64,000 nt of DNA from Saccharomonospora piscinae. Its GTDB lineage: Bacteria > Actinomycetota > Actinomycetes > Mycobacteriales > Pseudonocardiaceae. Below the pieces are notes generated by a model, which searched no databases, had not been told where the DNA came from, and was given only the letters and a program-made list of their open reading frames with translations. Below, piece by piece: positions 1-64,000 of the stretch; the stretch's first letter is position 1, and each line of letters starts with the position of its first letter. Location of the stretch: contig NZ_VCEK01000001.1 in the NCBI RefSeq assembly GCF_005862235.1, positions 1,054,001 through 1,118,000 on the forward strand, written 5' to 3'. A program made the translations under genes and the position numbers.

Positions 1-2149
1 CGACGGCCAGATGCACCCAGCTGGACTGGAGAATCGCGTTGACCAGGTCGGAGACCCCGGCCTCCGGATGATCCGTCGCGATGTCGTCCGGCCAGTCCCC
101 GGCGAGGTAGCGCACCGCCAGCAGCCTGGTCCGGGCCGACACGCCCAGCGGCGACCACGTGAGCCCGGTCCGCATCGCGCGCTCCGCGGTGTGACGATAG
201 CCCCGCAGCGCCTCGGCCAGCTCGCCCCGGTCGTCGTAGCTCAGCGCGTGGTAGTAGCTCGCGCGCAGTTCCACATCGGACGCACCGACCGCCAGCGCCT
301 CCCGCTCGGCTTGCGCGAACAGCCTTCTGGCTTCCACCGCGTCCCCGCCGACGTCGGCGAGAATGCCCAGCGTCGCCAGCGCCGCGGCGTGCGGAGCCTC
401 GGCACCGGCGGCCCGTGCGGCCTCGACCGCCAGCCGCGCGCTTTGGGCCGCGTCGTCGAGGCGACCCACTCCCCGCAGCGCCTGGGCGCGCACGCCCAGC
501 ACCCACGCCTTCTCGGCCGATGGTCCCTCGTCGGCCACGAGGTCCCAGGCCTGCTCGATCGCGTCGACGGCCTCGTCGAAGGTGCCCTCCAGAGTCATGA
601 GGCCCTCGGCGAGCCTGCGCCAGGTCGCCGCCCGCCGGACGGCGGGAGCCTCGCCCATCCGCCGGGTCGCGGCGCGGGCGTAGGAGATGGCGCGTTCGGG
701 CTCCCCCGACGTCGCCGCCAGCTTGGAAGCCAGCAGCAACAGGTCGAGTTCGCCGCGGCCCGGAGGGCGGGCCTCGGCGGGCACGGCATCCCAGATCTCC
801 AGCGCCTGTTCGAGGTGCCGCAGCGCCGAGCCGGGCGCTCCGAGCCCCTCGGCCTCGTCGGCGGCGCACACCAGGGCCGCGAGCGCGGTCGGCAGGTCCC
901 GGCTTCGCAGGCTGTGATAGGCCAGCATGGCGTCCTGGCCCCGGTGGCGCTCGCGCTCACGCAGGCGCGCCGCGTACGCCGCGTGCGCGCGCGAACGCTC
1001 CCCCGGGAGCAGGTCGCCGTACACGGCGTCGCGCATCAGCGCGTGCCGGAACACGTAGCATCCCTGCTCCACCACGAGCACGTGCTGGTGCACCGCCTCG
1101 CGCAGGGCCTCCTCGACGTCGAGCGGAGCACTTCCCGTGACCTCGGTGATCGCGGTGTCCGACACGGCGGCGCTGGCCACCGCCGCCGCGCCCAGCACCC
1201 GGCGCGCGTCCGGCGAGAGCTGCTCCAGCCGGGACAGCAGGACGTCGGCGAGCCCGTCCGACATGCCGTCGCCCGTGACTCCGGCCGCCAGCAGTTCCTC
1301 GGCGAAGAACGGATTGCCCTCGCACCGCCGCACGAGCGCGTCGAGCCGGTCGGCGGGCAGCGGCTGCTCCGCGAGGGCGGCCAGGAACGCGCGAGCCTCG
1401 TCGGCCGTCAGCGGCGGCACCTCGACCCGCTCGACCGCGGGCAGGCGCACGAGCTGCGCGAGCAGTGGCCGCAGCGGATGCCCGCGATGCACGTCCTCAC
1501 CCCGGTAGCTCGCGACGATCACCACGCGCTGCCTGCCCAGCCGCCCCAGCAGGAACGACACGAGGTCGCGGGTCGAACCGTCGGCCCAGTGCAGGTCCTC
1601 GACGATCAGCACGACCGGACGGTGGCGAGCGAGGTCGCTGATCACGCCCAGCACCGCGTCGTACAGGCGGAGCTGGCCCAGATCGATCTCGGTCCGCACC
1701 CGGCGCGCCTCCTGTTCGGAGGCCACGCTCGGCCCGGAAGTGGCCCCGTCGGCGGGCCCGACGGCGCTCCCGGCGTGCTGAGTGAGCAGGGTCGCCAGCG
1801 CGGGCCGCTCCGCCAGCGCCCGCGCCGCCACCTCGTCACCGGCTCCGCCGGGTCCGCCGGTCCCGTCGAGCCCGTCGAGCGCGCTCAGGGCCTCCGTGAA
1901 CGGCAGGTAGGGCAGCCCGCCCTCCCTGAGGTCCAGACAACGTCCCTGGAGCACGACGCAGCCCCGGCGCGTCGCGTCGGCGGTGAACTCGGCCAGCAAC
2001 CGCGTCTTGCCCACCCCGGCGTCACCGGAGAGCAGGACGCCGCGCGCGTGCTGCCGTTCGGCGTCGTCGAGTGCCGAGGACAGCGCGCGCAGTTCCGCGA
2101 CCCGGCCGACCAGCGGCAGGGTGAGACCAAGTCGGGGCACGGCGTCCAT
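1..2149 (-). CDS. Large AAA/STAND-type ATPase regulator (LuxR/MalT-like), 5' part only
   Basis: About 716 codons are present; the 3' end lies beyond the left edge, so the C-terminal LuxR helix-turn-helix expected for this type is not visible. Residues about 42-49 form a Walker A (GDAGVGKT) followed by RLL, and near residue 181 there is a Walker B (LIVEDLHWAD), as in signal-transducing ATPase regulators. The rest is Ala/Arg-rich and helical, with TPR-like stretches. The ATG at 2149 has only a weak purine run upstream. The family generally couples nucleotide binding and a ligand to transcription activation; no target can be read from the neighbourhood. A non-regulatory STAND ATPase is possible. 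Confidence 0.8.
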   Translation of the reverse strand, partial: MDAVPRLGLTLPLVGRVAELRALSSALDDAERQHARGVLLSGDAGVGKTRLLAEFTADATRRGCVVLQGRCLDLREGGLPYLPFTEALSALDGLDGTGGPGGAGDEVAARALAERPALATLLTQHAGSAVGPADGATSGPSVASEQEARRVRTEIDLGQLRLYDAVLGVISDLARHRPVVLIVEDLHWADGSTRDLVSFLLGRLGRQRVVIVASYRGEDVHRGHPLRPLLAQLVRLPAVERVEVPPLTADEARAFLAALAEQPLPADRLDALVRRCEGNPFFAEELLAAGVTGDGMSDGLADVLLSRLEQLSPDARRVLGAAAVASAAVSDTAITEVTGSAPLDVEEALREAVHQHVLVVEQGCYVFRHALMRDAVYGDLLPGERSRAHAAYAARLRERERHRGQDAMLAYHSLRSRDLPTALAALVCAADEAEGLGAPGSALRHLEQALEIWDAVPAEARPPGRGELDLLLLASKLAATSGEPERAISYARAATRRMGEAPAVRRAATWRRLAEGLMTLEGTFDEAVDAIEQAWDLVADEGPSAEKAWVLGVRAQALRGVGRLDDAAQSARLAVEAARAAGAEAPHAAALATLGILADVGGDAVEARRLFAQAEREALAVGASDVELRASYYHALSYDDRGELAEALRGYRHTAERAMRTGLTWSPLGVSARTRLLAVRYLAGDWPDDIATDHPEAGVSDLVNAILQSSWVHLAV

Positions 2150-2173
2150 TCTCACAGCACCCTGCCGCCGGGT

Positions 2174-2371
2174 TCAGCCGGCCAGCCGCATCTCGTCGGG
2201 GCTCCGTTCTGCCCGCGACCGGCGCCTGGCCCGCCCCCTGCCACCCCGGGGTCTCGTCTCCCGCGTGCCCGGCCACGGCACCACGCCGCCACGCGCGGCG
2301 CGCCGGAGTTCGGCTTCCCGGTAGGCCGCCTCACCCCACGCCGAATCGACCGTCCAGCTCGCTCCCACCAT
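2174..2371 (-). CDS. Small hypothetical protein (65 aa)
   Basis: The ATG at 2371 is preceded by GAGGAG with 9 nt spacing, which marks it as translated. The product begins MVGASWTVDSAWGEAAYRE and turns very Arg-rich in its second half; no membrane segment or Cys motif is seen. It lies just upstream of the large ATPase gene on the same strand (24 nt gap), so the two may be co-transcribed. I do not recognise the family and assign no function. Confidence 0.5.
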   Translation of the reverse strand: MVGASWTVDSAWGEAAYREAELRRAARGGVVPWPGTRETRPRGGRGRARRRSRAERSPDEMRLAG

Positions 2372-2469
2372 CGCGACTCACTCCTCGACACGTCTGCGAT
2401 CTGCTACGTCTCGAACAGTGCCGCGAAGGCCGGGCTCACGGCATCGGTCGTTCACGCCGACCGGCGCGG

Positions 2470-2520
2470 CTCGGCCCCTTACCCGAGCGGTCGCGGAGGA
2501 CCGGAGGGTAAGGGGCCGAG
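2470..2520. terminator. Perfect 14-bp inverted repeat, likely terminator of the DUF397 gene
   Basis: Arms at 2470-2483 (CTCGGCCCCTTACC) and 2507-2520 are exact reverse complements with a 23-nt loop. There is no T-tract, as is usual for actinomycete terminators. It sits 17 nt after the stop of the DUF397 gene. Confidence 0.6.
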
Positions 2521-2537
2521 TGTGGGACGGTCCCGGC

Positions 2538-2747
2538 TCAGCGCGGGTCGAGTCGCCCCGCCCGTGCGGCGGCCAGCAGCCCGTCCCACTCACGCCGCGA
2601 CAACCGCAGCGCGCCACCGCCGGGGTTCTTGGAGTCCCGCACGGCGGCGCCGTCGCCGGTGAACGCCACCTCGACGCAGTCGTTGCCGCCGCCGCTGTAG
2701 CTGCTCTTGCGCCACTCGAGCCTGGCCAGATCGGTGTCGGTCACCAT
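2538..2747 (-). CDS. DUF397 domain protein
   Basis: A 69-aa protein with the DUF397 signature: LEWRKSSYSGGGNDCVEVA near the N-terminus, then AVRDSKNP and a C-terminal LRLSRREWDGLL. These small actinobacterial proteins are usually encoded next to an XRE-DUF5753 regulator, as here, and are thought to act as its partner (WhiJ-type systems in Streptomyces). The ATG at 2747 follows AAGGAG with 6 nt spacing. A GTG at 2786 overlapping the upstream stop (GTGA) would add 13 residues, but they lie outside the domain. Confidence 0.8.
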   Translation of the reverse strand: MVTDTDLARLEWRKSSYSGGGNDCVEVAFTGDGAAVRDSKNPGGGALRLSRREWDGLLAAARAGRLDPR

Positions 2748-2782
2748 CCCTGCTCCTTCGTCAGCTCCGGTTGGAGTCGTTG

Positions 2783-3634
2783 TCACTTCGCGAACCGTCG
2801 CGCCGCACCGGCGAGCGCCTCCGCGGAGTCGTCGGGTTTGAGCGCGGCAGCCCGCAAATGATCGAACATCAGGGAGTACCGGCGCACGTCGGTGTCCATT
2901 TCGAGGTAGACCCCGCTGCTGGTGCTGTCCACATAAACCACGTCGGGATCGGCGAGCTCGGGAAAGCCGAGGATGAGAAAGGGGCCCTCCATCCCCGCAT
3001 GGGCTCCCGCGCCGAAAGGCACCACCTGGATCGTGATGTGCGGCAACCGCGCGAATTCACACAATTGAGTGAATTGCTCTGCCATCACCGCCCGGTCCCC
3101 CACCACCCGGTGCAAGACGGCCTCGTCGATGACACACCAGTACTCCGGCGGGTGGGGGTCGTGCAGCAGCCGCTGCCGCGCCATCCGCGCCGCGACCCTG
3201 CGTTCGATATCCGCGTCCTCCGCACCGGGACGCATCGCGCGGATGACCGCGTGCGCGTACCGCTCGGTCTGCAACAGACCGGGCACCAGCAGGGCCTGGA
3301 AGGCACGCAGCGAACTCGCGTCGGCCTCCAGCCCCACGAACGCGCCCGTGAAGACCTCGTTGTAGGCATGCCACCAGCCGCGCTTGCGGGCTTCCCTGGC
3401 GAGCTGGACCAGCGCCTCCTGCTCGTCGCCGTGGACTCCGTACAGCTCCAGCATGTCGCGAGCGTCGCGCGGAGTGACCCCGACGTGCCCCGTCTCAATG
3501 CGACTGATCTTGGAAGCCGAGCACTCCAGTTTCTCGCCCACCTCGTCGATGGTGAGGGCGGCGCGCTCGCGGAGCCGCCGCAGCTCCCCCGCGAGCCTGC
3601 GCCGCCGCACGGTCGGGCCGTGGCCTCGCGTCAT
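2783..3634 (-). CDS. XRE-family regulator with DUF5753 domain
   Basis: A 283-aa protein with an N-terminal Cro/C1-type helix-turn-helix (LTIDEVGEKLECSASKISRIETG, residues about 30-52) and a long DUF5753 region (FQALLVPGLLQTERYA, IDEAVLHR, ITIQVVPF, VVYVDS) typical of this actinobacterial family. It probably binds DNA and is modulated by its DUF397 partner just downstream (35 nt between stop and start). The ATG at 3634 was chosen because GGAGG lies 7 nt upstream; a longer frame to 3784 has no such support. Genomes of this group carry many such pairs, some acting in development or antibiotic control; the target of this one is unknown. Confidence 0.85.
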   Translation of the reverse strand: MTRGHGPTVRRRRLAGELRRLRERAALTIDEVGEKLECSASKISRIETGHVGVTPRDARDMLELYGVHGDEQEALVQLAREARKRGWWHAYNEVFTGAFVGLEADASSLRAFQALLVPGLLQTERYAHAVIRAMRPGAEDADIERRVAARMARQRLLHDPHPPEYWCVIDEAVLHRVVGDRAVMAEQFTQLCEFARLPHITIQVVPFGAGAHAGMEGPFLILGFPELADPDVVYVDSTSSGVYLEMDTDVRRYSLMFDHLRAAALKPDDSAEALAGAARRFAK

Positions 3635-3822
3635 GACTCCACCTCCGCGTCCTGTTCGCGCATATCTAACCAGGAGCGCCGCCGCATCGAACATCTGACA
3701 ACGGACGGTAGACACCGGATTCCCCGAACGACGGACTGCAATTTGCACGAGGGGGTTGTATGCTCGCTCGTGCTCGCGGACCAACGACCGTTTCCGCGGA
3801 ACACGAGTAATCGGGAGAACAC

Positions 3823-4188
3823 GTGGCCGGGCGCGATCTCTTCGTCACTCCGCTACAGGAGAGCGTGCATCGTAGACTCGACGAAATCACGCACTCGAGG
3901 CACACGACGTCGCCCGGCATCCGGGACGAACTCGACGGTCTCAGCGTCGCGCTGCTCGCGGGCGCACTCCGTACCGTGCTGGCCGAACACCGCCCCGAAC
4001 CCAGCGGACACTGCACGCTGTGTCACGGCAGGCGCAGGCCGTTCGCCCGGCGGCGGGGCCCACTGCCCTGCCGGGCCTACCTCGCGGCCCAGGTCGCGCT
4101 GGTACCGGACGAGCCGCCAGCGCCCGGACCGCGTCGGCCCGCACCGGCCCACCGGGTGCGCGAACGCACGCCGTACTTTCTGTCCTGA
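3823..4188 (+). CDS. Small Cys-motif protein divergent from the XRE/DUF397 pair
   Basis: A 121-aa protein. The first half is helical (LQESVHRRLDEITHSR, LSVALLAGALRTVLAEH); the second has HCTLCHGRRRPFARRRG, then PLPCRAYLAAQVAL, a possible Cys/His metal site of three Cys and two His. The tail is Pro/Arg-rich. The GTG at 3823 follows GGGAGA with 5 nt spacing; a -10-like TATGCT lies at 3759-3764. Its position head-to-head with the XRE/DUF397 operon suggests it is a target or third component, but that is inference. I do not recognise a named family. Confidence 0.65.
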   Translation: MAGRDLFVTPLQESVHRRLDEITHSRHTTSPGIRDELDGLSVALLAGALRTVLAEHRPEPSGHCTLCHGRRRPFARRRGPLPCRAYLAAQVALVPDEPPAPGPRRPAPAHRVRERTPYFLS

Positions 4189-4221
4189 GCCCGGCCTGGG
4201 CCACTCAGTCGGCTCGGCGGC

Positions 4222-5127
4222 TCACAGGACCCGGATCAGGCCCTCCTGCACCACCGTCGCGATGTGGGTGCCGTCGCGGGAGTACAACTCGCCCGTCGCC
4301 AGCGCGCGGGCGTTCGACGCCGTGGGCGCGGCACTGTCGTACAGAAACCACTCGTCGGCGCGGAACGGGCGGTGGAACCACAGCGCGTGGTCGAGGCTCG
4401 CGCCGAGGACCTGGTCGAGCCCCCAGTACACCCCGTGCCGCGCCAGCGTGGCGTCCAGCAACGTCAGATCCGAGGCGTAGGTCAGCACGCACACGTGCAG
4501 CAGTTCGTCGTCGGGCAGCCTGCCGTCGGCGCGCATCCACACCTGGTTGCGGCTCGGACGGTCGCCGGAGGACCTGGTCACCCACGGCGGGTCGTTGACG
4601 TAGCGGACGTCCAGCGGCCTCGGCTGGTTGGCGACGTTCAGTTTCCGCTCGTAGCCCGCGGCGCGTTCGGCGAGCGTGGGAAGCGACTCGGGCCCTGGCA
4701 CGTCGGGCATCGGCTGGGCGTGTTCCACGCCGGGCTCGGCCACCTGGAACGACGCCGACAGCGAGAAGATCGCCTTGCCGTGCTGGACGGCCACCACTCG
4801 CCGGGTGGTGAACGACCGGCCGTCCCGGATGCGGTCGACCTCGTAGATGATCGGCACCTGCGGATCGCCCGGCCGGATGAAGTAGGCGTGCAACGAATGC
4901 ACCCCGCGCTCCGCCGGGACCGTGCGCCCCGCCGCGACGAGCGCCTGGCCCGCGACCTGGCCGCCGAACACCCGGGTCGGCGAGTGCGGCGGGCTGACCC
5001 CCCGGTAGATGTTCTCCTCGATCCGTTCCAGATCGAGCAGGCCGACCAGCCTGTCCAGCACGTGCTGCCCGCCGTGACCACCGTCGGCGTCCAGCCCCGA
5101 CGCGGCCTGCCTCGCCAGCTCAGTCAT
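4222..5127 (-). CDS. tesB: Acyl-CoA thioesterase II (TesB family)
   Basis: A 301-aa double-hotdog thioesterase hydrolysing acyl-CoA to free fatty acid and CoA in the cytosol. Family blocks are visible: VFGGQVAGQAL near residue 55, VHSLHAYFIRPGD, DGRSFTTRRVVAVQ, and in the second hotdog DLTLLDATLARHG and SLDHALWFHRPFRADEW. Length is normal for TesB. The ATG at 5127 lacks a Shine-Dalgarno but has TTCAAT 7 nt upstream, so the mRNA is probably leaderless; the longer frame to 5163 is not supported. It lies directly downstream of pyruvate kinase on the same strand, as pykA/tesB1 are paired in mycobacteria. Confidence 0.9.
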   Translation of the reverse strand: MTELARQAASGLDADGGHGGQHVLDRLVGLLDLERIEENIYRGVSPPHSPTRVFGGQVAGQALVAAGRTVPAERGVHSLHAYFIRPGDPQVPIIYEVDRIRDGRSFTTRRVVAVQHGKAIFSLSASFQVAEPGVEHAQPMPDVPGPESLPTLAERAAGYERKLNVANQPRPLDVRYVNDPPWVTRSSGDRPSRNQVWMRADGRLPDDELLHVCVLTYASDLTLLDATLARHGVYWGLDQVLGASLDHALWFHRPFRADEWFLYDSAAPTASNARALATGELYSRDGTHIATVVQEGLIRVL

Positions 5128-5174
5128 ACCCGCGATTGAACACCGTGTCGCAGGCCGCGCCACTCCGGCCGGCG

Positions 5175-6599
5175 CTACGAGAGATCGTCCTCACCCAGCC
5201 GGTGCACCCGGATCAGGTTCGTGGAGCCCACCGTGCCGGGGGGTGAGCCGGCCACGATGACCACCACGTCGCCGCGCCGGTACCGCCCCGTCTCCAGCAT
5301 GGCGTGGTCCACCTGCTGGATCATGCGGTCGGTGGAGTCGACCTGGTCGACCAGCCTCGCGGTGGTGCCCCAGGTCATCGCGAGCTGCCTGCGCACGCTC
5401 TCCAGCGGGGTGAACGCGAGCAGGGGCAGCCGGGTGTGCAGGCGCGCGAGCCTGCGGACCGTGTCGCCCGACTGGGTGAACGCGACGAGGGCCTTCGCGT
5501 TGAGCCGTTCGCCGATGTCGCGCGCCGCGTAGGAGATGACTCCGCGCTTGGTGCGCGGCACGTGGCTCAGTGGCGGCACCGTCGGCATGTCCGCCTCGAC
5601 GGCCTCCACGATCCGGCTCATGGTCGCCACGGTCTCGATGGGATAGCGCCCCACACTGGTCTCGCCGGAGAGCATCACCGCGTCGGTGCCGTCGAGCACC
5701 GCGTTGGCGACGTCGGAGGCCTCCGCCCGCGTCGGCCGCGAGTTGTTGATCATGGAGTCGAGCATCTGCGTGGCCACGATGACCGGTTTGGCGTTCTCGC
5801 GCGCGATCTGGATCGCGCGCTTCTGCACCAGCGGCACCTGCTCCAGCGGGAGCTCGACGCCCAGGTCGCCGCGCGCGACCATCAGCCCGTCGAAGGCGAG
5901 CACGATCGCCTCCAGGTTGGCGGCGGCCTCCGGCTTCTCCAGCTTCGCGATGACCGGCACCCTGCCCCGGCCGACGCGGTCCATCACCTGGTGCACGGCG
6001 TCGATGTCGGCGGGCGAGCGGACGAACGACAGCGCGACGAAGTCCACGCCCAGTTCCAGGGCGAACTCCAGGTCCTCGACGTCCTTGTCCGACATCGCGG
6101 GAACGGAGACGTCCATGCCGGGAAGCGACACGCCCTTGTTGTTGCTGACGGGGCCGCCCTCGGTGACCTCGCAGACGACGTCGGAGCCCTCGACGCCGCG
6201 CACCACGAGACCGACCTTGCCGTCGTCGACCAGCAGCCGGTCGCCCGGCTTGGCGTCCCTGGCCAGGCCCTTGTACGTCGTGGAGACCCGGTCGTGGGTC
6301 CCGGCGACGTCCTCGACCGTGATCCGGACGGTGTCGCCGGTGCGCCACTCGACGGGGCCGCCCGCGAACGTGCCGAGCCTGATCTTCGGGCCCTGCAGGT
6401 CGGCGAGAATCCCGACCGCGCGGCCCGACTCCTTCGACGCGGTGCGCAGCAGGTCGTACACCTGCTTGTGATCACTGTGGCTGCCGTGGCTGAAGTTCAT
6501 CCTCGCCACGTTCATCCCCGAGTCAACGAGCGCTCGGACCTTGTCCGCCGTCGCCGTCGCCGGGCCGAGTGTGCATACGATTTTCGCTCGTCTAGTCAC
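5175..6599 (-). CDS. pyk: Pyruvate kinase
   Basis: A 474-aa glycolytic enzyme converting PEP and ADP to pyruvate and ATP. It has the N-terminal RRAKIVCTLGPA, NFSHG, the K-containing active-site block VPVIAKLEKPEAAANL, MVARGDLGVE, VATQMLDSM and the C-terminal GVISYAARDIG...VAFTQSG allosteric domain. The GTG at 6599 gives the canonical N-terminus; TACGCT at 6608-6613 lies 8 nt upstream with no Shine-Dalgarno, so it looks leaderless. Full length, no oddities. Confidence 0.97.
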   Translation of the reverse strand: MTRRAKIVCTLGPATATADKVRALVDSGMNVARMNFSHGSHSDHKQVYDLLRTASKESGRAVGILADLQGPKIRLGTFAGGPVEWRTGDTVRITVEDVAGTHDRVSTTYKGLARDAKPGDRLLVDDGKVGLVVRGVEGSDVVCEVTEGGPVSNNKGVSLPGMDVSVPAMSDKDVEDLEFALELGVDFVALSFVRSPADIDAVHQVMDRVGRGRVPVIAKLEKPEAAANLEAIVLAFDGLMVARGDLGVELPLEQVPLVQKRAIQIARENAKPVIVATQMLDSMINNSRPTRAEASDVANAVLDGTDAVMLSGETSVGRYPIETVATMSRIVEAVEADMPTVPPLSHVPRTKRGVISYAARDIGERLNAKALVAFTQSGDTVRRLARLHTRLPLLAFTPLESVRRQLAMTWGTTARLVDQVDSTDRMIQQVDHAMLETGRYRRGDVVVIVAGSPPGTVGSTNLIRVHRLGEDDLS

Positions 6600-6607
6600 A
6601 CCCGAAC

Positions 6608-6613
6608 AGCGTA
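6608..6613 (-). promoter_or_regulatory. -10 element TACGCT of pyk (leaderless start)
   Basis: On the minus strand TACGCT is followed after 8 nt by the GTG of pyk, which places the predicted transcription start at or within a base or two of the start codon. No Shine-Dalgarno is present. Confidence 0.5.
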
Positions 6614-6707
6614 GCCGCTCCACGCGCGTACGTCTGTACCGATCCCGAAACCCGCCGCCGGGCCGCGCCGGACGAGTGTCCGTCGCGGCGCGACCGGGCG
6701 GTAAGCG

Positions 6708-8219
6708 TCAGTACGCCAGGTCGAAGACCCAGGCACCGAGCGTGTAGGCGGCCAGCGTCACCAGGATCACCGAGATGACGTTGAGCCACACGCCGCCGCG
6801 CACCATCTGCCCGATGGTGACGTGCCCCGTGCCGAACACGATCGCGTTCGGCGGCGTCGCGACCGGCAGCATGAACGCACAGGTCGCGGCGAGCGCGGCC
6901 GGGACGACCAGCACCATCGGCCCGTAGCCGAGCCCCACGGCCACGCCGCCGAGAATCGGCAGGAACGCCGCCGCCGTCGCGGTGTTACTGGTCAATTCGG
7001 TCAACACCAGCACGAGCGCCACCACCGCGGCCACCAGGATGATCACCGGCAACGCCGAGAGTCCGGTGACCTGCTCGCCGATCCACTCGCTGAGCCCGGT
7101 GTCGGTGAAGTGGCTCGACAGGCTCAGCCCGCCACCGAACAGCAGCAGGATGCCCCACGGCAACCGCGTCGCCGTCTCCCAGTCGAGGGTGCGGACACCC
7201 TCCGCCCGGTTTACCGGCAGGGCGAACAGCACCGTCGCGGCGGCGATGGCGATCCCCGCGTCGGAGATGTTGGCCAGCCACGGCAACGCCCCGGCCACGG
7301 CGTCGATGTCGGCGAGGGTGGGGATCACGATCCACGACAGCGCCGCCGCCACGAACACCGCCAGCGCGTTCCACTCGCCCCGGCTCATCGGGCCCATCTC
7401 GTCCAGCTGGCCTCGGATCAGCTCGCGACCGCCGGGCAGCGACGCCAGTCTCGGCTTGAACACCACCCGCGTCAGCACGAACCACGCCAGTACCAGCAGC
7501 ACGATCGAGATCGGCAACCCGAACAGCATCCACTGCCCGAAGGAGATCGTGATGTCGAAGTTCTCCTCGAGATACCCGACGAGCAGGGTGTTCGGCGGCG
7601 TTCCGATGATCGTCGCCAGCGAGCCGATCGAGGCCGCGTAGGCGATGCCCAGCATCAGCGCCGTGGCGAAGTTGACGTCACCCTTGCCGTCACCGAGCTG
7701 GGAGACCAGTCCCAGAACGGACAGGCCGATCGGCATCATCATCACCGCGGTCGCGGTGTTGCTCACCCACATACTGATGAACGCGGTTGCGATCATGAAG
7801 CCCGCGATCAGCATGACGGGCTTGGTGCCGACCGCGAGGACCGTGCGCAGCGCGACGCGCTTGTGCAGGTTCCACCTTTGCATGGCCAGCGCGATCATGA
7901 ACCCGCCCATGAACAGGAAGATCACGTCGTCGGCGTACGGCGCCGCCGCGTCCCCGATCTCGCTCACCCCGAAGAACGGGAACAGCACCAGCGGCAGCAA
8001 CGCCGTCACGGCCAGCGGCAACGCCTCGGTCACCCACCACACCGCCATCAGCACGGCGACCGCGGCCGTGATCTTGCCGTTGGTGGACAGGCTGTCCGGC
8101 AGCACGAGGAACGCGACCACGGCGAGAACGGGCCCGAGTGCCATCCCGATCCACTGCCTGCGCCCCGCCGCCGTGCCGGGGTTCGAGGTCCCGGATTCAC
8201 CGCTCACGGATTGAACCAT
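6708..8219 (-). CDS. DASS/SLC13-family sodium-coupled di/tricarboxylate transporter
   Basis: A 503-aa polytopic membrane protein with about a dozen hydrophobic segments. Both SNT substrate/sodium-binding motifs of the SLC13 family are present: WVSNTATAVMMMPIG in the first half and LTSNTATAAAFLPILGG in the second. Other family blocks are LMAVWWVTEALPLAVTALLP and GTPPNTLLVGY. It probably imports succinate, malate or related carboxylates with sodium, feeding the TCA cycle. The ATG at 8219 is preferred over the overlapping GTG at 8222 because GGAGG is 6 nt before it. Substrate specificity cannot be read from sequence. Confidence 0.88.
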   Translation of the reverse strand: MVQSVSGESGTSNPGTAAGRRQWIGMALGPVLAVVAFLVLPDSLSTNGKITAAVAVLMAVWWVTEALPLAVTALLPLVLFPFFGVSEIGDAAAPYADDVIFLFMGGFMIALAMQRWNLHKRVALRTVLAVGTKPVMLIAGFMIATAFISMWVSNTATAVMMMPIGLSVLGLVSQLGDGKGDVNFATALMLGIAYAASIGSLATIIGTPPNTLLVGYLEENFDITISFGQWMLFGLPISIVLLVLAWFVLTRVVFKPRLASLPGGRELIRGQLDEMGPMSRGEWNALAVFVAAALSWIVIPTLADIDAVAGALPWLANISDAGIAIAAATVLFALPVNRAEGVRTLDWETATRLPWGILLLFGGGLSLSSHFTDTGLSEWIGEQVTGLSALPVIILVAAVVALVLVLTELTSNTATAAAFLPILGGVAVGLGYGPMVLVVPAALAATCAFMLPVATPPNAIVFGTGHVTIGQMVRGGVWLNVISVILVTLAAYTLGAWVFDLAY

Positions 8220-8330
8220 CACTCACCTCCATCGCTGAGTGTCCGGAATGTACCGCGTCCACGCGGATTGATCACCCGGACGAGCGATGAGGAGACGCGC
8301 TCGTTGTCGGCGGCGACCGCGGAACGCGAC

Positions 8331-8360
8331 GAGGCCGCCGGGCCATCACCCGGCGGCCTC
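8331..8360. terminator. 12-bp inverted repeat, terminator of phosphofructokinase gene
   Basis: GAGGCCGCCGGG (8331-8342) and its exact reverse complement (8349-8360) are separated by 6 nt, 16 nt beyond the pfk stop on the minus strand. Confidence 0.6.
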
Positions 8361-8376
8361 AGTCCGCGAGCCCCGA

Positions 8377-9402
8377 TCAGCCGAAGAACACCTCGGCCTC
8401 GGCGTACCGCTCCGGCGGCACCGTCTTCAGCTCCGCGGTGGCCTCCGCCAGCTTCACGCGCACGATGTCGGTCCCCCGCAGGGCCACCATCACCCCGGCG
8501 TCCCCCTCGGCCACGGCGTCGACGGCGTGCAGGCCGAACCGCGTGGCGAGCACCCGGTCGTACGCGGTCGGGGTGCCGCCGCGCTGCGTGTGCCCGAGCA
8601 CCACCGCGCGGGACTCCTTGCCGGTCCGCGTGGCGATCTCGTCGGCCAGCCACGTACCGACCCCGCCCAGCCGGACGTGCCCGAACGCGTCCTTCTCCCC
8701 TGCCTGGAGCACCTCGGCGCCGCCTTCGGGCACGGCGCCCTCCGCGACCACGATGATCGGCGCGTACTCGCGCTCGAACCGCCGTTCGACCCACTCGATG
8801 ACCTGGTCCACCGAGAACGGGCGCTCGGGCACGAGCACGACGCTCGCACCGCCGGCCATGCCCGAGTGCAGCGCGATCCAGCCCGCGTGGCGGCCCATCA
8901 CCTCGACGACGAGCGCCCTGTGGTGCGACTCGGCCGTGGTGTGCAGCCGGTCGATCGCCTCGGTGGCGATGTGGACGGCGGTGTCGAACCCGAAGGTGTA
9001 ATCGGTGGCACCCAGGTCGTTGTCGATCGTCTTCGGCACCCCGACGACCTTCACGCCGTCGTCGGTGAGCCGCTTCGCCACTCCCAGCGTGTCCTCCCCG
9101 CCGATGGCCACGAGGGCGTCGATGCCCTTCTCGGCCAGGACACGCTTGATCGCGTCGACCCCGCCGTCCTCCTTGTACGGGTTGGTACGGGAGGAACCGA
9201 GGATCGTGCCGCCCCGGGTGAGGATGCCCTCGACGTCGTCGCGGGTGAGCCACGAGCCCTCACCGGTCAGGGGGCCGCGCCAGCCGTTGCGGAAACCGAA
9301 GATCTCCCAGCCGTGCGTCGCGATGCCCTTGAGGACGACGGCACGGATCACCGCGTTGAGGCCGGGGCAGTCGCCACCGCCGGTCAGCACACCGACTCGC
9401 AT
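8377..9402 (-). CDS. pfkA: 6-phosphofructokinase, probably PPi-dependent by active-site residues
   Basis: A 341-aa PFK-A family enzyme phosphorylating fructose 6-phosphate. Motifs: GVLTGGGDCPGLN, the PKTIDND catalytic block (Asp127), MGRHAGWIALHSG, GHTQRGG. At the donor-discriminating positions it has Asp104 (GGEDT) and Lys124 (PKTIDND). Asp104/Lys124 is the pattern of PPi-dependent PFK, including the Amycolatopsis methanolica enzyme; ATP enzymes have Gly104. Two tandem ATGs (9405, 9402) follow GAAAGG; the second gives the usual MRVGV start and 8 nt spacing. Divergent from the DAHP synthase leader. Confidence 0.93.
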   Translation of the reverse strand: MRVGVLTGGGDCPGLNAVIRAVVLKGIATHGWEIFGFRNGWRGPLTGEGSWLTRDDVEGILTRGGTILGSSRTNPYKEDGGVDAIKRVLAEKGIDALVAIGGEDTLGVAKRLTDDGVKVVGVPKTIDNDLGATDYTFGFDTAVHIATEAIDRLHTTAESHHRALVVEVMGRHAGWIALHSGMAGGASVVLVPERPFSVDQVIEWVERRFEREYAPIIVVAEGAVPEGGAEVLQAGEKDAFGHVRLGGVGTWLADEIATRTGKESRAVVLGHTQRGGTPTAYDRVLATRFGLHAVDAVAEGDAGVMVALRGTDIVRVKLAEATAELKTVPPERYAEAEVFFG

Positions 9403-9489
9403 CATCAGCGCCTTTCAGTTGTCCTGCGTCACACTTTCGTCGCCAGCGTAGTACCCAACACTCTTGATCGGTGCAGCGACGCCGCCTGC

Positions 9490-9495
9490 TAGAGT
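9490..9495 (+). promoter_or_regulatory. Extended -10 promoter TGCTAGAGT of the aromatic leader/DAHP synthase
   Basis: TAGAGT at 9490-9495 is preceded by TGC, an extended -10, with TTGATC at 9464-9469 as a loosely spaced (20 nt) -35. The leader GTG lies 7 nt downstream, so transcription should begin on or next to the first codon. Confidence 0.55.
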
Positions 9496-9502
9496 GTCCG
9501 CC

Positions 9503-9574
9503 GTGCAGCGCGAACGCTCGTTCTGGTTTAGCGGGCCGGCCCGGGGTGGGCCGGTCGGCGAGACCCTGCGCTGA
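9503..9574 (+). CDS. Phe-Trp-Phe leader peptide of DAHP synthase (23 aa)
   Basis: A GTG-initiated 23-codon frame ending in TGA at 9572. It contains the consecutive aromatic codons TTC TGG TTT (SFWFSG) and lies 93 nt before the DAHP synthase ATG. There is no Shine-Dalgarno; the -10 TAGAGT is 7 nt upstream, as for a leaderless start. Sensing charged tRNA-Phe or tRNA-Trp by a stalled ribosome would fit transcription attenuation of the first shikimate step. An aroF leader attenuator is known in Corynebacterium glutamicum (aroR); homology to it is not claimed. Confidence 0.6.
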   Translation: MQRERSFWFSGPARGGPVGETLR

Positions 9575-9612
9575 CCGACCTGACACCTCGAGCCGGACGA
9601 CGAGCCGGCTCG
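9553..9612 (+). promoter_or_regulatory. Candidate attenuator hairpins after the aromatic leader peptide
   Basis: GGTCGG (9553-9558) can pair with CCGACC (9575-9580), enclosing the end of the leader frame. CGAGCCGG (9589-9596) pairs with CCGGCTCG (9605-9612) over an 8-nt loop. The second stem has no T-tract, so it could be a terminator of the actinomycete kind or mask the DAHP synthase ribosome site further down. Which pair excludes which was not computed. Confidence 0.4.
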
Positions 9613-9667
9613 ACGGCGGCGCACCGGGTTGCACGGGCGGCGAGGCGGCTTGCGGAAAGGACATCCC

Positions 9668-10771
9668 ATGCCGCACGACCCCGCGAGCACACTGGCCGCG
9701 GCCGACCCGATCACCGCGCTGGACGACCGGCGCACCACCCGCATGAGCCCACTGCTCTCGCCCGCGCTTCTGCGGGCAGAGCACCCCGTCGACCGCGCCG
9801 TCGCCGAGACGGTCACGCTCGGCAGGCGCGACACCGTGGACATCCTGGACGGCCGGGACGACCGCCTGCTCGTGCTGGTCGGCCCGTGCTCGGTCCACGA
9901 CACCGACGCGGCACGGCACTACGCCCGGCTGCTGGCCGAGCACGCCGAGCGGGTGCGCGACGATCTCCACATCGTCATGCGGGTGTACTTCGAGAAGCCG
10001 CGCACCACGCTCGGGTGGAAGGGCCTCATCAACGACCCTGGGCTCGACGGGACCTACGCCGTGAACGACGGGCTCCGGCTGGCCCGGCGGCTGCTGCTGG
10101 ACATCTCGGCGCTCGGGCTGCCGGTGGGCTCCGAGTTCCTCGACCCGATCACGCCGCAGTACCTCGCCGACACCGTCACGTGGGGCTCCATCGGTGCGCG
10201 CACGGCGGCGAGCCAGGTGCACCGGCAACTGTGCAGCGCGCTGTCGATGCCGGTGGGAGTCAAGAACTCGACCGAGGGCGACGTGCAGGTGGCCGTGGAC
10301 GCCGTCCGGGCGGCGGGCGCGAGCCACGTGTTCCCCGGGATCAACCCCGACGGTCTCGCGGCGCTGGTGACGACCTCCGGCAACCCGGACTGCCACGTCA
10401 TTCTCCGGGGCAGCGCCTCGGGCCCGAACCACGACGCGGGGACGGTGGCGAGCACGCTGGCGCGGTTGCGCGAAGCGGGCCTGCCCGAGCGAGTCGTCGT
10501 CGACGCCAGCCACGGCAACAGCCGCAAGGACCACGTGCGGCAGGCCGCCGTGGTCCGCGAACTCGCCGCCCGCGTAGCGGACGGCGAACGCGGTGTCACG
10601 GGGCTGATGCTGGAGAGCTTCCTGGAGGCGGGCCGCCAGGACCTCACCCTCGGACGCCGCGAAGACCTCGACTACGGCCGCAGCATCACCGACGCCTGCC
10701 TCGACTGGCCCACGACCGCGACCCTCCTCGACGAGCTGGCGGCTGCCGTGCGTGCGCGCCGGGGGGCGTGA
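9668..10771 (+). CDS. aroG: 3-deoxy-7-phosphoheptulonate (DAHP) synthase, class I
   Basis: A 367-aa class I (AroF/G/H-type) enzyme condensing PEP and erythrose 4-phosphate, the entry to aromatic amino acid synthesis. Motifs: LLVLVGPCSVHD, MRVYFEKPRTTLGWKG, GSEFLDPITPQY, IGARTAASQVHR, GVKNSTEGD and the metal-binding VDASHGNS. Mycobacteria use a class II enzyme at the corresponding place, so the class differs. The ATG at 9668 follows GGAAAGGAC; the 13 upstream codons of the longer frame overlap the leader region and are rejected. Expression is probably governed by the Phe-Trp-Phe leader. Confidence 0.95.
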   Translation: MPHDPASTLAAADPITALDDRRTTRMSPLLSPALLRAEHPVDRAVAETVTLGRRDTVDILDGRDDRLLVLVGPCSVHDTDAARHYARLLAEHAERVRDDLHIVMRVYFEKPRTTLGWKGLINDPGLDGTYAVNDGLRLARRLLLDISALGLPVGSEFLDPITPQYLADTVTWGSIGARTAASQVHRQLCSALSMPVGVKNSTEGDVQVAVDAVRAAGASHVFPGINPDGLAALVTTSGNPDCHVILRGSASGPNHDAGTVASTLARLREAGLPERVVVDASHGNSRKDHVRQAAVVRELAARVADGERGVTGLMLESFLEAGRQDLTLGRREDLDYGRSITDACLDWPTTATLLDELAAAVRARRGA

Positions 10772-10786
10772 CGGTCGCCCGGTGAG

Positions 10787-10841
10787 TGCCGCGAAGGCCA
10801 CCCACGTTGCGTCTGACGCAGTGAAGGTGGCCTTCGCGGCA
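10787..10841. terminator. Long compound inverted repeat between convergent genes (copy 1 of a dispersed element)
   Basis: Outer arms TGCCGCGAAGGCCACC (10787-10802) and its exact complement (10826-10841), with an inner TGCGTC/GACGCA stem. It lies between the stops of aroG and the RNase AS gene and can terminate both. The right half is identical over 25 nt to the element at 20805-20855. Confidence 0.7.
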
Positions 10842-10847
10842 CCACGC

Positions 10848-11363
10848 TCACCGCGCCGGGTAGGCCCCCTTGCGGGTCTGGTCCTGGCGGGCCTGCTCGA
10901 TGACCTGCCAGCGGCGGTGGTTGTGCCGGGCGTCGGCGAGCGCGTCGTGCGCGTCGTCGGGGGCCGACGGCAGCCGTGGCCGCCCCACGTCGTCCCAGCG
11001 CTGCCGCAGGTCGCGCGTGAAGCGGGGCAGCTGGCGGGGCAGCGACGGCATCGCACCCCAGAGCTGGGCCAGCGCCACGTGATCGTAGGCGGCGTACCAG
11101 GCCCACAGTTCGATGCCGTCGCGGGGTTTGCCGAAGAAGTCGAGCAGATCGGCCCGCAACTGCCGCCTGCTGCGCCAGGCCGCGTCGGCGGGCGGCGGCA
11201 GCTTCGTCAGCACGTGCTCGCGGACCCAGGGACCTGCCTTGGCCGGGTCGAACTCGGTGGAGACGGCGTAGAACTCCCGCCCCGACTCGTCCACGACACC
11301 GATCGAGACCAGATCGATGGTCACGCCGTCCTCGATGAACTCGGTGTCGTAGAAGAATCGCAC
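10848..11363 (-). CDS. RNase AS-type 3'-5' exoribonuclease
   Basis: A 171-aa DEDD-superfamily nuclease matching the Rv2179c family, known to degrade adenylate-containing RNA 3' to 5'. Metal ligands are visible: FYDTEFIEDG at the N-terminus (Asp, Glu), YAAYDHVALAQLWG in the middle (Asp) and DDAHDALADARHN near the C-terminus (His, Asp of the DEDDh type). The GTG at 11363 gives the family N-terminus; TACGGT (11371-11376) lies 7 nt upstream with no Shine-Dalgarno, so it is predicted leaderless. The frame extending to 11402 is rejected. Confidence 0.88.
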   Translation of the reverse strand: MRFFYDTEFIEDGVTIDLVSIGVVDESGREFYAVSTEFDPAKAGPWVREHVLTKLPPPADAAWRSRRQLRADLLDFFGKPRDGIELWAWYAAYDHVALAQLWGAMPSLPRQLPRFTRDLRQRWDDVGRPRLPSAPDDAHDALADARHNHRRWQVIEQARQDQTRKGAYPAR

Positions 11364-11413
11364 GCCGGGCACCGTACTCGACCCGCTCGGCGGCAGGCCC
11401 ACCCGCGCCCCGC

Positions 11414-12175
11414 TCAGCCCGCCTGCGACTCCGGCAGCCTGGTCACCTCACGGGCGTCCGGCTGCGCGGGGACGGCAGGGCGCAACCCGGCCTCGTCGGC
11501 GGCGAGCAGCTCCTTCGCCTTCGCCGCGTAGATGTCCACGTACTCCTGCCCGGACAGTTCCATCAGCGAGTACATGATCTCGTCGGTGATGGAGCGCTCG
11601 ACGAACCGGTCGCCCGCGAGGCCCTCGTACCGGGAGAAGTCCAGCGGCGCACCGAAGCGGATCTCCAGCTTGCGGGGCCACCACATCTTCGAGCCGATCG
11701 GGTTGACGCGGTCGGTGCCGACCATGGCCACGGGCACCACCGGCACCCTGGCCTCCAGCGCGATCCTGGCGACACCCGTCTTGCCCTTGTAGAGCCGCGC
11801 GTCGGGCGAGCGGGTGCCCTCGGGGTAGATGCCGAGCAGGTGATCCTCCCTCAGCAGCCGGACGGCGGTGTCGATGGCGGCCTGCGCCGCCGTGCCCCCG
11901 GACCGGTCGATCGGGAACTGGCCGACGCCGGTGAAGAACCACTTCTTGAACTTGCCCTTGACGCCGCGCTCGGTGAAGTACTCCTGCTTGGCGGGAAAGG
12001 TGACCCGGCGCGACACGTAGAGCGGCATGAAGAACGAGTCGGCCACCGCGAGGTGGTTGCTGGCGAGGATGGCTCCCCCCTCGGCAGGCAGGTTCTCCGT
12101 CCCCGTGACCCGCGTCGGCCAGAGCAGGCGCAGCAACGGACCCAGCAGCACGTACTTCATCAGCCAATACAGCAC
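11414..12175 (-). CDS. plsC: 1-acyl-sn-glycerol-3-phosphate acyltransferase (PlsC family)
   Basis: A 253-aa membrane-associated acyltransferase that makes phosphatidate from lysophosphatidate. It has the family motifs NHLAVADSFF (HX4D), PIDRSGG, and YPEGTRSPD, plus a hydrophobic N-terminus (MLYWLMKYVLLGPLLRLLW). The GTG at 12175 follows an AGGAGG with 11 nt spacing. It resembles the PlsC encoded in the Rv2182c neighbourhood of mycobacteria. A second PlsC-like gene occurs at 52538. Confidence 0.88.
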   Translation of the reverse strand: MLYWLMKYVLLGPLLRLLWPTRVTGTENLPAEGGAILASNHLAVADSFFMPLYVSRRVTFPAKQEYFTERGVKGKFKKWFFTGVGQFPIDRSGGTAAQAAIDTAVRLLREDHLLGIYPEGTRSPDARLYKGKTGVARIALEARVPVVPVAMVGTDRVNPIGSKMWWPRKLEIRFGAPLDFSRYEGLAGDRFVERSITDEIMYSLMELSGQEYVDIYAAKAKELLAADEAGLRPAVPAQPDAREVTRLPESQAG

Positions 12176-12410
12176 TGGGTCTCGTTCCTCCTCCTGCGGT
12201 TTTCCTGCCGACGATCCAGACTACGAACGTCCGCCGCCACCGCACAACACGCCCTCGTCAGGGATACCCAGGCCGCGACCGAGGTCACACCGAGGGCGGG
12301 ACGAGACCGTCGTCACACGCGCCGACGTCACAGGTTCCACACAGCCGCGCTGCCCGGCCGCGAGTCGTGCGACCATGGGACGATGCGGCTTGACGGGAGG
12401 ACGACCGGGC

Positions 12411-13172
12411 ATGCCTGTGCTCGCCGGCGCTGAACCCTTCTACTTCGACGGCTCTCCCGAGGTGGGTGTGCTGTTGTGCCACGGCTTCACCGGTACTCCG
12501 GCGGCCATGCGCCCCTGGGGTGAGTACCTCGCGGAGGCGGGGTTCACCGTGCGCGGTCCCCGGTTGCCGGGTCACGGCACCACCTGGCAGGAGTGCAACC
12601 GCACCCGGTGGCCCGACTGGTACGGGTGGCTGCGCGGCGAGTTCGCCGCCCTGAGCGACCGGTGCGACATGGTGTTCGTGTTCGGCCTCTCGATGGGAGG
12701 CACGCTCGCGCTGCGCCTGGCGCAGGATCTCGGCCCCGCCGTCGGCGGGCTGGTGCTGGTCAACCCGTCGGTGCTGACCCGCAGGCTCGACGCCAGGATC
12801 GCCACGCTGCTCGCCCCGGTGGTGCCGTCCGCGGCGGCGCTGGCCGGCGACATCGCCCGGCCCGGCGTCCTGGAACAGGCCTACGACCGCACCCCGCTGC
12901 GCGCGCTGGCCAGTCTGTCGCGGTTGTGGCCGCTCGTGCGCCGGGACCTGCCGAGGGTGACCCAGCCGGTGTTGCTGGCCCGCTCGGCCGTCGATCACGT
13001 GGTGGAGCCCGTCAACGCGGCCGTGGTGGCCGCCAACGTGCGTAGCGAGGACCTGCGCGAGGTAGTGCTCCACAACAGCTACCACGTCGCCACGCTCGAC
13101 AACGACGCGCCGCTGCTGTTTCAGCGCAGCGTGGAGTTCGTCGAGTCCGTCAGACAGGTGAGTGCCCGATGA
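12411..13172 (+). CDS. Alpha/beta hydrolase (carboxylesterase/monoacylglycerol lipase-like)
   Basis: A 253-aa single-domain hydrolase. The HGFTGTP oxyanion loop is near residue 24, the nucleophile elbow GLSMGG near residue 95, and acid/His candidates are ARSAVDHVV and NSYHVATLDND near the C-terminus. This pattern matches bacterial carboxylesterase Est30/monoacylglycerol lipase enzymes that cleave short or medium acyl esters. The ATG at 12411 follows GGGAGG with 10 nt spacing. It overlaps the next gene by ATGA, so the two are coupled. Confidence 0.85.
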   Translation: MPVLAGAEPFYFDGSPEVGVLLCHGFTGTPAAMRPWGEYLAEAGFTVRGPRLPGHGTTWQECNRTRWPDWYGWLRGEFAALSDRCDMVFVFGLSMGGTLALRLAQDLGPAVGGLVLVNPSVLTRRLDARIATLLAPVVPSAAALAGDIARPGVLEQAYDRTPLRALASLSRLWPLVRRDLPRVTQPVLLARSAVDHVVEPVNAAVVAANVRSEDLREVVLHNSYHVATLDNDAPLLFQRSVEFVESVRQVSAR

Positions 13173-13735
13173 ACAGGACGTCAGGCCCCGACGGGCCCGA
13201 GGACGTGGACGCCACGTTCGCGAAGATCGTCGCGGACCTTCAGGCCGAGGGTTTCGGTACGGACACGGGCCGCGAACTGGACCGGGACGCCGACACCGAC
13301 GGCGAGTCCGGCGCGGAGGACGACGACGGCCCGGCGAGCGCGGACGGATCGCGACGGCGCTCGTCCGGCTCGCCGAGGGAGCAGGACACCGCGACCCGGT
13401 CCGGCTGGCGGGATTCGGGCACCGACTGGGACGACAGTCTGCTCGGCAAGGACGCCGAGGCGGCCTTCGACGCACTCGACAGCGACGACGACGAGCATTT
13501 CGTGCCACCGGAACCGCCGCCCCTGCCGCGGCCCCGCAAGGGCGCGGTCGTCGTCCTGCTGTTCTTCGTGGTGGGGCTGTTGCTGCTGCTCGCCCCCGGG
13601 CTGCTGGGGCTGGGCCGCACGCTCTCGCTGCCGCTGGGGCTGCTCGCACTGGCGACGGGTATCGCGCTCGCGTTGCTGCGGGTCAGGCAGGGGCCGCCGG
13701 ACGGAGCCGACCCCGCCAACGGCGCCCAGGTATGA
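13169..13735 (+). CDS. Acidic membrane protein with two C-terminal TM segments (hypothetical)
   Basis: A 188-aa protein starting on the ATGA overlap with the hydrolase gene. Residues 1-120 are strongly acidic and disordered-looking (DADTDGES, EDDDGPASAD, DSDDDEHF), followed by PPEPPPLPRPRKG, then two hydrophobic helices separated by GLGRT (VVVLLFFVVGLLLLLAPGL and SLPLGLLALATGIALALL). The arrangement suggests a cytoplasmic acidic tail anchored by a hairpin. Function unknown; coupling to a lipid-esterase gene hints at an envelope role. Confidence 0.75.
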   Translation: MNRTSGPDGPEDVDATFAKIVADLQAEGFGTDTGRELDRDADTDGESGAEDDDGPASADGSRRRSSGSPREQDTATRSGWRDSGTDWDDSLLGKDAEAAFDALDSDDDEHFVPPEPPPLPRPRKGAVVVLLFFVVGLLLLLAPGLLGLGRTLSLPLGLLALATGIALALLRVRQGPPDGADPANGAQV

Positions 13736-13744
13736 CCCCGGCTC

Positions 13745-14635
13745 TCACGGCCGGGAGGGAGCCACCGAGTCCAGCAGGCGCCACAGCTCGCCCGGGCCCA
13801 GCAGGCCGCTGTCGTGCGCGCCCACCCTGCGGCGCAGCTCCTGGTCGGCGGTAACGGCGACGAGGTGGTCCCTGGGGCGCTCCGCCCGCAGCCCGGCGAC
13901 GGTGTCGACGATCGTGTCGTCGCCCTCGCCGCGCGCCGCGACGACCTCCGCTCCGGGCACGCTGCCCACGTCGCGGGCGCGCCCCTCGGTCACCAGCAGC
14001 ACCCTCGGCCACCAGTGCCAGCGGCCCTGCGCCCCGAGGCCGAGGCGATGCGCGGCGGCCCCGGCCACCGACAGGCGGGCGAGCCGGTCGCGCAGCCGGA
14101 CGGCGGCGCCGGCGCGGTCGTGCCACCAGCCGTCGGGCCGGGCTCCCACCACGTTCGCCGCGTCGACCACCAGCACGAGCGCGCGGTCGAGTTCCGCACG
14201 CAGTGTCGGCCACGCCTGTGCGAAGTCCCCGTGCAGCGGGTATCGCTCCACCTCCCCGGGTGGCACCCAGCGCAGCTCCGCGCTCTCCTCGTTGGCCACA
14301 GTGGCCTCCACGGCGCCGCGGGCCGTGCCCAGCACCGTGGTGTAGCACCACGTGCCATGGTCCTCGACGCGGGAGGAGGTCAACCGCACCGACGACGGCG
14401 GCACGGCGGTCTCCTCCTCGGTCTCCCTGGTCGCGGCCTCGGCGGGAGTCTCGCCGGGCAACACGGCGCCGCCGGGCAGCGCCCAGGTCCGCCCGTGGTG
14501 CGTCCACCCGGCGCGGTGCTGGAGCAACACGCCGCGCCGCGGATCGGTCAGCAGCAGACCCGCCGCTCCGTGCGGTCCCCAGTGCCGCCGTCCGCAGTCA
14601 CAACTGACGAACCCTTCACCCTCACCGAGCAGCAT
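13745..14635 (-). CDS. Nudix hydrolase fused to a NYN/PIN-like nuclease domain
   Basis: A 296-aa two-domain protein. Residues about 20-145 are a Nudix domain with a full Nudix box (GGAVLPGETPAEAATRETEEE). From about residue 152 comes a NYN (YacP-like PIN) domain: LVVDAANVVGARPDGWW, then GEGDDTIVDTV and VAVTADQELRRRV, the acidic residues expected for metal binding. The first domain would hydrolyse a nucleoside diphosphate derivative, the second would cut RNA; the substrate is unknown. The ATG at 14635 has TAGGCT (14642-14647) 6 nt upstream, predicted leaderless. It ends 10 bp from the convergent neighbour. Confidence 0.8.
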   Translation of the reverse strand: MLLGEGEGFVSCDCGRRHWGPHGAAGLLLTDPRRGVLLQHRAGWTHHGRTWALPGGAVLPGETPAEAATRETEEETAVPPSSVRLTSSRVEDHGTWCYTTVLGTARGAVEATVANEESAELRWVPPGEVERYPLHGDFAQAWPTLRAELDRALVLVVDAANVVGARPDGWWHDRAGAAVRLRDRLARLSVAGAAAHRLGLGAQGRWHWWPRVLLVTEGRARDVGSVPGAEVVAARGEGDDTIVDTVAGLRAERPRDHLVAVTADQELRRRVGAHDSGLLGPGELWRLLDSVAPSRP

Positions 14636-14675
14636 TCACCCAGCCTAGCGACGACTGCGCCGGGTTCGTCCGCCG

Positions 14676-15617
14676 TCACCGGGTGCGCTCGCGGGCGAGA
14701 GTGGCCGCGCCCACGATCGCGGTGGAGTCACCGAGCTGCGAGGTTCGTACGCGGGCGAGCGGCCGGTGCCCGGCTCCGGTCACGATCGCGGCATAGCGTT
14801 CCCGGGCCTCGTCCACGAACAGCGGCGCCGACTCGGCCACCCCGCCCGCGATCACCACGACGTCGGGGTCGTAGACGTCCGCGATGAGCGCGAGCCCCTC
14901 ACCGAGCCAGTGCGCGAGGTCGGCGAAGGCGGCGAGCGCCACGCCGTCACCCTCCTTGGCCGCGTGGGCGACCCGCCGCCCCGTGATCTCGGCCTGGTCG
15001 GCGGAGTCCCTGGTCAGCGCCGACGAGCGGGGACGGCGGCGCGCGAGCAACTCGACCGCGGTGGCCGCGAGCGCGGTACCGCTGCAGTAGCGCTCCCAGC
15101 AGCCGTGTCCGCCACACGGGCACGGGCGGCCGTCCGGAACCACGCGCAGGTGCCCCAGTTCGGGCGCGACGCCGTGCGCACCCCGGAAGATCCGGCCGTC
15201 GAGCAGCAGTCCCGCACCGATTCCGGTCCCGACGGCCAGCAACAACGCGATGCCCGCGCCGCGCGCCGCGCCGAAGCGGTGCTCGCCGACGGCTGCGGCG
15301 TTCGCGTCGTGCTCCAGCGTCACCGGCACCCCGAGCCTGCCGGACATCCGGTCGGCCACCGGGGCGGACCGCCACGGCAGGTGCGGCGCGAAGCGCACCG
15401 AACGGCGGTCGGGGTGGACGAACCCCGCCACGGCCAGGCCCACGGCATCGACCGGGTGCCGGGAGCGCAGCTCGTCGACCACGGTGGTGACGGCGTCCTC
15501 CAGCGCGTCCGTCGAGCCCGGCGTGGCGACCCGGGCCGAGTCGAGCACGCAGCCCTGCTCGTCGACGACGCCCGCGCGCACGCTGGTGCCGCCGACGTCA
15601 ACGCCGATCGCGGGCAT
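14676..15617 (-). CDS. ROK-family sugar kinase (glucokinase-like)
   Basis: A 313-aa ROK kinase: N-terminal phosphate-binding GVDVGGTSVRAG, catalytic EHDANAAAVGE, and the zinc site GRPCPCGGHGCWERYCSG. It probably phosphorylates glucose with ATP. The ATG at 15617 overlaps the upstream gene by 20 bp, making this the last gene of a four-gene operon with a START-domain protein, an ArsA-like ATPase and a Cys-motif protein. It could instead act on N-acetylmannosamine or another hexose. Confidence 0.85.
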   Translation of the reverse strand: MPAIGVDVGGTSVRAGVVDEQGCVLDSARVATPGSTDALEDAVTTVVDELRSRHPVDAVGLAVAGFVHPDRRSVRFAPHLPWRSAPVADRMSGRLGVPVTLEHDANAAAVGEHRFGAARGAGIALLLAVGTGIGAGLLLDGRIFRGAHGVAPELGHLRVVPDGRPCPCGGHGCWERYCSGTALAATAVELLARRRPRSSALTRDSADQAEITGRRVAHAAKEGDGVALAAFADLAHWLGEGLALIADVYDPDVVVIAGGVAESAPLFVDEARERYAAIVTGAGHRPLARVRTSQLGDSTAIVGAATLARERTR

Positions 15618-16059
15618 CGGGCTCCCACTCGCTCGCGGGCGTGACCACCACGTGTTGCACCCGGCTCTCCCGGCGTTCGTCCTCCGGCGACCGGGTGGGC
15701 GGCGGCCGGAAGCCGGGCATGTGGACACCGTCCTCGGGGGCCCACCGGTCGGCGAGCACGGCCCGCAACAGGGCCAGCAGCTGGGTGACGTGGTCGAGCA
15801 CGCGCGCGGCCACGTCGACCCGCTCACCACGACACAACGACACCACCGCGCACAGCGGGCACCACTCGCACCCGCCGTCGTCGGTCCCGGCCGCCTGTTC
15901 GCTGGACTGCTCCGAGCCGTGCGCGCGGCCGTGCCCTGCCTGGATCACCCCGTCCAGCCAGGGCCTCGCCTGCTCCACCACGAGGTCCACCAGCAGCCGG
16001 ATCTCCTCGGCGAGCCGTGCGCCGTCCGCGCCCGGCTCCGCCTGGTCGTGGCTCGTCAT
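15598..16059 (-). CDS. Conserved Cys-motif protein (Rv2183c-position homologue)
   Basis: A 153-aa protein starting on the ATGA overlap with the ArsA-like ATPase stop. The N-terminal helix is LAEEIRLLVDLVVEQARPWLDGVIQ; then CEWCPLCAVVSLCRGE, a four-Cys motif suited to zinc; the C-terminal half is Pro/Arg-rich. In mycobacteria a small protein of this kind sits next to the ATPase/SRPBCC genes. Function unknown; perhaps a partner of the ATPase. Confidence 0.75.
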   Translation of the reverse strand: MTSHDQAEPGADGARLAEEIRLLVDLVVEQARPWLDGVIQAGHGRAHGSEQSSEQAAGTDDGGCEWCPLCAVVSLCRGERVDVAARVLDHVTQLLALLRAVLADRWAPEDGVHMPGFRPPPTRSPEDERRESRVQHVVVTPASEWEPDARDRR

Positions 16060-17189
16060 GAGGGTTTCTCCAGATGCAGCAACAGCCCGCGGGCGTCGGA
16101 TTCGGCGCCGGTCAGTGTGTACCGGCGCAGCGACTCCGGCAACGCGACGAGCCTGCGGAACCCGTCCACGGTCACCGCGAGGTCGTCGTCCACCCTGGCA
16201 AGCTGCACGCTGGAGTCCTTCGCCAGCGGCAGGACCAGGCGCAGCCCGACGCCGCCCGCGACTTCCGAGGTCTCCACCAAAGGAGCGGGACCGGGCTCGC
16301 CCACGAGTGGGCTGGTCTGCCCGTACAGCTCGTCGGCGATCTCCAGCAGCGCCGGGAGCCCGACGGGCTCCTCGGCGCGGTGCTCCACGGTGCGCATCGC
16401 CGTCGGCCCGAGTCCGCTCTCCCGCAGGTCCGCGATCACCTGTTCCTGCTGGGCACGCCGGGTGCGCAGCCACGACGCGGCGGCCCCTCGCCACAACCCG
16501 GCCGACGGCACCATGCGGTTGACCACCACCCCGTCGACGCTGATCCCTCGCAGCGCCAGCGACGTGAGCGTGCGCCGGGTCTCGGCCGCCACCACACGTT
16601 CCGGGGTGAGCACCAGCCGCACGGTCGTCGTGTCGGCGTCGGTCAGCATCGTGCGTAACGACTCGACCTGGGCGGCGAAGCGGTCCACCGACCGTGCCAC
16701 GGCGGTGTGCGCCCGCCACGCCGACAGCCGGGCCAGGTATCCCGCGACGGCCTCGGGCAGGGCGAGCAACCGCAGCGTCTCGGCTGTCGGGCCACAGTCG
16801 ACGACGACGTTCTCCCACGGGCCCTCGTCGGCGAGCCTGCGGACCTCCTGCAGGGACAGCAGCTCGTCCACCCCGGGAAGCACGGTGAGTTCCTCCGCGT
16901 CGAGCGCGTCGAGGCCGAGCCCCGCCAGCGCCGTGCGCAGCTGGCCGCGCAGCGCGTCCCAGGAACTGTCGACGAGGGCACGCGCGTCGATCTGCGCGCC
17001 GAACAAGTCGCTGTCCATTTCGGAGGGATCGGCGGTCAGCGACCTGCCCATCGCGTCGCCGAGCGAGTGGGCGGGATCGGTGGAGACCACCAGCGTCTTG
17101 CGCCCCCGGCGCGCCAGGCACGCGGCGGTGGCGGCGGCCAGGGTCGTCTTGCCGACGCCGCCCTTCCCGGTGAACAGCAGTACGCGCAC
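16056..17189 (-). CDS. ArsA/GET3-like P-loop ATPase
   Basis: A 377-aa SIMIBI-class ATPase with a deviant Walker A (FTGKGGVGKTTLAAATA) at residues about 6-22, switch I/DPAHS (VVSTDPAHSLGD), VVVDCGPTAETLRLL as the Walker B/switch II block, and a C-terminal beta domain. It corresponds to the mycobacterial Rv2184c type. ArsA proteins energise arsenite efflux, but no arsenite-binding Cys triad or arsB is seen, so a membrane or lipid-related role with its SRPBCC neighbour is more likely (inference). GTG at 17189 follows the upstream stop by 1 nt. Confidence 0.85.
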   Translation of the reverse strand: MRVLLFTGKGGVGKTTLAAATAACLARRGRKTLVVSTDPAHSLGDAMGRSLTADPSEMDSDLFGAQIDARALVDSSWDALRGQLRTALAGLGLDALDAEELTVLPGVDELLSLQEVRRLADEGPWENVVVDCGPTAETLRLLALPEAVAGYLARLSAWRAHTAVARSVDRFAAQVESLRTMLTDADTTTVRLVLTPERVVAAETRRTLTSLALRGISVDGVVVNRMVPSAGLWRGAAASWLRTRRAQQEQVIADLRESGLGPTAMRTVEHRAEEPVGLPALLEIADELYGQTSPLVGEPGPAPLVETSEVAGGVGLRLVLPLAKDSSVQLARVDDDLAVTVDGFRRLVALPESLRRYTLTGAESDARGLLLHLEKPS

Positions 17190-17190
17190 G

Positions 17191-17634
17191 CTACGACCGG
17201 TCCTCGACGCGGCGCTTCAGCTCCCGCAGCGCCGTATCCATGATCATTCGTTCGGCCTTGCGGCGCAGCAGCCCGATCATGGGCAACGCCAGCTCCACCG
17301 AGAGGGTGTAGGTCACGGTCGTGTGGTGCGGGCCGCTCGGCTCCAGCAGGTACCGGCCCCGCTGTGACTTCTGCATCTGGCCCTTCACGAGGTTCCAGCT
17401 CACCGACAGGCCGTCGTCGGCCCAGTCGTAGGCGAGGGTGTAGACGTCCTTCACCGGCCCCGAGTCGAGGGTGAACCGCACCTCGGCGGCCCTTCCGGCG
17501 TCATCGGTGGCGAGCACCTCGGTCTCGCGCACCCCCTTCGCCCACTCCGGGTAGGCAGGCAAATCGGCGATGACCGCCATGATGTCGCCCGGGGCGGCCT
17601 CGATCTCGATGGACTGCGTGGACTGCTCCGCCAT
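17191..17634 (-). CDS. SRPBCC/START-like lipid-binding protein (Rv2185c-type)
   Basis: A 147-aa cyclase/dehydrase-like fold protein: IEIEAAPGDIMAVIADLPAYPEWAKGV, TLAYDWADDGLSVSWNLV, TTVTYTLSVELALPMIGLLRRKAE. Such proteins bind hydrophobic ligands in a helix-grip cavity. First gene of the operon with the ArsA-like ATPase, Cys protein and ROK kinase. The ATG at 17634 has TACGCT (17643-17648) 8 nt upstream and no Shine-Dalgarno, predicted leaderless. Confidence 0.85.
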   Translation of the reverse strand: MAEQSTQSIEIEAAPGDIMAVIADLPAYPEWAKGVRETEVLATDDAGRAAEVRFTLDSGPVKDVYTLAYDWADDGLSVSWNLVKGQMQKSQRGRYLLEPSGPHHTTVTYTLSVELALPMIGLLRRKAERMIMDTALRELKRRVEDRS

Positions 17635-17661
17635 GAGGCTAGAGCGTAGCTGCCCGTCGCG

Positions 17662-18450
17662 TCACCAGCGCAGCACGTAGGGCGTGGCGCCCCGCTGGAA
17701 GTGACCCACGTTGCGGCACTCGGTGCGCCCGAGCCGGGTCCTCGCCGACAGCGGCTGGTGTACGTGACCGAACAGCGACCACCTCGGCTGCTCCGTGGTG
17801 ATCGCGTCGAGCAGGGACCGCGCTCCCACCTCGAGGCGCCGGGAGACCACGTCGTAGGTCAGGTCGGGAACCGACGGCGGGATGTGGCTGCACAGGACGT
17901 CGACGTCACGCAGGCCCGCCACGCGCGCATCGAACTCCTCCCTCGGCAGGAGGTGGGGCCGCCACGCGGCACCGGGGCGCGGGGTGACGCCGTCCGGCAG
18001 CAGCGCCCCTCCGACGAAGCCGAAGCGCAGGCCGCCGATCTCGGCCACCTCGCCGTCCACCAGGCGCACGCCCTCCGGCGCGAACTCGGGCCACAGCGCG
18101 GGCGCGTCGACGTTGCCGGGGATGGCGTAGGTCGGCGCGGTCATCGCGGGGAACAGCCGCGCGTACTGCTCCCGGACGGCCTCGTCGACGGCGGCCTCGG
18201 GATCGGCGAGCCCGCCCCACAGGGACCGCACGAAGACACCGATCTCTTCCCGGGTGCCCTCGCGCCGCAACGCGGCGAAGGTCCGCACGTTCTCCTCGCC
18301 GAAGAGCGCGCCGAAGATGCCGCTCGCGTGGTCGTGGTAGTCGATGAAGTCGAGCAGATCGCCGAGCACGATCAGCGCGTCGGCACCGTCGCCCGCGCGC
18401 GCCAGCGCCTCGGCGTTGCCGTGCACGTCGGAGACGACATGTACCCGCAC
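17662..18450 (-). CDS. Metallophosphoesterase
   Basis: A 262-aa calcineurin-like phosphoesterase with the metal-ligand motifs in order: VSDVHGN (DxH), LGDLLDF (GD), IPGNVDAP (GN), CSHIP (H), FGHVHQP (GHxH). Probably hydrolyses a phosphoester or cyclic nucleotide; substrate unknown. The GTG at 18450 is chosen because VRVHVVSDVHG begins there and TAGGGT (18458-18463) is 7 nt upstream (leaderless); the 173 upstream codons of the long frame cover the neighbouring SRPBCC gene and are an artefact. Confidence 0.88.
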   Translation of the reverse strand: MRVHVVSDVHGNAEALARAGDGADALIVLGDLLDFIDYHDHASGIFGALFGEENVRTFAALRREGTREEIGVFVRSLWGGLADPEAAVDEAVREQYARLFPAMTAPTYAIPGNVDAPALWPEFAPEGVRLVDGEVAEIGGLRFGFVGGALLPDGVTPRPGAAWRPHLLPREEFDARVAGLRDVDVLCSHIPPSVPDLTYDVVSRRLEVGARSLLDAITTEQPRWSLFGHVHQPLSARTRLGRTECRNVGHFQRGATPYVLRW

Positions 18451-18460
18451 AGGCGTCACC

Positions 18461-18868
18461 CTAGCCGGGCACGGTCCCGGCCGGCCCCACCCCCGGTTCC
18501 CTGCCGTCCTCCAGGATGTCCTTGAGTTCCAGGGCGATCGCCTTGGCCGCGCGCGCCCGGCGATCGGCCTCCCGCCGGAGCAGGCGAGGGGTGAGCGCGC
18601 CTGCCGGATCGGCGCGCAGGAAGTAGTGGAGCACCGTGCCGTCGAGCACCGCTTCCAGCCAGATCTCCATCGTCCCGACCAGGGCGCCCCGCACCGTCCA
18701 GCGGAGCCCCTCCGCACCCCGGTCGGTGTAGACTTCGAGCACGAGATCGGGCCAGTACCGGCTCCACGAACGGGGGTCCGCGAAGGCCGCCGCGACCGTG
18801 CCCGGCGGCACCGCGAGAAACGTCTCGTCGACGACGTCGAGTGCGGGTGCGTTGTCGGTGGCTGACAC
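18461..18868 (-). CDS. SRPBCC-family (polyketide cyclase/START-like) protein
   Basis: A 135-aa helix-grip protein: VVDETFLAVPPGTVAAAFADPRSWSRYWPDL, RWTVRGALVGTMEIWLE, VLHYFLRADP. Probably a hydrophobic-ligand carrier or coenzyme Q-binding type protein; function unknown. Start at GTG 18868 is supported by GATTCT (18876-18881) 7 nt upstream; an ATG at 18901 would add 11 residues without a ribosome site. It is divergent from fadD15. Confidence 0.78.
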   Translation of the reverse strand: MSATDNAPALDVVDETFLAVPPGTVAAAFADPRSWSRYWPDLVLEVYTDRGAEGLRWTVRGALVGTMEIWLEAVLDGTVLHYFLRADPAGALTPRLLRREADRRARAAKAIALELKDILEDGREPGVGPAGTVPG

Positions 18869-18979
18869 GGCTGTGAGAATCGCACGAAGCGGCGACACCA
18901 TCGCCCCCGGGCATAGCCAAACAGCGCGGCAGGAGTTAGTTTAACCGGCGAGTAACATCTGCCGAACACGGAGGTTCAC

Positions 18980-20785
18980 GTGCGCGAATACAGCGCTCCC
19001 GCGATCGCCGCGGTCGCCGACGACGAGAACATGTCGGACGTCGTGTGGGTCAACGCCGAGCGATTCGGCGACACGGTGAGCTTCCGGCGGCAGCTCGACG
19101 GTTCGTGGCGTGACGTCACCGCGAAGGAGTTCGCCGCGCAGGTGCTGGCCACCGCGAAGGGGCTCGTCAAGGCCGGGGTCGGGCAGGGTGACCGCGTGGC
19201 GCTCATGTCGAAGACCCGCTACGAGTGGACGCTGTTCGACTTCGCGATCTGGGCCGCGGGCGCGGTGTCGGTGCCCATCTACGAGACCTCCTCGGCGGAG
19301 CAGGCCCACTGGATCCTCACCGACTCGGGCGCCAAGGCCCTCGTCGTGGAGACCGCCGAGCACGCGGCGACCGTGGAGTCGGTGCGGGGCCGCATGCCCG
19401 AGCTCGCCCACGTGTGGCAGATCGAGGGCGGTGCGGGCAACGACGCCGCGGTGGACGCGCTCGCGGCGCTGGGTGCCGACGTGGCCGACGACGACGTCCA
19501 CGCTCGCCGCAGGGCCGTCACGGCCGACGACACCGCCACCATCGTCTACACCTCCGGAACCACGGGCCGCCCCAAGGGCGTCGTGCTCACCCACCGCAAC
19601 CTGCTGGCCGAGGTGCGCGCCGACATCAAGGCGTTCCCCCGGATCATGTCGTCGGGCAACTCGCTGCTGCTGTTCCTGCCGCTGGCCCACATCCTCGCCC
19701 GTGCCATCGCGGTGACGGCGTTCACCGCGCGGGTCACCCTCGGCCACACCGCCGACATCAAGGACCTCGTCGCCGACCTCGGTACGTTCCGTCCCACGTC
19801 CGTGGTCGCGGTGCCCCGGGTGTTCGAGAAGGTCTACAACGGCGCCAAGCTCAAGGCACACGCCGGCGGCAAGGGCAAGATCTTCGACGCGGCGGAGGCC
19901 ACGGCCGTCGAGTACAGCCGCGCCCAGGACACGGGCGGGCCCGGTCTGGGGCTGCGGCTCAAGCACGCCGTCTTCGACAAGCTGGTGTACGCGAAGCTGC
20001 GTGCGGCGCTCGGTGGCCGCTGCCTCGGCGCGGTCTCCGGCGGGGCCCCGCTCGGCGACCGGCTCGCGCACTTCTTCCGCGGCGTTGGCGTTCCGGTGTA
20101 CGAGGGCTACGGCCTCACCGAGACCTCCGCGGCGGCCCACGTCAACACCGAGGACGCCCTGAAGGTCGGCACGGTCGGCAGGCCCGTCGCCGGGACCTCG
20201 GTCCGCATCGCGGACGACGGCGAGGTGCTGCTCAAGGGCGACGTGGTCTTCGGCGCGTACTGGAACAACGAGCAGGCGACCGGCGAGTCGCTCGAGGAGG
20301 GCTGGTTCCACACCGGCGACCTCGGGCAGCTCGACGACGACGGCTTCCTGAAGATCACCGGGCGGAAGAAGGAGATCATCGTGACGGCGGGCGGCAAGAA
20401 CGTCGCGCCGTCGGGCCTGGAGGACACGCTCAAGGCGAACCCGCTGATCAGCCAGGCGATGGTGGTGGGTGACCAGCGCCCGTTCATCGGCGCGCTGGTG
20501 ACGATCGACGAGGAGTTCTTCCCGACCTGGAAGTCGCAGCACGGCAAGCCCGAGGGCGCCACGGTGTCCGACCTCGCCGACGACGCCGACCTCCGCGCGT
20601 CCGTGCAGGCCGCCGTGGACCAGGCCAACGAGCTGGTCTCCCAGGCCGAGGCGATCAAGAAGTTCGTGATCCTGCCGCAGGACTTCACCGAGGCGGGTGG
20701 CGAGATCACGCCCAGCCTGAAGCTCAAGCGCAACGTGGTGAGCAAGAACTACGCGAACGCCATCGACCAGCTCTACGCGAAGTAG
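18980..20785 (+). CDS. fadD15: Long-chain fatty-acid-CoA ligase (FadD15-type)
   Basis: A 601-aa AMP-forming acyl-CoA synthetase activating fatty acids with ATP and CoA. The AMP-binding P-loop YTSGTTGRPKGVVLTHRNL starts near residue 190; further motifs are YEGYGLTETSAAAH, GWFHTGDLGQLDDDGFLKITGRKKEIIVTAGGKNV and the catalytic Lys near the C-terminus (ITPSLKLKRN). The GTG at 18980 follows GGAGG; a -10-like TAACAT is at 18953-18958. Its position next to the Rv2179c-2186c-like block matches mycobacterial Rv2187. Confidence 0.93.
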   Translation: MREYSAPAIAAVADDENMSDVVWVNAERFGDTVSFRRQLDGSWRDVTAKEFAAQVLATAKGLVKAGVGQGDRVALMSKTRYEWTLFDFAIWAAGAVSVPIYETSSAEQAHWILTDSGAKALVVETAEHAATVESVRGRMPELAHVWQIEGGAGNDAAVDALAALGADVADDDVHARRRAVTADDTATIVYTSGTTGRPKGVVLTHRNLLAEVRADIKAFPRIMSSGNSLLLFLPLAHILARAIAVTAFTARVTLGHTADIKDLVADLGTFRPTSVVAVPRVFEKVYNGAKLKAHAGGKGKIFDAAEATAVEYSRAQDTGGPGLGLRLKHAVFDKLVYAKLRAALGGRCLGAVSGGAPLGDRLAHFFRGVGVPVYEGYGLTETSAAAHVNTEDALKVGTVGRPVAGTSVRIADDGEVLLKGDVVFGAYWNNEQATGESLEEGWFHTGDLGQLDDDGFLKITGRKKEIIVTAGGKNVAPSGLEDTLKANPLISQAMVVGDQRPFIGALVTIDEEFFPTWKSQHGKPEGATVSDLADDADLRASVQAAVDQANELVSQAEAIKKFVILPQDFTEAGGEITPSLKLKRNVVSKNYANAIDQLYAK

Positions 20786-20804
20786 GCGCCGCCGCTAATC
20801 CGTA

Positions 20805-20855
20805 CCGCGAAGGCCACCTTAGCTGCGTCCGACGCAGTGAAGGTGGCCTTCGCGG
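20805..20855. terminator. Long compound inverted repeat (copy 2 of a dispersed element)
   Basis: Arms CCGCGAAGGCCACCTT (20805-20820) and exact complement (20840-20855), with an inner CTGCGTC/GACGCAG stem, making an almost continuous 25-bp stem. It lies between the convergent fadD15 and tetR stops. The right half is identical to that of the copy at 10787-10841. Confidence 0.7.
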
Positions 20856-20856
20856 C

Positions 20857-21597
20857 TCATCCCCCGCCCGCCGATGGCAACGTCGCCTCGATGCCGGCGA
20901 GGATGCGGTCGAGCGCGCGGGCGAAGCGGGCGTCCTCGTCGATGTGCGGAGTGCGCGCCTCGCTGACGAACCGGGTGAAGTACGGATAGTCGCCGCTGTC
21001 GATCACCGTGCGCACGTGCCCGCCCAGCTCGCGTTCGAGTTCGTCCTCGCTGTGGGCCCGTAGGTAGGTCAGGGTGTCGAGTTCCTGGCGCGTGTAGCCG
21101 CCGACCCAGGTCAGCACCAGCAACACCGTCTCGACCATGTCGTCGATGTCGAGACCGAGACCGTCCACGATCGACACGGTCGACTCGAAGTGCCGGAGCA
21201 TGTTGGGGCCCAGCGTCGGACCGGAGTTCCAGACCCGCAGCAGCCACGGGTGGGCCCGCAGCGCCCTGCGGTGCGCCCAGGCGAAGTTCCGCAGGTCCTC
21301 GCGCCATCGTCCGGTGAGTTCCGGCCAGTCGTGGCGGGCGTACATCCGGTCGCTGACGAGTTCGACGAGTACCTCCTTGTTCTCCACGTAGCGGTAGAGG
21401 CTCATCGCGCCGGTGCCGAGTTCGGTGGCGACCCGGCGCATGGTGACGGCGTCGAGTCCGTCGGCCTCCGCGACGGCGATCGCGGCGTCGGCGATCTGCT
21501 CCCGGCTGTACGCGGGCGCGGGCCCCCGTCCGGAGCGGGGACGCGGACTCCACACGCGAAGCCGGGCGAGCAGAGGCGACTCATCCTTCGGCGCCAT
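20857..21597 (-). CDS. TetR-family repressor of the adjacent ABC exporter
   Basis: A 246-aa regulator. The HTH lies at residues about 30-75: REQIADAAIAVAEADGLDAVTMRRVATELG, then GAMSLYRYVENKEVLVELV; the C-terminal ligand-binding region resembles the TetR C-terminal type of drug-exporter repressors (AWAHRRALRAHPWLL). The ATG at 21597 follows GAGGAGACC. It is divergent from the ABC genes and two identical-type palindromes lie between them, so it probably represses both directions until a drug-like ligand binds. The N-terminal extension to 21699 runs through the operators and is rejected. Confidence 0.88.
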   Translation of the reverse strand: MAPKDESPLLARLRVWSPRPRSGRGPAPAYSREQIADAAIAVAEADGLDAVTMRRVATELGTGAMSLYRYVENKEVLVELVSDRMYARHDWPELTGRWREDLRNFAWAHRRALRAHPWLLRVWNSGPTLGPNMLRHFESTVSIVDGLGLDIDDMVETVLLVLTWVGGYTRQELDTLTYLRAHSEDELERELGGHVRTVIDSGDYPYFTRFVSEARTPHIDEDARFARALDRILAGIEATLPSAGGG

Positions 21598-21622
21598 GGT
21601 CTCCTCGGAATCACTTGGTTGC

Positions 21623-21633
21623 GTACGACGTAC
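21623..21633. promoter_or_regulatory. Operator-like palindrome GTACGACGTAC (site 1)
   Basis: An 11-bp palindrome, flanked by GC and TCG, between tetR and the exporter genes. Its centre is 33 bp (about three helical turns) from an equivalent palindrome at 21656-21666, as expected for paired TetR dimers. Confidence 0.5.
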
Positions 21634-21655
21634 TCGGTTGGCTATCGTGGACAGC

Positions 21656-21666
21656 GTACACCGTAC
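21656..21666. promoter_or_regulatory. Operator-like palindrome GTACACCGTAC (site 2)
   Basis: Shares the GTAC-N3-GTAC pattern with site 1 on the same face of the helix and lies 20 nt upstream of the ATPase ATG, so a bound repressor would block transcription or its start. Confidence 0.5.
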
Positions 21667-21685
21667 TTCGTTCAGGGGGACTCCC

Positions 21686-22678
21686 ATGTCATCACCCAAC
21701 GGTGACGCCGTCGTCGTCGCCGAGGGCGTTCACAAGAGATTCGGCGCCACCCACGCACTCGCCGGGCTGGACCTGACCGTGCGTCCCGGCATGGTCTACG
21801 GACTGCTCGGCCCCAACGGGGCGGGTAAGAGCACCGCCGTGCGCGTCCTGTCCACACTGACCCGCCCCGACGAGGGCAGGGTCACGGTCGCGGGACACGA
21901 CGTCGTACGCGAGGCCGCCCTCGTCCGGACAAAGATCGGTCTCGCGGGTCAGCACGCCGCACTCGACGAGGAACTCACCGGCCGCGAGAACCTGCGCATC
22001 TTCGGCAAGCTCTTCCGGCTCGGCTCGGCCCGCGCCAAGGCCCGTGCCGACGAACTACTGGAACGGTTCGACCTGGCTCACGCGGGAAACCGGCAGGTCC
22101 GCACCTACTCCGGCGGGATGCGGCGCAGGCTCGACCTCATCTCCAGCCTGATCGTGTCCCCCACCGTGCTGTTCCTCGACGAGCCGACCACGGGGCTCGA
22201 TCCCCGCAGCCGCACCGAGATCTGGGACACCGTGCGGGACCTCGTGGCCGAGGGCACGACCGTGCTGCTCACCACGCAGTACCTCGACGAGGCCGACCAG
22301 CTCGCCAAGCACATCGCCGTCATCGACCACGGCAGAGTCATCGCGTCCGGCACCCCACACGAACTCAAGGCGCGGATCGGGGGACGGCTCGACGTGGCGC
22401 TGGCCGAGTCCGACCAGCTGCCACAGGCGGCCACGGTGCTCACCGCGCTGGCGGGCAGCTCCGCCGAACCCGACCTCGACACCGAGCGCGGCATGCTGTC
22501 CCTGCCGGTGGGCAGCGAGGGCGTCACGTTGCCCGACGTCGTCCGCCAGCTCGACCAGGTCGGGATCAAGGCGGTCGACGTCGGTATCCGGCAGCCGACG
22601 CTCGACGAGGTCTTCCTCACGCTCACCGGCAGGCCCGCACCCCAGGACACGCCGCAGAACAAGGAGGCGAGCCGGTGA
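21686..22678 (+). CDS. ABC exporter ATPase (DrrA-like)
   Basis: A 330-aa ATP-binding subunit of the daunorubicin-resistance type. Walker A GPNGAGKST (about residues 48-56), Q-loop VRTKIGLAGQHAALDEELTG, signature YSGGMRRRLDLISSL, Walker B VLFLDEPTTGLDPRSR, H-loop-like LLTTQYLDEADQL. A C-terminal extension GIRQPTLDEVFLTLTG is typical of this subfamily. The ATG at 21686 is 5-6 nt after AGGGGGACTCCC. GTGA overlap couples it to the permease gene. Confidence 0.92.
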   Translation: MSSPNGDAVVVAEGVHKRFGATHALAGLDLTVRPGMVYGLLGPNGAGKSTAVRVLSTLTRPDEGRVTVAGHDVVREAALVRTKIGLAGQHAALDEELTGRENLRIFGKLFRLGSARAKARADELLERFDLAHAGNRQVRTYSGGMRRRLDLISSLIVSPTVLFLDEPTTGLDPRSRTEIWDTVRDLVAEGTTVLLTTQYLDEADQLAKHIAVIDHGRVIASGTPHELKARIGGRLDVALAESDQLPQAATVLTALAGSSAEPDLDTERGMLSLPVGSEGVTLPDVVRQLDQVGIKAVDVGIRQPTLDEVFLTLTGRPAPQDTPQNKEASR

Positions 22679-23517
22679 CGACACCGACCACCGCGAGCAC
22701 CGCACCGGCCACGGACACCGGCTCGCTGCGCGCCGGGATCTCCGACGGGCTGACCATCTTCCAGCGCAACCTGCTGAAGCTGAAGCACCAGCCGTCCCAG
22801 ATCGTCATGACCTTCACCTTTCCGCTGGTGTCGGTCATCCTGTTCGGCTACGTCTTCGGCAGCGCCATCCCCATCCCCGGCGGCGGTGACTACCGCGAGT
22901 ACCTGATGCCCGGGCTGTTCGTCATGAGCTCCGTGTTCGGAGTCATGGGCTCGCTCACGGTCATCGCGAAGGACAACGGTCTCGGCGTGATGGACCGCTA
23001 CCGCTCGATGCCGATGGCTCGCTCGGCGGTGCCGTTCGGCCAGACGGCGGCGGACCTGGTCATCGCGCTCGGCGGCCTGGTGATCATGGCACTGGTGGGA
23101 CTGCTGTTCGGCTGGCGTACCCACAACGGCCTCGGCGCGACCCTCGCGGGCTTCGGCATCGTGCTGCTGTTGCAGTACGCCGTCTCGTGGGTCGGCGTCT
23201 ACCTCGGCGCACTGGCGAAGAACGAGGAGACCGCCGCGCGCATCGGCCCGCTCATCATGCCGATCACGATGATCTCGAACATCTTCGTGCCCACCAACGG
23301 CATGCCCACCGTGCTCCAGGTCATCGCCGACTGGAATCCCATCAGTGCGGCCACCGCGGCCTGCAGGCAGTTGTTCGGCAACCCCGGTCCACCGGTGGGC
23401 CCCGACGCCGCGTGGCCGTTGCAGCATCCGGTCGTGGCCGTGGTCGGCTGGTGTGTCCTGCTGCTGGTGGTGTTCGTGCCGCTCTCGATCCGCCGGTTCC
23501 GCGACGCGGGACTGTGA
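22675..23517 (+). CDS. ABC-2 type exporter permease (DrrB-like)
   Basis: A 280-aa membrane subunit with about six hydrophobic segments and the ABC-2 block (FTFPLVSVILFGYVFGSAI, YREYLMPGLFVMSSVFGVMGS, LLLQYAVSWVGVYLGALAKNEETAARIGPLIMPITMISNIFVPTNGMP). Forms the drug/lipid exporter with the ATPase encoded just upstream (GTGA overlap). Substrate unknown; probably a hydrophobic compound or antibiotic, to which the TetR repressor would respond. Confidence 0.9.
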   Translation: MTTPTTASTAPATDTGSLRAGISDGLTIFQRNLLKLKHQPSQIVMTFTFPLVSVILFGYVFGSAIPIPGGGDYREYLMPGLFVMSSVFGVMGSLTVIAKDNGLGVMDRYRSMPMARSAVPFGQTAADLVIALGGLVIMALVGLLFGWRTHNGLGATLAGFGIVLLLQYAVSWVGVYLGALAKNEETAARIGPLIMPITMISNIFVPTNGMPTVLQVIADWNPISAATAACRQLFGNPGPPVGPDAAWPLQHPVVAVVGWCVLLLVVFVPLSIRRFRDAGL

Positions 23518-23523
23518 CGCGAA

Positions 23524-23559
23524 CGGTGGTGGTGCCCTCGTGGTCGGGCACCACCACCG
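23524..23559. terminator. Perfect 14-bp inverted repeat between convergent permease and ftsI
   Basis: CGGTGGTGGTGCCC (23524-23537) and its exact complement (23546-23559) with an 8-nt loop, 6 nt after one stop and 5 nt before the other. Confidence 0.65.
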
Positions 23560-23564
23560 GCGCG

Positions 23565-25493
23565 TCAGCGCACCAGTCGCTTCGTCGGTGCCGACTCCTC
23601 GGACACCGGAATGTTGTACCGCTGGGCCAGGTAGGAGGCGATCTCCCGGAACAGCGGAGCGGCCGAGTTGCCCTCCGGGATCGTGGTGTCGGGCGCGTCG
23701 AGCCAGATTCCCACCACGAACCGGGGCTCGTCGGCGGGCAGGATGCCCGCGAAGGTGATGTTGTGCAGGCGGTCGCTGTACCCGCCGGTGTCGGGGTCCA
23801 CCTGCTGTCCGGTCCCCGTCTTCCCGGAGATCTGGTACCCCTCCAGCGCGGCTTCGGGCGCTGTCCCGCTGTAGTTGTAGTCACCGTCCTGTGTGGTCGC
23901 CCGGAGCATGTCCTTCACCACGTCGGCCGTCTTCGGGTCCGTCACCCGCGTGGTCCGCGGCGCGGGTTCCGGGATCCTGCTGCCGTCGGGCGCCAGCTTG
24001 GCGCTCACGATGCGGGGCTCCACCCGTTCACCCCCGTTGGCGATGGCCTGGAACATACTGGTCATCTGGACCACCGTCATCGAGAGGCCCTGACCGATGG
24101 GAAGGTTGCCGAACGTGGTGCCCGACCACTGCTCACGCGGCGGCACGTAGCCCGCGCTCTCGCCCGGCAGCCCGACGCCGGTGCGCTGACCGATCCCGAA
24201 CTTGGTCAGCGCCGCCAGGAACCGGTCGGGCCCGAGCCGCTGTGCGAGCTGGAGCGTGCCCACGTTGGACGACTTGGCGAAAACGCCGGTGGCCGTGAAG
24301 TCCTGGGTGCCGTGCGGCCATGCGTCGTGCACGGTGTGATCGGCCACCTTGATGGACCCCGGCACGGCGAGCGTACTGTCCGGGCCGACGAGACCCGCCT
24401 CGATCGCGGCCGTCGCGGTGACCACCTTGGCCACCGATCCCGGTTCGAACGGGGTCGACACCGCCGGATTGGCCAGGGCGTCGCTGGAGTCGGGCGGCTG
24501 GTTCGGGTCGAACGAGTGATCGTTGGCCAGCCCGTACACCTCACCCGTCCTCGCGTCGAGGATGACCGCGCTGCCTGCCTCGGCGTCGGCCTTGTCGACG
24601 TAGGCGCCGAGACTGCGCTGCAACTCGTACTGCACGTCCGAATCCAGAGTCAGTTCGAGGTCCGACCCCGCCGTGGCGGCCTGCACGTCGCGCTCGGTGC
24701 CGGGAATCACGACGTCGGTGCCCTGGGCCGTGTCGACGATCTGCCTGCCGGGAGTGCCGACCAGGTCCTCGTCGCGGAAGAACTCCAGCCCGGACAACCC
24801 GTGGATGTTGTGCTCCGAGACCTGCTCACTCTCGGTGCGCCAGTTGGCGTAGCCGACGACGTTGGCGGCCAGTTCCCCGCCCGGGTACACCCGTTTGGCC
24901 CGCTTCTCGAAACCGATCTCGGGATAGCGTTCGCTGATCTCGTCGGCGACGGTCGGCTCGACGTCGTCGACGAGGTAGGTGAACGCCGCGTCCTTGTGGA
25001 AGGCGTCGAGCAGCTCCTCCTCGGTGACCAGATCCGGCACCTGGGCCGCGATGTGGTCGGCGATCTCCGCGGCCCTGGTGTCGAAGTTCTCCCCCGAACC
25101 GGGGTTCTCCCTCGCCTGTTCCGCCCAGGTCTGGCGCATCTGCCGCAGACTCACCCACAGCTTGCGGGTCTCCACGCTGAACGCGAGTTCGGCGCCGTTG
25201 CGGTCCACGATGGACCCGCGTTCGGCCGGGATGTCGATGATGGTCGTGCGCTGCCGCTCAGCCCGCTCCGACAGCGCGGATGCCTCGAACGCCTGGATGT
25301 GCCCCAGTTTCAGCCCGGCGGCCACCAGGAGCATCGTCAGCGCGATACGGCCCACCGCGAAGCGGTTGCGGTTGTTCCTGGCCGTCGTCGCGGAGCGGCT
25401 GCGGCGCGCGCGCACCGAATACGTCCGGTGCGCGCCGTCTCCGGCACCACCGGGTCTCGCCTGACCGCGCCGCGTGCCGCGCTGTTCCGGCAT
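23565..25493 (-). CDS. ftsI: Septal transpeptidase FtsI (class B PBP3/PbpB)
   Basis: A 642-aa class B penicillin-binding protein cross-linking septal peptidoglycan. One N-terminal TM (FAVGRIALTMLLVAAGL), then the PBP dimer domain (IDIPAERGSIVDRNGAELA). The catalytic SVAK (Ser near residue 352), SSN (about 406) and KTGTG (about 556) are all present. No PASTA domain. The ATG at 25493 follows GAGGGGA. It is the last division gene here; murE, which normally follows, is absent. Confidence 0.95.
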   Translation of the reverse strand: MPEQRGTRRGQARPGGAGDGAHRTYSVRARRSRSATTARNNRNRFAVGRIALTMLLVAAGLKLGHIQAFEASALSERAERQRTTIIDIPAERGSIVDRNGAELAFSVETRKLWVSLRQMRQTWAEQARENPGSGENFDTRAAEIADHIAAQVPDLVTEEELLDAFHKDAAFTYLVDDVEPTVADEISERYPEIGFEKRAKRVYPGGELAANVVGYANWRTESEQVSEHNIHGLSGLEFFRDEDLVGTPGRQIVDTAQGTDVVIPGTERDVQAATAGSDLELTLDSDVQYELQRSLGAYVDKADAEAGSAVILDARTGEVYGLANDHSFDPNQPPDSSDALANPAVSTPFEPGSVAKVVTATAAIEAGLVGPDSTLAVPGSIKVADHTVHDAWPHGTQDFTATGVFAKSSNVGTLQLAQRLGPDRFLAALTKFGIGQRTGVGLPGESAGYVPPREQWSGTTFGNLPIGQGLSMTVVQMTSMFQAIANGGERVEPRIVSAKLAPDGSRIPEPAPRTTRVTDPKTADVVKDMLRATTQDGDYNYSGTAPEAALEGYQISGKTGTGQQVDPDTGGYSDRLHNITFAGILPADEPRFVVGIWLDAPDTTIPEGNSAAPLFREIASYLAQRYNIPVSEESAPTKRLVR

Positions 25494-25528
25494 CCCGGGA
25501 CTCCCCTCACCACGTCCGTCGGCGCGGT

Positions 25529-26245
25529 TCAGCGCCGCGCCGCGCCCTCCGCGCCGTCACCGTCGGTTCCTGACTCGGGGTCGGCGTCGGACTCCGCGTC
25601 GGACTCCGAGCCGGTGTCGCCGGTGTCAGTGGTGTCGCCGGAGCCGATCTCGCTCTCGTCGCCGTCAGCGTCCCGGTCCTCGTCGGCCTCAGGCGGGGGT
25701 GGCGGCGCGGTCGCCGCCACGGGGTCGCCCACCACCGACACCGAGCCGTCCTCCGACACCACCAGCCTCGCCGGGTTTCCGCCCGGCACCATGCCGAGTG
25801 CCTCGGCCCGCTCCGCGAGCGACGACGGCGAGTTCAGCCGGCCGACCTCGCGGCGCAACTGCTCAGCGCGTTCGGCGAGCTGGTCGTTCTGCTCCCGCAG
25901 CTGTTCCAGCCGGTAGGAGTCGGCGATGGCCTGGGTGGACAGCCACAGCGAGGCCACCACCCCGCACAGCATCAGTCCCATGAGGACGAGCACGAACGTC
26001 GCCCGTGAGCGCGGCCAGTGTTGCAGCGCCAGCCGGCCGGCTCCCGGGGTCTCGCCCTCGACGAGGGTTCCGGTGCGATGCGCGCGACGCGCGTAGGCAC
26101 GCTGCGCCGCCGTGCGCCGCGTGCTGCCGGTTCCTCCGGACGTACGGCGGCCGGGCTTCGACGGCTCGTCGGTCGCGGGAGCGGTGGTGCGGGTCGCCGT
26201 GCGCGCCGACGCGGGGGCGGTCCGGTTCCGGGCGGGTGCGGTCAC
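25529..26245 (-). CDS. ftsL: FtsL/septum-formation-initiator-like membrane protein
   Basis: A 238-aa bitopic protein between rsmH and ftsI, the place of ftsL. It has a basic Ser/Thr-rich N-terminal tail, one TM ([22 protein letters not shown]) and an extracytoplasmic leucine-zipper coiled coil ([23 protein letters not shown]). The tail past residue 180 is strongly acidic ([12 protein letters not shown]). FtsL-type proteins scaffold FtsQ/DivIC and activate FtsW/FtsI. Start is GTG on the GTGA overlap with rsmH. Confidence 0.85.
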
Positions 26246-27225
26246 GAGCCGTCAGCTCCCCTCTTCTCCGCCGCCCTGAGCCGGACGGACGCCGCGCGGG
26301 GATTACGCCGGACCTCCTCCTCGTCCGCCTTCTCCGCGCCGCGGGTCAGCAGCGTGAGTTCGGGGCCGTGTCCCGGCAACTCCACCGGCAGCCCCTCCGG
26401 CGTCCGGGAAGCCGCACCGCGTGCCAGCACACGCTTGACGATCCGGTCCTCCAGCGAGTGATACGACTCGACGACGAGCCTGCCTCCCTCGGCGAGGGCG
26501 TCGACCGCGGCCGGAACGGCGGCGCGGAGGATGTCCAGCTCGCTGTTCACCTCGATGCGCAACGCCTGGAACGTGCGCTTGGCGGGGTGCCCTCCGGTAC
26601 GGCGGCTCGGCGCGGGCACCGCGTCGTACAGCAGCCGTACCAGCCGCTCGCTGGTGTCGAAGGGCCTGCGCTCGCGTTCGGCCACCACCGCTTTCGCGAT
26701 GCGGCGGGCGAAGCGTTCCTCACCGTACTCGCGCAGAATTCTCGTCAGCTCGTCGACGGAGTACGTGTTGAGCACGTCCGCCGCCGTGGTGCCCCGGGTG
26801 GGGTCCATCCGCATGTCCAGCGGCGCGTCGCGCGCGTAGGCGAACCCGCGTTCGTCGCGGTCGAGCTGCAACGACGAGACCCCGAGATCCATCAGCACGC
26901 CCTCGACGGCGGTGAGCCCCTCCTCGGCGAGGACGTCGGGAAGCCGGTGGTACTCGGCCCGAACGAACCGGATCCGGTCACCGTGACCGGCCAGCCGGGC
27001 CCGCGCCCGCTCCAGCGCCTCGGGGTCGCGGTCGAGACCGATCACCGTGAGCCGGGGGTGCGCGTGCAGCAGCGCATCGGTGTGACCGCCCAGCCCGAGG
27101 GTGGCGTCCACCAGGGTCGCGTCGCGGTCGGCGAGCGCCGGTGCGAACAGGTCGAGCACTCGGTCGAGCAACACGGGCAGGTGCGTGGCGTTCTCGCCGG
27201 CCGAACCATCGGCACGATCGGTCAC
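26242..27225 (-). CDS. rsmH: 16S rRNA (cytosine-1402-N4)-methyltransferase RsmH
   Basis: A 327-aa SAM-dependent enzyme methylating C1402 of 16S rRNA. Motifs: [29 protein letters not shown] (SAM site), [48 protein letters not shown] and [12 protein letters not shown]. The GTG at 27225 has GAGAGGGGG upstream and is preferred over a TTG at 27279. The upstream leader contains a long hairpin (27280-27349) of the mraW RNA type. Confidence 0.95.
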
Positions 27226-27279
27226 GGCACCCCCTCTCCCGTCGTTCTCGCTCGCCCCCACTTCCGAAATAGGCGTCAA

Positions 27280-27349
27280 CCGGATGCCGTCAGGTTGCGG
27301 ACCTGATACCGGGGAAGTTGCATCAGGGCCGCAGCCTCACGCCATCCGG
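27280..27349 (-). ncRNA. mraW-type RNA hairpin in the rsmH (mraW) leader
   Basis: Immediately after the mraZ stop, the minus strand folds into one interrupted stem: CCGGATG/CATCCGG (27343-27349 with 27280-27286), then GTGAGG/CCTGAC with one mismatch, TGCGG/CCGCA and CTGAT/ATCAG. A conserved structured motif upstream of mraW is known in actinobacteria (mraW RNA); position and form agree, but I did not score it against the family model. Confidence 0.55.
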
Positions 27350-27781
27350 TCAGAACATGCCCGGCAGGATCTCCTCCTGCGCCTTCGCGTAACCGTCCTC
27401 GTGCTCCTCCAGGTAGGTCTCCCAGGCCCGCGAGTCCCAGATCTCCAACCGGGTGATCGCCCCGATCACCACGCACTCCTTGGTGAGCCCGGCGTACCGG
27501 CGGAGTTCGGGAGTGATCGCGATGCGGCCCTGCCCGTCCGGGCGCTGCTCGTCGGTGCCCGCGAACAGGTACCGCTGGTAGGCCCGCACCGACTCGTTGG
27601 TGAACGGCGCGTCCGCGACTTTGCGGGCCAACCGCTCGAACTCGGCGCGCGGGAAGGCGTACAGGCAGTGATCCTGTCCCTTGGTGATCATGAGCCCACC
27701 TGCCAGCGCGTCGCGGAACTTCGCAGGCAGCGTGAGCCGCCCCTTGTCGTCCAGCTTGGGGGTGTGGGTGCCGAGGAACAC
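27350..27781 (-). CDS. mraZ: Transcriptional regulator MraZ
   Basis: A 143-aa protein with two SpoVT/AbrB-like repeats: [22 protein letters not shown] and later [16 protein letters not shown], each carrying the DKGR/GR-type core. MraZ oligomerises and represses the division cluster by binding direct repeats in its own promoter; those repeats are visible at 27853-27892. The GTG at 27781 follows GGGGAGG. Full length. Confidence 0.95.
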
Positions 27782-27852
27782 CGGCCTCCACCTCCCCTAC
27801 CGACCAGCGCCACGACCCGGAAGTCCGTCGAGATCGGCCACGGAGCGTCCCT

Positions 27853-27892
27853 TCCGCCCCACTGGCCACCACCGTACCCCACTTTCCACCAC
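27853..27892 (-). promoter_or_regulatory. MraZ operator: four GTGG repeats at exact 10-bp period
   Basis: On the minus strand four consecutive 10-bp units begin GTGGTG, GTGGGG, GTGGTG, GTGGGG. This spacing is that of known MraZ boxes. They overlap the mraZ promoter: TTGACT (27893-27898) as -35 and TACGGT (27871-27876) as -10 with 16 nt between, so MraZ binding would block RNA polymerase. Confidence 0.7.
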
Positions 27893-28050
27893 AGTCAACG
27901 CCGAAACCTGCACTTCAGTGGGACGTGGCGCGGGTTTTCGCAGGTCAGCACGGTGGGGGCGTGGTGGTGCGCTCGGTTACCGTCGCCGCGCAGAGTGACA
28001 CCAGATCGGTGTCATCCGGGTCTGCGGCACGGGCGCGCGGCCCCGATCAG

Positions 28051-28080
28051 GCCCGGCCCGGAGCCCGGCCCGGAGCCCGG
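28051..28080. repeat. Short GC-rich tandem repeat (12-bp unit)
   Basis: Two and a half copies of GCCCGGCCCGGA in the intergenic region between mraZ and the EspG-like gene. Low complexity; no function evident. The rest of 27893-28129 is non-coding. Confidence 0.5.
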
Positions 28081-28129
28081 TGGGGGGCGCGTGGGGAGCG
28101 CGGTGGGGGCACAGTGGGGAGCGCCGAGT

Positions 28130-28894
28130 TCAGGCCCGCGCGGACAGCGCGTCGTCGTGCAGCTCGGTCAGCCGCTCCGCGATCCGTGCGGGGTCCGCTG
28201 GCACCAGATTCCACCACGGCTCGCCCCCTCTGCCGTCGGTGACCGTGCCCAGATAGCCACCGGCGTCGGTGACGAACCAGCTCACGCCGCCGACCCGCCG
28301 CAGCGCGGCGCCCTCACGGACCCGGAGCGAGAACTGCCCCGCCGCAAGCACGGGCCGGGCCTGCACGGCCAGCACTTCCCGCGCCTGCTGCCCGGCGACC
28401 CGGGCGCGCCGCCCAGGCGAGTCCGGGTCGGCCGTCTCCCTCACGGAGTCCAGTGCCGAGGCAGGCAGGCTGACCCCGACCCCGGGCCCCGCGGCGAACT
28501 CTGGCAGTACCCCGACCGCAGCGGAAACGACCTCGCCGGGACGGATCGCGGACAACGCCACGGTTCGGCGCGGCTGCACCGCGAGCACACCCCGACCGCG
28601 CGTGGCGGCCGCGACCGCACACAGTGGACTCGGCTCGTCGACGTCGACGACCGCTTCGCACTCCACGGTCACGACGGCACGGGCGAGCACGTCCAGCCGT
28701 TCGCGCAGCGCCGGGTCGAGCTCACCGCCCCGGTACAGCCCGCGTTCCGTGAGGTTGTCGTACACGGCCGCACGGATGGTGGCGCGCTCGCCGTCGTCCT
28801 GCCCCACACTGCGGACGTCCAGCGGCCCCGGTCCACCGGGAAGGCCGAGGTCGGACCACAGGACGTCGAGCGCGGACGCCGACACCCGGATCAC
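28130..28894 (-). CDS. EspG-family ESX secretion-associated protein
   Basis: A 254-aa protein with EspG-like organisation (LDVLWSDLGLPGGPGPLDV at the N-terminus, then alternating beta segments, ending in a helical C-terminus with ADPARIAERLTELHDDA). EspG chaperones bind PPE-type substrates of type VII secretion, and a PPE-like gene lies directly upstream, coupled by GTGA. No ESX core component is in the window. Homology is inferred from pattern and context. Confidence 0.7.
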   Translation of the reverse strand: MIRVSASALDVLWSDLGLPGGPGPLDVRSVGQDDGERATIRAAVYDNLTERGLYRGGELDPALRERLDVLARAVVTVECEAVVDVDEPSPLCAVAAATRGRGVLAVQPRRTVALSAIRPGEVVSAAVGVLPEFAAGPGVGVSLPASALDSVRETADPDSPGRRARVAGQQAREVLAVQARPVLAAGQFSLRVREGAALRRVGGVSWFVTDAGGYLGTVTDGRGGEPWWNLVPADPARIAERLTELHDDALSARA

Positions 28895-29508
28895 ACCGGG
28901 ACCGACCTTCCGGTCGCCGACGGCCTCGCACCGGCCGCTCCGCCTTCGCCGGTCCCGGCCTGCAGGGCCGGTGGCGGCGGAAACGACGTGCCCGGAACGG
29001 CGGTGTCGAGTGCGCTGTCCCGGGCGTACATCACGTCGATCGCCTGCTGCCGAGCCCGCTCCGCCTCCTCCCGCCGCGCGGTCATCGCGTCGGACAGGCC
29101 GACGAGCTGCCACACGTCTCCGGCGGCCGCGGCGTCGCGAATGATCGCGCCCGCGTCGTAGGGCACCGGTTCCGGCATCTCCGCGCGTGCCCGTGCCGCG
29201 GCGTCGGCCTGGATCCCCACGGCCCGGCCCACCGCGTCGGAGACGTCGGCGGCCTGGTGCGACCACGCGGAGACCTCGCCGAGTGCCGAGCGCACCGCGT
29301 CGGCCGCCCCGCCGCGCCACCCGTGACCACTGTCCTCGGAGAGTGTGGTCAGCACCTGCGCCACCGCGCGCAACTCGGCGCCCAGTCCCGCCCACTCCTG
29401 ACCGATCTCGCCCGCGGCGGCGGGATCGTTGCCACCCGTCGCCTCGGCGTGCAACCGCTCGTGGCTGTAGGACTCGTACCTGCGCTCACCGGTGGGTCTC
29501 GTGGTCAT
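28891..29508 (-). CDS. PPE/WXG-like type VII secretion substrate
   Basis: A 205-aa protein. Helical N-terminal half with a WxG turn (SGHGWRGGAADAVRSALGEV) after LRAVAQVLTTL, then SHQAADVSDAVGRAVG and a long helix; the C-terminus is Pro/Gly-rich and disordered. This is the pattern of WXG100/PPE-domain helical hairpins exported by ESX systems. Encoded between a DUF3558 lipoprotein and an EspG-like chaperone in one operon; the coupling ATGA/GTGA overlaps support co-translation. Confidence 0.72.
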   Translation of the reverse strand: MTTRPTGERRYESYSHERLHAEATGGNDPAAAGEIGQEWAGLGAELRAVAQVLTTLSEDSGHGWRGGAADAVRSALGEVSAWSHQAADVSDAVGRAVGIQADAAARARAEMPEPVPYDAGAIIRDAAAAGDVWQLVGLSDAMTARREEAERARQQAIDVMYARDSALDTAVPGTSFPPPPALQAGTGEGGAAGARPSATGRSVPV

Positions 29509-30107
29509 GTCAGCTCCGGCTCGATCAGTTCGGCCACGGCCAGTGCCCGGGTACAGGCACGACGGGTGTCCTGGAAGTCGGTGAGGGTGACGTCGACGTG
29601 GACGCTCCGCGCGCCGGAGCGCCCGGCCGCGCCACCGGCAGGCAACAGCACCGCACAGGTCCCGTCGTCGGCGGCGAGGTCGGCGACCCGCAGAGCGGTG
29701 ACGGCACCGACGCGCACCTCCTCGGCCTCCGGGCTCCGCTCCCGCAGCAGGTCGAGATCGGTGTGGTGGTCCAGCGTCACCAGCAGTCCGAAGTCCCCGG
29801 GCTGGACGTAGTCACAGGCGGGTGAGCCACCCACCGTGGCCCGCTCGCCGGCCTCGGCGAGCCCGGCGCTGGAGCGATCCGCCGGGCCGAGCAGCGAACA
29901 CGGATCGAACTCGCCCTGTGCCGCCGTGCCCGACCGCGCGGTGGCTGGTGCCGACGCCACCGCCCCCGCGCCGGAGTCACCCACGCTCGCGAGCCCGGCA
30001 ACCCGTTCGCCGGTTCCGCACGCACCGGCCCCGGCGAGCACCGCCCCGGCGAGCACCGCCCCGGCCAGCAACGCCGCCACGGGCCGACCCCGGACCGCCT
30101 CGCCCAC
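29505..30107 (-). CDS. DUF3558 family lipoprotein
   Basis: A 200-aa secreted lipoprotein: basic start MGEAVRGRP, hydrophobic AALLAGAVLAGAVL, lipobox AGAC with the lipidated Cys near residue 30. The mature part has FDPCSLLGPAD and SPACDYVQPGDFGLLVTLD, the Cys pattern of DUF3558 (LpqN/PknH-sensor-like actinobacterial lipoproteins). Membrane-anchored on the outside. Second gene of the four-gene ESX-accessory operon. Function unknown. Confidence 0.8.
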   Translation of the reverse strand: MGEAVRGRPVAALLAGAVLAGAVLAGAGACGTGERVAGLASVGDSGAGAVASAPATARSGTAAQGEFDPCSLLGPADRSSAGLAEAGERATVGGSPACDYVQPGDFGLLVTLDHHTDLDLLRERSPEAEEVRVGAVTALRVADLAADDGTCAVLLPAGGAAGRSGARSVHVDVTLTDFQDTRRACTRALAVAELIEPELT

Positions 30108-30485
30108 TCAGCCGCCACCCACGCAGTCGACGCCCTCCGCGGCAGCCGCGTCCTGGTCGTCGTAGCGCCGTAACGCGACCTCGATGCGCCGTTTCAGCTC
30201 GGCGATCTCCTGGCCGAAACGGGTCAGCGACTCCACGGCCGAACCCGAGTCGTCGACTCCGTATCGGGCCATGAACTCGCCGATCTCCCTGGCGTGCCCG
30301 TCACCGAGCGGCACCGTGCGCCCGAGGACCTGGGCGCGCCGGACCATGCGGCCCACCGCGTCCTGCACCTCGCTCAGCTTCGCGAAGACATCCCCGGCCA
30401 GTTCCGGCGCGACGGCGAAACCGTCGGCCCGATCCCCGATCCCGGGCACCTCCACCGGCGCGGCCCGCACGTCGACATCGGTCAT
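30108..30485 (-). CDS. Helical protein heading the ESX-accessory operon (hypothetical)
   Basis: A 125-aa, mostly helical protein (AGDVFAKLSEVQDAVGRMVRRAQVLG, LTRFGQEIAELKRRIEVALRRYDD), WXG100-sized but without a WxG. The ATG at 30485 follows GAGGAG with 6 nt spacing. It ends next to the GTG of the DUF3558 gene, so it is the first gene of that operon. Possibly a secretion partner of the PPE-like protein; unverified. Confidence 0.7.
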   Translation of the reverse strand: MTDVDVRAAPVEVPGIGDRADGFAVAPELAGDVFAKLSEVQDAVGRMVRRAQVLGRTVPLGDGHAREIGEFMARYGVDDSGSAVESLTRFGQEIAELKRRIEVALRRYDDQDAAAAEGVDCVGGG

Positions 30486-30501
30486 CGGCGCTCCTCGTTC
30501 G

Positions 30502-30517
30502 GTAGTCGACCGACTAC
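30502..30517. promoter_or_regulatory. Operator-like 16-bp inverted repeat before the ESX-accessory operon
   Basis: GTAGTC-GACC-GACTAC lies just upstream of the Shine-Dalgarno of the first gene (30485). A perfect 6-bp inverted repeat with 4-bp spacer is the size of a regulator site; no matching regulator is in the window. Confidence 0.35.
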
Positions 30518-30762
30518 GCTGCCGGAGCATAGGCGAGTTCGGCCCGTCTCCAAGAGCTACGATCTGAACTCACCTGAAAGGGGCAACCTCTTCCCAGGAG
30601 GTCACCCGGGACCGCGGAGCGAGTTGATCCACAGGGCTGGCTCACCGGTTTCGCGGGTGTTTGACACACTTCGTGACAGGCTGGCTCGCACCGAGCCACC
30701 AGTCGTCTCGACCCCGGTGGCGTCCGAGGCGGCCGCGGAGGTTCTTCGTACCAGGAGGTCGT

Positions 30763-31824
30763 GTGACGTCGAGAGGACAGTCCACCGCTACCGCTTCGCT
30801 CGGCGACGGCCAGCCCACCGGTGAGCTGCGGTACCCGACCGAGCCGGGGGACGGCCATGGCGGGCCGGTCGGACTCGACCAGCTCCACGAGACCGCGCGG
30901 CGCATCGCCGCCAACGTCGAGCGCGTCCTGGTCGGCAAGCCGGACGTGGTCCGGGTCGCCCTGGTCACCCTGTTGGCGGAGGGCCACCTGCTGTTGGAGG
31001 ACGTCCCCGGCGTCGGGAAGACGTCGCTGGCCAAGGCGCTCGCCCGCTCCATCGACTGCACGGTGAGCCGCGTCCAGTTCACCCCCGACCTGCTGCCCAG
31101 CGACGTCACGGGCGTCTCGATCTACAACCGGCAGCACGCGGATTTCGAGTTCCGGCCCGGGCCGGTCTTCGCCAACATCGTGGTCGGCGACGAGATCAAC
31201 CGGGCGTCGCCGAAGACCCAGTCGGCACTGCTGGAGTGCATGGAGGAGCGGCAGGTCACCGTCGACGCGGCCACCTACCGGCTCGGCAGCCCGTTCATGG
31301 TGATCGCGACCCAGAACCCGATCGAGATGGAGGGGACCTACGCCCTGCCGGAGGCCCAGCGCGACCGGTTCACGGCCCGGCTGTCCATCGGCTACCCGGA
31401 CGCCTCCGCCGAGCTGGCGATGGTGGACGAGCACGCGGGCTCCGACCCGCTCGACGAGCTGCAGCCCGTCTCCGACGGCGCCACGGTGCAGCGGCTCGCG
31501 GAGGTCGTGCGCAGGCTGCACGTGTCACCGGAGGTCAAGCAGTACGCGGTCGAGCTCACCTCGGCGACAAGGGCACTGCCCGAGGTCCGGCTCGGTGCGT
31601 CGCCCCGGGCTACGCTGCAGCTCGTCCGTGCCGCGCGGGCGCAGGCGGCGCTGTCCGGCCGTGAGTTCGTGGTGCCCGACGACCTGCATGCGGTGGCGGT
31701 CCCCGTGCTCGCCCACCGGCTGGTGCTGACCACCGAGGCCCACGCCGCCCGCCGCTCCGCCACGGACGTGGTGCGCGCGGTGCTGTCGCGCGTGCCCGTG
31801 CCGCAGGGCAACCGGCTCCGGTAG
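30763..31824 (+). CDS. MoxR-type AAA+ ATPase
   Basis: A 353-aa chaperone ATPase: Walker A EDVPGVGKTSLAKALA, Walker B VVGDEINRASPKTQSALLECMEE, sensor block MVIATQNPIEMEGTYALPEAQRDRFTARL. MoxR proteins are nearly always found with DUF58 proteins, as here (9-nt gap), and are thought to remodel or activate their partners. The GTG at 30763 follows AGGAGG. The 277-nt gap before it (30486-30762) is otherwise non-coding and contains a consensus -35-like TTGACA at 30661-30666 without a clear -10. Confidence 0.93.
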   Translation: MTSRGQSTATASLGDGQPTGELRYPTEPGDGHGGPVGLDQLHETARRIAANVERVLVGKPDVVRVALVTLLAEGHLLLEDVPGVGKTSLAKALARSIDCTVSRVQFTPDLLPSDVTGVSIYNRQHADFEFRPGPVFANIVVGDEINRASPKTQSALLECMEERQVTVDAATYRLGSPFMVIATQNPIEMEGTYALPEAQRDRFTARLSIGYPDASAELAMVDEHAGSDPLDELQPVSDGATVQRLAEVVRRLHVSPEVKQYAVELTSATRALPEVRLGASPRATLQLVRAARAQAALSGREFVVPDDLHAVAVPVLAHRLVLTTEAHAARRSATDVVRAVLSRVPVPQGNRLR

Positions 31825-31832
31825 TCCGCACC

Positions 31833-33098
31833 GTGTTCCGCTCGCTGTCCGGTCTCACCACACGGGGCCGGTGCCTGCTCGCCGCCGGGATCGCCGCGGG
31901 ACTCTGCGCGGCCGTGCTCAACGAGCGCGACCTGTTGCGGGTCGCGGCGTTCGTGTTCGCGCTGCCGCTGTGCGTCGCCCTACTTGCCTCCGCGTCCCGT
32001 ACCGCGCTGTCCGCCTCGCGTTCGCTGCTGCCCGAGCGCGTTCCCGTCGGCGGGCAGGGAGAGATCCAGCTCGACCTCTGGCGTACGGGTCACATGCCCG
32101 CCGGTGAGGTACTGCTGGAGGACGAGCTGCCCTACACCCTGGGTTCCCGCCCCCGGTTCGTCGTGGAGCGACTGCCGCACCGGCGGCCGGTCCCCCTGCG
32201 TTATCCGGTGCAGCCCACGTTGCGCGGGATACACCGGATCGGCCCGCTGCGCGCGACGGTGACCGACCCGTTCGGCCTGTGTGAGTTCGAGCGTGAGCTG
32301 GTTCCGCACTCCCGGCTGGTGGTGGTGCCGCGCGTGACGACGTTGTGGGGTCTGCCCCGTGGTGCGGGCATCGGCTCGGGCGACGACAGCAGCATCCGCC
32401 TGCACGCGGGGCAGGGCCAGACCGACGTCGTGGTCCGGCAGTACCGCCAGGGCGACGATCTGCGCAAAGTCCACTGGCGCTCGACGGCGCGACGCGACGA
32501 ACTGATGGTGCGCGTCGAGGAGCGCCCCTGGCATGGGGGGACGACGGTGCTGCTCGACCGCCGGGCCTCGGCGCATCACGGCACCGGGACCCAGTCGAGC
32601 CTCGAATGGGCCATCGAACTCGCCGCGAGCATGTGCCTGCATCTGAACCGCTCGGGCCAGCGGGTCCGGCTGGTGGACGAACACGGCAGGCTGCTGTCCG
32701 ACGCGCCCGAGGAATCCGGGCCGGGACACGCCGGAATCGTGCTGGACTCGTTCGCCGCGCTGCAACCCGGCCACGAGCGCGACGTCGTCGTCGGAGCCGA
32801 TCCGGCGCAGGGGCAGGAGCTCATCGCCGTGCTCGCGACGCTGGGCACCGAGTCGGTCCACGAACTCACCCGGCACCGTGCCCGTGGCTCCCGCAACCTG
32901 GCCGTGCTGCTCGACACCGCCGCGTGGGCAGGCGGTCCTCAGGAGACAGACGTGGCCGTGGCCGAGACCGCGGCGCTGCTGCGCGCGGCGGGGTGGGGCG
33001 TCGTCGTGGTCACTCCGGAGCGGTCCGTGGCGGACGTGTGGGCGGAGTTGTGCCGGACCACCGCCTCGGGCGCCTCACTGATCGGGGGCACGGCATGA
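31833..33098 (+). CDS. DUF58 membrane protein (MoxR partner)
   Basis: A 421-aa protein with two N-terminal TM segments (CLLAAGIAAGLCAAVL and VAAFVFALPLCVALL) and the DUF58 core GQGQTDVVVRQYRQGDDLRKVHWRSTARRDELMVRVEERP. The C-terminal half resembles a vWA-like fold without a complete MIDAS motif. Encoded between moxR and a transglutaminase in one operon; it overlaps the latter by ATGA. Confidence 0.9.
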   Translation: MFRSLSGLTTRGRCLLAAGIAAGLCAAVLNERDLLRVAAFVFALPLCVALLASASRTALSASRSLLPERVPVGGQGEIQLDLWRTGHMPAGEVLLEDELPYTLGSRPRFVVERLPHRRPVPLRYPVQPTLRGIHRIGPLRATVTDPFGLCEFERELVPHSRLVVVPRVTTLWGLPRGAGIGSGDDSSIRLHAGQGQTDVVVRQYRQGDDLRKVHWRSTARRDELMVRVEERPWHGGTTVLLDRRASAHHGTGTQSSLEWAIELAASMCLHLNRSGQRVRLVDEHGRLLSDAPEESGPGHAGIVLDSFAALQPGHERDVVVGADPAQGQELIAVLATLGTESVHELTRHRARGSRNLAVLLDTAAWAGGPQETDVAVAETAALLRAAGWGVVVVTPERSVADVWAELCRTTASGASLIGGTA

Positions 33099-35587
33099 CC
33101 ACGACCGCGGGCCCGAGGCACGCACGCCGGGACGAACCCGAGCGCGCGCCTCGCCGAGGTCCGTCCCCGGCGGCGACCCTGCTGTCCCCCGCCGCGGCGC
33201 TGTTCGCCACCGTCGGTGCGGCCACCTCGCTGACCGGGGTGCTCCAGGGCGGCGCGTGGCTCGCCTACGTCGCCGTCGCGGCACTGCTGGTGGCCTGCAC
33301 CGGGCTCGCGTTGCGGTCGCTGCGCGTGCCGACTCCGCTGGTGGGCCTCGGGCAACTGGTCGCGCTGCTGTTGCTCGTCACGGGCGTGTTCACCGGAAGC
33401 GGCGTCTTGGGCGTCCTCCCGGGTCCGGCCGCGTTCACCGAGCTGAACGAGGTACTCACCGAGGCGTTTAGCACGATCCGCAACGGTGTCCCTCCGGTCG
33501 AGGCCACGGCTGCGATCCTGTGCCTCGCCACGATCGCGATCGGTCTCGTGGCGATCGTGGTGGACACGCTCGTGGTCGCGGCGGCGGCACCCGCGGCCAC
33601 CGGTCTCATCCTGCTGTGTGTCTACGCCGTGCCGTCGGCGCTGGCCGACGACCTGCTGCCGTGGTGGACCTTCGTGCTCGGCGCGGCGGCGTTCGCGGCC
33701 CTGCTGGCGGTGGACGGCAGCCACCGCCACCATCGCTGGCGCAACCGGCCCTCCCCCGGCGCCGGGGTGTCCGCGGCTGCCGTGTCGGCGCCGGTGACCG
33801 TGGTGGTGGGCGCACTGTCGGCCGGTCTGGTGGCGGGTGCGGGCATCACGGCCATCGGCACCGAGGGGAGCCTGCCCGGCAGCGACTCGGACAACCGCCC
33901 CGTGCTCGGTGGCCTCGGCGTCAACCCGTTCACGTCGCTGCGCGGCATGCTGGACCAGGGTGACGACGTGCCGCTGTTCCGCGTGTCCGGGCTGGGCGAC
34001 TCGCCCCGGCCGATGCGGGCCTTCACCCTCGACACCTACCGGCCCAACGAGGGCTGGGGGCTGGCGGACGGGCCGATGCCCGCCGGGGTGCCCGCGAACG
34101 GCACGCTGCCGTCCGCGCCCGGCGACGACGGCAGCGGAGAGGGCCGCGAGATCCGGATCGAGCCGGTGCACTGGAACGACGTGTGGCTGCCCGTCTTCGG
34201 TGCGCCCAGAGCCCTGCGCGAACTGTCCGGTGGCTGGTACTACGACCGCACGAGCGGCTCGGTGTTCCGGGAGCGCAGGCAGACCCCGCAACCGTACGTC
34301 GAGGTGGCGTCGCTGGACGAACCGTCGCGGGCGGAGTTGCGGGAAGTCGAATCCGGCACGGACGAGGACATGGGCGGCTACACCGACCTGGCCGCCGTCG
34401 ATCCTCGGGTGGTGGCGCTCGCGGAGGACCTCACGGCGGACGCGGACACGCGGTTCGACCAGGCGCAGGCGGTGTGGGAGTACTTCGGCCCCGAGAACGG
34501 CTTCGTCTACGACACCGAGACGGCTCCGGCCACCGACGGCGACGCGCTGTCCGACTTCCTGTTGAACGGTAAGCGGGGCTACTGCGAGCAGTACGCCTCG
34601 GCCATGGCCGTGATGCTGCGCTCGCTCGACATCCCCGCCCGCGTGGCCGTCGGCTTCACCAGCGGCTACCGCGACGGCGACGTCCGCACCATCACCTCCC
34701 GGGACGCGCACGCGTGGGTCGAGGTGTACTTCGGCGATCTCGGCTGGGTGAGTTTCGACCCGACCCCGCTCTCCGACGGCCGGGGCTACGTCCCGCCGTA
34801 TCTCTCGGGCGAGGACGGCACCGACGGGGACTCGGCCGGTGACGAGGTGCCCGGCAACGATGCGGAGGACTCGTCCGAGCCCACGTCGCCGTCCGAGGAG
34901 CAGGCGGAGCAGGACGCGGCGGCGCAACCGGGCCAGCAGCGGCCGTTCGGCGACTCGGGGTCGTGGCCCGGCCTGCTGGCGCTGGTGGTCGCGGGGATCG
35001 CGCTGGTGGCCACCGTCGCGGCCTGGCTCGCCGGGCGGCGCGGGCGATCGGCCCCGCGACGCGCGGAGAATCGGCGGGCGTCCTCGCTCGCCGCGTTGAC
35101 GGCCGGGCTGTGGGGGCTCGCCCTCGTCATGGTGGCGTGGTGGGTTCACTGGATCGCGGCGGTCGCGGTCGTGGTGCTGACCGCGCTGGCGGCGACCCCG
35201 TGGGCGGTGCGGCGGGCGCAGCGCCGCCGTCACCTGCGCCAGATCGAACACGGCACCGTGCCGCAGGCCGCCGACGCGGCGTGGAGCGAACTGGTGCGCG
35301 AGTGTGCCGATCGGGGTGTCGAGGTTCCCGTCAGCGACACCGTGCGACTGGCCGCGCAGCGGCTGGCCCAGGGACAGCGGCTCGACGAGCGCGGCAAGAA
35401 CGACCTGCGCACGATCGTCACCACCGTGGAACGCTCGTGGTATGGCTCCGGCGGGACGGCGACGCACGGTGACACCACGACGTTCGCCGCCGCCGTGCGC
35501 GGCGTTCTGGCGGCACTCGACCGAGCGGCGCCGTTGTCCTGGCGGGGACGGCTGCTGCCGCGCTCGGTACTGCGGCGTCGGCGCTGA
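33095..35587 (+). CDS. TgpA-type membrane transglutaminase-like protein
   Basis: An 830-aa membrane protein. About six N-terminal TM segments, an extracytoplasmic region with the transglutaminase triad (RGYCEQYASAMAVMLRSL, Cys; SRDAHAWVEVYFGDLG, His; WVSFDPTPL, Asp) near residues 490-570, an acidic Ser/Glu/Gln-rich linker, then two TM segments and a C-terminal cytoplasmic DUF4129-like helix. Third gene of the MoxR-DUF58-TgpA operon found across actinobacteria; the complex is linked to peptidoglycan or extracellular protein handling, with substrate unknown. Confidence 0.9.
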   Translation: MTTTAGPRHARRDEPERAPRRGPSPAATLLSPAAALFATVGAATSLTGVLQGGAWLAYVAVAALLVACTGLALRSLRVPTPLVGLGQLVALLLLVTGVFTGSGVLGVLPGPAAFTELNEVLTEAFSTIRNGVPPVEATAAILCLATIAIGLVAIVVDTLVVAAAAPAATGLILLCVYAVPSALADDLLPWWTFVLGAAAFAALLAVDGSHRHHRWRNRPSPGAGVSAAAVSAPVTVVVGALSAGLVAGAGITAIGTEGSLPGSDSDNRPVLGGLGVNPFTSLRGMLDQGDDVPLFRVSGLGDSPRPMRAFTLDTYRPNEGWGLADGPMPAGVPANGTLPSAPGDDGSGEGREIRIEPVHWNDVWLPVFGAPRALRELSGGWYYDRTSGSVFRERRQTPQPYVEVASLDEPSRAELREVESGTDEDMGGYTDLAAVDPRVVALAEDLTADADTRFDQAQAVWEYFGPENGFVYDTETAPATDGDALSDFLLNGKRGYCEQYASAMAVMLRSLDIPARVAVGFTSGYRDGDVRTITSRDAHAWVEVYFGDLGWVSFDPTPLSDGRGYVPPYLSGEDGTDGDSAGDEVPGNDAEDSSEPTSPSEEQAEQDAAAQPGQQRPFGDSGSWPGLLALVVAGIALVATVAAWLAGRRGRSAPRRAENRRASSLAALTAGLWGLALVMVAWWVHWIAAVAVVVLTALAATPWAVRRAQRRRHLRQIEHGTVPQAADAAWSELVRECADRGVEVPVSDTVRLAAQRLAQGQRLDERGKNDLRTIVTTVERSWYGSGGTATHGDTTTFAAAVRGVLAALDRAAPLSWRGRLLPRSVLRRRR

Positions 35588-35641
35588 AGCCGCCTGGCCG
35601 TCGCGGCCCCGCGCAACCACGGACGACGGTGGGCACGAAAA

Positions 35642-35691
35642 GTCCGCTGCCCGGGTTCACGCAGCGGCGCGCGTGAACCCGGGCAGCGGAC
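35642..35691. terminator. Perfect 21-bp inverted repeat between convergent tgpA and DUF3040 genes
   Basis: Arms 35642-35662 and 35671-35691 are exact complements over 21 bp with an 8-nt loop. It lies 55 nt after the tgpA stop and 24 nt from the opposing stop. No T-tract. It can end both transcripts. Confidence 0.7.
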
Positions 35692-35714
35692 AGGCTGTAC
35701 CGGACGCGGTGTGG

Positions 35715-36125
35715 CTAACGATCCTCGAAGCGCCTGCGGAACCTCTCCTCCATGCGCTGGGTGAAGGAACTCTTGGCCGCGGGCGCGCTGCGGCCACTGC
35801 CGCCTCGTCGCGTCTCGGCCTGTTCCTCACCTGACGACGCACCCAGGGAGGTCACGGCGAGCAGCACTCCGCCGAACATCACCAGGAACCCGAGCACACT
35901 GAGCCACGGGATCTCGGCGATGCGGAGGAACGGCGCCTGTCCCGCGACCCCGACCACCAGCATGGCGACGCCCACGACGAAGAGGGCGACACCTTGCAGG
36001 CGGCGTTTGGGTGTGGGACGGCGCATCTTGCTTCCGCGCACGTTGGATGCGAACTTGGGGTCCTCGGCATAGAGCTCGCGCTCGATCTGATCGAGCAGCC
36101 GCTGCTCATGCTCGGAGAGTGGCAT
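35715..36125 (-). CDS. DUF3040 membrane protein
   Basis: A 136-aa protein: N-terminal amphipathic MPLSEHEQRLLDQIERELYAEDPKFAS, the DUF3040 signature, then two TM segments (GVALFVVGVAMLVVGVAG and PWLSVLGFLVMFGGVLLAV) and a basic tail. Small actinobacterial inner-membrane protein of unknown role, often near division genes. The ATG at 36125 follows GGAGGAGG; the longer frame to 36353 is not supported. Confidence 0.9.
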   Translation of the reverse strand: MPLSEHEQRLLDQIERELYAEDPKFASNVRGSKMRRPTPKRRLQGVALFVVGVAMLVVGVAGQAPFLRIAEIPWLSVLGFLVMFGGVLLAVTSLGASSGEEQAETRRGGSGRSAPAAKSSFTQRMEERFRRRFEDR

Positions 36126-36352
36126 TTTTCCTCCTCCGGCACAGCTGTTTGGCGACCCCTGGTGGGCGCCGGAACCGCACGTGGACGTCGACCCGGACAA
36201 CCCCCCGATCGGGGTGTCGTTACCAGGATACGAGGCCCGCGCTCGAAGGACTACCCGATCTCCCCCCAAGCGCCGACCGTTTTGCCTCGAACGGCCCAGC
36301 GCGCCCGCGAACCCCAGCGTCCGGCCCGGTCGGCAGGCGAGTGAGCCCCGCA

Positions 36353-37600
36353 TCAGTCCTGGTCACGACGCAGCAGGGACGCCGGACGCACCGCCGCCGC
36401 GCCGTACTTCGATCGTGCGCCGTCCGCGGCGACCTCCGCGTCCCGCCAGCGCGAGCCGGGTCGCACGTCCTCCAGGCTCAGCTGTTCGGCCTCGGCCGCA
36501 CCCGCGATGCCCTCGACGCGCACTCCGAGCAGCCGCACCGGCGCCGTGCTGCCCAGCTCGTCCAGCAACGCCACGGCCGTGCCGTGCAGGAGGCGGGCCA
36601 CGTCGGTGGCGCCGGGCAGGGTGCGGGCCCGGGTGACGGTGCGGAAGTCGGCGAAGCGCACCTTGATCGATACCGTCCGGCCGCGCAGGTGCCGCGAACG
36701 CAGGGTGGCCGCGACCCGCTCACTCAGATCGAGCAGCTGCCTGCGCTGTTCGTGCCGGTCGGCGAGGTCGGTGTCGAACGTCCGCTCGGCGCCGAGCGAC
36801 TTCTCCGCCGTCGCGGGCACCACCGCGCGGTCGTCGTGGCCGCGCGCGAGCGCGCCCAGGTGCTCGGCCGCGGCCCTGCCCACCCAGGCGCGGAGCCGTT
36901 CGGCCGGGGTGGCGGCGAGGTCGGCGATCGTCCGCAGCCCGTGGCCCCGCAGCGTCTCCGCGGTCCTGGGGCCGACTCCCCACAGCGCCGAGACCGGCAA
37001 CGGCCGCAGGAACGACACCGTCTCGTCCCGGGGGACCACGACCATCCCGTCGGGTTTGGCCATGCCCGACGCGAGCTTGGCCACGAACTTCACCCCCGCG
37101 ACCCCCACGGAACACGTGAGGCCGTGGTCGGCCTCCACGCGGGCGCGCAGCTCGGCTCCGATCTCGGCGGGGCTCGCGCCCAGCCTGCGCAGCGCACCGG
37201 ACACGTCGAGAAACGCCTCGTCGAGACTCAGCGGCTCCACCAGGGGAGTGATCTCGTGGAAGAGGGCCAGCACGGCCCGCGACACCTCGCCGTACGAGCC
37301 GCGCGTGGGTGGCAGGGTCACGATGCCGGGGCACAGCTTCCGGGCCGCCGCCACCGGCATCGCCGAGCCGACACCGAACCGCCGCGCCGGGTAGTTGGCC
37401 GACAGCACCACCGAGCGGGGCCCCGCTCCGGCGACCATCACCGGCCGGTCGGCCAGTTCGGGACGGGTCCGCAACTCCACCGCCGCGAAGAACGCGTCCA
37501 TGTCGATGTGCAGCAGCGAGCAGCCGGTGTCGTCGGGCCACCGCTTCGCAGTGGCCCGGAACCGTTCGAACTCACCGGGCAGCGCCGTGTTCCGTCCCAT
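36353..37600 (-). CDS. dinB: DNA polymerase IV (Y-family translesion polymerase)
   Basis: A 415-aa error-prone polymerase. Catalytic carboxylates in LLHIDMDAFFAAVE and PLSLDEAFLDVSGA; SANYPARRFGVGSAMP fingers; helix-hairpin-helix region SALWGVGPRTAETLRGHGLRTIADLA; little-finger domain SIKVRFADFRTVTRA. A QLSLEDV motif near residue 385 resembles a beta-clamp-binding site. TAGGCT lies 9 nt before the ATG, almost leaderless. Full length. Confidence 0.93.
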   Translation of the reverse strand: MGRNTALPGEFERFRATAKRWPDDTGCSLLHIDMDAFFAAVELRTRPELADRPVMVAGAGPRSVVLSANYPARRFGVGSAMPVAAARKLCPGIVTLPPTRGSYGEVSRAVLALFHEITPLVEPLSLDEAFLDVSGALRRLGASPAEIGAELRARVEADHGLTCSVGVAGVKFVAKLASGMAKPDGMVVVPRDETVSFLRPLPVSALWGVGPRTAETLRGHGLRTIADLAATPAERLRAWVGRAAAEHLGALARGHDDRAVVPATAEKSLGAERTFDTDLADRHEQRRQLLDLSERVAATLRSRHLRGRTVSIKVRFADFRTVTRARTLPGATDVARLLHGTAVALLDELGSTAPVRLLGVRVEGIAGAAEAEQLSLEDVRPGSRWRDAEVAADGARSKYGAAAVRPASLLRRDQD

Positions 37601-37652
37601 TGTGGGCCCAGCCTACGGCGCCCCACCGACGTTCCGAGACGACGCGACGCGG

Positions 37653-38408
37653 TCAGGACGGCTGACGCGCCAGCGCGTGCAGGCGGGTCGCGATATCGCG
37701 CAACGGCGTGGTGACCGCGGCCAGCGCCTCGAACTCGGCGAGGTCCTGCTCCCACGACGCGGCCGTGCCGGGTGCGGGTTCGGCGGAGAGGATCTCGGAC
37801 ACCACACCGTCGCCCCGCACGTACTCCACGGACAGCCCCGCCCCGGACAGCAGTGCGGTCAGCCCCGCCGTGTCGAGCCTGCGCGACAGCGTCTCCGAGT
37901 CGCTGCTCAGGACACCGGCGGGCTCGACGAGCAGCCGGTGAGCCTCACCGAGCCTGCCGGTCAGCGCGCGGTGCAGCACCGCGGCGTGGCGGTTCGCCGT
38001 CAGGACCGAGACCGCACCGCCCGGCGCGGTGGCCGCCACGATCGCGGCCAGTGCGGCCTCGGGATCGTCCACCACCTCCAGCAGCGAGTGGGCGAGCACC
38101 AGATCGGCCGATCCGGGCCGGACGTGCTCGGCCAGCGCGTCGGAGTCGTCGGCCACGACCGTGATCCGGTCGGCGACGCCGTCCTCCTCCGCGCGCAACC
38201 GCAGGGTGGCCAGCGCGTTGAGGTTGGGTTCCACCACCGTCACGCGACAGCCCGCCGCGGCGAACGGCACCGCCCACACCCCGCTGCCGCCGCCCACGTC
38301 CACCACAACAGGCTCCTCGGCCCCCCTGGCCCGCGCGGCGCCGAGTTCGGCCTCCAGCACCTTTCGCACCGCCGCCGACCCGTGACCGGCCGAAGTCTCC
38401 GCTCGCAT
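37653..38408 (-). CDS. Class I SAM-dependent methyltransferase
   Basis: A 251-aa methyltransferase: motif I VVVDVGGGSGVWAVPFAA, then VTVVEPNLNAL (acidic ribose ligand), VVADDSDAL and DLVLAHSLLEVVDDPEAAL. Resembles the CmoA/UbiE-like actinobacterial group; substrate unknown. Start at ATG 38408 is supported by TACCCT (38417-38422) 8 nt upstream; the longer frame to 38456 would run into the divergent parA-like promoter. Confidence 0.85.
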   Translation of the reverse strand: MRAETSAGHGSAAVRKVLEAELGAARARGAEEPVVVDVGGGSGVWAVPFAAAGCRVTVVEPNLNALATLRLRAEEDGVADRITVVADDSDALAEHVRPGSADLVLAHSLLEVVDDPEAALAAIVAATAPGGAVSVLTANRHAAVLHRALTGRLGEAHRLLVEPAGVLSSDSETLSRRLDTAGLTALLSGAGLSVEYVRGDGVVSEILSAEPAPGTAASWEQDLAEFEALAAVTTPLRDIATRLHALARQPS

Positions 38409-38463
38409 GGCTCCCAAGGGTAGTTGGGACACCTCGCGCGTTCTCACGGCGACCATGCACGAC

Positions 38464-38469
38464 TACGCT
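38464..38469 (+). promoter_or_regulatory. -10 element TACGCT of the ParA-like gene (leaderless start)
   Basis: TACGCT is 7 nt before the GTG at 38477; a TTCTCA at 38441-38446 gives a 17-bp -35 spacing. No Shine-Dalgarno. The divergent methyltransferase gene has its own -10 at 38417-38422. Confidence 0.5.
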
Positions 38470-38476
38470 CGCAGTC

Positions 38477-39373
38477 GTGCACACGGTCGCCGTACTGAGC
38501 CTCAAGGGTGGCGTCGGGAAGACGACGGTCGCTCTGGGTGTCGCCTCGGCCGCGCTCCGCAGGCGGATCCGGACCCTGGTGGCCGACCTCGACCCCCAGG
38601 GCAACGCCACCGCCACACTCGACCCCCCGCTCACCGAGTCGACGCTCGCCGACGTGCTGGAGACGCCACGGCTCGGCGTGCTCGACAGGGCGATCGCCGC
38701 GAGCGGCTGGAGCGACGATGTCGACGTCCTCGTGGGGTCCGAGGAGCTGGAACCGCTCAACGAGCCGGGGCCCCACGAGCACCGCACCGACCACCTCGCG
38801 ACGGCACTCGACGCCCTGGAGGCCCAGCCCCAGGCCAGGCCGTACGAGCTGGCGATCCTCGACTGCCCGCCGTCGCTGGGACGGCTCACCCGTTCGGCCC
38901 TCATCGCCGCCGACACCGCGCTGCTGGTCACCGAACCCACCATGTACGCGGTGGCCGGGGCGCAACGGGCGCTGGAGGCCATCGACCAGGTGCGCGCCGA
39001 CCACAACCCCCGGCTGCGGCCCGCGGGAGTGGTGGTCAACCGGCTGCGGGGCCGGTCGGCCGAGCACGAGTACCGCATCCAGGAGCTGCGCGAGTCCTTC
39101 GGGCGGCTCGTCATGCCGACGGCGATCCCCGACCGGCTCGTCATCCAGCAGGCACAGGGCGCCTGCACCCCGATCCACGAGTGGACCTCACCGGCGGCCC
39201 AGGAGATCGCCCTGACGTTCAACATGGTGCTGGCGAAGATCCTGCGCTCCGGGAGGGCGGGCAGGCACCGCCTCGGCACGGAGGAACCCGCGTCCCCCGA
39301 CCCGGTTCCGCCGCGCGGTCCCGCGCCGCGTCGTCCCCCGGAGCGACCGTACGCCCGGAACGAGACGGGCTGA
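38477..39373 (+). CDS. ParA/Soj-family ATPase (orphan)
   Basis: A 298-aa Walker-type ATPase: SLKGGVGKTTVALGVA (deviant Walker A), ADLDPQGNATATL, LAILDCPPSLGRLTRSAL, and LVTEPTMYAVAGAQRALEAIDQV. No parB or parS-like palindrome lies next to it, so it is not the chromosomal partition pair. Proteins of this orphan group organise other cargo; here it may relate to the following DNA glycosylase only by position. The C-terminal tail is Pro/Arg-rich. Confidence 0.85.
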   Translation: MHTVAVLSLKGGVGKTTVALGVASAALRRRIRTLVADLDPQGNATATLDPPLTESTLADVLETPRLGVLDRAIAASGWSDDVDVLVGSEELEPLNEPGPHEHRTDHLATALDALEAQPQARPYELAILDCPPSLGRLTRSALIAADTALLVTEPTMYAVAGAQRALEAIDQVRADHNPRLRPAGVVVNRLRGRSAEHEYRIQELRESFGRLVMPTAIPDRLVIQQAQGACTPIHEWTSPAAQEIALTFNMVLAKILRSGRAGRHRLGTEEPASPDPVPPRGPAPRRPPERPYARNETG

Positions 39374-39379
39374 GCGGTC

Positions 39380-40180
39380 GTGCCCGAGGGCGACACCGTC
39401 TTCCTCACCGGCGAGCGGCTGCGCCGGGCGCTCGCCGGGCACACCCTCACCCGGACCGACTTTCGGCACCCGGCCCTCGCCACCCGCGATCTCCGTGGGC
39501 ACGAGGTCACGGCGGTGCGTACGGTGGGCAAGCATCTGTTCCTGCGCTTCTCGGGCTCGCTCAGCCTGCACAGCCACCTGATGATGGACGGCTCGTGGCG
39601 CACGTTCCGGCGGGGACAGCGCTGGTCCATGCCGGGCCACCACGCCAGGGTGGTGCTCACCCACTCCACGGCCGAGGCCGTCGGCTTCCGCGTTCACGAC
39701 CTCGCGCTGCTGCCGACCGCCGAGGAGTCCCGGTTCGTCGGGCACCTCGGTCCGGACCTGTGCTCGCCAGACTGGACCGCTCTCGACGCCGCCAAGGCGG
39801 CCGACGCCCTGCGAGCGCGGCCCGGTGCCGAGCTCGGCGAAGCCCTGCTCGACCAGCGGGTGATGGCGGGCATCGGCAACGTCTACAAGACGGAGATCTG
39901 CTTCCTGCTGCGGGTCACGCCGTGGACGGCGGTCGCCGGGATCGACGCCGAGCGCGCCGTCGACCTGGCACGTCGGCTGCTCGTGGCCAACGCCCGGCGG
40001 TCCCGTCGCAGCACCACCGGCTACGACGTGCCGGGGCGGCGGGCGTGGGTGTACGAGCGCACGCGGCAGGGGTGCCTGCGCTGCGGTGGCCCCGTGCGGG
40101 TGGCCCCGCAGGGCGAGGGCACATGGGCAAGGCCGACCTGGTATTGCCCACGCTGCCAGTCGGGTCCCGCGCCCGAGTGA
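39380..40180 (+). CDS. nei2: Formamidopyrimidine/endonuclease VIII-type DNA glycosylase (Nei2)
   Basis: A 266-aa base-excision repair enzyme. The N-terminal PEGDT (catalytic Pro, Glu) is the Nei variant rather than Fpg PELPEV. H2TH region EALLDQRVMAGIGNVYKTEICFLLRVTPW and a C-terminal zinc finger (CLRCGGPV...WYCPRCQ). It excises oxidised pyrimidines and nicks the abasic site. GTG at 39380 lies 6 nt after the ParA-like stop, so translation is probably coupled. Confidence 0.92.
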   Translation: MPEGDTVFLTGERLRRALAGHTLTRTDFRHPALATRDLRGHEVTAVRTVGKHLFLRFSGSLSLHSHLMMDGSWRTFRRGQRWSMPGHHARVVLTHSTAEAVGFRVHDLALLPTAEESRFVGHLGPDLCSPDWTALDAAKAADALRARPGAELGEALLDQRVMAGIGNVYKTEICFLLRVTPWTAVAGIDAERAVDLARRLLVANARRSRRSTTGYDVPGRRAWVYERTRQGCLRCGGPVRVAPQGEGTWARPTWYCPRCQSGPAPE

Positions 40181-40188
40181 GCCGTGTT

Positions 40189-40219
40189 CGCCGCGCGAAA
40201 AACGCGTTGCCGCGCGGCG
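40189..40219. terminator. 9-bp GC inverted repeat after nei2
   Basis: CGCCGCGCG (40189-40197) pairs exactly with CGCGCGGCG (40211-40219) over a 13-nt A-rich loop, 9 nt after the nei2 stop. It separates nei2 from the structured RNA region that follows. Confidence 0.55.
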
Positions 40220-40230
40220 GCGAGAACGCC

Positions 40231-40450
40231 TAGCGTGGCGGTACACGAGAAAGGAGGTGGTCCGACGGTGAATATCCACAGGACTCGTGAGGTGGCTGTC
40301 CACTGACAGCGCACACGGGCCGACCAGAAGCCTTGTGTGCCTGCCGGTGAATACCAGGCAGTCACCGGCCTCCAGTGCTCCCGGGACCCGGTCCGACCCG
40401 GGCCCGAACGGCTGACGACGTTCGGGAGCCGCACTGGGGGCTTCCCTTAC
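40231..40450 (+). ncRNA. Structured transcript candidate with micro-ORF between nei2 and pyrD
   Basis: This 318-nt gene-free stretch (40181-40498) has a promoter (TTGCCG 40207-40212, 18 nt, TAGCGT 40231-40236), a very strong Shine-Dalgarno (40249-40263) with a 12-codon frame, and then structure: GCTGTC-CACT-GACAGC enclosing the frame's stop; GCACAC/GTGTGC; TGCCTG and CAGGCA interleaved with CCGGTGA and TCACCGG (pseudoknot or alternatives); and CCCGAACG/CGTTCGGG. No known riboswitch is recognised. It may be a pyrD regulator or a separate small RNA, because pyrD appears to have its own promoter. Confidence 0.4.
40268..40306 (+). CDS. Micro-ORF of 12 codons with near-perfect anti-16S ribosome site
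   Basis: GTG to TGA, encoding MNIHRTREVAVH. Its Shine-Dalgarno (40249-40263, GAAAGGAGGTGGTCC) matches the complement of the 16S rRNA 3' tail over 15 nt with a single G that can still pair as G-U, far stronger than any other ribosome site in the window. The stop codon is inside a 6-bp hairpin. It is far too short for an enzyme and may serve as a leader peptide. Confidence 0.4.
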   Translation: MNIHRTREVAVH

Positions 40451-40485
40451 TCCTCCTCCCCCGCCGGTCGCGGGCCACCGTGACG

Positions 40486-40491
40486 GATACT
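40486..40491 (+). promoter_or_regulatory. -10 element GATACT of pyrD (predicted leaderless start)
   Basis: GATACT is followed after 7 nt by the GTG of pyrD with no Shine-Dalgarno, so pyrD seems to have an independent, leaderless promoter downstream of the structured RNA. The -35 is unclear. Confidence 0.4.
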
Positions 40492-40498
40492 GGCCGAC

Positions 40499-41563
40499 GT
40501 GTTCTTCGACAGGATCGTCCGCCCCACCCTCTATCGCCTGCACCGCGACGACGCCGAAGCGGTACACGAACGCACCGTCCGGCTGCTGGAACGAGCGGGC
40601 AGGGCGCCCGCGCTCACCGCCGCGGTGCGACGACGCCTCCGGATCGACGACCCCTGCACCGTGTTCGGCGTTCGCTTCCCGAACCGGCTCGGCCTGGCCG
40701 CGGGCATGGACAAGGACGGCCGCGCCCTCGCGGCGTGGTCGGCACTCGGGTTCGGGTTCGTCGAGGTCGGCACCGTCACGCGCTACGCCCAGCCCGGCAA
40801 TCCCCGGCCGCGCCTGTTCGCCCTGAGTGACAGCGACGCGGTCCTGAACCGGATGGGCTTCAACAACGCGGGCGCGCACGCACTCGCCCGGCGGCTCGCC
40901 GACACGGGCACCCCCGACCTTCCCCTGGGTATCAGCATCGGCAAGTCGAAGATCACGCCCGTCGAGGACGCCATCGCCGACTACCGGGAATCCCTCACCG
41001 CCGTACACCCCTACGCAGACTACGTCGCGGTGAACGTCAGTTCCCCCAACACGCCGGGACTGCGGACGCTGCAGGACCGCGGTGCCCTCACCGAGTTGCT
41101 GACGGAGCTGACCGGCACCGCACGTGATCTCGCCGCGCGCAGTGCGCGTCACCCCGTTCCGCTGCTGGTGAAGATGGCGCCCGACCTGTCGTTCGAGGCG
41201 ATCGGCGAACTGCTCGGCGTCTGCCTCGACCACGGCGTCGCGGGTGTCATCGCCACCAACACGACGCTGACGCGGGATGGGCTCGCCCCGGCCGACGCCC
41301 GCTATGCCGACGAGCCGGGCGGGCTGTCCGGGCGCCCGCTGGCCGAGCGTTCCCGCGAGGTCGTCCGGTTCGTGCATCAGCAGACCGCCGGTGCGCTGCC
41401 CGTGATCGGCGTCGGGGGCATCGGCCACCCCGACGACGCGCTGCGCATGCTCGACGCGGGCGCGAGCCTGCTCCAGCTCTACACGGCGTTCGCCCTGCAC
41501 GGCCCCGGCGTCGTGCGGCGCGTCAACGCCCGGCTCGCGCGGTACTCGGCCGCAACGCGCTGA
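40499..41563 (+). CDS. pyrD: Dihydroorotate dehydrogenase, quinone-dependent class 2
   Basis: A 354-aa membrane-peripheral enzyme oxidising dihydroorotate to orotate (pyrimidine synthesis) with quinone as acceptor. An N-terminal helix for membrane contact ([14 protein letters not shown]), FMN region [13 protein letters not shown], catalytic Ser in [22 protein letters not shown], and phosphate-site [28 protein letters not shown]. The GTG at 40499 begins the protein. Its 3' end overlaps the convergent next gene by 41 bp. Confidence 0.95.
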
Positions 41564-42893
41564 GGTGCCGCAGGTACGCGCGCCAGCACTCCCAGCCGGT
41601 GATGTCGTCGCCGCGCTCCGCGGTCACCGGGTCGCACAGGACGGCGGGCGAGTTCGATCCGTCGGCGAGTTCGACGGTGCCGAGCCGCATCGTCGCCGGA
41701 AGGTGGGCCACGAACTCCCCGAGCGCCGACGGCGACAGCAACCAGCGCTCCCCCACCAGCGGCCCGCCCTGCCAGGGCTCGCCTGCCCGCAGCACGCCCG
41801 CCTCCGGGGGCTCGTCGCCGATCAGCACCATCCGGTAGTGCCGGGTCGTGGTGACGAAGCGTACGAACCGGGCTCCCAGGCGCTCCAGCTCGCCCGCCCT
41901 CGGCTGACCTCGCAGGTAGGCCCCGAAGGCCACCAGTTCCACTCCCACGTCCGGGTAGGGCGACGCGGCCTGCGCACCGGTCAGCAGGCCGGCCAGGTCG
42001 AGCGCCACCTGGTCGTCGAACGCCGTCGTCACCACGGCGACCGCGCCGCCATCGCCGGCCGGGAGCACCACGGCCGCGGTGTCCAGCCCTTCGATCAGCG
42101 TCGCGAACGGGTTCGTGCCGCGCTCCGCGGGCACCACCAGCGCGTCGTGGTCGCGCAACGCGAAGGCGGCCCGCCGCGCACACCAGTCCTCGCCAACGCC
42201 GAGGTCGACATCCTCGGTGACCGCGCCCGCGACCCGCAGGGTGTCCGCCGTCGTCAGCAACCGCTCTCGGGCCGCCGGATCGAGCCGGGACCGAAACGCC
42301 GCCCCCGGGACTCCGACGCGCGGCGCGGTACCCGCGCTCAGGCGCACCGAGTCCGGCCAGCTCCGGCTGCCGGCCCCGTTCGGATCGGCTCCCGTGAGGG
42401 CGCTCGCCACCTCCTGTGCCACCGCCGCGTCACGGGCCAGCACGGTGCCCGCTCCGGCCGACGCGAGGGGCAGCAGTCCCCTGGTGGGCACGAACCCGAC
42501 GACGTCACGGCAGGCCAGCGGCGGTTCGGTCAGCACCAGCGCGTCGAGCTTGCTGAGCGTTTCCAGCCGGGCCGGCGCCCCGGTGGCCACGACGCCCGGG
42601 ACGGTGTATCCGGCGACCACCGCACCCGCCGCGGCCAGCCGCGCGGAGAGCACCGAGCGGTCCGGGATCGCCACCAGCGTTCCCACCAGCGGCAACCGCT
42701 CCCCCGCACGGACACGTTCGTCGACCGCCTTGGCCTCCACCAGGACCTCTTCGCGAACCCGCAGCCGCACCACCGGAGCGGGGCCCGTTCCGCGGTGCAG
42801 GGCGTCGAACACGGACAGCACCCGCTGGACGGCCTGGCTGGTGGTGATCGGAGGAAGCGGGACCGTGTCGTCGTCGAAGAGGAACAGGTTCAC
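41523..42893 (-). CDS. Allophanate hydrolase (AtzF)-like protein with degenerate amidase domain
   Basis: A 456-aa protein. The C-terminal ~150 residues match the AtzF C-terminal domain ([62 protein letters not shown]). The N-terminal part is an amidase-signature remnant ([27 protein letters not shown]) but lacks the Lys of VAVKDN and the Gly/Ser loop with Ser-cisSer-Lys, which is deleted. It is therefore unlikely to hydrolyse amides. GTG at 42893 follows AAAGGA. 3' overlap of 41 bp with pyrD. Confidence 0.7.
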
Positions 42894-42909
42894 GCCGCGT
42901 CCTTTCTGA

Positions 42910-42942
42910 CCGGGTGTGGCGCGTAGTACCTACCCCACCCGG
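42910..42942. terminator. 7-bp inverted repeat after pspM
   Basis: CCGGGTG (42910-42916) and CACCCGG (42936-42942) lie between the pspM stop and the next gene's start on the minus strand, marking the end of the psp operon. Confidence 0.4.
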
Positions 42943-42975
42943 CAGGACGTCAACCGGCGTCGCGGCGGCTCCCGC

Positions 42976-43923
42976 TCAGCGCGACGACAAGTCGCGCAAC
43001 GCGGACGCGAGTCCGGCGAGCCGGTCGGTCGCGTCCGTCAACGCTTCCTTGGCGGTGGTGCCGTCGCTGGTGGCCGCGACGGCCTGGCCCGCTGCGGCGA
43101 CCAGCGAGGCGTACTCCTCGACACCGTCGTCGAGCTGCCCCCGCAGCCCCGCGACCGCGGTGTCCAGCGCGGGCCGCTCCGCCTCCGGTGCGGAAGTCCT
43201 GGCTCGTTCGACCGACTCGACCCTGGCGGCCAGCGCACGCAACGCCGACGCCGCCTCGGCCGCGGTGGTCCGGGTCTGTTCGACCGACATCGTCGGCACG
43301 GAGGCGCTCCCGCTCGTCCCGTGGGGCAGGGCCAGCTGCGCCAGCAGGTCACGCATGGTCGCCTCACACCGGCCGAGGCGCTCCATCGGCGCTCTCGCGG
43401 CCGACCCCGCCCGAGGCAGCGACGGTGGCCGGGGTGGCGACTCGGGCACGGGCGTGCGGCTGAGCTGGTACAACCGCACCCCGGAGCGCACGCCCAGCAC
43501 CCCGAAGAGCACCGCGGCCACGACACCACCGAAGGCACCCTGCCAGCCGTCGATCCCCCCGGTGATGCCCGTGTATCCCGCGACGGCGTAGAGCACCGAC
43601 AGCAGCGTCAGCACGATCCACAGCGTCAGCGCGCGCGACGTCCGGCGTTTGCGCCGCTCGTGTTTGGCGGCGGGTTCGTTCCACCGGCTCCACTTGTCGC
43701 GCACGTCGGCGACGACCGGGTTGACGGCGGCCATCGCCGAGCGCGACGACGGTTGCCCGTCCGTGGCGCCGGGCTCGGCCGACGACGTCCGCGAGCGGGC
43801 ACTGTCGGTGTAGGAGCGCACGGCGCGCGCCGTGCGCTGCGCACGCTGGGCATAGTCGGGCAGCCGCCGCATGTGCTTCTCGAGCTTGGAGAAACGCTCG
43901 TACGGTCCGCCCGTCACAGCCAC
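42976..43923 (-). CDS. pspM: Phage-shock membrane protein PspM
   Basis: A 315-aa protein: basic N-terminus with YAQRAQRTARAVRSY, two TM segments (TLWIVLTLLSVLYAVAGYTG and FGGVVAAVLFGVLGVRSGV) and a long helical C-terminal half. Its place directly downstream of pspA, in a clgR-pspA-pspM order, is that of actinobacterial pspM (Rv2743c), which binds PspA at the membrane. GTG at 43923; 31 nt after pspA. Confidence 0.82.
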   Translation of the reverse strand: MAVTGGPYERFSKLEKHMRRLPDYAQRAQRTARAVRSYTDSARSRTSSAEPGATDGQPSSRSAMAAVNPVVADVRDKWSRWNEPAAKHERRKRRTSRALTLWIVLTLLSVLYAVAGYTGITGGIDGWQGAFGGVVAAVLFGVLGVRSGVRLYQLSRTPVPESPPRPPSLPRAGSAARAPMERLGRCEATMRDLLAQLALPHGTSGSASVPTMSVEQTRTTAAEAASALRALAARVESVERARTSAPEAERPALDTAVAGLRGQLDDGVEEYASLVAAAGQAVAATSDGTTAKEALTDATDRLAGLASALRDLSSR

Positions 43924-43954
43924 CCCCGCGAGTCCGCTACGTGATCCGAGGCGC

Positions 43955-44818
43955 TCAGGCCTCGTTCTTCTGGCGCTCGGCTTCCACCCTGGCCTGGATC
44001 TCGCTCTGCACGTCCGAAGACGACGCCGCCGATGCCGCCGAGGACGACGCAGCGCCGCTGCCCGCGGACTCGCCGCTGGTGACCTGCGCGACCGAATCGC
44101 CCTTCATCGAGGCCCTGATCTGCTCCAGCCTGCTGTGCCCGGCGAGCTGCGTGGTGGAGTGCTGCACCTCCATCATGCGGCCCTGGACCGAGTTCTGCGC
44201 CAGCTCGGCGGAGCCGAGTGCGGTGCTGTACCGCTGCTCGATCTTGTCGCGGACCTCGTCGAGCGACGGCGTGTTGCCCGGTGCCGCCAGCTCCGACATC
44301 TGGGTCAGCGAGTTGGACACCTGTTCCTGCATCTTCGCCTGCTCCAGCTGCGAGAGCAGCTTGGTCCGCTCGGCCAGCTTCTGCTGCAGCATGCTCGCGT
44401 TGCGTTCCACGGCCTGCTTGGCCTGCTCGGCGGCCTGCAACGCCTGGTCGTGCAGCGTCTTCAGGTCCTCGATCGACTGCTCGGCCGTGACGAGCTGCGC
44501 GGCGAAGCCCTCGGCCGCGGTCTCGAACTCCTGAGCCTTCTTCTCGTCGCCCTTGCTCCTGGCCTCTTCGGCGAGCGTGAGGGCCTGCCGGGTGGAGGAC
44601 TGCAGCTTCTCGACCTCGCCCAGCTGCCGGTTCAGCTTCATCTCCAGCTGGCGCTGGTTGCCGATGACCGAGGCGGCCTGCTGAGACAGCGTCTGATGGT
44701 TGCGCTGCGCCTCCTCGATGGCCTGCTGGATCTGCACCTTCGGATCGGCGTGCTCGTCAACCTTCGACGAGAACGCCGCCATGAGGTACTTCCAGAACTT
44801 CACGAAAGGGTTGGCCAT
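43955..44818 (-). CDS. pspA: Phage-shock protein A (PspA/IM30)
   Basis: A 287-aa ESCRT-III-like coiled-coil protein that binds stressed membranes. N-terminal [38 protein letters not shown] followed by heptad coiled coil ([48 protein letters not shown]), ending in a disordered Ser/Ala-rich tail. The ATG at 44818 is preceded by GGAGGAG; the longer frame to 44923 is not needed. Acts with PspM and ClgR. Confidence 0.93.
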
Positions 44819-44987
44819 CTCCTCCGCCTGCTTTCTCACGTCCCACAGTTGTCGACCGGGTGACACTGGCCCGTCGCGCCGTGCGCGGTACCCGAACACG
44901 TGACCCCCGGGTTCGGGTTCCATCGTGTCAGGTCGGGCGCCGCCGTTCCAGGCGACCCCGGCAATTCAGCGATACCGGGACGCTGAC

Positions 44988-45021
44988 CGTCGCGCGTCCC
45001 TGCCGACCCGGGACGCGACGG
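44988..45021. terminator. Imperfect GC-rich hairpin between clgR and pspA
   Basis: CCGTCGC-GCGTCCC on the left pairs with GGGACGCGACGG on the right with a two-base bulge, 27 nt after the clgR stop on the minus strand. It may separate clgR from pspA or attenuate read-through. The remainder of the 229-nt gap (44819-45047) shows no gene. Confidence 0.4.
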
Positions 45022-45047
45022 CCGTTGTCACCGGATCACAGCGGCTG

Positions 45048-45509
45048 TCAGGCCGCGAGGACGGCCTTGGACTTCGGCGCACGGATCGTGGTGCGCAGCG
45101 CCGGAGCCAGCCGGAGGTCGGCGAGGTCGTTGCCCTGCGTTCCCGCCACGAGACGGCCGCCCTCGAACCCCTGCTCGGCGGCCACCGGGGCGCCGTCACC
45201 CTCCGAGGCAGGCGAGGCGGCAGCGGCTGGCGCGGGCGTCGCGTGCCCGGCGTCGACGCCGACCTCGACCCGGTCCAGCGCGGACACATCGGCGGCCACG
45301 TGGTGCAGCAACTCGCCGAGTGGCAGGTCGAGTGCCTCGCAGATCGAGGCGAGCAGCTCGCTCGACGCCTCCTTCTGTCCTCGCTCGACCTCGGACAGGT
45401 ACCCGAGGCTCACCTTGGCGGCGCGGGAGATGTCGCGCAGCGTCCGGCGCTTGGTGGTGCGGGCATGACGGAGCCGATCACCGATCGCCTCACGCAACAG
45501 CACGGTCAT
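45048..45509 (-). CDS. clgR: Clp protease gene regulator ClgR
   Basis: A 153-aa XRE-type activator. HTH at the N-terminus ([64 protein letters not shown]). Known to activate clp genes and, in mycobacteria, the psp operon. The C-terminus ends SKAVLAA, a degron-like Ala tail; ClgR is a ClpP substrate. The ATG at 45509 follows GGGAGG. A ClgR-box-like site lies upstream (45579-45595), indicating autoregulation. Confidence 0.92.
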
Positions 45510-45578
45510 CACGCGCCTCCCTTCGACTGACTCCACGGTACCGACACCGGGGGACGGAACGCAGGTGCGCAGTCCACC

Positions 45579-45595
45579 GTCCGCCCACAGCGAAC
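45579..45595. promoter_or_regulatory. ClgR-box-like site upstream of clgR
   Basis: Minus strand GTTCGC-TGTGG-GCGGAC fits the known GTTCGC-N5-GCGAAC pattern with one difference. It lies about 70 nt before the clgR ATG and upstream of a TACCGT -10 (45535-45540), a good place for an activator. Confidence 0.55.
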
Positions 45596-45602
45596 GACAG
45601 TA

Positions 45603-46109
45603 TCAGCGCAGATGTTCCCGGAGCAGCCGCAACGCGGCCTCCACCGCACCCCGCCGCACCGCCGCGCGGTCACCCGCGATGTGGTGGGTTCGCCCCCGCG
45701 CGAGCCCCGCACCGGCGAGCGCGACGTGGACGGTGCCGGGGGCGGCGCCGTCCTGCGCGTCGGGACCCGCCGCGCCGGTCAGGCCGAGTCCCCAGTCCGC
45801 GCCGCACCGGACGCGGGCGCCCTCCGCCAGCTGCGCGGCGACCTCGGGGTTCACCGCCCCGCGCTCGGTGAGCAACGCGCCGTCGACGCCCGCCAGGTCG
45901 CGTTTGAGATCCGTGGCGTACACGACGAGCCCGCCCCGGAGCACCGCACTGGCCCCCGGCACTCGCGCGAGCGTGGCGCACACCAGCCCCGCGGTCAGGG
46001 ACTCGGCCGCGGCGACCGTCCGGCCGCGTCGCGTCAGCTCGGCCACGAGGTCCTGCGCGAGCCGCAGTGCGGGATCGCTGCCCGCGTGGCCGTCCACCGG
46101 CGTGCTCAC
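45603..46109 (-). CDS. cinA: Nicotinamide-nucleotide amidase (CinA C-terminal domain)
   Basis: A 168-aa stand-alone CinA C-domain (PncC): LAQDLVAELTRRGRTVAAAESLTAGLVCATLARVPGASAVLRGGLVVYAT, KRDLAGVDGALL, GLTGAAGPDAQDG. Deamidates NMN to NaMN in NAD recycling. The N-terminal MoCF domain of full CinA is absent. It starts on the GTGA overlap with pgsA. The frame extended to 46871 belongs to the shadow of pgsA. Confidence 0.88.
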   Translation of the reverse strand: MSTPVDGHAGSDPALRLAQDLVAELTRRGRTVAAAESLTAGLVCATLARVPGASAVLRGGLVVYATDLKRDLAGVDGALLTERGAVNPEVAAQLAEGARVRCGADWGLGLTGAAGPDAQDGAAPGTVHVALAGAGLARGRTHHIAGDRAAVRRGAVEAALRLLREHLR

Positions 46110-46768
46110 GCCGTGTCCCCGGGCCCACCCGGGGCCGCAGGGGCGCCGGTGGCCCCGGCCCTCAGGCGCAGCGCCCGCACGACGTAGTCCGCGCCCGTCA
46201 CCACCGTGAGCACGAGCGCGAGGCCGATCAACGCCCACTCCGCGGGATCGGTCGCGGACGGCAGTGGGAGCAGGACCGCCCCGATGGCCAGCACCTGGGC
46301 CAGCGTCTTGGCCTTGCCGCCCTTGCTGGCGGGTATCACCCCGTGCCGGATGACCCAGAACCGCAACAGTGTCACGGCCAGCTCCCGGCCCAGGATCACT
46401 CCCGTGACCCACCACGCCAGTTCCCCGAGCACGCTCAGGCCCACCAGCGCGGCGCCGATCAGTGCCTTGTCCGCGATCGGGTCGGCGACCTTGCCGAAGT
46501 CGGTGACCAGGCCGTAGCGCCGCGCCACCCACCCGTCCACGCGGTCGGTCATCGCCGCGAGCGCGAACACCGCCACCGCGACGTACCGCCACAGCAGGTC
46601 CACGTCCTCGCCCGCGCCGTCCGGCGCGGCGGCGAACAGCGCCAGCACGAACACCGGGACCAGCACGAGCCGCAGCACGGTGAGCACGTTGGCGACGTTC
46701 AGCGTCGGCACGGCCGGGCTCACGTGCCCGCCCGGGGGGCCGGCACCGTCGGCTCTGTCCCCGCTCAC
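46106..46768 (-). CDS. pgsA: CDP-diacylglycerol-glycerol-3-phosphate 3-phosphatidyltransferase
   Basis: A 220-aa membrane enzyme making phosphatidylglycerol phosphate. CDP-alcohol phosphotransferase signature [31 protein letters not shown] (DxxDGxxAR...GxxxDxxxD) in cytoplasmic loop; several TM segments ([51 protein letters not shown]). GTG at 46768 overlaps the rimO stop. In mycobacteria the matching gene (pgsA3) lies directly before clgR. Confidence 0.9.
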
Positions 46769-48198
46769 GTCGTGCCCGCGGCCCCGCCGACCGGACGTAC
46801 CACCAGATCGACGCCCGCGCTGTCCACGACCTCGCACCGCAGCAGCTCACCCACCTCGCAGTCGAGGTCACCGAGCACGACGCACTCGCCGTCCACCTCG
46901 GGCGCCTGGTGGGCCGCCCTGCCGACGATCTCGTCGTCGACCGACTCCACCAGCACCTCGACGACCGTGCCGATACGGTCCTCGGCGCGCTGCGCCGTCA
47001 GCTCCTCGACCAGCGCCGAGATCCGGGCGACCCGCTCGGCGATCACGCTCTGGTCGAGTTTGCCGTCGAAGGTCTCGGCCTCGGTGCCGTCCTCGTCCGA
47101 GTAGCCGAAGACCCCGACCGCGTCGAGCCGCGCCCCGGTGAGGAAGCGCTCCAGCTCGGCGATGTCGTCCTCGGTCTCTCCGGGGAAACCGACGATCACG
47201 TTGGTGCGGATGCCCGCCTCGGGCGCGTAGGACCGGATCTGCTCGACCAGCGCGAGGAACGAGTCGGTGGAGCCGAACCGGCGCATCCGGCGCAGCACCG
47301 CCTCGCTGGAGTGCTGGAACGACAGGTCGAAGTAGTCGGCGACCCCCGGCGTGGTCGCGATGACCCGGACCAGGTCGGGCCGGGTCTCGGCGGGCTGCAG
47401 GTACGACACGCGGACCCGGCCGACACCGGACACGGCGGCCAGCCTGGGCAGCAACGCCTCCATCGCGCGGGTGCCGCCCAGCTCGCGCCCGAGGTCCTTG
47501 CCGTAGGACGTCGAGTTCTCGCTCACCAGGAACAGTTCGCGCGCGCCCTGGCCCGCGAGCCATTCCGCCTCCGCCACCAGCTCGTCGGGATGGCGGGAGA
47601 CAAACGATCCCCGGAACGAGGGGATCGCGCAGAACGAGCACTTCCGGTCGCACCCCGATGCGATCTTGAGCGGCGCGACCGGGGAGTCGTCGAGCCTCGC
47701 CCGCAGCACCCTCGGGCCCCACCCGCTGTGCCCCGGCACGGTCACCCCGTCGGCGGCGGCCTGCCGCTCGACCGGGGTGATCGGCAGGAGGGTGCGCCGG
47801 TCGGCCGGTGTGTGCGACTCGACCGACCGCCCCTCGGCGACGTCGGTGAGCCGTTCCGCGAGCCGTGGGTAGTGATCGAAGCCCAGCACCGCGTCGGCTT
47901 CGGGGAGGTTGTCGGCCAGTTCCCTGCCGTACCGCTCCGCCATGCAGCCGACGGCCACCACCTTGGCGCCCGTGTCGGCGGCGGCGAGCAGGGTGTCGAC
48001 CGAGTCCTTCTTCGCCTGCTCGACGAACCCGCAGGTGTTCACCACGACGACGTCGCTGGCGGCCGGGTCGTCGCTGAGATGCCAGCCGCCCTCCGACAGG
48101 CGTCCCGCGAGTTCCTCCGAGTCGACCTCGTTGCGGGCACAACCGAGCGTGAGCAGAGAGACCCGGCGGGGGTCCTGCGGGGATTCGACGTCAGCCAC
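46765..48198 (-). CDS. rimO: Ribosomal protein S12 (Asp89) methylthiotransferase RimO
   Basis: A 477-aa radical SAM methylthiotransferase of the MiaB/RimO family. N-terminal UPF0004 domain ([48 protein letters not shown]) with its three Cys; radical [19 protein letters not shown]-terminal TRAM ([19 protein letters not shown]). The GTG at 48198 has TACCCT (48205-48210) 6 nt upstream; the longer frame to 48651 is opposite argA and rejected. Confidence 0.93.
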
Positions 48199-48280
48199 CT
48201 GTTCAGGGTAACCGGGCCCACCGCGCGTCACGGCACACCCTGGACGGGGCCGGTCACCGAGGGCGCTAGCGTCTAGGGCT

Positions 48281-48814
48281 GTGCAGTCACCGCTCATCCG
48301 CCGCGCGCGTATCGCCGACGTGCGCAGAATCAAGGCGCTGGTCGACTCGAACTCCGGCCGGGTGTTGCTGGAGAAGAACCTCATCACACTGTACGAGGAC
48401 GTGCAGGAGTTCTGGGTCGCCGAGCTGGACGGCCAGGTCGTCGGGTGCGGGGCACTGCACGTGATGTGGGAGGACCTCGCCGAACTGCGCACGGTGGCCG
48501 TCGAGTCGGGCGTACGTGGGTACGGTGTCGGGCACGCGCTCGTCGGGCGGCTCATCGACCTCGCTGAGGAGCTGGGGCTGCGCAGGCTGTTCGTGCTGAC
48601 CTTCGAGACGGGGTTCTTCGCCCGGCACGGTTTCGCCGAGATCACGGGCACGCCCGTGCCGAGGGAGGTCTACGAGGAGATGCGCCGGTCGGCCGACACG
48701 GGTGTCGCCGAGTTCCTCGACCTGCCCTTCGCCAAGCCGAACACGCTGGGCAACACGCGCATGCTGCTGCACCTCGACGAACGGGTGCGCCTCACCGACG
48801 CTCGCGGCGGGTGA
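48281..48814 (+). CDS. argA: Short-form N-acetylglutamate synthase (ArgA-like GNAT)
   Basis: A 177-aa GNAT protein of the Rv2747 type that acetylates glutamate (arginine pathway). Acetyl-CoA loop [39 protein letters not shown] near residue 110, and substrate-side [23 protein letters not shown]. The GTG at 48281 has TAGCGT (48267-48272) 8 nt upstream; divergent from rimO. The last 23 nt overlap the convergent menC. Confidence 0.9.
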
Positions 48815-49814
48815 GCAGCACGCTCACCCTGCGGTAGCGGGCGAGCCACCGCGCGACCGCGACGGGATCGGCCGGCGCGTACGCGGCCAGCATCGCGGGA
48901 TCGGGGCGTGGCGTCGCCGTGGGCACCCGCACGACGCCCTCGGCCGCAACCAGGGCCTGCTCCGGCCCCACCACGTCGCCCTCCAGCAGGGACAGCGTGC
49001 CGAGCCCGCAGGCGAACGGCAGCTCGGGCAACGCCGCCGCGAGCGCCACCTCGGCGGCGAGCCCCACGCTCGTCTCCAGCGCGGACGACACCACGCAGGG
49101 CAGCCCGCACGCCTCCGCCACACTCAGCGCGCGGCGCGGGCCGCCCAGCGGGGCACACTTGAGCACGGCGACGTCGGCGGCTCCGGCTACGGCCACCCGC
49201 AGCGGGTCCTCCGCCCTGCGGATGGACTCGTCGGCCGCGATACGCACGTCCACGGCGCGGCGCACCCGTGCCAGCTCGGGCAACGTCGGGCACGGCTGCT
49301 CGACGTACTCGAGGCCGCCCGCCGCGCGGTCGAGGACCCGGATGTGCCGCACGGCGGTGTCGACGTCCCAGGCCGCGTTGGCGTCCACCCGCACCGCGCC
49401 GTCCGCCCCCAGTGCCGCACGCACGGCCTCCACGCGGGCCTGGTCCTCGGCCAGTGACGCGCGATGGTCGGCGACCTTCACCTTGGCGGTGCGGCAGCCC
49501 GACCGGGCGACCAGTTCGTACGCGGCGTCCGGGCCGACGGCGGGCACGGTGCAGTTCACCGGAATCCGGTCGCGGACGGGAGCCGGAGGAGCATGGGTGG
49601 CCTGCTCCAGAGCCGCGGCCAGCCACGGCACGGCGACGGCGTCGCCGTAGTCGTCGAACGGGCAGAACTCGCCCCAGCCCGACGGGCCACGCAGCACCAT
49701 GCCCTCCCGCACCGTGATGCCGCGAAACCGCGTGCGCATCCCGATCGAGTACACGCTCACCGCCTCGACGGCGGCGAGCTGGTCGGCGACGGCGGAAGCG
49801 GCCACGGCGCTCAT
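48792..49814 (-). CDS. menC: o-Succinylbenzoate synthase MenC
   Basis: A 340-aa enolase-superfamily enzyme of menaquinone synthesis, dehydrating SHCHC. Catalytic KVKVAD (KxK), metal ligands [21 protein letters not shown], and the second Lys in [16 protein letters not shown]. It starts on the ATGA overlap with ftsK, so it is translated from the ftsK transcript, an odd neighbour for a quinone gene. No other men gene is nearby. Confidence 0.9.
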
Positions 49815-52417
49815 TCTTCCTCGGGCGGGGGACCGTCGCCTCGGATCATCGCGAGCACGCCGGGCAGGTCGTCGGGCTTGGCCATGACGTCCCGTGCCTT
49901 CGAGCCCTCCGAGGGCCCCACCACCCCACGGGTCTCCAGCAGATCCATGAGCCTGCCCGCCTTGGCGAACCCGACGCGCAGTTTGCGCTGCAGCATCGAC
50001 GTCGACCCGAACTGGGAGCTGACCACCAGCTCGGCGGCCTGGAGCAGCACTTCGAGATCGTCGCCGATGTCGGGATCGATCTCCTTCTTCTCCCCCGCCT
50101 TGGCCGCCGTGACGCCCTCGGTGTAGTCGGGTTCGGCCTGGTCCTTGGTGGCGTTGACGACGGCGGCGATCTCCTCGTCGCTGACGAACGCGCCCTGGAT
50201 GCGGGTCGGTTTGCCCGCGCCCATCGGCAGGTACAGCGCGTCGCCCATGCCGATCAGCTTCTCGGCACCCTGCTGGTCGAGGATCACGCGCGAGTCGGTC
50301 AGCGACGACGTGGCGAACGCCAGCCGCGACGGGACGTTGGTCTTGATGAGTCCCGTGACGACGTCGACGGAGGGCCGCTGGGTGGCGAGCACCAGGTGGA
50401 TACCGGCCGCCCTGGCCTTCTGGGTGATCCGCACGACCGCGTCCTCCACGTCACGCGGCGCGGTCATCATGAGGTCGGCGAGCTCGTCGACGATGGCCAT
50501 GATGTACGGGTAGGGCCGGTACTCGCGTTCGCTGCCGGGCGGTGCGGTGATCTCACCGGCCCGCACCTTGCGGTTGAAGTCGTCGATGTGGCGCACCCGG
50601 TTGGCCTGCATGTCCTGGTAGCGCTGTTCCATCTCCTCGACGAGCCAGGCGAGCGCGGCGGCGGCCTTCTTCGGCTGCGTGATGATGGGCGTGATGAGGT
50701 GCGGGACGCCCTCGTAGGGCGTCAGCTCCACCATCTTCGGGTCGATCAGGATCATGCGGCACTCGTCCGGGGTGGCGCGGGCGAGCAGCGACACGAGCAT
50801 GGAGTTGACGAAACTCGACTTACCGGAGCCGGTCGAGCCCGCCACCAGCAGGTGCGGCATCTTCGTCAGGTTCGCGGTGACGAAGTGGCCCTCGATGTCC
50901 TTGCCCAGCCCGATCACCATCGGGTGCTCGTCGGAGGCCGCGAGCGGCGAGCGCAGGACGTCACCCAGGCGCACCATCTCGCGGTCGGTGTTGGGCACCT
51001 CGATGCCGACCGCGGACTTGCCCGGGATCGGAGCCAGCAGGCGCACGTTCTCGGTGGCGACCGCGTACGCGATGTTCTTGGTCAGCGCGGTGATCTTCTC
51101 GACCTTGACTCCGGGGCCGAGCTCCACCTCGTAGCGGGTGACGGTGGGACCGCGCGTGAAACCGGTGACCTGTGCGTCGATCTTGAACTGTTCGAGCACT
51201 CCGGTGATCGCGTCGATCATCGTGTCGTTGGCCCTGCTCCGGGCCACCGGAGCGTCCCCCGGCGTGAGCAGGTCGAGCCCGGGCAGGGCGTAGTCGCCCT
51301 CCACCGTCCGCGTCACCGCCAGCGCGGGCGCCTCGGCGGGCGGTGTGGTGGCCTTCTTCCGCCCGCCACGCGAGGCGGCGGGTGCGGTGGGTGTGGCAGA
51401 CGCGGCAGACGCGGTGGGCGCGGCGGGCGCGGAGTCCGGCTCCGGCGGCGTGCCGAAGTCGAGCGTGGCCTGTGTCTCGTCGGGACGGTCCTCGGCCGAG
51501 GCGCCGCTCCTGCGCCGGGACGGCCTGCGCAGCCGGGCGCCCGCGGGGTCGGCCTGGGTCACCGGGTCGGCCGGATCGCTCGGATCACCGCCGGAGAGGA
51601 GCTCGCCCAGGCCGTCGTCGGTGTCCGCATCGGACTCACCCGCCCACTCGCGCACCCGTTGCGGGATGCGCCGGATGGGCGTGCCCGCGAAGACCAGGAC
51701 GCCGTAGGCGAGCACGAGGATCAGCAGCGGTGCCGCGACCCATCCCGTGACGCCCCGCGCGAGCAGGTCCCCGGACACCCAGCCGACCCAGCCGCCCGCA
51801 TACATCTGGCCGTCGTGGGTCTGCGGCCTTCCGCTGAGCAGGTGCAGCAGGCCGAGCGCCGCGAGTCCGCAGAGGACCGTGCCCACGACCATGCGCGGGC
51901 GGGTCTGCGGCCTCGGCTCCGACCGCATGATCACGACGGCGGCCACGAGCAGCGCCACGGGCAGCCCGACGGCCGCGGCGCCGATCACGCTGCGGGTACC
52001 GACGGCGACGACCTCGCCGACCGGTCCCGCCGCCTTCCAGCCCACCCCGACCGCGGCGATGAGCGCCAGCGCGAGCAGTCCCAGCGCGAGCCCGTCCCTG
52101 CGGTGTTCCGGGTCGAGTTCCCGCGTGCGGCCCATCGTTCTCGCCACCCCGCCGACGCCACGGGCGAGCAGCCCCCAGGTGCCGCGCAACGCCTTGACGG
52201 CGGCGCCGCCCGACGAGCGCTTGGCCCGCTTGGCCGGGGGCCTGCGGGCGGCAGGGGAACGACTCGGGGCCTTCTTCGCCGGAGGGCGCGCGGAGCCGCC
52301 CGGCTTCGCCGTCTTCGTGCTCCTGGGTTTCTGTCCCGCCTTCGCGGAGCGCGACGATCCCGTGCTCGCGCCCTTCCGCGCGGTGCTTCGCCCCCTGGTC
52401 GTCGAACCGCTCGCCAT
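49811..52417 (-). CDS. ftsK: DNA translocase FtsK/SpoIIIE
   Basis: An 868-aa DNA pump at the division septum. Basic N-terminus, four to five TM segments ([67 protein letters not shown]), a Pro/Ala linker, then the motor with Walker [14 protein letters not shown] (near residue 525) and VDELADLMM, and a C-terminal gamma winged helix ([31 protein letters not shown]). The ATG at 52417 has TACCGT (52424-52429) 6 nt upstream; no Shine-Dalgarno. Confidence 0.95.
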
Positions 52418-52537
52418 GTCCCTACGGTAACCGCTCCGCACCCCGCGTCCCGCACGCCACACTGGCCACACGTGACTTTGCTCGGCGGAGGCGCTCCCCC
52501 TGCCACCGAGTCGGTGGCGCGTGACATGCTTCGCCCC

Positions 52538-53365
52538 ATGGTGGGGCTTCGACACGACCGGGGGTCATCCGAGCAGGGGAACGGCCGCGTACCGCTGGTG
52601 TGGCGGACCATGCTCGCGGTCGACCAGGGTCTGGTCAACCTCGCGGGCAGGCTCCGGGTGAGCGGTCACGTCCCCGCGAGCCTGCGCGGGCGACCGCTGC
52701 TGATGGCCGCGAACCACATCGGCGTGTTCGACGCGTTCGTGCTGATGGCCGCGTGCCGCAGGATCGGCCTCGCCCCCCGGTTCATGCTGGCAGGCGGGCT
52801 GCTGGACGCCCCGGTGCTGGGGCCGGCCCTGCGCGCCAGCGGTCACCTGCGGGTGGATCGCGGCTCCGCCTCCGCGGTGGGACAGTTCACCCAGGCCGCC
52901 GAGGCACTGCGCACGAGCGGCGTGCCGATCATCGTCTACCCGGAGGGCCGGATCAGCCACGATCCCGGGCTCTGGCCCGAACGCGGCAAGACCGGCGCGG
53001 CGCGGCTGGCGCTGTCGTCGGGCGTGCCCGTGGTGCCGATCAGCCAGTGGGGCGCCCACGAGGCCGTGTACTGGGGCACCGAGACGGTCACCGGACCGGC
53101 CGACCTCGTGCCGCTGGCCCGCTCGGGCTTCACGGCACCGTGGCGACGCCCCCTCTTCCGCGTCCACTTCGGCGAGCCGGTCGACCTCTCGGCCTTCGAG
53201 CCCTCCCGGCCCGGCGACGCCGTCAAGGCCCATGCCCGAATCATGCGTGCGATCACCGACGGGCTCGTGCCGCTGCGGGCCGCCGAACCGGACGTGCCAC
53301 GCTTCCACGACCCGACGCGCCCCACCGACGGCAACAGCCCGTGGCGGCCCGGTGCCGGTCGATGA
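52538..53365 (+). CDS. Glycerol-3-phosphate/lysophosphatidate acyltransferase (PlsC family)
   Basis: A 275-aa acyltransferase, second PlsC-like in the window: HX4D as [21 protein letters not shown], and [26 protein letters not shown]. The ATG at 52538 has CATGCT (52525-52530) 7 nt upstream, fitting a leaderless start; the upstream ATG at 52526 is an alternative. Divergent from ftsK, and coupled by ATGA to an EamA transporter gene. Acceptor specificity unknown. Confidence 0.85.
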
Positions 53366-54384
53366 CGCGCCACGACACGTCGGGGGAAAGCTCGGCGGCG
53401 TCCGGCGCGCCGCCCCGCAGCCGGGCGCGCGGTGTGCTCCTGCTGGCGCTCGCGTCGGTGTGCTTCGGCAGTTCGGGAGCGCTGGGCAAACCCGCGATGA
53501 CGGCCGGGCTCGACCCCGAGCAGGTCGCCACCGCCCGCATCGGGCTCGCCGCGCTCGTCCTGCTGACCGCGGTCGGACTCACGCGCCCGCACCTGCTGCG
53601 GGTGCGGCGCGGCCAGTGGCGGGTGCTGCTGGGCTACGGGCTGCTCGGCGTCGCGGGCGTGCAGCTGTTCTACTTCCTCTCCGCCGCGCGGGTGCCGGTG
53701 GGCATCGCGATCCTGCTGGAGTTCACGTCGCCCGTGCTCGTCGCGCTCTGGGTCCGGTTCGTCCGGGGGGTCCGGCTGCCCTGGCCGATGTGGAGCGGGA
53801 TCGGACTGGCGCTCGTCGGCCTCGGCATGGTGGCCCGGGTCCACGAGGGTCTGACGCTCGACACGCTGGGGCTGCTGGCCGGTGTCGCCGCCGCCGTGTG
53901 CTCCGCGGCGTACTTCCTGATCGGCGAGCACGGCGTCGCCAGCCACCACCCGCTCGGGATGGTGACGTGGGGCATGGTGGTCGGCGCGGTGGCCGTGGCC
54001 GTCGTCGCGCCGCCGTGGACCATGCCGGCATCAATCCTGCTGGCGCCCGCCGAACTCGGTCCGTGGCGACCACCGGTGTGGCTGCTGCTGGTGGCCGTCG
54101 CCGTGTTCTCCACCGCACTGGCCTACTTCGCGGGGATCAGCGCGTTGCGTCACCTGCCCGCGTCCACGGCCAGCGTGCTGGCGCTGCTGGAGCCCGTCGT
54201 CGCCACCGGCATGGCCTGGGTGTTGCTCGGCGAGCAGTTGGTGTGGGTGCAGCTCGTCGGCGCGGCGGTGTTGCTCGGCGGGGCGCTGCTGGTGCAGTTG
54301 ACGGCCCCTGCCTCACAGAGCGGGCCGCCGGGACCCGCGGAACCGCTGCCCGCGCCCGTGGAGTCCCCGACGGCGAAGGAATGA
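53362..54384 (+). CDS. EamA/DMT-superfamily transporter
   Basis: A 340-aa ten-TM drug/metabolite transporter with two EamA repeats (first GVLLLALASVCFGSSGALGKPAMTAG; second GLLAGVAAAVCSAAYFLIGEHG), ending with the typical LEPVVATGMAWVLLGEQL. Exports amino acids, purines or other metabolites in related cases; substrate unknown. ATGA overlap with the PlsC gene. Confidence 0.9.
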   Translation: MTRHDTSGESSAASGAPPRSRARGVLLLALASVCFGSSGALGKPAMTAGLDPEQVATARIGLAALVLLTAVGLTRPHLLRVRRGQWRVLLGYGLLGVAGVQLFYFLSAARVPVGIAILLEFTSPVLVALWVRFVRGVRLPWPMWSGIGLALVGLGMVARVHEGLTLDTLGLLAGVAAAVCSAAYFLIGEHGVASHHPLGMVTWGMVVGAVAVAVVAPPWTMPASILLAPAELGPWRPPVWLLLVAVAVFSTALAYFAGISALRHLPASTASVLALLEPVVATGMAWVLLGEQLVWVQLVGAAVLLGGALLVQLTAPASQSGPPGPAEPLPAPVESPTAKE

Positions 54385-54466
54385 ACGGCGAGTCACGGGA
54401 ACCGGCGGCGGCTCCCGCGCTTCCAAGGGCGTGCCGACCGAACCCAGTCCGCAGGGGGAAACCAGG

Positions 54467-54617
54467 ATGAGCCGTCCGTCCCGCATCGAACAACGCCGCG
54501 CCCGCCGGGCACTGTTCGCCCAGGCCGCCACCGTGGTGCTGGCCCTGGTGGTGGTCAGTGCGGCCACCCGCCGCCGTCCCGTGGCCGGGCCGGTGGAGCC
54601 CGCCACGGGAGCGTCGA

Positions 54618-54631
<14 letters not shown>
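54467..54631 (+). CDS. Small single-pass membrane protein (54 aa)
   Basis: MSRPSRIEQRRARRALF followed by one TM (AQAATVVLALVVVSAAT) and a short tail. The ATG at 54467 is preceded by a purine-rich GGGGGAAACCAGG. The last 14 nt overlap the convergent rnj. No family recognised; could be chance coding. Confidence 0.45.
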
Positions 54632-58958
<4,327 letters not shown>

Positions 58959-59058
58959 CCTCGGTCCCCTCGTCTCGTGCGCAGCGATCGTAACGACACC
59001 ACCCGAGCGGCCGGGCACTCACCTGGGTGGATCTGCGCTGAGACCGATGCTCCCGCGC

Positions 59059-59451
59059 TCAGGTTCCGTGAACCTCGTGCCCGCCACCCCGCAACGCCGC
59101 CACCGCCCGCTCCAGGTCCGCGTCCTTCACCAGCAGGTGGTCGGTGTCGTAGGTGGACAACGCGAACAGCGACACCCCGGCGGCGGCGAGTTCGCTCGAC
59201 AGCGCGGCCATGATGCCGGTCAGCGTGAAGTCGAGCGGCCCGCGCACGGTGAGCACCCGCCACCCGGTCTCCACCACCGCGTCCTCCGGCACCCGGTCGG
59301 CCGCGCACACCACGGACAACTCGCCGGGGGTCCGGGTCACGGACACGAGTGAGTCGCCGGGTTCGAACAGTCGTGGCGGCACGGACGCACCCGGACCCAG
59401 GCGGACGACGGCGTACTCGCCCGGCCTGGTGTCGATCACGAGCTTGCGCAC
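59059..59451 (-). CDS. ACT-domain protein
   Basis: A 130-aa protein made of two ACT-like units: RPGEYAVVRLGPGASVPP, then VRGPLDFTLTGIMAALSSELAAAGVSLFALSTYDTDHLLVKDADLERAV. These CASTOR-like proteins bind amino acids. GTG at 59451 follows GGGAG; it starts 10 nt after thyX, so it is likely co-transcribed. Function unknown. Confidence 0.85.
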   Translation of the reverse strand: MRKLVIDTRPGEYAVVRLGPGASVPPRLFEPGDSLVSVTRTPGELSVVCAADRVPEDAVVETGWRVLTVRGPLDFTLTGIMAALSSELAAAGVSLFALSTYDTDHLLVKDADLERAVAALRGGGHEVHGT

Positions 59452-59461
59452 GGCACTCCCG

Positions 59462-60214
59462 TCAGCCCTCGGCGACCTTCGGGCTCGACGCCACCTCGGT
59501 GCCGTCGGGCAACGTCGAGATCGTGAAGTCGGCGAACGCGTTCTCGGCCGCCTTCTGCAACTGCCGCAGGCACTCCACCGCCAGCGCGCGGATCTCCACG
59601 TCAGCGTGCTCGGTGGCCCGCATCGCGATGAAGTGACGCCACGCGCGGTAGTTGCCCGAGACGACGATGCGGGTCTCGGTCGCGTTGGGCAGCACGGCCC
59701 GCGCGGCCTGGCGAGCCTGCTTGCGACGCAGCGTCGCGCTCGGCGCGTCGGCGAACTTCTCCTCCAGCCCGGCGAGCAGATCGGTGTAGGCGTCGACACT
59801 CGCCTGCGTCGCGGCGAGGAACTTCTCGTGCAGCTCCGGGTCCTGCGCGATGACGTCCGGTTCCACGAACGCGGCGTCCCGCTCGGGCACGTAGCGCTGG
59901 GAGAGCTGCGAGTAGGAGAAATGGCGGTGCCGGATCAGCTCGTGGGTCAGCGACCGCGAGATGCCGGTGATGTAGAAGGTGGCGCTCGCGTGTTCGAGCA
60001 CCGACAGGTGGCCGACCTCGATGATGTGGTCGAGGTAGCCCGCGTTGGTCGCCGTCCGCGGATTCGGCTTGGACCACGATTGGTAGCACGCCCGGCCAGC
60101 GAACTCCGCGAGCGCCTGCCCCCCGTCCGCGTCGGTGGTCCACGGCACGTCCTCCGGCGGGAAGAACTCCGTCTTCGCGATCAACCGGACCTTCGGTTCC
60201 ACCGTTTCGGCCAC
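59462..60214 (-). CDS. thyX: Flavin-dependent thymidylate synthase ThyX
   Basis: A 250-aa FAD enzyme making dTMP from dUMP with NADPH. The ThyX motif [13 protein letters not shown] is present, with [28 protein letters not shown] before it and [24 protein letters not shown] after. GTG at 60214 follows GGAGGGAGTCGGAC; the longer frame to 60382 crosses the promoter region. Confidence 0.95.
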
Positions 60215-60399
60215 GTCCGACTCCCTCCACTCGTTCGACAGGGGCAGCGTACTTCCGTCGGACCGGGTCCACGCGGGGTACCGACCCGCACTGTGCGATA
60301 CGCCGCGCGACTGCTGTGTGAGTGCTGCGAGTGCTGCGCTGCCGCGATGACGCCATTCGGCCCCTTGAATGATGTCGCTCATGACGTCACAGTGGTGTC

Positions 60400-60966
60400 A
60401 TGGACCTGAACCCCTATCTCGCGACACTGCGAGAAAGCCTGGCCACCACAGCCTCGGCCGGTGACGAGCAGTTGCAGCGCGCCGCCGCCGTCCTGTCGGC
60501 GGCCCTGGAACCTGCCGCTCGGCTGACCCTGATGAGCGCGCTGTCCGACCTCGCCGCCGAGGTCACCGCCAACCTGCCCGAGCACGTCGTCGAGGTCCGC
60601 CTCGACGGTCGAGACGTCCGCGTCGTCGTGTCGGGAGGCGGGGCGCCGGAACCCCCCGAGGCCCCCGAGGCACCGGGTACTCCTCCCCCGCCGCCTCCGC
60701 CGCCCCCCGGCGACTCAGGCGACATCAGCCGCATGACCTTGCGCCTGTTCGAGCAACTGAAGGGCCAGGCCGAGCAGGCCGCGGCGGCGCAGGGCGTGTC
60801 CCTCAACACGTTCGTCTCCCAGGCGGTGCAGGGGGCGCTGCAGGGCGGCTCACGCCAGCAGCCTCACCGGCACGGCAGGCGCGGGGGTCACGGGGGGCAT
60901 GGTGGGCATGGTGGCCACGGCGGCCACGGGGGTGGAGCGCACCTCCACGGTTGGGTCAGGGGGTGA
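60400..60966 (+). CDS. RHH-type DNA-binding protein with His/Gly-rich tail
   Basis: A 188-aa protein: helical N-terminus, an Ala/Pro/Glu-rich linker ending in nine Pro, then a ribbon-helix-helix unit (ISRMTLRLFEQLKGQAEQAAAAQGVSLNTFVSQAVQGAL) of HicB-like kind, and a repeated GHGG tail with at least seven His. Predicted leaderless: CACAGT (60388-60393) 6 nt upstream, TTGAAT 17 nt further. A TGACGTCA palindrome (60382-60389) and GTGTCA next to it could be its own operator. It precedes a DUF4097 gene by 4 nt. Confidence 0.75.
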   Translation: MDLNPYLATLRESLATTASAGDEQLQRAAAVLSAALEPAARLTLMSALSDLAAEVTANLPEHVVEVRLDGRDVRVVVSGGGAPEPPEAPEAPGTPPPPPPPPPGDSGDISRMTLRLFEQLKGQAEQAAAAQGVSLNTFVSQAVQGALQGGSRQQPHRHGRRGGHGGHGGHGGHGGHGGGAHLHGWVRG

Positions 60967-60970
60967 CGAC

Positions 60971-61816
60971 GTGCCCGAACAGGACGATGTGGTGCGCAGC
61001 CAGACCTTCGACGCGCACGGTCCCGTGGAATTGGACGTCGACCTCACCGCTGGCGCGGTGGACGTGCGCCTGACCGAGACCGACAGCGTGTCGGTGGAGG
61101 TCCGGCGCAGGCATTCCGCGACCCCGTCGTGGGCCGAGGGCGCGGCGGGAGTGCTGAACTGGGTCGGCGAGGTGTTCGGCGGCGGACCGGGAGGTGGTCC
61201 GGGCGCGGGCGGCGACGCGGTACACGAGGTACGCATCGAGCAGGTCGGTGACCGCGTCGTGGTGCGAGGCCCGAAAGCGCCACCACCCGTGGCCACCGCG
61301 CTGGAGGTGACGGTGCGCGCTCCCAGCGGCTCTGCCGTACGGGCCCGCACGCGGCTCGCGTCGGTCACCACGCGGGGCAAGTGCGGCCGGGTCGACATCG
61401 TGACCGCCTCCGGTGCCATCACTCTCGACACCGTGTCGGGAAGCGGCTCGACCGCCACGCTGCGCACCAGCAGCGGCGAGATCGACGTCGCCTCGCTCGG
61501 TGGTCCGGCCACCGTGTCCGGTGGCAGCGCGGGAGTGCGCATCGGCGTGGTCAGCGACTCGGTCCTCGTCCGCACCACCAGCGGCGAGGTCCGGGTGGGC
61601 GAGGCCGTCGACGGTTCCGTCGAGGCCGTGTCGGGCTCGGGTGACATCAGGGTGGGTGTCCGCTCCGGCACCGCCGCCGAGATCGATCTGTCGAGCGGCG
61701 GTGGGAGCGTGGACAGCGACCTGGACGTCGCCGACTCCCCGCCCGAGGACACCGTGGGACTGACGGTGCGAGCCCGCAGCGGCGCAGGCGACGTCCTGGT
61801 GACGCGCGCGACCTGA
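60971..61816 (+). CDS. DUF4097 beta-strand-repeat protein
   Basis: A 281-aa protein with the DUF4097 fold: repeated short beta strands with TSSGEIDVASLGGP, SGSGDIRVGVRSG, TSGEVRVGEAVDG, SVEAVSGSGD. No signal peptide is seen. An adhesin- or scaffold-like structure, probably cytoplasmic here; often encoded with a small RHH regulator in actinobacteria. The GTG at 60971 follows GGGGG. Its stop codon lies inside a hairpin (61814-61832). Confidence 0.82.
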   Translation: MPEQDDVVRSQTFDAHGPVELDVDLTAGAVDVRLTETDSVSVEVRRRHSATPSWAEGAAGVLNWVGEVFGGGPGGGPGAGGDAVHEVRIEQVGDRVVVRGPKAPPPVATALEVTVRAPSGSAVRARTRLASVTTRGKCGRVDIVTASGAITLDTVSGSGSTATLRTSSGEIDVASLGGPATVSGGSAGVRIGVVSDSVLVRTTSGEVRVGEAVDGSVEAVSGSGDIRVGVRSGTAAEIDLSSGGGSVDSDLDVADSPPEDTVGLTVRARSGAGDVLVTRAT

Positions 61817-61832
61817 GGACGCCGTGTCCTCA
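61814..61832. terminator. 7-bp inverted repeat covering the DUF4097 stop codon
   Basis: TGAGGAC (61814-61820) pairs with GTCCTCA (61826-61832) over 5 nt; the TGA stop is in the left arm. It shares the CCGTGTCC core with the following tandem array. Confidence 0.45.
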
Positions 61833-61838
61833 GCCCGT

Positions 61839-62082
61839 GTAGCCGTGTCCGCAGCCTGGGTAGCCGTGTCCGCAACCTGGGTAGCCGTGTCCTCAGCCTG
61901 GGTAGCCGTGTCCTCAGCCTGGGTAGCCGTGTCCGCAACCTGGGTAGCCGTGTCCGCAACCTGGGTAGCCGTGTCCTCAGCCTGGGTAGCCGTGTCCGCA
62001 ACCTGGGTAGCCGTGTCCGCATCGCACGGTGCGGACACGGCTACGGGAACTGCGGACACGGCTACCTAACTTGCGGACACGG
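61839..62082. repeat. Inverted 21-bp tandem-repeat array
   Basis: Eight complete 21-bp units (61839-62006) plus a 15-nt partial unit (62007-62021) share the core GTAGCCGTGTC, with the next four bases varying between CGCA and CTCA. After an 8-nt centre they return as reverse complements: 62030-62050, 62051-62071 and a partial at 62072-62082. GTAGCCGTGTCCGCA (62007-62021) and its exact complement (62030-62044) form the central stem. It sits between convergent genes and its right part encodes the last residues of the YcaQ-like protein. Confidence 0.85.
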
Positions 62083-63285
62083 CGTCCTTCGCAGGTCGGC
62101 CGCCAGGTCACCCCGGTCGCCGACGGCCACCCCCGCGAGGTCGAGCCACGACGCCATGTGGTCCAGTTCGGCGGCCAGCTCGACCGCCACCCTGGCCCGG
62201 TCCACGCCGGGTTCGGCGAAGGCTCCCGGCACGCGCAGCACCCCCGCCGCACGGTCAGCCTTGAGGTCGACGCGCGCCACCAGGTGACCGTCGAGCAGGA
62301 ACGGGAACACGTAGTAGCCGTGGACGCGCTCGCCCTCGGGTACGTAGATCTCGATGCGGTAGCGGAACCCGAACAACCGCTCGGCCCGGTCGCGCGCCCA
62401 CACGAGCGGATCGAACGGGCACAGCAGCGCGCGGCCCGTCACCCGGCGCGGGGTGCGGGCCTCGACGTGCCGGTAGGCGGGAGCCTGCCACGACGCCACC
62501 CGCACCGGCTCGAGCACGCCGTCCTCGACCAGTTCGGCCACGGCACCCCGGCTCACGGCGGGCGCGAGCCGGTAGTAGTCCCTCAGGTCGGGCTCGGTGG
62601 CGATCCCGAGTGCGCTCGCGGCGCGCGCTATCAACTCCCGAGCCGCGGTATCCGAATCGACCCTCGTGGCGAGCACCTCGGGCGGCAGCACGCGCTCGGT
62701 CAGGTCGTACAACCGCTCGAAGCCGCGCCGGGTGCCGGTGGTCAGCTCCCCGATGCCGAACAGCCACTCGCAGATCTTCTTCACCTCCGAGCGTTCCCAC
62801 CACGAGCCCGGTGTGCGGGCCGCGGGTCCGGTCAGTGCGCGCTCGATGGCGCCCGCGCCGACGGGCCCGCGTTCCTTCACCACGGCGAGCACGTCGTCCA
62901 CGAGCGCGGGAGCCGACTCGGCGAGCCTGCCGTAGTGCCGCCACCAGCCCCTCGGTTTGGCTCCCGAGTGCAGCAGCGGCCAGTCCCGCACGGGGACCAG
63001 GCTCGCCTCGTGCGCCCAGCTCTCCACCAGCAGTCGCGGGCGTTTGCTGGTGTGCTCCCACGCGGCGGCGTCCACCAGTTCCCTGTCGTAGGCGCCGAGC
63101 CGCGCGAACAGCGGCGCGTAGTGGGCGCGCACCGCCACGTTGACCGAGTCGAGCTGCAGTACGTGCAGCCGCGACATGACCCGGCGCAGGTGCCTGCGGG
63201 TGGGGCTGCCGGTGGGGCGGGGATCGGCGAAACCCTGCGCTGCGAGGGCCGTTCGCCGGGCGACGTCGAGGCTGACCGTTCTCAC
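62062..63285 (-). CDS. YcaQ-family winged-helix DNA glycosylase-like protein
   Basis: A 407-aa protein of the YcaQ/AlkX type, which unhooks interstrand crosslinks. The QxD motif (HVLQLDSVNV) is near residue 42 with ARRTALAAQGF before it; further blocks are WEHTSKRPRLLVESWAHEASLVP, RGFERLYDLTERVLP and LLCPFDPLVWARDRAERLFGFRYRIEIYVP. The C-terminus (TPCPQVR) is encoded by the 21-bp repeats, so it is probably recent and not functional. GTG at 63285 has CATCAT (63293-63298) 7 nt upstream. Confidence 0.88.
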   Translation of the reverse strand: MRTVSLDVARRTALAAQGFADPRPTGSPTRRHLRRVMSRLHVLQLDSVNVAVRAHYAPLFARLGAYDRELVDAAAWEHTSKRPRLLVESWAHEASLVPVRDWPLLHSGAKPRGWWRHYGRLAESAPALVDDVLAVVKERGPVGAGAIERALTGPAARTPGSWWERSEVKKICEWLFGIGELTTGTRRGFERLYDLTERVLPPEVLATRVDSDTAARELIARAASALGIATEPDLRDYYRLAPAVSRGAVAELVEDGVLEPVRVASWQAPAYRHVEARTPRRVTGRALLCPFDPLVWARDRAERLFGFRYRIEIYVPEGERVHGYYVFPFLLDGHLVARVDLKADRAAGVLRVPGAFAEPGVDRARVAVELAAELDHMASWLDLAGVAVGDRGDLAADLRRTPCPQVR

Positions 63286-63338
63286 GTTCGCGATGATGCC
63301 AGTCGGCCCCGACAAACCGGCGCGCGTCACCGGCCCAC

Positions 63339-63344
63339 TACTGT
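63339..63344 (+). promoter_or_regulatory. -10 element TACTGT of the GNAT gene (leaderless start)
   Basis: TACTGT is 7 nt before the ATG at 63352 with no ribosome site; the divergent YcaQ-like gene has CATCAT at 63293-63298 on the opposite strand. Confidence 0.45.
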
Positions 63345-63351
63345 GGCGGCC

Positions 63352-63936
63352 ATGTCGACCGCCGCCGTCCGTCCCGCCACCACCGGCGACGCGTCCGAGA
63401 TCGCGCGTCTACAGCTCACCACCTGGCGCACGGCCTACGGTGACGCGCTCGGCGGGGACGTCGTCGACGGGCTGGACGCCGACGACGTCGCGGCACGCTG
63501 GGCCGACGCCGTCGCGCACCCGGACACCGACGTGCTGGTGGCCACCGAGGGCCGGTTCACGGTCGGCTTCTGCGTCGCCGGTACGGCACCCGAGTCCGAG
63601 GTCGCCGCCGCCGACGGCAGTCTGCCCGACGACGCGGCCCGCACGGGGCTGATCGCGTCGCTGGTGGTGGAACCCCGGTGGGGTCGGCGCGGCCACGGTG
63701 GCAGGCTGCTCGCCGCCGCGGCGGCCGGGCTGCGCGAGCGCGGCGCCGACCGGGGTATCGCCTGGGTGGTGCAGTCCGACTCGGCGTCCCTGTCCTTCTT
63801 CCGGGGCGTCGGCTGGAACCCCGACGGCACCGTGCGCACGCTCGACACCGGACAGCGCACCGTCCGCGAGCTCCGGCTCACCGGCTCGCTGGACCTCCGC
63901 GTGGCCGACCCTGCGGCCGAGCCCGCCACCGACTGA
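63352..63936 (+). CDS. GNAT-family N-acetyltransferase
   Basis: A 194-aa acetyltransferase with the acetyl-CoA loop VEPRWGRRGHGGRLLAAAAAGLRERG near residues 106-131 (RxxGxG-type), N-terminal VRPATTGDASEIARLQLTTWRTAYG, and SASLSFFRGVGWNPDG. Substrate unknown; could modify a small molecule or protein N-terminus. Confidence 0.85.
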   Translation: MSTAAVRPATTGDASEIARLQLTTWRTAYGDALGGDVVDGLDADDVAARWADAVAHPDTDVLVATEGRFTVGFCVAGTAPESEVAAADGSLPDDAARTGLIASLVVEPRWGRRGHGGRLLAAAAAGLRERGADRGIAWVVQSDSASLSFFRGVGWNPDGTVRTLDTGQRTVRELRLTGSLDLRVADPAAEPATD

Positions 63937-63947
63937 ACTCCCTCGGC

Positions 63948-64000
63948 TCAGCCGTCGACCTCGCGGTAGAGCGAGCCGATCTCCTGCCGCGTCAGGGGCC
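63948..64000 (-). CDS. 3' end of an unidentified gene running off the right edge
   Basis: The minus strand reads ...LTRQEIGSLYREVDG and a TGA at 63950-63948; the rest lies beyond the window. Too short to identify. Convergent with the GNAT gene (11-nt gap). Confidence 0.45.
   Translation of the reverse strand, partial: PLTRQEIGSLYREVDG

Follow-up and report, generated by a model that had tools for sequence, protein, structure and literature searches.

An aroR-type leader of an actinobacterial type I DAHP synthase gene and its proposed action as a ribosome-mediated attenuator

In the trpL and pheL leaders of Escherichia coli, which carry Shine-Dalgarno sites and end with intrinsic terminators, ribosome stalling at regulatory codons selects between alternative RNA helices. 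In translational attenuators of the erm type, a ribosome stalled in the leader exposes a Shine-Dalgarno site further downstream by way of alternative helices, in response to an antibiotic, not to tRNA charging. The aroF gene of Corynebacterium glutamicum is preceded by the leader aroR with the residues Phe-Tyr-Phe (PMC4046766, available part). According to the accessible text of PMC11802643, which also names the trpL and pheL attenuators, aroF transcription rises via aroR on limitation of Phe, not of Tyr. Eight leaders of Streptomyces lividans precede leuS, leuA, trpE, trpS, alaS, ilvBHC, metNIQ and thrS (PMC8079986, partial text). Conserved structures upstream of genes of other amino-acid pathways were not found by Seliverstov in 2005, as stated in PMC1262725 (partial text).

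Leader locus and its aromatic codons

The window (the whole stretch of 64,000 nucleotides that was analysed) carries a type I DAHP synthase gene (aroG/aroF) at 9668-10771 on the plus strand (Pfam DAHP_synth_1, E 2.3e-80; TIGR00034 aroFGH, E 7.2e-141). The leader lies in the intergenic space between this gene and a divergent minus-strand ORF (8377-9405), which we take from its sequence to be phosphofructokinase-like. A short ORF with aromatic codons is thereby located directly 5' of a type I DAHP synthase, as in an aroR-type leader. The GTG frame at 9503-9574, the codons TTC TGG TTT at 9521-9529 and the extended -10 element 7 nt before the GTG, all described in an earlier note on this DNA, were present in the sequence, as were the bases of its two stems (9553-9558/9575-9580 and 9589-9596/9605-9612). 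The features of the locus were as follows.

9487-9495, plus strand: extended -10 promoter element TGCTAGAGT; TAGAGT ends at 9495, 7 nt before the GTG
9503-9574, plus strand: leader peptide ORF with GTG start, 23 codons, VQRERSFWFSGPARGGPVGETLR and stop (contains RSFWF); homologues in relatives
9521-9529, plus strand: regulatory codons TTC TGG TTT (Phe-Trp-Phe); TTT invariant in the 43-row alignment A1
9536-9549, plus strand: segment 1, partner of segment 2 or segment 3
9548-9554, plus strand: segment 2, 3' arm of hairpin 1:2
9584-9596, plus strand: segment 3 (CACCTCGAGCCGG)
9589-9612, plus strand: hairpin 3:4 (9589-9596/9605-9612), with no U-tract after it
9601-9611, plus strand: segment 4, complementary also to segment 5 at 10 of 11 positions
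9642-9652, plus strand: segment 5, immediately 5' of the Shine-Dalgarno sequence
9645-9674, plus strand: hairpin 5:6 around the Shine-Dalgarno sequence and ATG; outer pairs 9645-9656/9664-9674
9654-9661, plus strand: Shine-Dalgarno sequence GGAAAGGA, recognised by sequence
9668-10771, plus strand: DAHP synthase, the regulated gene in the proposal (Pfam, TIGR00034)

Comparison with upstream regions of relatives, which had been put forward as a check, returned a homologous leader at 113 of 141 regions before type I DAHP synthases, the window included (112 of 140 distinct regions, locus L105 being the same record as L002). The regions comprised 31 named loci, with the leader in 27, and 110 places in the host family, the window's own among them, with the leader in 86. 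Of 80 named loci, 31 were read; the remainder were 48 from other phyla and L060, a Bifidobacteriaceae bin. The enzyme was present in 124 of 200 host-family genomes, and the 110 places were obtained by leaving out lower-scoring second copies and fragments. In a second family (that of genome G260), the leader was found in 20 of 20 genomes from 19 genera; these were taken from 101 genomes with the enzyme, genus g193 was represented twice, and L270 was the same record as L006. An RNA model constructed from the window and its relatives gave one match in the host genome, the leader itself (E 3.9e-13); the next match (E 2.7) was this site read on the other strand. Counts across whole genomes with model R1, obtained with strict filters, were at least 39 of 150 and at least 39 of 246. 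Judged by sequence comparison, the leader is more than chance.

No Rfam family matched the leader above the gathering score in the window or in 16 relatives. Elsewhere in the window, at 40243-40447 on the plus strand, RF02471 (Ms_IGR-5, an actinobacterial small RNA) was matched with 93.9 bits. The host genome also encodes a class II DAHP synthase, and no such leader was present in the 500 nt scanned upstream of it. Its apparent start (L275, around position 1420) was seen by eye to lie 7 nt after TATGCT; this mRNA may itself be leaderless.

The leader was absent from four of the 31 named loci (L010, L012, L021 and L033) and from 24 of the 110 host-family places. By eye, L012 has a GTG start and a WYWRF run, and CGCTTACC replaces the usual CGCTGACC around the stop, so that the frame stays open. 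Three of the 24 host-family places belong to genus g25 (L134, L135, L139; enzyme 69-74% identical). The enzymes of the remaining 21 are at most 60% identical and represent, perhaps, a different group of DAHP synthases. The three g25 loci have no aromatic leader ORF, yet hairpin 3:4 and a segment-5-like stretch are retained by eye; in L134 an alternative frame rich in Ile, Leu and Val was noticed, also by eye.

The position of the promoter was highly regular. In all 107 leaders found by peptide alone, the start codon lay 6-8 nt after TANNNT, a spacing shared by only 9 of 1582 other ATG or GTG codons of the same regions. Among the 113 leaders the gap was 7 nt in 86, 6 nt in 25 and 8 nt in 2, and the TGn extension of the -10 element was present in 71. 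A -35 element was looked for in the 113 leaders and seen in only 10. Two leaders with extra N-terminal codons (L095, L120) still start 7 nt after the -10 element. The spacing is strong but indirect evidence that the transcript of the window is leaderless and starts at the G of GTG 9503. The earlier note had called such a leaderless leader a distinctive variant; this description was dropped, as the trpE, leuA, leuS and ilvB leaders of S. lividans had already been reported to be leaderless (PMC8079986, partial text).

The leader search required an aromatic run, not all three aromatic residues. Tyr, Phe and Trp were nevertheless all present in 109 of 113 leaders, in 108 of them within the first 18 residues (in L095, Trp is residue 19). 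The exceptions were the window, L094 and L098, which lack Tyr, and L014, which lacks Phe. The expected conservation of aromatic codons was therefore borne out, mostly as Tyr/Phe/Trp, and the Tyr-less Phe-Trp-Phe of the window turned out to be unlike most relatives. The order of the aromatic residues was shuffled among leaders (YFWF, YWRF, WYRF, YPWF, YRWF, YWWF). Codon counts in the 113 leaders were 112 TTT to 72 TTC and 94 TAT to 30 TAC, as against 3 TTT to 319 TTC and 2 TAT to 272 TAC in the coding sequences of the enzyme at 57 of the loci. The leaders thus appear to favour codons that are avoided by the enzyme genes, as expected for slow, charging-sensitive decoding; an alternative reason for the preference would be the low pairing strength of TTT and TAT. 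Among the matches listed for the model, 12 of the 24 read were DAHP synthase leaders from other families with Tyr and Phe and no Trp, which indicates that Trp is not universal in the leaders.

In 4 of the 24 loci read, among the matches listed, the match did not precede a DAHP synthase gene. In G550 the leader is followed by a stand-alone chorismate mutase, matched by CM_2 over its first 79 residues (E 1.1e-9). In G382, G412, G345 and G527 a chorismate mutase is joined to a partial DAHP-synthase-like domain that scores below the NCBIfam cut-offs; the genes of G470 and G479 were assigned by N-terminal likeness only, beginning like those of G382 and G345, respectively. Six of these leaders were read (YFGF in G550, CFAF in G382, SFAF in G470, YSSF in G412, G345 and G479). 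All six contain Phe and no Trp, and the rest of the element was recognisable. Chorismate mutase belongs to the branch towards Phe and Tyr, not to that towards Trp; the leader codons therefore follow the pathway. The hosts of these leaders, with genomes of 7-9 Mb, are guessed to be Streptomycetaceae. Chorismate mutases joined to a partial DAHP-synthase-like domain were noted at L250, L251, L252 and L253 in large actinomycete genomes, at the first three of these with a Trp-less aroR-type leader in front.

Alternative RNA helices

Both stems of the earlier note were examined in 43 rows. The stem 9589-9596/9605-9612, here hairpin 3:4, was conserved (98% paired for seven pairs, 87% for the innermost eighth). 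The stem 9553-9558/9575-9580 was only 58% paired, did not covary beyond shuffles and was rejected. The covariation predicted for the two stems did not appear, a joint shuffle test showing no excess. The conserved alternatives were instead 9536-9542/9548-9554 (hairpin 1:2) and 9536-9548/9584-9596 (helix 1:3). Hairpin 1:2 was 93% paired and did not covary; like 3:4 it is nearly invariant in the 43 rows and gives no covariation signal. RNAalifold applied to the full leader returned conserved helices only, with no compensatory change. In two mycobacterial loci (L045, L048), hairpin 1:2 was seen by eye to be longer by about 10 pairs, through the TTT codon.

In the window, helix 1:3 consists of the pairs 9536-9540/9592-9596 and 9542-9548/9584-9590. 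It was counted on a right-anchored register, because MAFFT misaligns the spacer before segment 3. The set of 65 rows excluded near-identical sequences (e.g. L048, L044); 64 of them were counted, L058 being left out (segment 1 unrecognised) and L148 kept with its segment 1 in the wrong register. In the variable part, segment 1, which takes in the loop of hairpin 1:2, was complementary to segment 3 in 73% of cells, against a row-permuted mean of 62%. Cells changed on both sides numbered 49, against at most 22 in slid registers, and the observed values were reached in 0 of 500 row permutations; like the permutation counts given below, this number ignores the kinship of the rows and is not a probability. 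Cognate 1:3 duplexes were more stable than permuted ones (-27.5 versus -23.0 kcal/mol, 0 of 2000 permutations, 65 rows).

The downstream helices were tested in 39 of the 43 rows of A1, those with no insert between segments 3 and 4. Helix 4:5 was paired in 87% of cells against a row-permuted mean of 80%, the paired fraction being inflated by the choice of the best-fitting register of segment 5 in each row. Here 42 cells were changed on both sides (at most 12 in slid registers; 0 of 1000 permutations), and duplex energies were -19.1 versus -16.3 kcal/mol (0 of 2000). For 5:6, formed by segment 5 and the stretch from the Shine-Dalgarno sequence to the start codon and tested with L140 omitted, cognate pairs reached -13.8 versus -12.1 kcal/mol (0 of 5000 permutations); compared with shuffled spacers, z fell below -1 in 25 of 38. 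In the window, 9645-9656 pairs with 9664-9674 across the ATG. Downstream of the regulatory codons, 1:2 and 1:3 are therefore mutually exclusive, as are 1:3 and 3:4; the helix hiding the Shine-Dalgarno site (5:6) competes with the upstream helix 4:5, and both covary.

Proposed mechanism and rival explanations

The proposal of the earlier note, a leaderless aromatic leader peptide acting as a ribosome-mediated attenuator, is strongly supported at the sequence level by conservation, codon choice and covariation. We consider the whole explanation, an aroR-type attenuator with leaderless leader peptide, alternative helices and translational output, to be probable. Taken separately, the attenuator itself is very likely and the sensing of codons likely. 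An output at translation initiation is slightly favoured and is the most uncertain step, set against, for example, Rho-dependent termination. The following scheme starts from what was computed: the leader ORF, its distance from the promoter element, the conservation of the codons and the covariation of 1:3, 4:5 and 5:6.

RNA polymerase would start at the G of GTG 9503, and the ribosome would load directly on that 5' end. With plentiful charged tRNA-Phe and tRNA-Trp, the ribosome would reach the stop codon at 9572 and cover the 5' part of segment 3. Helix 1:3 would be blocked, 3:4 would form, and segment 5 could pair across the Shine-Dalgarno sequence and ATG (5:6), so that DAHP synthase is switched off. 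Under shortage of Phe or Trp, the ribosome would stall at 9521-9529 and block or open hairpin 1:2, and segment 1 would pair with segment 3. Segment 4 would then be left for segment 5 (4:5), and the Shine-Dalgarno sequence would be free. What we reconstruct in this scheme is where transcription starts, that the ribosome stalls, in which order the helices fold and which way the switch works.

To represent the ribosome, its footprint was masked while 64 partial transcripts, each reaching as far as segment 3, were folded. Helix 1:3 exceeded 0.4 in all 64 when the ribosome was stalled at Trp and in 23 when it stood at the stop codon, which in this model is the expected direction of the switch. Three results stood against it: 1:3 already exceeded 0.4 in 41 of the 64 with no ribosome, it stayed at 0.71-0.84 with the ribosome at the stop in L014, L017 and L045 (terminator lineages), and its mean was 0.47 with a stall at the last aromatic codon, versus 0.76 at Trp. 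At equilibrium no switch was obtained in the accessibility of the Shine-Dalgarno sequence (0.49 with a stall at TTT, 0.51 one codon before, 0.47 at the stop); it was higher with the TTT stall than at the stop in 21 of 39 only. Nor did the balance of 3:4 and 4:5 switch at equilibrium: whatever the ribosome state, 3:4 was ahead by a mean of 6-9 kcal/mol. The mean shift of this balance by a stall at Trp was only 1.4 and went the expected way in 24 of 39, and a stall at TTT shifted it the wrong way (8.6 versus 7.7 at the stop). The relay would therefore need kinetic control.

The same leader and sensing could act by premature termination of transcription, either at 3:4 despite its missing U-tract or through Rho on the untranslated stretch after the leader stop. 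Such an output would be in line with relatives in other lineages, where a U-tract hairpin directly follows segment 3; a simple scan detected terminator-like sites in 21 of 113 leaders, with L005 and L117 doubtful and with weak U-tract hairpins missed (e.g. L011, L014). These terminators occur in Mycobacterium, Micromonospora, Kribbella and some loci of the host family, and aroR of C. glutamicum is described as acting on transcription (PMC11802643, accessible text). In the window, however, no intrinsic terminator with a U-tract and no terminator-like site was present at 9400-9720. Of the mode of attenuation foreseen earlier, the alternative helices thus stood, and the output is probably not classical transcription termination. 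Moreover, 4:5 and 5:6 covary beside the Shine-Dalgarno sequence and would be unneeded for termination at 3:4. A copy of segment 4 with 7 or more matching bases comes after the U-tract in 8 of 19 terminator loci and is absent in 11, and where a degenerate insert separates segments 3 and 4 the arms of 3:4 are intact in 6 of 6 loci. This suggests that the terminator was lost while 3:4 was kept, and 3:4 would therefore have a job other than termination. Termination in the window is regarded as rather unlikely; the covariation of helices from the leader to the Shine-Dalgarno region argues for an output that probably lies in the initiation of translation.

A TnaC-like arrest peptide, responding to free aromatic amino acids and not to tRNA charging, would account for the conservation of the peptide over long distances, including PA and often a terminal Arg. 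PA, however, stems from bases of segment 1 that must pair, the order of the aromatic residues changes, and Arg, Pro or Gln interrupt the run. Other residues replace Trp where the gene is chorismate mutase, and the strong bias to the rare codons TTT and TAT is unexpected for a peptide signal; this reading is very improbable. Equally improbable is that the form lacking a terminator is left over from an ancestral attenuator and no longer has a function. The absent U-tract terminator, the equilibrium model with no switch and the g25 loci that lack an aromatic leader ORF (L134, L135, L139) would agree with a relic. Against it, 1:3 and 4:5 covary, and the TTT, CGGCCC and GAGCCG columns are invariant across 43 diverged rows; selection has therefore continued.

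Relation to described attenuators

Taken together, the leaderless leader would drive mutually exclusive helices (1:2 or 1:3, 3:4 or 4:5, 5:6), and through them the charging state of tRNA-Phe and tRNA-Trp would be passed on, across about 130 nt, to the DAHP synthase Shine-Dalgarno site. This relay would have been born by loss of a U-tract terminator between segments 3 and 4, with degenerate-insert intermediates surviving, and a Trp-less form would control chorismate mutase in some large actinomycete genomes. To this joint reading we give even chances. The comparison makes aroR one member of an element spread through the Actinobacteria and offers a case in which stepwise change seems to have turned a transcription attenuator into a translational one. 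The leaders could be read as a table of the aromatic amino acids sensed in each lineage (Tyr, Phe and Trp; Phe and Trp; Phe and Tyr), Trp being absent at chorismate mutase. Many actinomycete antibiotics are made by pathways that DAHP synthase supplies, and the element is therefore also a practical target in producer strains.

Two loci judged, in part by the N-terminus of the enzyme, to be Corynebacterium (L255, L256) carry RFYF leaders (MRMWRFYFSKAPEAETS, MRNWRFYFEWGSGR) 7 nt after the -10 element, with a U-tract hairpin. They fit the Phe-Tyr-Phe reported for C. glutamicum aroF (PMC4046766, available part). Homology to the Corynebacterium leader (place, -10 spacing, aromatic run) was traced via Rhodococcus, Mycobacterium, Dietzia and Corynebacterium-like loci, C. 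glutamicum itself being compared by description. In the literature covered, seen partly and with most subscription journals outside the coverage, no DAHP synthase leader outside Corynebacterium and no chorismate mutase leader of Streptomyces was found, nor a report of the spread of aroR, of its terminator-less form or of its chorismate mutase form. The aroR kind of leader is known; its spread through the Actinobacteria and its apparent rewiring to hide a ribosome-binding site look new.

With E. coli trpL and pheL, the proposal shares the choice of alternative helices by a stalled ribosome; the window differs in its predicted leaderless start, in sensing several amino acids and in having no U-tract. 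As in the erm type, the Shine-Dalgarno site would be freed by a stall in the leader, but the signal would be tRNA charging instead of an antibiotic. The S. lividans leaders resemble that of the window in being leaderless short ORFs before amino-acid genes, some with no typical U-tract terminator; in the available text of PMC8079986, none of them precedes DAHP synthase or chorismate mutase, and no relay to a ribosome-binding site is described. Like aroR of C. glutamicum, the window has a leader peptide before a type I DAHP synthase; it differs from aroR by its Phe-Trp-Phe codons, by the absence of a U-tract terminator and by the extra helices that extend to the Shine-Dalgarno sequence.
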